Origin: a virus
Virus record (IMG/VR): IMGVR_UViG_3300035665_000182
Coordinates: 1 to 29,505 of that record
DNA: 29,505 nt
Reading direction: 5' to 3' (one strand)
Below, one piece after another: positions 1-29,505 of the stretch (positions are counted from its first letter, which is position 1; each line of letters opens with the position of its first letter). A model generated the notes under the pieces. That model was not told the origin of the DNA. It made no database searches and was given only the letters and a program-made list of their open reading frames with translations. The position numbers and the translations under genes were made by a program.

Positions 1-117
1 CGCCTCGAGCACCTTGCCGATGTCGGGCTCAAACGTCGCGTGGTCGGCAGCCTCGCGAGCCATTCGCTTGCGGAACTCGTCGATCGACTCAAAGTCGCGT
101 CGGAATGTGTCCTTCAT
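1..117 (-). CDS. Hypothetical protein, partial (runs off window start)
   Basis: The first 39 codons of a gene that continues beyond the left edge. The ATG is preceded by a near-perfect Shine-Dalgarno, AAGGAGGTGAG, five to six bases upstream. The visible N-terminus (MKDTFRRDFESIDEF) is charged and probably helical; I do not recognise a family. It is the last visible gene of the early operon that carries the SSB-like and Sak4-like genes. The ribosome site could pair (CACCTC with GAGGTG, 6 bp, loop about 18) with sequence just upstream, so translation might be structure-controlled, but this is weak. Confidence 0.55.
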   Translation of the reverse strand, partial: MKDTFRRDFESIDEFRKRMAREAADHATFEPDIGKVLEA

Positions 118-166
118 CTCTCACCTCCTTGTGTATTGGCCCCGTGAGGTGGGGCAGCCCGCGAAG

Positions 167-334
167 TCAACCGGCGGCTGGAGGCTTGGGTTGCCGACCC
201 TTCGCTGCGGTGGTGGGTTTCGCTACTCCCGCGGAGCGTCCGCCGCGTCGCGATGATCGACGCGTCTGGCCATGCGGCTGGGCATCTGTTCGTTTCTGCT
301 TCAGGCCACGCCATCCAACGTCGTGCCACGCCAT
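167..334 (-). CDS. Small basic protein, 55 aa
   Basis: An ORF too short for many filters that fills most of the gap between the SSB-like gene and the partial gene at the window edge. The ATG lies 9 bases after AGGAG and 19 bases after the upstream stop. The product is rich in Arg, Lys, Gly and Ala (for example TRRSSRRGGRS), probably disordered and nucleic-acid binding by charge only. No family is recognised. A competing frame (114-329, GTG start) overlaps it; I prefer this one for its ribosome site. Spurious origin is possible. Confidence 0.42.
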   Translation of the reverse strand: MAWHDVGWRGLKQKRTDAQPHGQTRRSSRRGGRSAGVAKPTTAAKGRQPKPPAAG

Positions 335-353
335 CGGTGTGTTCTCCTGTTGA

Positions 354-842
354 TCAGAACGGGATTTCGTCATCGGGCACGCTCGCCATCACCGCCCGCC
401 TGGTCGCGGCCGTCGGGCTCGCCGCTCGTGCCGCCTTCGGCGTTGCGACCGCCGGCACGTACTTCTTCACGACCGCACTCACCTTGCCGACCTTGCTGGT
501 GTAGTGCGTGATCTCGACCGTCACCTTCTGCCCCACGAGCTCGTCGGGCACGAGGTCTAGAGCGTCTCCTGCCGGCACGATCGCGAGCGCGGCGGCGAAC
601 TGCCGAGCCCGCCACGCGAGGTGCTGCGGGATGTCGTCGAAAATAAATTTGTGCCCGCCGTCGGTGCCTAAGCGGAGCTTCAGGCAAAGCCCCTCGGGGT
701 TCTCGTCGGATCGCTTGTATTCGTTCGGGCCTTCCTCGGCATGAACGATCGTCAGCACGTGCGTGCCGGGCGGCACGAGCGGGCGTTCCGCCGTCTCGAC
801 CGGGGCAGGGGCGTTGTCATCTTGGGTCATATCGAATCTCAT
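354..842 (-). CDS. Putative single-stranded DNA-binding protein (DUF669-like) with acidic SSB-type tail
   Basis: A 162-residue protein ending in DDEIPF, the acidic-aromatic C-terminal tip typical of bacterial and phage SSBs that recruits replication partners. The middle (about residues 20-115) is a beta-rich domain of the type found in small phage proteins encoded next to recombination ATPases, followed by an Ala-rich, basic linker. In the family such proteins coat single-stranded DNA in phage replication or recombination. ATG at 842 follows CCAGGAG with 8-base spacing; a second in-frame ATG four codons later has no better site. It lies 27 bases downstream of the Sak4-like ATPase, the pairing expected of a single-strand annealing system. 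The tail is direct evidence; the OB-fold assignment is inference. Confidence 0.65.
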   Translation of the reverse strand: MRFDMTQDDNAPAPVETAERPLVPPGTHVLTIVHAEEGPNEYKRSDENPEGLCLKLRLGTDGGHKFIFDDIPQHLAWRARQFAAALAIVPAGDALDLVPDELVGQKVTVEITHYTSKVGKVSAVVKKYVPAVATPKAARAASPTAATRRAVMASVPDDEIPF

Positions 843-869
843 GGGTCTTTCTCCTGGGGTGGGGTTGGT

Positions 870-1775
870 CTACTTGTCGGACACTGCCGCCGGCTCGATC
901 TCGTCGTGCCTGGCGTTGACTTCGTCGGTGAGCGCCGACCACTCGTTGCCGTCGATCTTGCCCTCGCTGACAAGGGCATCGAGCCGGTCGGTGATCGCTC
1001 CCAACTTCTTCACGCTGCTCGCCGCCGCGATGGTTTCGCGGATCTTCTCGACGAGCGGCGATGCCGTAGGCGTCGGCTCGATCGCGGTTCCGCCGGCGAG
1101 CCAGTCGGCAAACGCCTTGCCGGTCTCAACAGTGATGGGCTTCGGGTCGGCGGAGAAGATGCCGGTGCGATCCTTCGACGCGACGGCGAAGTGCCCGTCG
1201 TGCACGATGTCGAGACACGTCGTGAACTCGTATTCGGCACCGTCCCTCGACTCCAAACGCATCCCGAGCTTCACGACCTTTTTCCGGCCGCCATCGTCGA
1301 TCTGCGCCGTTTCGGTCTTGGATCGCCCGGTCGCGATAATGTGAGCCGAAGAACGCAGCATCCGGTCGATGAACGAGCGGTGACGCGGCGTCAGTTCGCT
1401 CCAGGCACTCCACGTGTTGCCCTTGAACTTTGCTCGGGCGATTTCATCCACGAGCTCGAGGCAGCCGCCCTTGCCGTTCCACTCGTGAGAGATCGAGTCG
1501 ATGATGATGCAGTCGGCTCCGGCGGCCTCCGCTGCGTCGATCGCCTCGATGTACGCTTCGGGAGTAAACGGCGGCGCGAGGTCAATCACGTCGAAGTCGT
1601 GCAGCCGGTCATAGAGATCGCTCGAACCCTGTTCAGTGTCGATGACGATCGTCCGCTTTGAGCCGAGCCCCTTCGCCACCAGCAGCCCGCCGTAGGTCTT
1701 TCCGCTGCCGCTAGGCCCGGTGAGTAGAAGCCGTAGTTTCGTGGCGCTGCGTTTCGCCTTTCTAATCTGAACCAT
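870..1775 (-). CDS. Sak4-like RecA-fold ATPase (AAA_24), phage recombination
   Basis: A 301-residue P-loop ATPase with Walker A GPSGSGKT at residues 20-27 and a Walker B-type strand ending CIIID at about 89-93. It starts with the basic N-terminus common to Sak4-like (PF13479) phage proteins. These are short RecA-like proteins that act in single-strand annealing and homologous recombination on phage DNA, usually with a phage SSB. The region after residue 210 (Pro/Thr linker then helices) resembles a C-terminal accessory domain rather than the ATPase core. The downstream SSB-like gene supports the assignment. Start at ATG 1775; the antisense ORFs over this gene are shadows. Confidence 0.8.
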   Translation of the reverse strand: MVQIRKAKRSATKLRLLLTGPSGSGKTYGGLLVAKGLGSKRTIVIDTEQGSSDLYDRLHDFDVIDLAPPFTPEAYIEAIDAAEAAGADCIIIDSISHEWNGKGGCLELVDEIARAKFKGNTWSAWSELTPRHRSFIDRMLRSSAHIIATGRSKTETAQIDDGGRKKVVKLGMRLESRDGAEYEFTTCLDIVHDGHFAVASKDRTGIFSADPKPITVETGKAFADWLAGGTAIEPTPTASPLVEKIRETIAAASSVKKLGAITDRLDALVSEGKIDGNEWSALTDEVNARHDEIEPAAVSDK

Positions 1776-1890
1776 GGTCGAATCCCTTTCGTTTTCTGTC
1801 GTTCCGTTCTGGAAAAGCCGCTTCCCGATCCATCAGTCCGCGGCACGATGCGTCCTTGCGTTCGGCGGCTCCGCCGCCTCTCCTGTTGAG
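1776..1890 (-). other. Intergenic spacer with a small perfect hairpin
   Basis: A 115-base gap between two early genes. It holds one perfect hairpin, GGCGGC-TCC-GCCGCC at 1864-1878, right after the upstream stop codon on the minus strand. There is no T-run, so it is not a convincing intrinsic terminator; RNA stabilisation or attenuation is possible. No gene or promoter is convincing. Confidence 0.3.
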
Positions 1891-2175
1891 TTAGAAGGGC
1901 CGGAAACTGTCGATGTGGGCGGCGATCACTTCCTGCCCGCCGCCGATCAAGTGGCAGCGGACGAGGTAAAAGTCACCGTCCTGTGCCTCGATCACGTATC
2001 CGCGGCGGGGCTCGCCGAGTTCGTCAGTGAACTCCACGTAGTCGCCGACCGCGTGGGTGTCGATGAGGCGACCGGCTCGCATCGTCGTGGTCGGCGGAGT
2101 CAGCGGGCGGCCGTAGGTTTCATTCATCGCCGCGGCGGCAGCGGCGTATTCGGCGGCGTGGGGATCGCAGATCAT
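1891..2175 (-). CDS. Hypothetical protein, 94 aa
   Basis: First gene downstream of the 2.3-kb promoter-like site. The ATG lies 8 bases after AAGGAG. The product has an Ala-rich helical N-terminus (residues 8-17) and, from about residue 40, a short beta domain (DYVEFTDELGEPRRGYVIEA) whose pattern of alternating hydrophobics resembles a small SH3/Tudor-like barrel. No family is named. It precedes the Sak4-like ATPase, so an early role is likely by position only. Confidence 0.6.
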   Translation of the reverse strand: MICDPHAAEYAAAAAAMNETYGRPLTPPTTTMRAGRLIDTHAVGDYVEFTDELGEPRRGYVIEAQDGDFYLVRCHLIGGGQEVIAAHIDSFRPF

Positions 2176-2285
2176 CGGGGGGCTCCTTTTTGGGTAGGGA
2201 ACAAAGGTTCAGGTAGTGTGGGACGGGAATGTATCGAGCGTTCAAACGGTGTCAAGCAGGGGTCCGAGAAGTTGTCGCGGGCGGT

Positions 2286-2315
2286 ACGATACGCCCGATG
2301 TCGGTAGGTTGTCAA
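2286..2315 (-). promoter_or_regulatory. Early promoter B with operator-like box
   Basis: Reading the minus strand: a perfect -35 TTGACA (2310-2315), an 18-base spacer, and a -10-like TATCGT (2286-2291). Inside the spacer is CCGACATCGG (2295-2304, one mismatch from a perfect palindrome), preceded by CCTA. The same box occurs at two other minus-strand sites in this window (about 3.61 and 4.02 kb). It would drive the operon 2175 to 1. The TGA of the small gene 2312-2455 is inside the -35. Confidence 0.6.
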
Positions 2316-2455
2316 GCAAGAAAAAAGCCGATGAAGCGGATGCAGGAATCCACGGCGGCGGCGACGTTCTGGGCGAGCTCTGTGTCACTGCCGAGTTCCT
2401 GCCCGACGCGGACCCAGGTCAGCACTTCAAGCAGGCGGTTCCATGTGCGTTTCAT
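2312..2455 (-). CDS. Small hypothetical protein, 47 aa
   Basis: A short gene below usual length limits. ATG is preceded by AAAGGA at 8 bases, and the frame is open to a TGA that overlaps the promoter B -35. The product begins MKRTWNRLLEVLTWVRVGQE and ends with a hydrophobic stretch (CIRFIGFFLA), suggesting an amphipathic or membrane-associated helix. It follows the Prim-Pol gene by 12 bases, so it is probably co-transcribed with it. Function unknown. Confidence 0.5.
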   Translation of the reverse strand: MKRTWNRLLEVLTWVRVGQELGSDTELAQNVAAAVDSCIRFIGFFLA

Positions 2456-2467
2456 CGTGAAGTCCTT

Positions 2468-2956
2468 TCAGGCGAGGCCCAACGTGGGCAGGGTGATCGT
2501 GGCGGGGCCGATCTGCTGCGGGCTCACAAGCCACGTGTAGGCCCGCCCGCTCGGGTGCAGGCTCGGCGGCAGCACGCTCTGGGCAGGCTTGCCACCGATG
2601 CGGATCTCGGCTCCGCCGATTTTCTTCCAACCCCACGGCGGCAGCGGACCTTCCAGACGAAACAGCCGGTGCTCGCCGCGACCGCTGGCCCACGTCGGCG
2701 TCTCAATGTCGAGGAGCCCCAGGCGGGCGAGGTGGTCGCGGCCCGCCTCATCGTCGAACTCCACGTCGATGATGTTCGACGAACCGCAGAGCAGCCCGAT
2801 GTTGTAGCCCTCGTGCAGCCAACCAGCGATCACGTCGGCGATCGTGGTGGCGAGTGTGTTCCAGGCGTTGCCGAGCGGTCGCTTGTCGTGCTTTGCCACC
2901 CGGACTACGGCCGCGCCGTGCTCGAGCAGTGCCGTCATGTCGTGATCCAGTGTCAT
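2468..2956 (-). CDS. Stand-alone bifunctional DNA primase/polymerase (Prim-Pol) domain protein
   Basis: A 162-residue protein matching the Prim-Pol N-terminal family (PF09250) of archaeo-eukaryotic-type primases. Seen: RVAKHDKRPL near the N-terminus, the acidic motif IIDVEFDD (D64, E66), and PPSLHPSG with the S-x-H triad (S132, H134) that contributes to the active site. The family makes primers and can extend DNA during replication of phages and plasmids. Usually the domain is fused to a helicase or C-terminal primase segment; here it ends right after the core, so a separate helicase would be needed. ATG 2956 is chosen over an upstream in-frame start because AGGAG sits 8 to 9 bases before it. 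It lies between two orphan genes of the early operon. Confidence 0.78.
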   Translation of the reverse strand: MTLDHDMTALLEHGAAVVRVAKHDKRPLGNAWNTLATTIADVIAGWLHEGYNIGLLCGSSNIIDVEFDDEAGRDHLARLGLLDIETPTWASGRGEHRLFRLEGPLPPWGWKKIGGAEIRIGGKPAQSVLPPSLHPSGRAYTWLVSPQQIGPATITLPTLGLA

Positions 2957-2976
2957 CGTCGGTTCTCCTGTGTGTG

Positions 2977-3017
2977 AAAATGCCACCCGTTTCGCGGCTG
3001 TCGGCTGGCCGGGTGGC
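2977..3017 (-). terminator. Candidate attenuator/terminator upstream of Prim-Pol
   Basis: On the minus strand GCCACCCG (3010-3017) pairs with CGGGTGGC (2982-2989) across a 20-base loop, followed by ATTTT. The long loop and short T-run make it weak. It lies between the 65-residue gene and the Prim-Pol gene, so partial termination could lower primase expression. Confidence 0.35.
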
Positions 3018-3034
3018 CCCACCGTGATCGGTTG

Positions 3035-3232
3035 TCAGACTGCGGCTTCAAGGGCTTGGCAGAGGGCAATGAACTTGCCCGACTGCATGCGGGCTTCGGC
3101 GATCTTCATGCAGGCATCGAACACCGTGTCGGCTTCGGGGCGGAAGTCATTCATCAGCCCGCACATCACATCGGTGATCTGCTCGTCCGAGAGCTCTTCG
3201 ATCCGGGCGGTGAGGGTTGCGGTGGCGTTCAT
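3035..3232 (-). CDS. Hypothetical protein, 65 aa
   Basis: A small acidic, helical protein (starts MNATATLTARIEELSDEQI). I take the ATG at 3232, preceded by CAGGAAC at about 8 bases, rather than an upstream in-frame start which would give an Arg-rich, non-protein-like extension. The N-terminal MNA and the position resemble the upstream 83-residue gene (MNANKIT), with which it forms the operon of promoter A. No known family. Confidence 0.6.
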   Translation of the reverse strand: MNATATLTARIEELSDEQITDVMCGLMNDFRPEADTVFDACMKIAEARMQSGKFIALCQALEAAV

Positions 3233-3299
3233 CGTTTGTGTTCCTGTTGTTTGTGGTCGCGTTGCCCGCCGGCCCTGGTGCCGGCGGGCGAGTGGTCGG

Positions 3300-3551
3300 T
3301 CAGGCAGCCCGGTACGCCGCGACAAACTCGTCGAACAGGTCAGCGGCCTCGCTAAAGAGAACGCAGGTCCGCTGGTAGCCCGCCCGACCGTGGCGGCTGG
3401 AAGCCTCTCGGCTGTACTCGATCACGACCGTCCAACTCTTGACGATCCGCTCCATCCCTCCGATGACCCTGCGGTCAGTCGCGTTCTCGACGAGCTTGAC
3501 GACCTTGTCGGCAAAGGTCTCGGTCGTCAGGGTGATTTTGTTGGCGTTCAT
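3300..3551 (-). CDS. Hypothetical protein, 83 aa, first gene of promoter A operon
   Basis: Begins at ATG 3551, which follows GAGGAG at 7 to 8 bases; the longer in-frame start at 3644 would lie upstream of the strong promoter A and is rejected. The product (MNANKITLTTETFADKVVKL...) looks like a small alpha/beta protein with basic residues in its centre (SREASSRHGRAGY). No family is recognised. As the first gene behind a strong promoter it is expected to be made early. Confidence 0.62.
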   Translation of the reverse strand: MNANKITLTTETFADKVVKLVENATDRRVIGGMERIVKSWTVVIEYSREASSRHGRAGYQRTCVLFSEAADLFDEFVAAYRAA

Positions 3552-3602
3552 CGTTTCGTCTCCTCGTGTTTGCCGCGGCTCACTCGTCCGCGTCACATCA
3601 GC

Positions 3603-3631
3603 ATAATACCGATATCGGTAGGATGAGTCAA
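3603..3631 (-). promoter_or_regulatory. Early promoter A with perfect palindromic operator
   Basis: On the minus strand: -35 TTGACT (3626-3631), exactly 17 bases, then -10 TATTAT (3603-3608), the best sigma-70-type promoter in the window. The perfect 14-base palindrome TACCGATATCGGTA (3607-3620) sits in the spacer and touches the -10. A protein bound there would exclude RNA polymerase. Predicted start about 3596, leaving a leader of about 45 bases before the gene at 3551. Confidence 0.75.
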
Positions 3632-3642
3632 GGGGCATGAGC

Positions 3643-3670
3643 AAAAATCCGCAAAACTGCGTTTTCGCGG
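3643..3670 (-). terminator. Intrinsic terminator after the HTH gene
   Basis: On the minus strand CCGCGAAAAC (3661-3670), loop GCA, GTTTTGCGG (3649-3657), followed by ATTTTTGC. One unpaired G interrupts the stem. It lies 56 bases past the HTH gene stop and just before promoter A, so it would insulate the two early units. Confidence 0.6.
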
Positions 3671-3725
3671 GGAAAAGCCTAGTTCCCGGTCGAGGTGGAC
3701 ACTTGGGAACGTGAGAAAACAGGGG

Positions 3726-3992
3726 TCAATCGTCGGGCTGAAAGCCCCCTGGAGCCGGTCCCGGCAGCGTTCCGGCACGTCTGGCCCGCTCCCGGGCCTT
3801 CGCCAAGGCTTTCACTTGCTCCAGATCGAGCACTAGGGCACGAGCCCCAAGCCGGCTAGACCACAAGAGCGGCGATTCGCCCTTCTTCGGCGACCGGCAC
3901 AACTGCCGAACCCTGCCCATGGTGCAGTCGAGGATCTCGGCTGCCTCCCGGCAGGAGCACAAAGTGCGGTTCGGCTGTGGTTTCAGGGCCAT
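3726..3992 (-). CDS. Small helix-turn-helix protein, excisionase/MerR-type
   Basis: An 88-residue protein with an N-terminal winged-helix-like segment: CSCREAAEILDCTMGRVRQL (residues 12-31) fits the helix-turn-helix of excisionase and MerR-like HTH_17 proteins, followed by a wing-like stretch and LVLDLEQVKALAKARERA. Such proteins bend att DNA with the integrase (Xis) or regulate early promoters. ATG 3992 has GGAGG 7 bases upstream; an ATG two codons earlier (3998) is too close to that site but coincides with the start predicted from promoter C. The gene is divergent from the integrase, as expected for xis or a regulator. It is a candidate binder of the shared early operator, but this is inference. 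Confidence 0.68.
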   Translation of the reverse strand: MALKPQPNRTLCSCREAAEILDCTMGRVRQLCRSPKKGESPLLWSSRLGARALVLDLEQVKALAKARERARRAGTLPGPAPGGFQPDD

Positions 3993-4005
3993 AATCATGC
4001 CTCCA

Positions 4006-4033
4006 ATCCTACCGACAGCGATAGGGAAGTCAA
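4006..4033 (-). promoter_or_regulatory. Early promoter C, operator variant, upstream of HTH gene
   Basis: On the minus strand TTGACT (4028-4033), 16 bases, TAGGAT (4006-4011). The spacer holds CCTATCGCTGTCGG (4012-4025), a variant of the box in promoters A and B, followed by the same TAGGAT that follows the plus-strand box of promoter A in part. A start 6 to 8 bases after the -10 would fall on ATG 3998, so the mRNA would be leaderless or nearly so. Confidence 0.5.
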
Positions 4034-4105
4034 ACGATCCGCCCATCCGGGCTATCCCGGTAAAATGGGCTGACCGTCTACTATTAGCGGAGGGCATGGG
4101 GGCGG

Positions 4106-4136
4106 TTGACAGCCGTACACTGCCTTCGTGTACACT
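4106..4136 (+). promoter_or_regulatory. Integrase promoter
   Basis: Plus-strand perfect -35 TTGACA (4106-4111), 19-base spacer, -10-like TACACT (4131-4136). The spacing is long. GTACACT occurs twice within the site (4115-4121 and 4130-4136), perhaps a regulator site. Transcription from here excludes a GTG start at 4128. Confidence 0.45.
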
Positions 4137-4157
4137 ACAGAAAGGACAGAAAAGACC

Positions 4158-5090
4158 ATGGAACTACAGAATCTACTCACAGAACGGTACGCGATCCTGC
4201 ACAATCTCTGCGGTCGGTCGGTCATCCTCTTCACTCACTCCATCGACCGTCTCTCGGATTTTCTTGGGCGACCCGCTCAGGTGTCCGATTTGGACGATCT
4301 TACCGTCAGCCGCTTCGTCCGGTGGCGGGCGGTCACGCCGCACAGGGGCAGGATCGCAGCCCCGGCAACCGTCCGAAAGGATCTCGCCCAGTTGGTCAGC
4401 CTATGGAATCACGCCGCCAAGAAACGCATGCCCGGTGCGAACGGCGATCCGCTGGAGTTCCCAGATCTGCCCAGGAACCTCATACGCGTGCCCACGAGGC
4501 CGCCACGCGGCTACACGTCAGACGAGGTGGCTGCCATCGTCCGAGAGGCTAGGAAGCGTTCTAGGCCAATCGGGCATGCTAAGGGGGCTTGGTTCTGGGA
4601 AACCCTCGTGCTCGCCGCCTGGTTCACGGGCGAGCGGATCGGCGGGCTGTTGCGGGTTCGCTGGTCGGAGGTTGATCTGGAGGCGGGGGCGATCACGTTT
4701 CTGGGCGAAACCCGGAAGGGCGGCATCGAGACGATCAGCAGGGCGATTCCGGCAAGCCTCTGCGAGCTCCTGGCCCGCCACCGCCGGGCTCCGAACGATT
4801 ACGTGTGGCCGTGGCTGTCGCACCGCAAGAAGCAGGACACGATCTACCAATCGCTTCGCCTGCTCTGCGAAGACGCTCGGGTTCAACCGCGCGGGTTCCA
4901 TGCGATCCGCAAGGCATCCGGCTCCTACGTGGCAAAGGGGGGCGGCGACGCCACCGCCCATCTGTCGCACGCCGACAGCAAGACCACGCGGAAGCACTAC
5001 CTCGACGAGACGATCACAGGAAAGCAGTCGGCTCTCGACTACCTCCCGCCCTTGAACCTCGACGAAGACCCGCCCCGGAAGCCCCGGTGA
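4158..5090 (+). CDS. int: Tyrosine recombinase / phage integrase
   Basis: A 310-residue site-specific recombinase. The N-terminal part to about residue 110 resembles a core-binding (SAM-like) domain; the rest is the catalytic domain. Visible catalytic set (counted from ATG 4158): R160 in FTGERIGG, K187 in TRKGG, H248-x-x-R251 in FHAIRK, H271 in LSHADS and nucleophile Y281 in KHYLD. It is therefore likely active in inserting phage DNA at attB and, with an excision factor, removing it. I choose ATG over the GTG at 4128 because the latter lies within the likely -10. It is the only substantial plus-strand gene, divergent from the HTH gene and convergent with the late operon. An att core was not identified. 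Confidence 0.9.
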   Translation: MELQNLLTERYAILHNLCGRSVILFTHSIDRLSDFLGRPAQVSDLDDLTVSRFVRWRAVTPHRGRIAAPATVRKDLAQLVSLWNHAAKKRMPGANGDPLEFPDLPRNLIRVPTRPPRGYTSDEVAAIVREARKRSRPIGHAKGAWFWETLVLAAWFTGERIGGLLRVRWSEVDLEAGAITFLGETRKGGIETISRAIPASLCELLARHRRAPNDYVWPWLSHRKKQDTIYQSLRLLCEDARVQPRGFHAIRKASGSYVAKGGGDATAHLSHADSKTTRKHYLDETITGKQSALDYLPPLNLDEDPPRKPR

Positions 5091-5101
5091 CGGCAAGCGG
5101 C

Positions 5102-5143
5102 GAGCGGCGGCTCGGGGAAAGGGATAAAACCCGGCCGCCGCTC
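5102..5143. terminator. Candidate bidirectional terminator between convergent genes
   Basis: GAGCGGCGGCTCGGG (5102-5116) pairs with CCCGGCCGCCGCTC (5130-5143) with a single bulged T and a loop of about 13 bases: a stem of roughly 14 pairs. It starts 12 bases after the integrase stop and reaches the stop codon of the opposing gene. No strong T-run follows on either side, so it may act as a convergent barrier rather than a textbook terminator. Confidence 0.5.
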
Positions 5144-5361
5144 TAGCCGCCGCCCGGCTCCGGTTGAATGATGTTCTCCCGCGCCGCGATGATCGCCAGC
5201 AACCGCTCCCGCTCCTCGAGGAGCCGCCCGATCATGCGGGCCGCGGTGCCGTTGGTCGCGGTCCAGGCGTTCGCCGGCCCGTAGCGTCCGACGAAGAGCC
5301 ACGCCTCCTGGGCTTCGTCTTCGGAGTAGGGCACGCGAGGTTCAGTCTGCGATCCATTCAT
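5143..5361 (-). CDS. Hypothetical protein, 72 aa (end of late operon)
   Basis: A small protein with an acidic, aromatic first half (YSEDEAQEAWLFVGRYG) and a helical second half (MIGRLLEERERLLAIIAA), which could form a short coiled coil. The ATG overlaps the end of the preceding membrane-protein gene by 20 bases, suggesting translational coupling. No family is recognised. It is the last gene of the leftward late operon, ending at the hairpin facing the integrase. Confidence 0.6.
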   Translation of the reverse strand: MNGSQTEPRVPYSEDEAQEAWLFVGRYGPANAWTATNGTAARMIGRLLEERERLLAIIAARENIIQPEPGGG

Positions 5362-5464
5362 CAGCCTTATCTCCTACCCACTCGGCAGCGAACATGAGCA
5401 ACTGTGCCGGAATGGCGATCGCAGCCGCGACGATCGTCAGCGTCCAAGCTATCGCGTCACGCAC
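5342..5464 (-). CDS. Small single-span membrane protein, 40 aa
   Basis: A GTG-started ORF overlapping the upstream MazG-like gene (8 bases) and the downstream 72-residue gene (20 bases), the tight packing typical of genuine coupled phage genes. Residues 3-27 are almost uninterrupted hydrophobic (AIAWTLTIVAAAIAIPAQLL), enough for one membrane span, followed by an acidic tail (EWVGDKADEWIAD). Such proteins may be holins, superinfection factors or accessory membrane peptides. No lysis gene is evident nearby, so a holin-like role is only a possibility. Confidence 0.5.
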   Translation of the reverse strand: MRDAIAWTLTIVAAAIAIPAQLLMFAAEWVGDKADEWIAD

Positions 5465-5906
5465 GGCCCGCCTCCTGCATCTTCACGTAGCAGATCAGCG
5501 CCCAGTTGGCGGCATCGAGCAGGGCGTTCGTCGGATCGACCGGCTGCCCTTGCGCGTACTTCTGCATCCGCACCACGCAGTCGGAGAGGTCGCAGAGAGC
5601 CCGCCGCCACGGTTCGACGCCGCACTTCGCCGATGCCGTCACGTTCTCGAAGGCATCGTCGGCACCGCCGTACTGAGCAGTCTTCTCGTAGTGCAACGCC
5701 CGCAGTCGCTCCAGAGCAGCGAGCCACTCGACGCTGCCGGTGGCTGCCGTCTCCCGCAACAGCGAATCCCCGATCAGCGGCGGCGGCGAGTCTTCGTCCT
5801 GCGGATCGTACCACTGATCCGCCGATCGGCCCGCGGCGACGGCGGCGATCCTCGTCCCGACGGCTTGGCGGAGGGCTGCGTTGGCTTCCTCGAATGTCGT
5901 GGTCAT
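5457..5906 (-). CDS. MazG-like / DUF-type phage protein, possible nucleotide pyrophosphohydrolase fold
   Basis: A 149-residue protein whose second half (about residues 75-145) carries YGGADDAFENV, then a run of helices ending LLDAANWALICYVKM. That order (YGG..D.F.NV, amphipathic helices, D.ANYAL-type helix) recalls small phage proteins related to all-alpha NTP pyrophosphohydrolases, which trim nucleotide pools. The canonical metal-binding ExxE pairs are not obvious, so activity is uncertain. The N-terminal half is less conserved-looking. ATG 5906 follows AAAGGGA. It is coupled to the small membrane protein gene. Confidence 0.55.
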   Translation of the reverse strand: MTTTFEEANAALRQAVGTRIAAVAAGRSADQWYDPQDEDSPPPLIGDSLLRETAATGSVEWLAALERLRALHYEKTAQYGGADDAFENVTASAKCGVEPWRRALCDLSDCVVRMQKYAQGQPVDPTNALLDAANWALICYVKMQEAGRA

Positions 5907-5951
5907 CTTGTCCCTTTCTGGAAAGTGAAAAGCCGCAGTGTGCTTTGAGCG

Positions 5952-6953
5952 TCAAGCAGTTCGCACGGTGCCGTCATTCATCACGCGGAAGTTCTGCACG
6001 TCGAACGCTCCCTTGTCGTGAACCGTCACCATCGCGAAGCCCCAATTCCATCGGTTGATCCGCGCGTATTCTGGTCGCAAGTCGCACAGGCAGCCCGTTG
6101 ACCAGCATCCTGTCTCGTGATGCCACATATCGGATTCGGCATGATTGCTCGTGCGGTGCGAGTGCCCAACCATCACGGTCGAGAGCGTGCGAAGAAACGC
6201 ACCGCGGGCGACGTTGACAGGTGCCGCCATCCCCTTTGGTAGTTCGTGACCGTGGAGCACCGGCAGTTTTCCAAGCAGCACGGGTCGCTGGTCTTCGACG
6301 AGTTCGATGTCGTGCTCGTCAAACCCGAGCCACGCCGTGAGACTCATTCGCGGATCGTCGGAGATTTCTGCCGCGTGCTGCCATAGCCAGTGCTGCCATC
6401 GCTCCTCGTGATTGCCGACCTTGTAGACGATCGGAATGCCGGGAAACTTCTGGCGGAGGTACGCGAGGAAAGCGCGAACCGCCTCTAGTTCGCCCTTGAA
6501 GTCCCGCTGCTTCGGGTCTTTCATGTAGCGCGAGATCGCGTAGAAGTCGGCAATGTCTCCGTTCAAGAGCAACGCCGACAGTCCTTGTTCCTCGAGGTAT
6601 CCGACAGCCGCAGCCACGGCGATCTCGGAGTGGTACGGAACGTGAACGTCAGACAAGATGCCGACGCGTCCAGTGACGTTCATCCTGTGTGGCGTCCATG
6701 TTTCCGCCATGCTCTTTGGCATAGGCAGGATGGCACCGGCTTTCCGGGCAGGACGCGGAGCGACGGCGTTGATTCTCTTGCGATGGAGCTTGCCATGCTG
6801 CCCGAACTGCCGTTGCATCCTCATGCGGGCCTGGTGCAGCGTGATCGCACCGTTGCACTCTTTAACCAGGCGACGGGCAAGCGTCTGGCATGGTGCATCT
6901 GGATGCAGCCGCGCGAGCCGCTTCGCCATTTCGGTGATTGCATCGCCCGCCAT
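5952..6953 (-). CDS. Calcineurin-like metallophosphoesterase
   Basis: A 333-residue enzyme with the full metal-binding signature: D102-x-H104 (SDVHVPYH), GDIAD (D133), GNHE (N181-H182), a late H-x-H pair (LHGHE, H234/H236) and GHSH (H264/H266). The family hydrolyses phosphomono- or diesters of nucleotides, nucleic acids or proteins; the substrate here is unknown. About 65 N-terminal residues form a helical, basic, HTH-like extension (EMAKRLARLHPDAP...HQARMRMQRQF) that could bind DNA. ATG 6953 is chosen because AGGAGG lies 6 bases upstream and overlaps the stop of the HExxH gene (TGATG); an upstream extension would be low-complexity Arg/Ala sequence. Confidence 0.85.
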   Translation of the reverse strand: MAGDAITEMAKRLARLHPDAPCQTLARRLVKECNGAITLHQARMRMQRQFGQHGKLHRKRINAVAPRPARKAGAILPMPKSMAETWTPHRMNVTGRVGILSDVHVPYHSEIAVAAAVGYLEEQGLSALLLNGDIADFYAISRYMKDPKQRDFKGELEAVRAFLAYLRQKFPGIPIVYKVGNHEERWQHWLWQHAAEISDDPRMSLTAWLGFDEHDIELVEDQRPVLLGKLPVLHGHELPKGMAAPVNVARGAFLRTLSTVMVGHSHRTSNHAESDMWHHETGCWSTGCLCDLRPEYARINRWNWGFAMVTVHDKGAFDVQNFRVMNDGTVRTA

Positions 6954-7222
6954 CACTCCTCCTTTCGCCGATACCTGAGCGTCGAGTAGAGCAACCGCCG
7001 CAAGTCCCTCGCCCCGTTCGTGACGCTCTCCTCCGAGAGATCCGGGTAGAGGCAGTGCAGCGCCTCGTGGAGTTCGACTTCGAGCCGCCGCTGCGGCGGG
7101 AGCCGGTCGTGAATGAGCACCGTCCCGTTGTCGTTCGCCCAGCCGTCGGCCGACCCCCGAAGGCGGGTGTAGCACCAGTGCCAGACGCGACCGGCTAATC
7201 TGACGCGGTGGCGGATTCCCAC
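6953..7222 (-). CDS. Small HExxH putative metallopeptidase
   Basis: An 89-residue protein with LHEALH (H52, E53, H56), the zinc-binding HExxH signature, at the end of a predicted helix, and a helix further on (EESVTNGARDLRRLLY) that may supply the third ligand. The size and layout recall minimal SprT/ImmA-like metallopeptidases found as small phage proteins. Start is GTG 7222 with AAAGGG 7 bases upstream. The stop overlaps the ATG of the phosphoesterase, so the two are probably made together. Peptidase activity is inferred from the motif only. Confidence 0.62.
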   Translation of the reverse strand: MGIRHRVRLAGRVWHWCYTRLRGSADGWANDNGTVLIHDRLPPQRRLEVELHEALHCLYPDLSEESVTNGARDLRRLLYSTLRYRRKEE

Positions 7223-7258
7223 GGGCGAGCCCTTTCGCCCGTCAATGTGAAGGGGCTG

Positions 7259-7654
7259 TCAAGCGGAGGCGGAACGCTTCGCCTCCGCTTTGCGGGCGTT
7301 GTGAATCGCCCGCTTCACGAGGAGTCTGCCAGCCGCGTCAAGGAAAGGCAGGCCGCGCTCTTCGGCAGCCTCGCGCAGAAAGCCCGTGATCTCGGTCATG
7401 CCCTCGTCGCTCTCGCACCAATCGCAGCCCTTGGCGTCCATGTAGGCGGCGCGGGATGTGCATTTACAGTCGGTCGTGGCGACGATGCGGAAGGGCCAGC
7501 CGGCGAGGAGGGCTTTGAGTTCGGTGCCGGGGCCGTGTGGCTCTGTCGGTCCTCCTTCAGCAAGCATACGCCTAACGGCAGCCATGCCTTCATCAAACGT
7601 GGCGTGGCGGCTGAGCTCTGCGGCGATTGCTGCATGCAGTGGATTCTCTGGCAT
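7259..7654 (-). CDS. Hypothetical protein, 131 aa, with Cys cluster
   Basis: Contains CKC and, 16 residues on, CDWC, a likely metal-binding knuckle of the sort seen in phage proteins with a C-x-C...G-x-x-W-C pattern (TTDCKCTSRAAYMDAKGCDWC). The flanks are helical. Its ATG is two bases past the stop of the tail-tip gene upstream. The last codons form one arm of a perfect 11-pair inverted repeat. Function unknown; position at the border between tail-tip genes and accessory genes. Confidence 0.6.
   Translation of the reverse strand: MPENPLHAAIAAELSRHATFDEGMAAVRRMLAEGGPTEPHGPGTELKALLAGWPFRIVATTDCKCTSRAAYMDAKGCDWCESDEGMTEITGFLREAAEERGLPFLDAAGRLLVKRAIHNARKAEAKRSASA
7261..7290 (-). repeat. Perfect 11-bp inverted repeat at gene end
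   Basis: AAGCGGAGGCG (7261-7271), 8-base loop, CGCCTCCGCTT (7280-7290), overlapping the C-terminal codons (KRSASA) of the gene ending at 7259. No T-run follows on the minus strand. It could stabilise or cut off the upstream tail mRNA, separating it from the accessory genes. Confidence 0.5.
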
Positions 7655-7656
7655 GC

Positions 7657-8289
7657 CTAGTATTCAACAATAGAGAACGAAGTAACAGCCTGTGGGCCTG
7701 AGTAGTCTGCCTCTGGAAGCTGCGATATGCTGGGCCACGAGTCGGTACAAAACTGTTCGCTCGGTTGTTGAGAATATGTAATTGCATAGCCATCTCCAGG
7801 TGCCGCTGGAGAAGTAGCTGAATACGAGCCCACGGCAGGAAGATTGCTTCCGTCTGTTGGAATTGTGATCGTGGCACTCACGGTCATTTTTTGATAGTCG
7901 GTATAGCCACAAGAACAAGGGCCGCCAAAGCGTGGGGGGTTCCACCGCTTACTGTTTGCCTCAGAATACAGTCCGAGTTTCCAAACTCCTCCTGAACAAG
8001 TAAATGACCAACTTCCGGCAATCTCCCATGGAATTACATTGCCTACGCTAGCGCACGCCGGAATTGGACAATAACTTGAAAAAAGATTCATGTTCCCAAA
8101 AAAAAGGGGCTGACCAAATCTGAGCAGCGGGGCAAGCCGTGGCTGCCAGCATGTCGTAGTAGAACGCCCAGACGCAAAACCAAAATCTGTGCTGACTTCA
8201 ATCGCTCTGGGTATTGCGTCAAAAGTGCCTGACGGTATTGTGAATCGAAATGTCTGAAATAGACAACTTGGCTGGCAACAACACGCCAT
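7657..8289 (-). CDS. Putative tail-tip protein, Cys-rich, 210 aa
   Basis: A beta-rich protein with an unusual number of Cys (CCCQPSC at the N-terminus, CPIPAC, PCSCGY, FC) that may form disulfides or bind metal. It also has many Ser, Thr, Gly, Pro and aromatic residues, as in exposed adhesin-like tail proteins. The coding region is visibly less GC-rich than its neighbours. It is the last of three tail-tip candidates after the tape measure, where receptor-contacting proteins usually lie. ATG follows the previous stop by two bases. No family is named; host-recognition is inference. Confidence 0.55.
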   Translation of the reverse strand: MACCCQPSCLFQTFRFTIPSGTFDAIPRAIEVSTDFGFASGRSTTTCWQPRLAPLLRFGQPLFFGNMNLFSSYCPIPACASVGNVIPWEIAGSWSFTCSGGVWKLGLYSEANSKRWNPPRFGGPCSCGYTDYQKMTVSATITIPTDGSNLPAVGSYSATSPAAPGDGYAITYSQQPSEQFCTDSWPSISQLPEADYSGPQAVTSFSIVEY

Positions 8290-8291
8290 CG

Positions 8292-8915
8292 CTACACTTT
8301 GAACCGCAGGAACGTGGCCGTAAACGTCGATTGCACGAAGACGCTAGTGGCTGTGATGCCAATGACGGTCGCCGTCGCTGTGCCAGACACAAATGTGCGC
8401 GATTCGGTTACGAGTGTTTTGCCGATAGAAATCGTGCAAGCCGATGTGTTCAGTGACGCAGATAGCGTCACATCTGTAAGCACTGCGCTTTGGCTAACGC
8501 CAGACAGAACCATTGCCGTGGCAGTTGACGCGACGCGTATTCCGCTCTCCGTCGAGCCGACAAAAACCGCCGTCTCCGTCTCGAATGGCACGTCGATCAG
8601 ATACCACGCCGTGCCCTCCTTCGCGATTCCGCAGTCGCTACCGGCGGATGAAGCGATCGGGAAGAAGAGATTTGTGACGCTCGCCGTATTCGGCGTCGCC
8701 GTCTGATACTTGAACGTCACCGTCTTCGTGGCGTTGATCGACCACGCGCCGGTAAACGTCGCCACGCGGAAGAGCTTCGGCTTCCTGGGGTCGAACAGCG
8801 GCTCAAACGAAAGCGGCCGTGCCTCGGGCGTCGCGAGTTCCGCCGCCCGCACCACGTTGGCGATCCGCTCGGCGCTCTCGCGCGTGAACTGCGTGGGATC
8901 GAGAGGCTTGCTCAT
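8292..8915 (-). CDS. Putative tail-tip/minor tail protein, 207 aa
   Basis: The N-terminal 50 residues (FTRESAERIANVVRAAE...) form a charged helix; from there to the C-terminus the sequence is Thr/Ser/Val/Ala-rich with alternating hydrophobics, the look of a beta-prism or beta-sandwich fibre domain. This helix-then-beta layout suits a small trimeric fibre anchored by its N-terminus. ATG overlaps the upstream stop (ATGA). No family is recognised. Confidence 0.55.
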   Translation of the reverse strand: MSKPLDPTQFTRESAERIANVVRAAELATPEARPLSFEPLFDPRKPKLFRVATFTGAWSINATKTVTFKYQTATPNTASVTNLFFPIASSAGSDCGIAKEGTAWYLIDVPFETETAVFVGSTESGIRVASTATAMVLSGVSQSAVLTDVTLSASLNTSACTISIGKTLVTESRTFVSGTATATVIGITATSVFVQSTFTATFLRFKV

Positions 8916-9802
8916 GGGGGCGTGCCGAAAGTTGCGAAACTGGCTCGCGGGTTCACTCGCAGTCCGTACTCACCAGGCGGCGCAGAGCGAATTGCGGGAG
9001 CCCCAAGCGTCTGCCCGCCATTGTTGTCCAGGCCGACAGGATTCGGGCTGGCGACCCACTCGGCGTTCTGGAAATCGAAAACCATCGCGCGCCGCTTTTC
9101 TGTGCCGTCGATGAAGTTGAAGCCGATGTCGGGCACCAGCAGCCGATGCGACGACTGACGATATGCGAGTGTCGCCGTCGTGGCGTAGAACTGCACCAGG
9201 GCGTTTTCGAACTCTTCGGCGGCATACTGCACGTCCACGCCCACGACCTTCACAGTGTCCGTCGGGCACCCAAGGAACGAACCATTGTTCACACAGTTTT
9301 GAAGTGCCAGCCATTCACTCGGGACGCTGGCGAAGTTTTTCTGGACCTTGATCTGCACCAGGCTTTCGTCGGTAGTCAGCCCGGGGAAGTAGTCGAAGGC
9401 AGAGTTTGTCAGCGGCTCTTGGTCGGTGCCATCGTAGTAGAAGAACGCCGGCACCTGGCCCGGCTTCGACTCAAACGACCAGACTGATTCCCTCGCAGTT
9501 GGCGTGAGGAGATCGTTATTGGTCAGCAGGCCGTACTCGCCGATCACCTCAAGAGCGTAGGGGTTGTCCTCGAATCGCTCGTTGACTGCCAGCTTTCTAA
9601 GCCGCAGTGCTGTGTGCACAGGGTGATACGCACCAAAATCGCCGCACGTTGCAGCAAGAATCACAGAAATGCTTGGCGGCCCGCCAGCCGTGAGCGTGTT
9701 ATCGGAAAGCATGCACGCCCAGCGGCGCTTCGCCACGCCACCGACGCGCACTTCGTTTTCAAACGTGCGGGCGAGCTCTCTCGTACTGACGATCGATGAC
9801 AT
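8912..9802 (-). CDS. Putative distal tail protein, 296 aa
   Basis: First gene after the tape measure, the usual place of distal tail or hub proteins. The protein is a mixed beta protein (VPAFFYYDGTD, FNFIDGTEKRRAMVFDF) with a Gly/Pro/Asn-rich C-terminus. I do not see the canonical Dit or Tal signatures, so the role rests on position. It is coupled to both neighbours (3 bases after its own start region from the tape measure; ATGA to the next gene). Confidence 0.55.
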   Translation of the reverse strand: MSSIVSTRELARTFENEVRVGGVAKRRWACMLSDNTLTAGGPPSISVILAATCGDFGAYHPVHTALRLRKLAVNERFEDNPYALEVIGEYGLLTNNDLLTPTARESVWSFESKPGQVPAFFYYDGTDQEPLTNSAFDYFPGLTTDESLVQIKVQKNFASVPSEWLALQNCVNNGSFLGCPTDTVKVVGVDVQYAAEEFENALVQFYATTATLAYRQSSHRLLVPDIGFNFIDGTEKRRAMVFDFQNAEWVASPNPVGLDNNGGQTLGAPAIRSAPPGEYGLRVNPRASFATFGTPP

Positions 9803-9805
9803 GGA

Positions 9806-12800
9806 TCACCCGAGTACCGCGCCGCCAACGATGGCGACCGGCGTGTTGAAGTAGTTCGACGCTGCCTGCGAGATGCCCTGCGCGATAAGGTTCAGTTGCT
9901 TCGTCTGAAGCCGCGCCTCGATCAGTGCCGGGTCTTGCGCGTTCGCGGCGAGATCGAGCACGAGGTTCTGCCCTTCCTGGGTGCGGATGTCGGCGGTGTT
10001 CACAGGGCCAGCCACCGGCCGCATCATTTCTTGCTGTCGCAGGATCTCAGCCGCAGCGGCATTTGCCGCCTCAAGTGACGCGTTCGCGCCGGCGTAGGCG
10101 TTCGTGAAAGACTTGAGGAACGTGTCGTTTTGCTTGGCAACGAGTGATTGAAATTGCTGGGCTTGAGTGAACCCAGATTGCAGTTGCTGGTTTTGCCTAA
10201 CGTTGGCAGCGTCGCGACCGTCGGCGATTTTTTGCTGCTGAATTTGCGCCTTCTTCAGAAGATCAAGTTCTGCCTGACGAGCCCGGGCCGCCTTCAAATC
10301 GCCGGCCTCGCGTGCGGCGGCAATAGACTTCTCGGTAACAGCGATACGCTCCTTTATCGCAGCGACGTTCTCGGCTGCCGTGATCTCGCGGGCACGCTTG
10401 GCGTCGATGGCGTCAATCTCAGCCTTCGTTCTGGCATCTAGGTTTGCCTTCAAGAACTGATTGATGCGCTCGTTCGCAGAGATTGCAACTTGAAATCGCT
10501 GTTGCTGGGCCTGCTGTTCGCGTGCCTTGAGTTCCTCGATTCGCTTCACTTGCTCTTCAAAAATGCCTTGCACGCGGCGAATGTCGGCGTCGAAGGCTGC
10601 CTTGTTGAAGATGCCGTCGCGCGTCTGCCTCTGGGCCGCAGTGAATCCATTTGCAAGAGTCTGCGCCGCCTGAACGCCGGCGGCACCAAGTTCTTTCGTA
10701 CGGCGAAGAGCGTCATCGAGTGCCGCCGATTGTTGCTCGAACGCTCTGTCGAAGCCTTCGCTGAATCCTTGGTCGATCGCTTGCTGCTGGTCTTGAAGCC
10801 TAGACAAAAGCCGCTCAGATTCAGCAAGGCGATTTTCGGCGTTCTTTGCCGCAGCAACGTCGTTCCGCTGCCGCGCGTCTGCAATCTGCCGCTCTAGTTC
10901 AGTGCGGCCGGCGAGCACAACTTGAATCTGCTTTTCAGTCTCAGTTACGGCAGTCAACTCCTCGCCGATGAGTTTGATGAGTTGAATCTGCTTGTCATAC
11001 GTTGCCGTCGCACGCTCGACTTCATCAGAGAGCGTTGTCTGATTGATTCGCCTGTCTTGAAACTGCTCGCCAAGGTCGCGGAGCTTGTTTTGAAACCGCA
11101 AGGCTGCATCGAAACCGGCCTGGCCGAACTCGGCCGCCCCCTTGATCGCCGTGTCGATGCTCTTGTTGAGTTCTCCGAGCGTCTTTTGCGCGTCCGTTTC
11201 GACTTGAACGTCGAGCTTTGCGTCCTCTGAAATTCTCCCGATTTCAGTCTTGAACGCTGTCGCAACGCGGTCGGCCTGCTGGCGGAACGTCTCTTCGTTG
11301 AAGAGTCCACGGTCGAGTTGTGTCTTGAGGTCCGCAATCCCTTTCTCAAAACGCACGGCGGCATCAAACCCAGCCTGCCCGAACTCAACAGACTGCAACT
11401 TCGCCTCTTCGACCTTTTTGGAGATTTCGTCGAGCGTCTTCGTGAACTCGGTGCTCGGCGGATCTTCGAGCGTATCCTTGAACTCTTTCGCCGCCCCGGT
11501 GGCGACGGCCAAAACCTCTTGAGCAGTTCGCCCGTCGCGAACAGCCTGAATCATGCTGTCGGTCACGACGCCCGTGTATTCGCTGCGAAGTTTTTGTAGT
11601 TCGCGAGAGAAGGACGCTGCACGGTTCTGCTCGTCGAGGAACCGCGTGACGGCTCCAGTTGCCTCAGCGAGCGAGTTGGCAATCGCCTCGCCGGCTGGCG
11701 CGAACGATGCGTAAAGTTGGTCGCCGGCTCCCTTAGAAGCAGTGCCAAGCCGATCCATAGCGGTAGAAAACGCGTCAATGTCGCGCCGCTGCGAGGTCGC
11801 CAGCGTCGCGCCAAAACGCTCCATGTCTGCGGCAGCACCGCCGATACTGTTGAAGAACGGAAGCAGTTCCGCCCCGGCCCGGCCGAGGAGATTGATCGCT
11901 GTAGCACTTCGGCGGGCGGGGTCTGGAATCGAGGCAAGCCGCTGCCCGATGAGAAGATACTGCTCTTCGGGTCTTTTCGCTTGAAGTTCCTCGGCGGCAA
12001 TTCCGAGAGCGGTAAGTGCTTTCTGTGCCGTTTTGCTTTCCTCGTCGACGCCGAGCACATTTCGCTGAAGCCGACCGAACGCAGACGCGACGGCGTCCAG
12101 GCTTGTGCCGCTGCGGCGGGCCGCATCATCAAGGGTCTGAATAAACTCAAACGAGACGCCCAGCCTATCGGCTGTGTTTCCGAGCGTCTGCACGCGATCT
12201 TTGAGTTGAATCAGCCCGTTCGCAATTGAAGACGCTGCGGCTCCAAATCCGGCAACGGCTGCAGCCGACAGCGTGAACGGATTGATGAGAGACGTGATGG
12301 CACGTCCGACACTTGCGGCACCGGGAACGAGTCCGTTGGAGAAGACGCGAGAAAGCCCCTCGCTCGCGGACGCGATGCCCGACATACGGCCCGCGATATT
12401 GCCCAACGGCCCTGGAAGGATCGCGAGCGTTCCGGCAAGTTCGCGGAATTTCAGTTCTCCGGGGGCCGCCGCTTGCTCGATCGCGTCGCCAGCCTTGTTT
12501 GCTTCGACAACGATCTTGGCGTAAATATCTGCTTGTCGCTGGAGTTCCTTATTGAACTCTTCTTTTGTTAGGGCACCTTGCTGCTCAAGGAACCTTGCTC
12601 GCTTAATCGCACGGTCAAAGTTCGCTTGGGCGCGCTCTTGGGCGGTGTAGCTGGCTTCGCGAATACGCTGGGCTTCGGAGAGAATCGCCGCACGTTCTCT
12701 GGCAATTCGTTCTTCTGCTCTCGCCGCCTCTTCCGCAGCCTCCTGCTGCCGCTGCTCTGCATCAGCCACAGCGTCGGCTCTTGCTCGCGCTGACTCGGCG

Positions 12801-13537
12801 GCCTGCTTGTCAATTCCGAGTTTTTCAATGACGGCGTTATTGAGCGCAACTGTGTCGATCGCCTCTAGTTTTTCTAGTTCGACAAGTCGCTCAATTTCGC
12901 CAGCGACAATTTTTGTCTGGTCGCCATATTGCCTCTGTATTCTTTCCCCTTCGCGAAACGCATTGGAAACCTTCGTTGCTTCATCAAAAAGCGTTTTCAG
13001 CGACGAGGCAACTGCGTCAACGTCAACCGTTCCTTCGCGGGCAGCATTGGCGGTTTCTCGAATAAACGCTGCCGCCTGCTCGGACGAAGCAAGATCAATT
13101 CCAGAGAGAGCAGCCAACGCCTTTTCAAAGGTCGGAATTTCTATCGCGCCAGCCCGAAGCTCCTCGGTTAGCAGGGCGATTTTCCCGGCGGCAAGTTCTT
13201 GCTCGCTACCAAACTGCAGGGTAGTCCTAGCGCCTCGCTCAAACACATCTGCCGCGGCTTTTGCTTCTTCTCCAATTTGCTGAAAAGCCTTAGCAAACTC
13301 CTGCGGCTTGATGATATCTTGCTGCAGTTGCCGGGTTAGCAATGCGATTCGATCGGCAAACTGATCTTGGGCGCGCGCCGCGGCTGCCGTCTTTTCAGCG
13401 AACGGCTCAAAGACAGCCGTGGCTTTTTCCGCTTGTGCCGACAGGCTGATGAGCGCCCGCTCGGCAGGCTTCAGCGACTGCTGAACGCCGGTGGCGTCCG
13501 CGCTGATCTTCATCGCCAATCCGAGAATGTTCGCCAT
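9806..13537 (-). CDS. Tape measure protein
   Basis: At 1243 residues the longest gene here, following the two tail chaperones, the standard position. The N-terminal third is heptad-like coiled coil (many A/E/R/Q). A hydrophobic stretch at about residues 410-445 (LINPFTLSAAAVAGFGAAASS...) is typical of the membrane-inserting part of tape measures. The C-terminal half carries three diverged copies of a helical unit (EFGQAGFDAAVRFE, EFGQAGFDAALRFQ, ELGAAGVQAAQTLA, near residues 710, 795 and 945). In this family the protein spans the tail lumen and sets tail length; at about 0.15 nm per residue the tail would be roughly 185 nm. No lysozyme domain was seen. Confidence 0.9.
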   Translation of the reverse strand: MANILGLAMKISADATGVQQSLKPAERALISLSAQAEKATAVFEPFAEKTAAAARAQDQFADRIALLTRQLQQDIIKPQEFAKAFQQIGEEAKAAADVFERGARTTLQFGSEQELAAGKIALLTEELRAGAIEIPTFEKALAALSGIDLASSEQAAAFIRETANAAREGTVDVDAVASSLKTLFDEATKVSNAFREGERIQRQYGDQTKIVAGEIERLVELEKLEAIDTVALNNAVIEKLGIDKQAAESARARADAVADAEQRQQEAAEEAARAEERIARERAAILSEAQRIREASYTAQERAQANFDRAIKRARFLEQQGALTKEEFNKELQRQADIYAKIVVEANKAGDAIEQAAAPGELKFRELAGTLAILPGPLGNIAGRMSGIASASEGLSRVFSNGLVPGAASVGRAITSLINPFTLSAAAVAGFGAAASSIANGLIQLKDRVQTLGNTADRLGVSFEFIQTLDDAARRSGTSLDAVASAFGRLQRNVLGVDEESKTAQKALTALGIAAEELQAKRPEEQYLLIGQRLASIPDPARRSATAINLLGRAGAELLPFFNSIGGAAADMERFGATLATSQRRDIDAFSTAMDRLGTASKGAGDQLYASFAPAGEAIANSLAEATGAVTRFLDEQNRAASFSRELQKLRSEYTGVVTDSMIQAVRDGRTAQEVLAVATGAAKEFKDTLEDPPSTEFTKTLDEISKKVEEAKLQSVEFGQAGFDAAVRFEKGIADLKTQLDRGLFNEETFRQQADRVATAFKTEIGRISEDAKLDVQVETDAQKTLGELNKSIDTAIKGAAEFGQAGFDAALRFQNKLRDLGEQFQDRRINQTTLSDEVERATATYDKQIQLIKLIGEELTAVTETEKQIQVVLAGRTELERQIADARQRNDVAAAKNAENRLAESERLLSRLQDQQQAIDQGFSEGFDRAFEQQSAALDDALRRTKELGAAGVQAAQTLANGFTAAQRQTRDGIFNKAAFDADIRRVQGIFEEQVKRIEELKAREQQAQQQRFQVAISANERINQFLKANLDARTKAEIDAIDAKRAREITAAENVAAIKERIAVTEKSIAAAREAGDLKAARARQAELDLLKKAQIQQQKIADGRDAANVRQNQQLQSGFTQAQQFQSLVAKQNDTFLKSFTNAYAGANASLEAANAAAAEILRQQEMMRPVAGPVNTADIRTQEGQNLVLDLAANAQDPALIEARLQTKQLNLIAQGISQAASNYFNTPVAIVGGAVLG

Positions 13538-13539
13538 CG

Positions 13540-13830
13540 CTACTGTCCTAACAGTCCGAGTTGCTTCGCCAGATCACGTATCACGTCTGCCGCCTGGGCC
13601 TCGTGCTGCGGCGGCTTTTGTAAAGGGATGAAATCCTTCGCCGTCGGTGCCTTGCCTCGTGCGGAGTATTGGATCGCCGCCAGTGAGGCGAGCAGCCCCG
13701 TCTCTGCCCACGAGTCCGGAATCGCCTCGTAATACCGCGTATACGCTCTCCACTCCGATAGTTCGCGGGAGTCCATCCTTTCGGACAACTCCCGCACCGT
13801 CATCTTCAGGTGCCCCGCGAGACGAAACAT
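13540..13830 (-). CDS. Tail assembly chaperone, frameshift extension (gpT-like)
   Basis: A 96-codon frame (start shown at ATG 13830) with the MTVRELSERMDSRELSEW signature of the second half of lambda GT-type chaperones. The frame is open upstream of its ATG to the slippery site at 13860-13866, so the natural product is probably a 219-residue fusion made by -1 frameshifting: 113 residues of the first chaperone, ten linking codons and these 96. Independent initiation is unlikely, as there is no good ribosome site. It helps load tube subunits on the tape measure. Confidence 0.8.
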   Translation of the reverse strand: MFRLAGHLKMTVRELSERMDSRELSEWRAYTRYYEAIPDSWAETGLLASLAAIQYSARGKAPTAKDFIPLQKPPQHEAQAADVIRDLAKQLGLLGQ

Positions 13831-13835
13831 GAATT

Positions 13836-13866
13836 GTCTCGTCTGCGAGACGTTCAGCCTTTTCCC
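13836..13866 (-). promoter_or_regulatory. Programmed -1 frameshift signal
   Basis: On the minus strand the heptamer G GGA AAA (13860-13866) lies in the zero frame four codons before the chaperone stop, matching X XXY YYZ and close to lambda's GGGAAAG. Eight bases on, GTCTCG-CAGA-CGAGAC (13836-13851) makes a perfect 6-bp hairpin at a standard stimulator distance. Slipping by -1 enters the downstream frame. Confidence 0.88.
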
Positions 13867-14198
13867 AGTTCTTCCACGTCCTCCTCGCTCATCGCGTTGT
13901 GCTTCATCGCACGCTCAAACAACCGGCTCATCACGGCGGCCGACTTCTTGCCCAACTGCTCGATCTGCTCGCGCGTGAACAGGAGCTTGCCGCCCTCGTC
14001 GCAGAGCACGCGCTGCAGATACTCGGTGCGGAAGTTCTCGATGCCGGTTTCCTTCTTCCCGATCCACATGCGTTCGTAGGCGTCGCGTTCGCCGACGCTC
14101 ATCACGCGGATGAACACCGAGCCCTTCCATTCCTTGACCTTGACTTCGAGGAGCCCGAGATCATCCGCCGCCAAAATCTGTTCTGCCGAGAGAGCCAT
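13854..14198 (-). CDS. Tail assembly chaperone (gpG-like)
   Basis: A 114-residue protein with the usual layout of the short tail chaperone: a beta N-terminus (LEVKVKEWKGSVFIRVMSVGERDAYER) and a helical acidic C-terminus. ATG 14198 is chosen because GGAG lies 7 to 8 bases upstream and the upstream gene stops four bases earlier; a TTG start 15 codons upstream would overlap the tube gene. It lies directly before the tape measure unit and ends at the slippery site that produces the long form. Confidence 0.82.
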   Translation of the reverse strand: MALSAEQILAADDLGLLEVKVKEWKGSVFIRVMSVGERDAYERMWIGKKETGIENFRTEYLQRVLCDEGGKLLFTREQIEQLGKKSAAVMSRLFERAMKHNAMSEEDVEELGKG

Positions 14199-14202
14199 GC
14201 TT

Positions 14203-14523
14203 CTACTCCATGACGATGCGATAGGAGACGTTGTAACGAGCAACTTCGTTCACCTTGCCAGCCATGGTGAGCGTCTGAAAGACCGCTTTCGTGGAGCACG
14301 TCAGCCCGCCGCCAGTGAACTGGAGCGTCTTTTTCAATCCACGTTCGGCCAGTTGGATGTTCGCCGTGGCGAGGCACGCAATCTCTATAGTCCCCGCGTC
14401 AAGCGCAATCACGCTGTCGCGGCCGATCGGCAGAGCGCCGCCGGCGATGATCTTGATGTCAGTCACCTCTTCAAGTGACTGACCGCCCCACGTGACCGTC
14501 ACTCCCGTGCAGGGTGTTGCCAT
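14203..14523 (-). CDS. Putative tail tube-like protein, 106 aa
   Basis: A small beta protein (TGVTVTWGGQSLEEVTDIKI, NEVARYNVSYRIVM) between the main tube candidate and the chaperones. The opening strand pattern resembles phage tail tube or minor tail subunits. It may be a second tube/tail terminator subunit. No precise family; the structural role is inferred from position and fold pattern. Confidence 0.6.
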   Translation of the reverse strand: MATPCTGVTVTWGGQSLEEVTDIKIIAGGALPIGRDSVIALDAGTIEIACLATANIQLAERGLKKTLQFTGGGLTCSTKAVFQTLTMAGKVNEVARYNVSYRIVME

Positions 14524-14543
14524 GACGGGCCTCCGTCACGGCA

Positions 14544-14942
14544 CTAGACGCGAGCGACTCGAAGCGTGGCCTGGCCGCGGATCGCGTCGTTCGTGGCGAG
14601 CGTGAGGGTCGAAGCGTTCACCGTGTAGGCCAGCGCGGTAAATCCGACGAGCGCCGCGCCGCCAACGTAGATAGAGCACGTGCCGGTCGAAGCGTCCGCG
14701 ATCATGACGCGACCGAGGTAGTCGAACTGAATCGTGCGGCCCGTGTCGCTCGTCGAGCCCTGGAGGGGGCGGTCGAGGGTCAGAATCGACGCCCCGGTTG
14801 TGAGCCCGAGGTGCGAAACGTCGATCTTCTCTTGATCTGCCGTCGGATCGGTGAACTGAATGACGATGTTCGTGACGGTGTACTGCGTGCCGCCGACATT
14901 GAGGACGGTGCCCGACCCGGCATGGGGAGTCGTGATCGACAT
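14544..14942 (-). CDS. Putative major tail (tube) protein, 132 aa
   Basis: The segment KIDVSHLG followed by LDRPLQGS and GRTIQFDYLG fits the tail tube pattern in which an I-D-[VT]-[ST] strand is followed by a loop and a GxIxFxG-type strand. Size and place between the DUF3168 completion protein and the chaperones agree. Tube subunits stack as hexamers around the tape measure. ATG lies 4 bases after the upstream stop. The family is assigned by pattern, so alternatives such as a minor tail protein remain. Confidence 0.65.
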   Translation of the reverse strand: MSITTPHAGSGTVLNVGGTQYTVTNIVIQFTDPTADQEKIDVSHLGLTTGASILTLDRPLQGSTSDTGRTIQFDYLGRVMIADASTGTCSIYVGGAALVGFTALAYTVNASTLTLATNDAIRGQATLRVARV

Positions 14943-14946
14943 TTTT

Positions 14947-15363
14947 CTATGTCTCCTGCCACATGAGTGAGAACGTCATCGTCACGCTATACACCGGCGG
15001 GGCGTCTCCGCCCGCCAGTTGCACGAACCCGTCGCTCTCGGTGTCGAGAGAGACGTGCTCTACCTCTATTCCTAGTTTGTTCTCCCCCCAGCCATCCAGA
15101 ACGCGGCGGATCTTGTCTGCCAAGTCCCTTACTGCCTCATAGGTCAACGCGTAGCAGTCGATCGCGAGCACGACCGTCGGCATGCCCATCGGCCCGGAAA
15201 GCGTGTGCGAACGCTGTACGGCCTGCCGCCGCCACGTCACGAAGGGGATGTCCGCGGTCGCCGGGGCAAGCACCGGGTAGATCCGGTCGCCTACGGCGAG
15301 GGCTACCGCCGGGTCTTGGAGGAGAGCGGTGGCGACGGCTTGCTCTGGGGATTGCAGGGGCAT
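14947..15363 (-). CDS. Tail completion protein, DUF3168 (HK97 gp11-like)
   Basis: A 138-residue protein starting MPLQSPEQAVATALLQDPAVALAVGD, then RIYPVLAPATADIPFVTWRR and a C-terminal beta strand VYSVTMTFSLMW. This is the DUF3168 signature: a helix that marks the product dimension, R[IV]YP..AP....P[FY][VI], and closing strands. The family closes the head-distal end of the tail or joins tail to head. Gene order (after HK97-gp10, before tube) is as in HK97. Confidence 0.82.
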   Translation of the reverse strand: MPLQSPEQAVATALLQDPAVALAVGDRIYPVLAPATADIPFVTWRRQAVQRSHTLSGPMGMPTVVLAIDCYALTYEAVRDLADKIRRVLDGWGENKLGIEVEHVSLDTESDGFVQLAGGDAPPVYSVTMTFSLMWQET

Positions 15364-15402
15364 ACCCGCAGCATCCCACGCCGCCCCCGGAGGCTTGCAG
15401 GG

Positions 15403-16275
15403 CTAGAGCGTGTCGGTTCCGGTGATGGAACCGGAGTCGCGGTAGCGGAGGGCGGCCCAGGCCTGGGCGAGCGTCAGCGAGAGTTCCCGCTGGAGGTACT
15501 GTGCGACCTCGCCTTGCGTTTGATCCCACGCGGTTTGTACCGGGGGCTTGCCGGCGACGCCGCCTGGCCTGACGGCAGGAAGGCGAATTGGACTCGCTGA
15601 CCTTTTGAAAAAGGCTTTTGGATACGCCGGGTTCGTCGTGAACCTGTTGCTTCCACGTACCTTCTCAATCTCAAATTCGCCAAGCCTGTTGAAACTGGTT
15701 GCGTAATACATTGGCTTGACGGGCGTCACGTCGTGCGAAGAAACGGCGTGGGCAGAAATAGCGTGGGCTTGCACTGAGTGTGCGCGGATCGGCACAAGTT
15801 TCCCGCCTCGATTCTGCACGTGGGCGCTGCGGCTAAAGCCTTGCCTTGCAAATCCAGACTTTGCATACGCGCTTCGCGTGTATCGCTTCGGCTGCACCGG
15901 CTTGCTGATCACGCGTTCTTTTGTGCCAAACTCGATCCACCACTGATGAAACGCGCGGTCATCGCTCGCTCGGACGCTTCCGCCCTGCGCACTCTGAGAC
16001 CTTGATGCCCCCGCGCGTTCGTAGCCTATGAGCCCAACGGCACCGCCGTTTCGCGGGTACTTTTTGACCTTCATCCGCCTAGCGTTATAGAGATTCAGCG
16101 TCGGCCCGCGAGGCGTCACCTCGCCAAGCCGACGAAACGCTGGCCAAATCGCCTTCTCGATCGCCTCGCCGAGCACTTCCGACGCCTCTTTCGGCGGGAA
16201 AAACGCCTTGATCCGGTCGCGGAGATCGCGCAGTTGCTCGGTGTTGATATTGAGCGAGATTCCAGCAACAGCCAT
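15403..16275 (-). CDS. HK97 gp10-like tail completion protein with repeat insertion
   Basis: The family is recognised from the helical N-terminus (LRDRIKAFFPPKEASEVLGEA), the W[WI]EFGT motif at about residues 112-117, and position between the adaptor and DUF3168 genes. At 290 residues it is about twice the usual size. The excess is an insertion at about residues 133-185 of five-residue units (RSAYA, KSGFA, RQGFS, then RAHSV, QAHAI, SAHAV, SSHDV), split by a short linker. The role is joining head and tail; the insertion may be exposed on the neck. Start is the ATG directly next to the upstream gene (stop and start adjacent). Confidence 0.75.
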   Translation of the reverse strand: MAVAGISLNINTEQLRDLRDRIKAFFPPKEASEVLGEAIEKAIWPAFRRLGEVTPRGPTLNLYNARRMKVKKYPRNGGAVGLIGYERAGASRSQSAQGGSVRASDDRAFHQWWIEFGTKERVISKPVQPKRYTRSAYAKSGFARQGFSRSAHVQNRGGKLVPIRAHSVQAHAISAHAVSSHDVTPVKPMYYATSFNRLGEFEIEKVRGSNRFTTNPAYPKAFFKRSASPIRLPAVRPGGVAGKPPVQTAWDQTQGEVAQYLQRELSLTLAQAWAALRYRDSGSITGTDTL

Positions 16276-16593
16276 CTACGTTGTCTCCTGGCAGATGACT
16301 TCGTGCTCACTGCGGTTCGCGTGCTCGAGGAGCGACACGATCTCCAGCGTCCGCCCCCGCCACGAGGCCCGCATCTGCTGCGTGAGCCCGGGCACGTAGC
16401 GGCAGCGGATGCGGTGCGACATTTCGATCTGCTGCTGTCCGGCGAGCAGGAACTCGCGCGACGAAACGCCTTCGACGCTCGCCCACACGGTCTTGAAATC
16501 CGCCCACGTCGAAACGCTCTCGCCGAGCGCGTTCCGGTTCTCGGTCGGCGATTGCCACGTCACCCGCTCGCGGAGTTTGCCGGGGTCAATCAT
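16276..16593 (-). CDS. Head-tail adaptor (PF05521-type, SPP1 gp16-like)
   Basis: A 105-residue beta-barrel-type protein with the family hallmarks: MIDPGKLRERVTWQSP at the start, then a W..VW..VEG strand, REF..AGQ, HRIRCRYVPG and a closing WRGRTLEIVSL. It forms the ring closing the head after packaging. Gene order (after connector and two small beta proteins, before gp10-like) is normal for HK97-type phages. ATG overlaps the upstream stop by 4 bases. Confidence 0.85.
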   Translation of the reverse strand: MIDPGKLRERVTWQSPTENRNALGESVSTWADFKTVWASVEGVSSREFLLAGQQQIEMSHRIRCRYVPGLTQQMRASWRGRTLEIVSLLEHANRSEHEVICQETT

Positions 16594-17018
16594 GCTTGCG
16601 CTTCCGGGCCGATCAAAACAACGGAAAACGAAGCAGTTCCTGAGTTAGCATAAATTTCGAGGCCAACCCCAGAGCCGCTGCAAACAGCAACCTCGTTGTT
16701 TCGTGAGACTAACTTCAAAGAGTTTCCGTCTGGCTCATCTATAGTCACTCCAGAGGAACTGCTGGAACTAAGTGCAATTCGATTTATTGAATCAAACGCA
16801 ACATTGACGCCGGCGGAATCTTTGTAGCCACCAAAAAAAACAGGGCTATCAGCAGACCAGAGCGTTGCCCTTGACGTTCCTACCGTCCCGCTCACCACTG
16901 CCACTTTGCCTGTCGTGTAGTTGATGTGATCCGCCAACTGCACGACCTTGATCCGGCTTCCGGCCCGATCGTGGAACACGACATTGATGCCGAACGAGCC
17001 GTCGATGGAGTTGCTCAT
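16590..17018 (-). CDS. Small beta-rich structural protein, paralogue of the next upstream gene
   Basis: A 142-residue Ser/Val/Gly-rich protein that shares its layout with 17015-17422: [IL]DG.F...VV.HD..G at the N-terminus, TGKVA..SGTVGT in the centre, and GTA.[FY]S[VL]..[IL]G at the end. The pair arose by duplication. Its codons are clearly more AT-rich than those of the paralogue, so divergence or separate acquisition is likely. It lies between the connector and the head closure adaptor; a head decoration or neck role is possible. No family is recognised. Confidence 0.6.
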   Translation of the reverse strand: MSNSIDGSFGINVVFHDRAGSRIKVVQLADHINYTTGKVAVVSGTVGTSRATLWSADSPVFFGGYKDSAGVNVAFDSINRIALSSSSSSGVTIDEPDGNSLKLVSRNNEVAVCSGSGVGLEIYANSGTASFSVVLIGPEAQA

Positions 17019-17422
17019 GTTCCGACCACAAGAAGCGAATAGGTCGCCGTGCCCGTCGTGGTTCGCACTGCGAATGAAGTGTTCGTCCGCTCGGTGCCGG
17101 TCATCTCGTAGATGCCCACGCGGCTGCCGCTGGAGAAGTAGGTGCGACCGGCAGCGTTCGTTGTAAGTTCCGCGTGCGGATTCGCCGCGAACGCAACGCG
17201 CTCCACGAATTGAAACGTGACGCTCGTGCCTTCGGCGGCCGTGTATGGAAACGGCTGCCGGGAGATGAAGATCGTCTGCGTGCCCACGGTGCCCGTCGTG
17301 AATGCCGCCTTGCCGGACGATGCGACGGCGCTGGACGATTCCAGCGATAGGACGTTCAGCGCCGTCGTGCCGTCAAGATCGTGAACCACCACGTCGGAAT
17401 TGAATCGCCCGTCGAGAGTCAC
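17015..17422 (-). CDS. Small beta-rich structural protein, paralogue
   Basis: A 135-residue protein starting MTLDGRFNSDVVVHDLDGTT, with FTTGTVGT in the centre and a GTATYSLLVVG ending, homologous along its length to its downstream neighbour. GC-rich coding like the rest of the module. ATG overlaps the upstream stop (ATGA). Likely a virion surface or neck component, by position only. Confidence 0.6.
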   Translation of the reverse strand: MTLDGRFNSDVVVHDLDGTTALNVLSLESSSAVASSGKAAFTTGTVGTQTIFISRQPFPYTAAEGTSVTFQFVERVAFAANPHAELTTNAAGRTYFSSGSRVGIYEMTGTERTNTSFAVRTTTGTATYSLLVVGT

Positions 17423-17997
17423 GCGTACTGCCCCCAGGAGACGGAGTCGAGGAGTGCCTTCGCGCCGGCGGGCAGTTGTGCATCGCCGCGCTTCTCATAG
17501 AGTTCGAGCACGGTCATCAAGATCGCGTTCTTCACCCGCTGCGGCACGCTCGCCGCGGCACCGTATCCCGCCCACCACGTGACGCTGATCGAGTTCTGAT
17601 CGTCCCGGTTGCTCGGCCACGTGCCGCCGTAGAGGTTGCGGATCGCCCCCGGCGTAGCGTCACGATCGACGCGGTACTCGCTCGTCGAAAGCGTTGCCGT
17701 CGCCCCGGTGTCGTTCAGCGTGTACGTGACCACGACCGCCGTAGTGGTGCCGCTGCCGCTCATCGGCGGGCGTGGCACCTCGATCTCCGGGGGGAACTGA
17801 TCGAGCCGCATCACGTATTGCTGGGTGACGAGAGACCTGTCGAGGTAGTCCTCGCAGAGTTCGCGGGCGGCAGTGATGAAGCCCGTGATCAGCGAATCGT
17901 CGGTGTCGATATCGACGCGGCAGTGGGCCTTGGCTTCTGCCAACGTCACCGGCTCGACCGCCGGGGCGGTCAGTCGCTTCAGACTGCGGTATCGCAT
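17419..17997 (-). CDS. Head-tail connector (HK97 gp6 / phiE125 gp8-like)
   Basis: A 192-residue protein with the family signature: PAVEPVTLAEAKAHCRVD, then D.LI..FI.AARE.CE.YL.RSL[VT]TQ.Y and a C-terminal VPQRVKNAIL...LYE.RG. It forms the adaptor ring bound to the portal after DNA packaging. Usual length is about 180-200 residues, so it is complete. It starts two small genes past the glycosyltransferase. Confidence 0.88.
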   Translation of the reverse strand: MRYRSLKRLTAPAVEPVTLAEAKAHCRVDIDTDDSLITGFITAARELCEDYLDRSLVTQQYVMRLDQFPPEIEVPRPPMSGSGTTTAVVVTYTLNDTGATATLSTSEYRVDRDATPGAIRNLYGGTWPSNRDDQNSISVTWWAGYGAAASVPQRVKNAILMTVLELYEKRGDAQLPAGAKALLDSVSWGQYA

Positions 17998-18000
17998 CGC

Positions 18001-18168
18001 TTACCTCCGCTCGGCTTTGGGCTGGGCGACCGCCTTCTCGACCTTCGGCTCGTCGCGGTACTCCACGGCGTAGCCTTCCTCGATCAACTGCCGGGCAGGC
18101 TTCTCGTCAACGTCTTGGATGGTGCCTTCCGCCATCTTGCAGAAGCGTTGAATCATGCGGATCTTCAT
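18001..18168 (-). CDS. Small structural-module protein, 55 aa
   Basis: Starts at ATG 18168 within an ATGA overlap with the upstream gene; the longer in-frame start gives an Arg/Ala-rich extension read against the upstream gene and is rejected. The N-terminus MKIRMIQRF and the middle (DVDEKPARQLIEEGYAVEY) match the upstream neighbour MRIRMTKPY...LPERQAESLIAWEYA, so the two are small tandem paralogues. Such proteins (basic start, ..AxxLIxxGxA..) are common before the head-tail connector. The C-terminal tail is charged. Confidence 0.6.
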   Translation of the reverse strand: MKIRMIQRFCKMAEGTIQDVDEKPARQLIEEGYAVEYRDEPKVEKAVAQPKAERR

Positions 18169-18341
18169 GACTGCTTCTTCTGCTTGGGCTTGGGCTTCGG
18201 CGTGTCGAGGAGCGGCTGATCGGCGTCTGCGGCCCGCGTGGCGTACTCCCACGCGATCAGCGACTCGGCCTGGCGTTCAGGCAACTCGACCACTTCGCCT
18301 TTCTTGTAGGCGGCGTAGGGCTTGGTCATCCTTATCCTCAT
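18165..18341 (-). CDS. Small structural-module protein, 58 aa
   Basis: Begins MRIRMTKPYAAYKKGEVVEL, the pattern of small phage head proteins of the MKIRF.KPYG.YKPGDVVEL type, then a helix (RQAESLIAWEYATR) and a Pro/Lys-rich tail. I take ATG 18341; ATG 18344 and ATG 18329 are also possible, the last having GAGG upstream. It sits just after the glycosyltransferase stop. Paralogue of 18001-18168. Confidence 0.58.
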   Translation of the reverse strand: MRIRMTKPYAAYKKGEVVELPERQAESLIAWEYATRAADADQPLLDTPKPKPKQKKQS

Positions 18342-18346
18342 CATCT

Positions 18347-19081
18347 TCACTGAGGCACGCTCCATGCAGACTCCGGGGGCTTGCGGGTGTTTTGCCATTC
18401 GGTCGTGTATTGATAGACCGGGCCGGCGAGGTTCTTTCCCGGCCACGTGATCACGTACTCGCCGTGCCCAATCGTGACGCGCGGCGTCACGTAGAGGCGG
18501 TTGCCAGACGCCTTAAACGTCTTCCAGAACGATATGTCGGAGTCAGTTCTGCCTTCACCCCAGCCACCCTTCGGGTCGGGCTGTTCGTGAAACCACGGCT
18601 TCGCCATGCGGCGGAGAGCCCGCGTCGAGATCACTGTGCAGCCGAAATGCGCGGTGTCCACCTGTTGCACCGGAGCACCGAACCACCCGACCGGCACCTC
18701 GGTGATGCCGCCTTCGGGCGGATTGTCCAGCGTGTCAAGCAGCGTGAGCATTGGACGACCGTCCTCGCGTTTCGTCTGGATCGGTGCCAACGCATCGCAC
18801 TGGAAGGTCATGAACAAGGCGAACAAATGTTCGATGCTTTCCTTGGATATGAAGCTGTCCATGTCCAGCGTGATAATCGCCTCTGTGGTGGGCTCGAACT
18901 GCTCTAGCATCCTCGTGAGAACCTGGCTCCAGTAGGCTCCCTGCCCGAGCGTCGGGCGGATGTGCAGCGGCATCAAGGCCTCAATGAACCCGAAGGCGTT
19001 AATCAGCGGCCCGAATCGTGGGCCAGACAGGATCGCCTCGCACCGCACCTCAACCTTTGTATCGCCAACTTGAACCAGCAT
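18347..19081 (-). CDS. Putative GT-A glycosyltransferase in the structural module
   Basis: A 244-residue protein with the hallmarks of a nucleotide-sugar-dependent GT-A enzyme: an alternating alpha/beta N-terminal half leading to IITLDMDSF (D73-x-D75, metal/nucleotide-sugar binding), a central VGWFGAPVQQ...HFGCTVIS segment, TDSDISFW (D180-x-D182) and a late H206 (IGHGEY) that could be a third metal ligand. Substrate unknown: capsid, tail or a host glycan. ATG 19081 follows GAGGTG by about 5 bases; an upstream in-frame start at 19126 would lie inside the terminator and is rejected. It begins directly after that terminator, between head and connector genes. Confidence 0.7.
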   Translation of the reverse strand: MLVQVGDTKVEVRCEAILSGPRFGPLINAFGFIEALMPLHIRPTLGQGAYWSQVLTRMLEQFEPTTEAIITLDMDSFISKESIEHLFALFMTFQCDALAPIQTKREDGRPMLTLLDTLDNPPEGGITEVPVGWFGAPVQQVDTAHFGCTVISTRALRRMAKPWFHEQPDPKGGWGEGRTDSDISFWKTFKASGNRLYVTPRVTIGHGEYVITWPGKNLAGPVYQYTTEWQNTRKPPESAWSVPQ

Positions 19082-19092
19082 GGGCACCTCGC

Positions 19093-19133
19093 AAAAAGAA
19101 AGCGGCGGGCGTGACGCATGCCACACCCGCCGC
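19093..19133 (-). terminator. Intrinsic terminator between capsid and connector modules
   Basis: On the minus strand GCGGCGGGTGTG (19122-19133), 8-base loop, CACGCCCGCCGC (19102-19113; one G-T pair), followed by TTTCTTTTT (19093-19101). This is the clearest rho-independent terminator in the window. It lies 25 bases past the stop of the capsid-associated gene and would sharply lower, without abolishing, transcription into the tail genes. Confidence 0.85.
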
Positions 19134-19158
19134 CTAGATTGCCATGCTTGTCAACCGA

Positions 19159-19611
19159 TCAGCCGACCGCCTGCGTGGCCACGCCCTTGTCGGAAGCCGA
19201 GATCGGACCGGCCTCGCCCTTGCTCAGACGTGCCACGGTCACAACGCCCACCGTGCTGACAGGCGTGGCGTACACCGTGAGGTAGCGACGCTTGCCGCGG
19301 AGATCGACATCGAAGCGGTGGGCATAGCCAACGTTCGCGCCGGTCGTGCTGCCAGCAGCCACCGTGAAATCGGTGCCGGCGACGAAACCGCTGATGTTGG
19401 TCTGGCCGGAGCCGGACGCATCAGACTGAGCCAGACGCAGCACCACGGCCGCCGTCGCTGCGGTGGCCGCAGCAGCGGTGAACGGGCTGAACGCCACGTC
19501 GATCGAAGCGTGAGCAAAGCCAAGCGTGTCGATTTCGAGCGAGTGCGTGGCACTGGATGCGACCGACACTTCGACCTTCTCAACGGTCTTTGTAGCAGCA
19601 ACGTGATTCAC
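19159..19611 (-). CDS. Putative capsid-associated/decoration protein, 150 aa
   Basis: Second gene after the major capsid gene, 30 bases on, before the strong terminator, so it is made at capsid-like levels. The product is an Ala/Thr/Val/Ser-rich beta protein (HSLEIDTLGFAHASIDVAF, HRFDVDLRGKRRYLTVYATP) resembling the small beta-sandwich proteins that decorate HK97-fold capsids. No exact family is assigned. Confidence 0.6.
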   Translation of the reverse strand: MNHVAATKTVEKVEVSVASSATHSLEIDTLGFAHASIDVAFSPFTAAAATAATAAVVLRLAQSDASGSGQTNISGFVAGTDFTVAAGSTTGANVGYAHRFDVDLRGKRRYLTVYATPVSTVGVVTVARLSKGEAGPISASDKGVATQAVG

Positions 19612-19641
19612 TGTCAGATTCTCCTAGAGAGGGTGTGTGTA

Positions 19642-21015
19642 TCAGCCGAACTTGAGGGCCACGACCGGACCGGCCTTGGTGGTCGATCCCAGGTCATTCA
19701 CGACCATCGCATTCCGCGTGGTGGCGAAGGTCAACGTCTGATCGAACTCGATGTACCGCTCGCTGGCGGTCTTGATCGAGATGGCCCGACGCTCACCGAA
19801 GATCGCGGCCTGGCTAAGATCACCGAAGATCGCAGCACAGCCACCGGTCGTGCCGGTGAGCCGGCTCTCCATCGACTGCACGAGGGTCACAGGGTAGCCC
19901 AGGAACGTCTCGCCGAAGCCGGCGGCGACGTTGTCGCTGGAGTTGCCGCCGGGGCCGGTCGTGCCACCTGGCAGCATGGCGAGCCGCAGCATCGCGGAAC
20001 CCCACCCAGCCGGCGAGATGTACCACCGAGCGTTGCGGCTGCGGGCGTACATCGGAAGCCGGGCGAGAAGATCCGTGAAGTTCTTCATGGTCAGCACGTC
20101 GAACGTCGCGTTGCCAGAGGCAGTCACGACCGATCCGGCGTAAGGGGCCTGCAGGATCTTCGTCGCCACGCCAGTTACGCCGTGATAAGCGAGCGTGCCA
20201 TCGCCGATGAAGCCCGAATTATCAAAGGCTTCGCTGAACGCCTGGGCCGTCTCAACGGCCATGGCATCAGCAAGATCGATCACCGAGTCTTCGAGCAGCG
20301 AGTTGCTGGTGCGGTTTGCAACGCCCCAAATCTTCGCCGTCAGTTCGACGTTGTCGAAGGTCACGTCGCTCGCAGTCACCTCGACGTTCTCACCGACCGG
20401 GCGGGCCGTAAGGCCACCCGTGCGACGAGCGTAGACGAGCGTGTCGGAGTTCATGTTGACGCGCTTGGCGTACTGCGGGAACACGCCAAATTCTTCGACG
20501 AGCCGGATGATCTCTGAGGAGAGCTCAGGGCTCGTGAGCACACCGCCGAGCGAGTTCACGCCGCCGGCCTGAACACGGGTTTCGACGTTGTGATCATTGC
20601 ACCACCGGCGAGCTTCGGCATCGCCGAACACGTAGCCCTTGATGTGCATGCCCGCACGATACGCGGCCTCCGACGAGCGGAAAGCCTTCAGGGGGCCGTG
20701 CGACTTCGGCACGGCGTACTCACGCTTTTCCACGTCTGCGGTCTCCTTCTCGGGGGCGGGGGCAACAGCCTTCACCGGAGCGGCACGCTCCAGCACGCTG
20801 CGGAGCTCGAGCTCCTTGGTCTGAACTCGCTGCAGGAACTCGATCCGCTCGCGGAGCTTGTCGGCCCGGCCTTCGAGCGAGCGGAGGGAAGCCTCCTGCT
20901 CTTCGGTCATCGGGGCCGCCTCTTCGCCCTCGGGGGCGTCCTCGGTCATCGCTTCCATCTCAGCGACAACGGCAGCCAACTCGTCCAGCAGAGCTTTGAG
21001 CTTCTCGACAGCCAC
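19642..21015 (-). CDS. HK97-fold major capsid protein with N-terminal delta domain
   Basis: A 457-residue protein. Residues 1-75 are a charged coiled coil (LKALLDELAAVVAEMEAM, SLRSLEGRADKLRERIEFL), the scaffolding delta domain that the prohead protease removes. After an Ala/Pro linker the HK97 fold begins: GGVNSLGGVLTSPELSSEII, ARRTGGLTARPVGE, the helix-rich ALADAMA-type region, WYISPAGWGSAMLRL, and FGDLSQAAIFGERR...TFATTRNAMVV near the end. This builds the icosahedral head. Start is GTG 21015 with GAGGAG 7 bases upstream. The gene follows the protease and zinc-ribbon genes in canonical order; a 457-codon plus-strand frame over it is a shadow. Confidence 0.93.
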   Translation of the reverse strand: MAVEKLKALLDELAAVVAEMEAMTEDAPEGEEAAPMTEEQEASLRSLEGRADKLRERIEFLQRVQTKELELRSVLERAAPVKAVAPAPEKETADVEKREYAVPKSHGPLKAFRSSEAAYRAGMHIKGYVFGDAEARRWCNDHNVETRVQAGGVNSLGGVLTSPELSSEIIRLVEEFGVFPQYAKRVNMNSDTLVYARRTGGLTARPVGENVEVTASDVTFDNVELTAKIWGVANRTSNSLLEDSVIDLADAMAVETAQAFSEAFDNSGFIGDGTLAYHGVTGVATKILQAPYAGSVVTASGNATFDVLTMKNFTDLLARLPMYARSRNARWYISPAGWGSAMLRLAMLPGGTTGPGGNSSDNVAAGFGETFLGYPVTLVQSMESRLTGTTGGCAAIFGDLSQAAIFGERRAISIKTASERYIEFDQTLTFATTRNAMVVNDLGSTTKAGPVVALKFG

Positions 21016-21131
21016 GGGCGATCTCCTCGTGTTCGGGGTCGCGGCGGCTTCTCTGCCGTCGCTCTACACCGAACCTACGGAGGCAGCCCTCGACCCTTGC
21101 AGCACACGCAAGGCGGGGCAGTAAAGAAGGG

Positions 21132-21305
21132 CTAGGCCGCTGGCTTCGCGCGACGCACTTCAGCGGCCGGCAACACGTGCTTGTCGGTCGCGCCGCAGCG
21201 GCATCGCAAGTACCGAATTTGGTACTCGCCCTGGCGTTGACTCGACGCCACGAGCAATTTCCCGATCTTGCAATTCGGGCACGAATCGCCGGATTTAGCG
21301 GCCAT
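21132..21305 (-). CDS. Small zinc-ribbon protein, 57 aa
   Basis: A short gene easily missed: ATG 21305, overlapping the protease stop by 11 bases, to TAG at 21132. The product starts MAAKSGDSCPNCKIGKL and later has YLRCRCG, giving CPNC and CRC knuckles about 24 residues apart, the layout of a one-ribbon zinc protein. Position between protease and capsid genes suggests coupling to head assembly or DNA binding; function unknown. A 116-base spacer without a clear gene separates it from the capsid gene. Confidence 0.62.
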   Translation of the reverse strand: MAAKSGDSCPNCKIGKLLVASSQRQGEYQIRYLRCRCGATDKHVLPAAEVRRAKPAA

Positions 21306-22308
21306 GCGACCTCAGGTACTCGCGGAACTCTGCGGTCTTCGCGGCCGACTGCACACGCCGGGCGACCACCGCCTCGCGCTGCTGGCGGAACTGTTCAAGC
21401 GAACGCCGCGCGACTTCCAGCCCGCCGTCGCCATACGCAGGGTACGTGCATGGACCGACATCAAGAAGCGAATCGACCGAGCGAATCGTTCGCACGCTCT
21501 GCCCGTCCTCGATCGCCCACTCATCGCCGCCCTTCGCCACAGTGAACGCGAAGGAACTTCCGAGCACGATGCCGTCGCGGATGTTGTTCGCCAGATCGCG
21601 ACCATAGGACGAATCCGGCACGGGGAACTCATACCGCAGCCCTACCTCGTCCACCGTCAGCGACAGCGTTCGCGGATAGCGGGCGAGCGGATAGTTCGAG
21701 TCGTGATTGAAAAGCGCCCGCGTTTCGAGTTTCTTCTTCCGGCCGCGTCGCTCCGAGACGAGCCCGAACGCGGCGGGGTCGATCCGCTCATAGAAGTCGC
21801 CGAGCAGGAGCGACCGCACACCGAACCGGGCCGCGTAGCCCACGATGTATTCCTTCTCGTCTTCGCCCTCGATGCTTCGCTTCTCGACTGCGAGCAGCGG
21901 AACGGCGGCGTCTGCGTTCTCCTCGATCAACAGGCTGCGGCGTTCAACTGCGTTGCTCATCGTTCTCTCCTCGTCTGCGGCGTCGATCTGACGCGTGAGT
22001 TTGCTGGCCCATGCTTGCCCGGGGTCTCCGCCCCACAATGCCCAGGCGATCCGGCCCGCGCTCGGGAAGCCGTCCTCGCCGGGGCTCCACCCTTCGCCCT
22101 GCTTGTCCACCTCGTGCCGGGCGAAGTACGAAGCCATCCGCTTCGCGGTGTCGGGGCTGATGTTCGTTCCGTTCGACAAGTCGCGGGCGCGAGCAACGCC
22201 AACGGCGGTTCCGCCACGGCCGTACTCGTCTCGCCACGCGAGCCCCTTCGCGGCTTCGTCGCGGACGCCGGAGGGGGGCGAGAAGTCGATGTGGTCATAT
22301 CTAGCCAT
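21295..22308 (-). CDS. Prohead protease (HK97 family, U35) with extra N-terminal domain
   Basis: A 337-residue protein in two parts. Residues 1-115 hold a distinct domain (FSPPSGVRDEAAKGL, GRGGTAVGVARARDL, AWALWGGDPGQAWASK) seen alone or fused in phage head genes. Residues 117-337 are the serine protease: LFNHDSNYPLARYPRTL gives catalytic His at about 202 and GIVLGSSFAFTV the Ser at about 250, spaced as in HK97. It matures the capsid delta domain. Start 22308 has only a weak ribosome site, whereas an in-frame ATG at 21958-21960 (MSNAVERR) has GAGGAG six bases upstream, so a short 221-residue protease is probably made as well. Confidence 0.88.
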   Translation of the reverse strand: MARYDHIDFSPPSGVRDEAAKGLAWRDEYGRGGTAVGVARARDLSNGTNISPDTAKRMASYFARHEVDKQGEGWSPGEDGFPSAGRIAWALWGGDPGQAWASKLTRQIDAADEERTMSNAVERRSLLIEENADAAVPLLAVEKRSIEGEDEKEYIVGYAARFGVRSLLLGDFYERIDPAAFGLVSERRGRKKKLETRALFNHDSNYPLARYPRTLSLTVDEVGLRYEFPVPDSSYGRDLANNIRDGIVLGSSFAFTVAKGGDEWAIEDGQSVRTIRSVDSLLDVGPCTYPAYGDGGLEVARRSLEQFRQQREAVVARRVQSAAKTAEFREYLRSHGR

Positions 22309-22332
22309 CGGTCGTTTCCGCGGGCGAGGCGT

Positions 22333-24708
22333 TCACACTTCACTCAAAGACTTCTCAATGTCTGCGAACGACTTGTCGATTGCGGCGATCTCGTTCATCA
22401 GAGATTTCATTTCTTCATCCAGGCTTTCAAGTTCTTTCTCGTCCTTGTCTTTGGCTGATCGTTTCGACTTCAACGCCGAGATCTTCGCCTTTATGGCGTC
22501 CACTTTTGCTCGTGCCGCATTTGCCCTTGCCGTTGCATCAGCAAGGTTTTTCTGCGCCGCCGCGACCCTTGTCTTTGCTGCGGAACCATCCACCTCTGAC
22601 TTCAGGGCGTCGATCTTTTTCTGAATGTCTTTTTGCTTCCGCGAGATTTTGGAAATCTCACGGTCAGCCTCGGCCTGCGTTCCCTCGATGCGATCGCGAA
22701 GCCGCTCTTTTCGCTGCTTCTTGGCTGGCGGCTTTTTCTCACCGCTTCCAGGGTCGGCACCTCCAGATGACACCGCACCACCGCCGCTGCCGTTTCCGCC
22801 GCTAGACGAGCCTCCTCCACTATCCGAGCCGCCGCCTCCCTTGCCGCAGCTATTTCCAGGCTGGAATCCTCCTGAACCCGTACCGCAATCGCGAGCCTCT
22901 TCGACCGGCGGCTCGGGCAGCGGGTCGATCTTCGTCAGCGTCGCCACCTTGTGCCCGACCTGCGTCTCGGTCGCCCGCCATCCGCCGCTCACCTCTTCGT
23001 ACACCGTGATGAGTGCGGCAGGATCTTCCTCGGTCGCGTCGATCTTGAAGTCGGTGCCGGGGATGTCCAGCGTGCCGTAGTCCATCACATGGTCGATCCG
23101 CCCGCGAGCACGCCCGCCCGACGAATCCCACGACACGAAGTCGCCTTCGGCTACGCTGCCGGGATCGGCCCGGGCTTCGCTGCTCGCAGCCTCCGCGACG
23201 GGGGCGGGTGCTGGATCAACTGGAGCCTCGCTCGGCATCGTCTCGTTCACGCCGGCAAGAATCGCCGCGATCTGCTGCGCGTTGATGCTCGGGAACGACG
23301 CCGCGATGAGGGCCGCCGCACCTTCCTTCGTGATGAGGCCAACGGGCACTTGTGAGATGATCGCAATGAGTCCCGTGATCTGCGCACCGTTGAGACTCAC
23401 GTCGGCGACTTGCGGCGCGGCTGGCTCCGCTGGTGCCGCTGCTGCCTCCGCCGCTGCCAGCCCGCCTTCGACCGCCTGGCCGTCGATGCCGCTGCCGGGC
23501 TGCTGCTGCGCGAGCACGTCGGTCGCCGTCGGCTCCTGGCCCAGCGTGCCCATGTTCAACGGGCGGTAACGCGTGTCGCCGCCTTCAACCGGGTTCATTC
23601 CTTCTTCGGCTCGAATGTCGTTCGTCGAATAAACTCCGAGATCCCACAACTGACGGTACAGCCCGGAGCGGCTCGTGGAGTCGGCCCGAAGCATGAAGCG
23701 GGTATCGAAGGAAACCTCGAAACGGTCATCCTCGACAATCAGATCACGAGTAAACGCAGACTCAAATCGCCGCAGCCACGGCATGATCGTGTCGGTAAGG
23801 AACTCCTGCGACGAGGATTCGAGCGACCCGGGCGGCATCGCCCCAGCGGCTTGAATCTTCCAGGCCGGCACGCGCCAGAGTCGGCAGATTTCCTCGATCT
23901 GAAAACGCCGACCCTCAAGCCACTGGCTGTCGGTGTTCGTGTTCTGCGGCAAAGAGAACGGCTTGAGCCCGCCGGTGAGCACGGCTGTTTTGTGGGAATT
24001 TCCCACTCCGCCATGCTTGCGGTCCCACTGGTTCGCGAGCGTCTCCCGGGCTTCGGCGTTGAGTTGCCCCTCGGTCGAGAGCACGAAGCCCGGCCGGGCA
24101 CCGGCGGCGAAGTAGCGAGCACCGTGGAGTTCGTAAGCCCGGGCGAGGGCGATCGCGTCCTTGCACGTCTCGACCGGAGAGAGCCCGTTGATGCCGTCTT
24201 CTGTGAGCCCGCGAATGGCGAGAATCTGCTCTTGGTTGTAGAGCGTCTCCTGGCCCTTCTCTTCGCGGTACTTGTAGCGGAGCTTGCCGTTCTCCAGCCG
24301 CTCCACCTTCATCCGCGACGGGTGCAGCGGGATGAGTTGATCGACCGCCCCCGACTGCCCGGGCACGATCTCGCAGTACGCGACGTTGTAGAGGCCCGCG
24401 TGGAGCATCAGTTGGCAACGCCACTCGAAAGAGGTCTGCCACCCGTTCGGCTGGAGGTTCAACTTCCGGTAGAGCGGGAGTTCGGTCGCGCGACGCTTGC
24501 CGCCGTCGCCCATCCGCTCGAGCACGTGGAGGGCAGGCGTCGCCACCGCCTCCGCGAGCACGCGGATGCACGCGAACACGGTGCTGACCATGAGCGCGTT
24601 GTCGGGGCTGATCCGCACGCCGGCAGAGGATCGCGAGCTCGCGTCCTCGTCCCACATGCGTTCCTCGCCGGGAAGCCAGAGGATGCGGTGCTCGTTTTTC
24701 GCGATCAT
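22333..24708 (-). CDS. HK97-type portal protein with long C-terminal extension
   Basis: 791 residues, almost twice the usual length. Residues 1 to about 400 are the portal (PF04860): VSTVFACIRVLAEAVA, HGLYN-type LMLHAGLYNVAYCEI, GARPGFVLS, RVPAWKI, GLYRQLWDLGVYSTNDIRAEEG. Then Ala/Pro linker; a small helical domain (440-490); a Hva1-Tudor-like barrel (518-592: GDFVSWDSSGGRARGRIDHV, HKVATLTKIDPL); a DCGTGSGGFQPGNSCG motif at about 605-620; a Gly/Ser-rich linker to about 650; and about 120 residues of Lys/Glu coiled coil. The portal forms the packaging ring; the extension could bind scaffold, DNA or the terminase. ATG overlaps the terminase stop (ATGA). Confidence 0.92.
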   Translation of the reverse strand: MIAKNEHRILWLPGEERMWDEDASSRSSAGVRISPDNALMVSTVFACIRVLAEAVATPALHVLERMGDGGKRRATELPLYRKLNLQPNGWQTSFEWRCQLMLHAGLYNVAYCEIVPGQSGAVDQLIPLHPSRMKVERLENGKLRYKYREEKGQETLYNQEQILAIRGLTEDGINGLSPVETCKDAIALARAYELHGARYFAAGARPGFVLSTEGQLNAEARETLANQWDRKHGGVGNSHKTAVLTGGLKPFSLPQNTNTDSQWLEGRRFQIEEICRLWRVPAWKIQAAGAMPPGSLESSSQEFLTDTIMPWLRRFESAFTRDLIVEDDRFEVSFDTRFMLRADSTSRSGLYRQLWDLGVYSTNDIRAEEGMNPVEGGDTRYRPLNMGTLGQEPTATDVLAQQQPGSGIDGQAVEGGLAAAEAAAAPAEPAAPQVADVSLNGAQITGLIAIISQVPVGLITKEGAAALIAASFPSINAQQIAAILAGVNETMPSEAPVDPAPAPVAEAASSEARADPGSVAEGDFVSWDSSGGRARGRIDHVMDYGTLDIPGTDFKIDATEEDPAALITVYEEVSGGWRATETQVGHKVATLTKIDPLPEPPVEEARDCGTGSGGFQPGNSCGKGGGGSDSGGGSSSGGNGSGGGAVSSGGADPGSGEKKPPAKKQRKERLRDRIEGTQAEADREISKISRKQKDIQKKIDALKSEVDGSAAKTRVAAAQKNLADATARANAARAKVDAIKAKISALKSKRSAKDKDEKELESLDEEMKSLMNEIAAIDKSFADIEKSLSEV

Positions 24709-26270
24709 AGGAAGAAGATTTCGGGGGCTTCAGGATCGGAGGTGATTTCTTGCGACGCGTAGACGCCGATCGCCATCACGAGGCTCACGATCCCGTCGAT
24801 CCGTTCTGTGCTCCTGGCCTTGCTGGGCTTGATGTTGCCGGCCGACGTGTCCTGTTGAATCGCTACGTTCCCTGCTTGCCAGGCCAATACAGGGTTGCCG
24901 TCGTGAAGCAACTTGCCGCCTACTACCATCGCCTCCAACTGCTTCGATGGGCCGCTCATGGAGCCGTAGCCCTGCCCGAAGCCTATAACCGAGAGCCCGT
25001 CCCCTTGCAGTTGGTTCGCCAGTTGCGTCGCGTTCCAGCGGTCGATGGCGATCTGCCGGATGTTGTATTTCTGGGAAAGTGCGTTGATGTCGGCCCGCAC
25101 GCGATCAAAGTCGGTCACGTTACCGTCTGTCACGGTCAGTAGCCCTTGGCGAGCCCATGCGTCATACGGAACCTTGTCTCGCCGCACCCTTTGCTGAAGG
25201 TTTTCCGATGGAATCCAGAAATGCGGTTCGACCCAATACTTGCCGTCATCTAGCGGAAATAGCAGCACGAACGCCGTCGTGTCGAACGTAGTGGCGAGAT
25301 CGAGCCCGGCCCAGCATTCCCGCCCCTCTAGCGAAACCGGGCACTCCATCGCACCGGCGGCCCAGTGATCCATGCGGAGCCAGCGAGTGTCCTGCTCTGT
25401 CCACTGGTTGAGATAAAGCTGCCGGAAAGTGTTTTCGTAGGCTGGCAGTTCGACCGCCTTCTGGCACTCCTGTCGCAAAAATTCAACCTGAACCGAGACC
25501 CCCAGGTTTGGATTGGCAGCCGCCCACGTCTTTTCGTCCTTCCAATCCGCATCTGTTGGCGCGGCGTACACGGCAGGCAGGAACGTCGCATCTTTGATCG
25601 TTCCGGCCGCGACGGCCTCGGCGTACTTCCACACCTCCCAGCACACCGACTTCCTGTCGAATCCGGCAGTGGTCAAATACGCCATGATCGGCTGGGCTCT
25701 TTTTCCCATTGCCGTCGCCATGACATCGTGGAGCTCTCGCGACTTCTGAGCATGGAGTTCGTCGAATACCACGACGTGCGGATTCAACCCGTGCTTCGTG
25801 AAGGCTTCCGCCGACAACGCCTTGTAGGTGCTATGCGTCGCCGGCCGAACGATCGCGTTCCGGTAGAGTTTCAGGTGCCGACTCAGGAAGGGCGACTGCT
25901 GAACCATGCCGCTCGCGATCTCCCAGACGAGCCTAGCCTGCTCACGATCGGCGGCACACGAATAGTTCTCGCCGCCCGGCTCGCCCTCCATCAGCCCCTT
26001 CAAGGCAATGCCGGCGGCCGTCGTGCTCTTGGCGTTTCCTCGAGGAATAGCGAGTAGCGTCGTGCGATACTGACGCGTCCCATCTGGCTTCAGCGTGCCA
26101 TAGAGCGAGTGAAGCCACTGCTTCTGCCACGGCTGCAGCAACAGCGACTTGCCGCCGAGCGGACCCTTGACGTGGGTAAGGTGCTTCTCGAAGAAACGGA
26201 TCGCGAGGCAGCCCGGGCAATTAGCCGAGCATACGGCGGTCTTCTTCGTCCTCTTCGCTTGCTTGTTCAA
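24705..26270 (-). CDS. terL: Terminase large subunit (Terminase_1 type)
   Basis: Packaging motor of about 521 residues. Seen: N-terminal LLLQPWQKQWLHSLYG adenine-binding segment; Walker A variant PRGNAKST; Walker B VVVFDELHAQ; coupling motif TTAGFD; and the RNase H-like nuclease acids in CWAGLDLA, IAIDRWN and ERIDGIVS. It translocates and cuts phage DNA at the portal. The first ATG (26345) lies 124 bases inside the small-subunit gene with no spaced ribosome site and a Ser/Arg-rich start, so I prefer TTG 26270 (AGGG about 9 bases upstream), still overlapping terS by 50 bases. The exact start is uncertain. Confidence 0.92.
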   Translation of the reverse strand: MNKQAKRTKKTAVCSANCPGCLAIRFFEKHLTHVKGPLGGKSLLLQPWQKQWLHSLYGTLKPDGTRQYRTTLLAIPRGNAKSTTAAGIALKGLMEGEPGGENYSCAADREQARLVWEIASGMVQQSPFLSRHLKLYRNAIVRPATHSTYKALSAEAFTKHGLNPHVVVFDELHAQKSRELHDVMATAMGKRAQPIMAYLTTAGFDRKSVCWEVWKYAEAVAAGTIKDATFLPAVYAAPTDADWKDEKTWAAANPNLGVSVQVEFLRQECQKAVELPAYENTFRQLYLNQWTEQDTRWLRMDHWAAGAMECPVSLEGRECWAGLDLATTFDTTAFVLLFPLDDGKYWVEPHFWIPSENLQQRVRRDKVPYDAWARQGLLTVTDGNVTDFDRVRADINALSQKYNIRQIAIDRWNATQLANQLQGDGLSVIGFGQGYGSMSGPSKQLEAMVVGGKLLHDGNPVLAWQAGNVAIQQDTSAGNIKPSKARSTERIDGIVSLVMAIGVYASQEITSDPEAPEIFFL

Positions 26271-26679
26271 CAGCCGACACCCTCGCCAGCGCGGAGGCAG
26301 TGAGCCCGAACTGCTCCGCGAACCGGAGCATATGGAGCCGAGCATCCTTCTTCCGATACCACGCCGGGTGATTCATCACGCGGCCTTTGTCATCCATGAA
26401 AGTCGCCCCGTGCTGCTTGAGCTCTTGGTCGGCTTTCACCATGTCGGCGAGTGCATCGCAGTAGCAGGCGAGCGTCTGCTGATGGCGGAGACTCATCACA
26501 CCAGATGACGCAAGCATCGGAACGATGCGGCCCCACTCGGCCCGGCCGATCTCGCACAGATAGTCGGGGACGGCGGGGATGCCCGAAGGCGCTTCGATGC
26601 CGGAAACGTGCGGCCCGCGAACGCGAGCACCGCGAAGTTTCAGGATCGCCTTCGGCGTCGGCTTGCGGCCTTTTGGCAC
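26221..26679 (-). CDS. terS: Terminase small subunit (P27 family)
   Basis: A 152-residue protein with the P27-type start GRKPTPKAILKLRGARVR and a central W..I...L..SG..... L..YC-type helical segment, followed by HPAWYRKKDARLHMLRFAEQFGLTASALARV, the family's C-terminal helix. Small subunits recognise the packaging site and regulate the large subunit. Start is GTG 26679 with AGAGGG upstream. It overlaps the large-subunit gene. The 108-base spacer upstream separates it from the homing-endonuclease-like gene. Confidence 0.85.
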   Translation of the reverse strand: MPKGRKPTPKAILKLRGARVRGPHVSGIEAPSGIPAVPDYLCEIGRAEWGRIVPMLASSGVMSLRHQQTLACYCDALADMVKADQELKQHGATFMDDKGRVMNHPAWYRKKDARLHMLRFAEQFGLTASALARVSAVEQASEEDEEDRRMLG

Positions 26680-26787
26680 GGGAAATGCCCTCTGCTAGGG
26701 GACGTTACTTTCAACCATTCGTACGCGGCATGGAACAGCGGGTTTTCCTCAGACGGCCGTTTTTGCCTGAAAAAACTGCATAGGGGG
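26680..26787 (-). other. Spacer upstream of terminase genes
   Basis: A 108-base non-coding stretch between the Cys-rich HNH gene and terS. It contains ACGGCCGT next to T-rich sequence and a stretch (GTTTTCCTCAGACGG on the plus strand, about 26741-26755) resembling the conserved GTTTTTCTCATACGG of the late control repeats at 28.7 and 28.9 kb. A residual late promoter copy is possible but unproven. This is also where a cos or pac site might be expected; none is identifiable by eye. Confidence 0.25.
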
Positions 26788-27867
26788 TCAGGTTTGCGAG
26801 CCTGTCGCCAATCCTAGCGGCAGTGGCAACTGCCCAGACCACTTCGCACCCTTTGCTGTGTTGCAGCCCCAGCACGCACACCTCACGTTGTCCCATGTGT
26901 GCCCCATCACGCCGGCGCTCAGCGGGTAAGGGTGATGGTCGACAGTAGGCGATCTCAGCCTGGGCTTGCCATCACTCAAAGTAAACACTTTGAGTGTCTT
27001 CCTCTTGCAGATGTGGCAAACGTAATTGTCTCTGCGGAACACATCTTGCGACTTAATGCTGGGGTCGAAAGGCAGCCCATGCCTCCTGCACCTCTTGCGG
27101 TGATTGCCAGATAGGATGTTCTTCAGCTTCTGTTTTCTTCTGCGCTCGCACTTGTCGCAAAGAGGGGTTCGCCTGAGTGCATTGTGTACTACATCTATCC
27201 CGCAGTCGCAGCACGAGCCCTTGATTCTGGCCCTCCTTGCGCACCTTCTGGAACAAAGTCGCTCGTACGATCTGACGCAAAGTCGCCCGCATACATCGCA
27301 GTCTCTCTTTAATGCTCGAGATAAGAGCGCACGCACGCCAAGCACCTTCGTCAAAAACGCAGCCATATCATCTCGACATTGCCTCGGAAACCATCTCGAA
27401 ACTGATTGAGCAATGTTGCTCGGTCTGGTCCTGGCTGCCTCGTCAATCTGTGTTCGATCCCACGTTTGAAGCCCGACCTTCTTGGCGGCGTTGTAGCAGC
27501 CCAAACAGCAATATTTCTTTTGTGCCTTAGTGAGCTTTAATCCACACATCATGCAAGACAATCGCCGCTTCTTTTTCTCGGACGGAGCGCATACAGGCTT
27601 GCGAGTCTTTTGGTCGGCCCTCCATCGCTCACGCCGCTCAGCGCTCGCGGCATCCTTGCACGCATCGCAATACAGCTGCCTAGCCATCGCGTTCGCATGC
27701 TTTGCGGTGAACTTCTCGCCACAACGCTTACATGCCTTCTCGCAGCATGAAGGCAAAAGCCCATGAACGCGGGCCTTTCTGCGCTGCTGCTTGCAGCACT
27801 CAGGGCAGGACGCCTTGTCCTTCCCGGCCTTCGTACACCACGACGATCCGCAACGACGGCACGCCAT
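26788..27867 (-). CDS. Cys-rich HNH endonuclease, probable free-standing homing endonuclease
   Basis: A 359-residue basic protein with a string of about ten C-x-x-C knuckles over residues 1-250 (CRRC, CPEC, CKRC, CDAC, CMMC, CLGC, CDVC, CCDC, CDKC), then a C-terminal HNH domain: FRRDNYVCHICKRKTL, TVDHHPYPLSAGV (the DH of the motif), TWDNVRCACWGCNTAKGAKW (closing N and Cys pair). HNH proteins cut DNA; serial zinc knuckles suggest a long target. It separates the small HNH gene from the terminases, has lower GC than its neighbours and its own very strong ribosome site, all signs of an inserted mobile endonuclease. That site lies in a hairpin (27869-27895). The C-terminus may alternatively serve packaging. 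Confidence 0.75.
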   Translation of the reverse strand: MACRRCGSSWCTKAGKDKASCPECCKQQRRKARVHGLLPSCCEKACKRCGEKFTAKHANAMARQLYCDACKDAASAERRERWRADQKTRKPVCAPSEKKKRRLSCMMCGLKLTKAQKKYCCLGCYNAAKKVGLQTWDRTQIDEAARTRPSNIAQSVSRWFPRQCRDDMAAFLTKVLGVRALLSRALKRDCDVCGRLCVRSYERLCSRRCARRARIKGSCCDCGIDVVHNALRRTPLCDKCERRRKQKLKNILSGNHRKRCRRHGLPFDPSIKSQDVFRRDNYVCHICKRKTLKVFTLSDGKPRLRSPTVDHHPYPLSAGVMGHTWDNVRCACWGCNTAKGAKWSGQLPLPLGLATGSQT

Positions 27868-27868
27868 A

Positions 27869-27895
27869 AATCCACCTCCTTGTGGAGCGTGGATT
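27869..27895 (-). promoter_or_regulatory. Hairpin sequestering the endonuclease ribosome-binding site
   Basis: On the minus strand AATCCAC-G-CTCC, loop ACAA, GGAG-GTGGATT, immediately followed by the start ATG region: 11 pairs with one bulged G. The near-perfect Shine-Dalgarno AAGGAGGT runs from loop into the 3' arm, so read-through mRNA should be poorly translated unless the hairpin is opened or missing. Confidence 0.75.
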
Positions 27896-27912
27896 GTACC
27901 ACAGGAAACCAG

Positions 27913-28203
27913 TCATTCACGCGACTCGTGCATCGTTTTCAAGAGATGGCACGCGCTGCAAAGACACTGGCCGTTGGACGGTTCGTACCGAAGATCTGGC
28001 CGAGCCTTGACCGGGATGATGTGGTCGGCGTGATTCGATTCGCTGATCGTTCCGCACTGGCGACAGGCGAACGCATCCGCGATCAGCACGGCCTGCCGCC
28101 ATTGCCTGTGCTGCTTCGAGCAGTAGCCTCTCGCCGCTGCGTGGGGGCGGTTCTCTCTCGTCCTCAAACGTGGTGCCCTGAATGACGGCACCCGCTGCGG
28201 CAT
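27913..28203 (-). CDS. Compact HNH endonuclease next to terminase
   Basis: A 96-residue protein with CRQC (C47, C50), NHADHIIPV (H58, D60, H61), a P.NGQCLCSACH segment (N77, C82, C85, H86) and a basic N-terminus: a complete, minimal HNH with a structural zinc. In many HK97-like phages an HNH protein encoded beside terS/terL is needed with them to cut the packaging site, and this is the best reading here. The ATG lies 3 bases after the preceding stop codon. It is followed at 45 bases by the larger HNH gene. Confidence 0.82.
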   Translation of the reverse strand: MPQRVPSFRAPRLRTRENRPHAAARGYCSKQHRQWRQAVLIADAFACRQCGTISESNHADHIIPVKARPDLRYEPSNGQCLCSACHLLKTMHESRE

Positions 28204-28206
28204 AGC

Positions 28207-28563
28207 CTAGCTCTTGAGCGTGATGGTCGCCGTGACCCCTGTGCCAGCGGTGTTGCCCACCAGCACTTCCAGGAACGGCACTCCGAACACAGCGTCGGGA
28301 AGCGCGTACATCGTGCCAACCGAAGTGCTCGGGGCGAGCGTGATGTCGGCCACGCTGCCATCGGTGTTGTAGAGCCGGCGGAAGTTGCCGCCTTCAGCCG
28401 ACGAGCCCCACATCTGGAGCGTGGTGGCAGAGGTCGCGATGGTGCCGATATCAACCACACCGCCCGCGAAGTCCTCGGTGAACAGCGTGGTCGCGTTCGC
28501 CGTCGAGGTCGTGAGGGTGATCGGGATCTGCCGCGAGCGGCGGCGCATCTTGATTTCGGACAT
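28207..28563 (-). CDS. Small beta-rich protein, 118 aa, first gene of late operon
   Basis: First gene after the long control region. A short basic start (MSEIKMRRRSRQIPI) leads into an all-beta Thr/Ala/Gly/Val-rich domain (TLQMWGSSAEGGNFRRLYN, LPDAVFGVPFLEVLVGN) resembling the jelly-roll type virion proteins. Likely structural, perhaps a decoration protein, but no family is recognised. It precedes the HNH and terminase genes. Confidence 0.55.
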   Translation of the reverse strand: MSEIKMRRRSRQIPITLTTSTANATTLFTEDFAGGVVDIGTIATSATTLQMWGSSAEGGNFRRLYNTDGSVADITLAPSTSVGTMYALPDAVFGVPFLEVLVGNTAGTGVTATITLKS

Positions 28564-28717
28564 TGCTAACTCCTGAGATAAGGCACTGGTCTCGGGCCAG
28601 CCACGCGGCCTACAGATCCGATCCTAGAGCGAGTGGCTGGCAGGCTTGCAGCCCGGGGCGACCGTGTCTCGCCGCAGTAGCGCACCTGGCCAGTCTCTCC
28701 CTTCGCTCTATAGCGCA

Positions 28718-28767
28718 CCGATCATATTGGAAACCCACCGCAAAACGTCGTTTTTCTCATACGGAAA
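28718..28767 (-). promoter_or_regulatory. Late control repeat 1
   Basis: CCGATCATATTGG (28718-28730) and CATACGGAAA (28758-28767) separated exactly as in repeat 2. On the minus strand the order is TTTCCGTATG, 27 bases, CCAATATGATCGG, the latter with TATGAT (28721-28726) as a -10-like box. No matching -35 is present, so an activator at TTTCCGTATG is plausible. Distance to the first late gene is about 150 bases. Confidence 0.5.
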
Positions 28768-28769
28768 GG

Positions 28770-28832
28770 GCGTCTCTCACTTTCGCCCCAAACGTGCAAC
28801 ACAACCGGCGTTGTGTTCAACAAGTGAGACGC
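28770..28832. repeat. Long interrupted inverted repeat
   Basis: Outer arms GCGTCTCTCACTT (28770-28782) and AAGTGAGACGC (28822-28832; two extra bases in the left arm); inner arms AACACAAC (28798-28805) and GTTGTGTT (28810-28817) around CGGC. It sits between the two late control repeats. It may be a regulator site, cruciform or terminator isolating the upstream promoter. Confidence 0.5.
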
Positions 28833-28852
28833 TAGGTGCGGCGTGTAGTGCC

Positions 28853-28902
28853 CCGATCATATTGGCGATCCGACGTTTCGCGCTCGTTTTCCCATACGGA
28901 AA
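28853..28902 (-). promoter_or_regulatory. Late control repeat 2
   Basis: CCGATCATATTGG (28853-28865) and CATACGGAAA (28893-28902), 135 bases from repeat 1 and with the same 27-base inner gap. The flanks T-G-TAG-TGC and GTTTTCCC also match repeat 1 in most positions. The -10-like TATGAT lies at 28856-28861 on the minus strand. Confidence 0.5.
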
Positions 28903-28926
28903 ATGTCACATTCCGACAGTTTCTGC

Positions 28927-29130
28927 TCAGTGCTCCAGCAACTCCGCCGGGATCATCGCCCTCACTGCCTCCAGGGCGTGAACCTCGTCGGCGGTAGGCC
29001 GCTCGTACTTGATCCGGTTCCTACACCACTGGTCGATGGCCCAGATCGCAGACAACGCCTCACTGCCAAGCCGGGCGGCGTCGAACTCAGCCTGTTCGTC
29101 GGGCAGGTTGAACCGTAGCGTGGCGATCAT
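28927..29130 (-). CDS. Small conserved phage protein, 67 aa
   Basis: MIATLRFNLPDEQAEFDAAR, then AIWAIDQWCRNRIKYE and a short helix. This is the pattern of a widespread small phage protein (LPEEQ.EF......... ..D.WLR..IKY); its function is unknown. The ATG overlaps the preceding gene's stop by 4 bases. It is the last gene before the late control region, so it may end an independent upstream unit. Confidence 0.65.
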   Translation of the reverse strand: MIATLRFNLPDEQAEFDAARLGSEALSAIWAIDQWCRNRIKYERPTADEVHALEAVRAMIPAELLEH

Positions 29131-29369
29131 GCGAGCCTCGCCAGTAGGGATCGCAAAGCGTCGGAGTGATTCGTCTCGCTCATCGACAGCGCCTGCAACT
29201 CTATCGACGCGACGATCACGGCCTCACGCTCCGCGCCGGTGAGGCGGCCCCACAGCCGCAGTCGTTCGATCTCGGCAGCGGCCTCGTGGCAATCCCAGTA
29301 GTGCTGCTCGTCTTCGGTTCCGAGCATGTTGGCGCGGGTCTGCCGCAGGCGTGTGGCGATGTCTGTCAT
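29127..29369 (-). CDS. Small hypothetical phage protein, 80 aa
   Basis: A helical protein with DCHEAAAEIERLRLW, resembling the DC.EAAAEIERLR helix common in short phage proteins of unknown role. No clear ribosome site precedes ATG 29369, but a promoter-like TAGAAT lies 7 bases upstream of the start, so the mRNA may be leaderless. Coupled (ATGA) to the next gene. Confidence 0.6.
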   Translation of the reverse strand: MTDIATRLRQTRANMLGTEDEQHYWDCHEAAAEIERLRLWGRLTGAEREAVIVASIELQALSMSETNHSDALRSLLARLA

Positions 29370-29505
29370 GGCTCAAATTCTACCGCAGCGGTCACGCCGC
29401 GCAATGCCATTCCGACACAAACCTCTGCCCGTTTTTCTTTCGGCAGCGGTTTCGTTACGGTATCGCATTTTGCGATTGCGGCTCAACTCTGGTGCAAGAG
29501 CGCAC
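29370..29505 (-). promoter_or_regulatory. Possible promoter and spacer at right edge
   Basis: No gene seen. On the minus strand TTGCGC (29399-29404), 16 bases, TAGAAT (29377-29382) precedes the 80-residue gene and would start transcription on or just before its ATG. A small hairpin, TCGCA-TTT-TGCGA, lies near 29464-29476. The rest shows nothing recognisable. Confidence 0.35.

Follow-up and report, generated by a model that had tools for sequence, protein, structure and literature searches.

Does a nuclease gene inserted between the packaging genes of a phage bring its own control of expression? The question arises from a stretch of 29,505 nt, positions 1 to 29,505 of the virus record IMGVR_UViG_3300035665_000182 of IMG/VR (hereafter, the window). 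A first-pass annotation had proposed that the ribosome site of a Cys-rich HNH nuclease gene is locked in a hairpin and that this selfish gene has evolved the same damping as phage T4 I-TevI and related homing endonucleases. The gene and its surroundings are as follows.

26788..27867, minus strand: gene of the 359-aa Cys-rich HNH nuclease (class 1), with the HNH at about 284-341 and the first 40 codons being part of a conserved head
27913..28203, minus strand: small HNH gene (96 aa), the conserved upstream neighbour of the 359-aa gene
28207..28563, minus strand: gene of a 118-aa protein, the phage-group marker for finding empty sites
26221..26679, minus strand: small terminase gene terS (Terminase_4, phrog_83)
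26755-26732, minus strand: intergenic element CGTCTGAGGAAAACCCGCTGTTCC (GTCTGAGGAAAACC...GTTCC), conserved in the small HNH-terS interval of many carriers and empty sites

The 359-aa protein matches the phage HNH family phrog_1271 (E 5e-14) and reaches 20.0 bits with the Pfam HNH model, slightly under the cut-off of 21.4 bits. The Cys, Asp, His and Asn residues of the HNH region are invariant across 39 relatives. Together, these features identify an endonuclease domain. Its AlphaFold model (pLDDT 85, pTM 0.43) had no match below E 0.001 among solved structures, the best being a Geobacter HNH nicking enzyme (E 0.16). Neither a DNA similarity search with the locus nor a search with the head peptide gave a match in the isolated-phage set of 50,697 records, and the genome collection gave general HNH relatives only, without a host link. 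Many relatives of the gene are present in IMG/VR, in uncultivated phages. We rejected the possibility of an intron-encoded endonuclease: no flanking self-splicing intron was found, as no Rfam family, hence no known intron type, matches the window at the gathering threshold (below it, there was one chance-level snoRNA).

To look for empty sites, we scanned with the 118-aa protein and obtained 80 loci belonging to the phage group. The gene order in those carriers that include the neighbours is 118-aa gene, small HNH, 359-aa-type gene, TerS, TerL, and portal. Many loci run from the small HNH to TerS with about 100-200 nt between them and the nuclease gene absent, e.g., L215, L216 (118-aa protein 92% identical), and L217. 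Since relatives without the nuclease gene exist, it is an insertion, and the empty relatives, together with the adjoining terminase genes, bear out its earlier description as a gene inserted between packaging genes. Such a presence/absence polymorphism at a fixed site is the pattern of a free-standing homing endonuclease. Hence, the 359-aa gene has the features of an inserted, homing-endonuclease-like HNH gene, whose homing activity we infer. The region upstream of the terminase is a hot spot for such nucleases, and the HK97 HNH is a packaging partner (PMC10448857). The small 96-aa HNH is the likely counterpart here of the HK97-type HNH found directly before the terminase, whereas the 359-aa gene is additional and missing from many relatives. 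The class 1 gene is inserted before the GTCTGAGGAAAACC...GTTCC element, possibly a cos or packaging site, and the other HNH class (class 2) after it, directly before TerS. Other inserts of 1.2-3.2 kb occur at or near the small HNH-TerS junction in L181, L218, L219, L222, L230, and L254, with genes that resemble, as judged by eye, ParB, DNA methyltransferases, or other modification functions. We also noted a perfect 10-bp inverted repeat (CACTCAAAGT/ACTTTGAGTG) at 26973-26996, within the HNH coding region.

The start of the nuclease gene carries two further features.

27895-27869, minus strand: RNA hairpin over the translation start (5' arm 27895-27884, loop ACAA 27883-27880, 3' arm 27879-27869)
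27881-27874, minus strand: Shine-Dalgarno (SD) AAGGAGGT, with GGAGGT within the 3' arm

On the minus strand, positions 27895-27869 read AATCCAC-G-CTCC / ACAA / GGAGGTGGATT, giving 11 pairs with a bulged G at 27888, and a single T separates the 3' end of the hairpin from the ATG at 27867. The stem, loop, and spacing reported before are thus read directly in the letters. The claim that the SD is locked in the 3' arm holds for GGAGGT but not for the first two bases of AAGGAGGT (27881-27880), which lie in the loop. Folding of the 61-nt region returned this hairpin as both the MFE and the centroid structure (-19.9 kcal/mol), and the SD core has an unpaired probability of 0.17 in the predicted read-through RNA. 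When the window sequence is taken alone, its standing against shuffles is borderline: z is -1.73 for the 61-nt fold, with 10/200 shuffles equally stable, and -3.2 for the 40-nt leader.

The relatives are more telling. Our sample includes 32 distinct 45-nt leaders of the Cys-rich HNH gene family in uncultivated phages, including that of the window. A hairpin directly before the ATG can form in 31 of them (30/31 apart from the window's), with an SD-like sequence close to the ATG; it is weak in L022-L025 and L202. The sole exception is L027, where the gene is present with neither SD nor hairpin. The stems differ widely in sequence, e.g., AATCCAC/GTGGATT, GCCACC/GGTGGC, ACCACC/GGTGGT, GGCAACT/AGTTGCC, GGTCTCC/GGAGACC, and CGTCACAC paired with GTGTGACG or GTGTGGCG. 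Across 27 family leaders and L353 of another class, there are 20 different 5' arms, and 22 of the 220 pairs (10%) are G-U, which argues for pairing of RNA rather than DNA. The position of the stem with respect to the SD shifts from one relative to another, so we did not use a column-based pair count but a register-free swap test, which compares the pairing of each leader's own 5' and 3' arms with derangements and needs no alignment columns. The mean was -11.3 kcal/mol for own arms versus -8.8 for swapped ones, and none of 20,000 derangements was as low, although the leaders are related and the number of independent changes is therefore overstated. The result was the same within group A and within group B. 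Upstream arms that vary without compensating changes had been named as the observation that should count against the hairpin; the arms do vary, and they compensate. The mean z of the leaders against shuffles is -1.5. Their MFE (-32..+3) is -10.2 in group A and -11.3 in group B, versus -3.8 to -6.0 (p < 1e-7) in the leaders of three neighbouring genes used as controls (118-aa gene, small HNH, and terS). From these comparisons of sequences, the hairpin in the window is real and, with the relatives added, well beyond chance.

What the hairpin covers is less constant. The stem contains the SD core in the leader of the window and in those of L017-type and L293/L295. Most other leaders have it in the loop, so that the stem spans the SD end and the spacer and sequestration is predicted to be partial (unpaired probability about 0.6-0.8). 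The expression "locked SD" fits the window copy, and the family-wide description is a ribosome site covered by a hairpin. The sequestration in a stem proposed earlier is therefore found in the window and a few relatives, but burial of the SD is not conserved elsewhere. How strongly the hairpin would block translation is uncertain, the SD core being in the loop in most relatives.

If the leader of read-through RNA is covered, how would the nuclease be made? The foot of the hairpin suggests an answer.

27898-27893, minus strand: TACAAT, a -10-like box that extends three bases into the 5' arm
27887-27884, minus strand: zone where transcription is predicted to start, 6-9 nt past the -10 box and within the 5' arm

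In the window copy, TGG precedes TACAAT, as in the extended -10 type. All 19 group A leaders, including that of the window, have the motif TACA[ACT]T ending 22-25 nt upstream of the ATG, as against 0/117 control leaders with the motif within 45 nt of the start; its density elsewhere is 1.7e-4 per base. At this distance from the ATG, a transcript from the box would begin inside the hairpin: a start 6-9 nt past the motif would fall in the 5' arm or the loop of group A leaders. A scan of 26500-29505 for the sigma-70 consensus found no consensus -35/-10 pair, so that the box is a putative promoter by its conservation only. In group B, twelve leaders carry TTGACA at 35-43 nt from the ATG, which we did not adopt as a -35 element, since group B has no recognisable -10 to match it.

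The predicted effect of losing the 5' arm differs between leaders. For a start at +7, the unpaired probability of the window SD core would rise from 0.17 to 0.82, and the cost of opening -16..+6 would fall from 17.1 to 15.5 kcal/mol (a drop of 1.6), or to 11.5 at +9 (a drop of 5.6). What keeps the relief at +7 small is that the truncated RNA can still form a short UCCAC/GUGGA stem and another stem that reaches into the coding region. In group A, the mean opening cost goes from 13.8 to 9.1 kcal/mol on truncation, and truncation to -17 gives a relief of 5.3 (group A) and 8.3 (group B) versus 2.1-3.0 kcal/mol in control genes (p < 1e-5). In L203 and L339, where the box itself is within the 5' arm, the cost falls from 13.7 to 5.4 and from 11.1 to 3.6. 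Transcription starting inside the hairpin, as suggested before, agrees with a -10-like box placed to remove the 5' arm, but the relief in the window is small and group B lacks a clear -10.

Hence, we propose, with a probability of about 0.62, that the inserted HNH gene carries its own hairpin-gated expression control, with a second transcript from the TACAAT box. RNA reading through from the upstream packaging genes, presumably from the small HNH gene, would fold the leader, cover the ribosome site, and yield little nuclease. From the TACAAT at the hairpin foot, a second and shorter RNA would start within the 5' arm and, unable to form the full hairpin, would be translated, possibly late. Should the box be the gene's promoter, transcription of the 5' arm would come mainly from upstream, and selection on its pairing would then point to the read-through RNA.

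This arrangement has known parallels. In I-TevI, I-TevII, I-TevIII, segB, and Aeh1 mobE, the hairpin forms on upstream transcripts and the promoter's own transcript lacks the arm (PMC2988022, PMC3014915), which confirms the T4-type precedent invoked by the first-pass annotation. The closest likeness is with mobE of Aeromonas phage Aeh1, itself an HNH (PMC2988022, PMC3014915), and T4 segB, which are free-standing endonuclease genes among conserved phage genes with the ribosome site in an RNA hairpin. They belong to T4-like phages and use T4 promoters, whereas the family described here has an unrelated packaging module (Terminase_4 TerS), a bacterial-type TACAAT box, an SD mostly in the loop in the relatives, and a Cys-rich head common to different bodies. 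The T4 I-TevI leader also has a promoter positioned to give a transcript without the 5' arm, whereas here we have the position of a box and a predicted start; furthermore, I-TevI is a GIY-YIG enzyme encoded in an intron, unlike the HNH gene of the window, which has no Rfam intron match. In the lysozyme gene e of T4, long transcripts form an inhibitory helix and promoter-proximal ones do not, but e is the phage's own gene and the window gene is a mobile-type nuclease. The damping of the I-TevI type is thus matched in structure, compensation, box position, and insertion, but not in a conserved burial of the SD, and the relief is modest. A variant form of the known hairpin-gated endonuclease expression, outside T4-like phages, is the best explanation, with moderate support. 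So far, the design has been measured and documented in T4-like phages (PMC2988022, PMC3014915), where phage late promoters are used. Covariation and a host-type -10 box in a separate uncultivated phage group suggest that damping may be a general need of selfish nucleases among essential genes. The 32 leaders offer natural variants usable for testing.

The family has a second peculiarity. For example, within L016/L180 and within L017/L185/L186, identity is 93-100% over the leader and up to about codon 40 and then drops to about 40% through much of the gene, and L010/L018 and L293/L295 have a related pattern with shifted boundaries. The leader and first 40 codons thus make up a constant head to which different nuclease bodies are joined; this new pattern offers a way to follow the replacement of one such gene by another at the same site. 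The head may be a portable unit of control and targeting that is retained when the body changes, and its Cys-rich protein part may recognise the leader, so that each new nuclease would get ready-made control; we regard this idea as doubtful. The hairpin string, when searched for, was found at the ribosome site of family genes, of one unrelated 70-aa gene, and of another Cys-rich HNH gene that has a different head (MRVSACQCCGES) and is present at five loci; the other matches that were checked are not positioned before such a gene. The five loci (L342, L344, L352, L353, and L361) form a second Cys-rich HNH family with MRVSACQCCGES as its own constant head and the same type of hairpin leader. Their phages have distant TerL proteins, 33-35% identical to that of the window where present.

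The constancy of the head could also mean that the hairpin is the binding site of the nuclease's own Cys-rich head, which would repress its own translation like phage translational repressors. Exchange of the remaining protein leaves the leader and first 40 codons joined, the Cys-rich head is better conserved than any other part of the protein, and the SD is often in an exposed ACAAGGA loop. Still, loop and stem sequences vary widely, and HNH genes whose head is different (L342, L353, and L361) are preceded by the same hairpin type, so we consider such autogenous control unlikely. Translational coupling, in which ribosomes ending the small HNH gene melt the hairpin and tie nuclease output to the small HNH, would use the fact that the two genes lie side by side in the same direction in every carrier that includes both. 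However, the distance from the stop to the 5' arm is 17 nt in the window and ranges over about 12-28 nt among relatives, mostly too far for a terminating ribosome, and the TACA[ACT]T box is left unexplained, which makes coupling quite unlikely. If the nuclease or some other repressor bound an operator in the DNA at the promoter, this would account for an inverted repeat that overlaps the -10-like box and for TGTACnnnGTACA around the box in some leaders (L005, L010, L016, and L032), with I-TevI binding its late promoter as a precedent; we judge such an operator very improbable given that the repeat sequence is not fixed, that its register slides relative to the SD, and that there are bulges and 10% G-U pairs. 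Least credible is a structure without regulatory role, a by-product of a strong GGAGGTGG ribosome site in GC-rich DNA, which fits the borderline window hairpin (10/200 shuffles) and the mean leader z of -1.5 but is disfavoured by the arm compensation in the swap test, the 20 different arms, and the contrast to the neighbouring genes.

The leaders of class 2 nucleases (n=7) are structured too but lack the SD hairpin of the class 1 type. In L209, L210, L227, L233, L252, and L272, TTGACA or TTGACG stands shortly before the class 2 start codon, without an SD, at a distance of about 19 nt in four of these six leaders.
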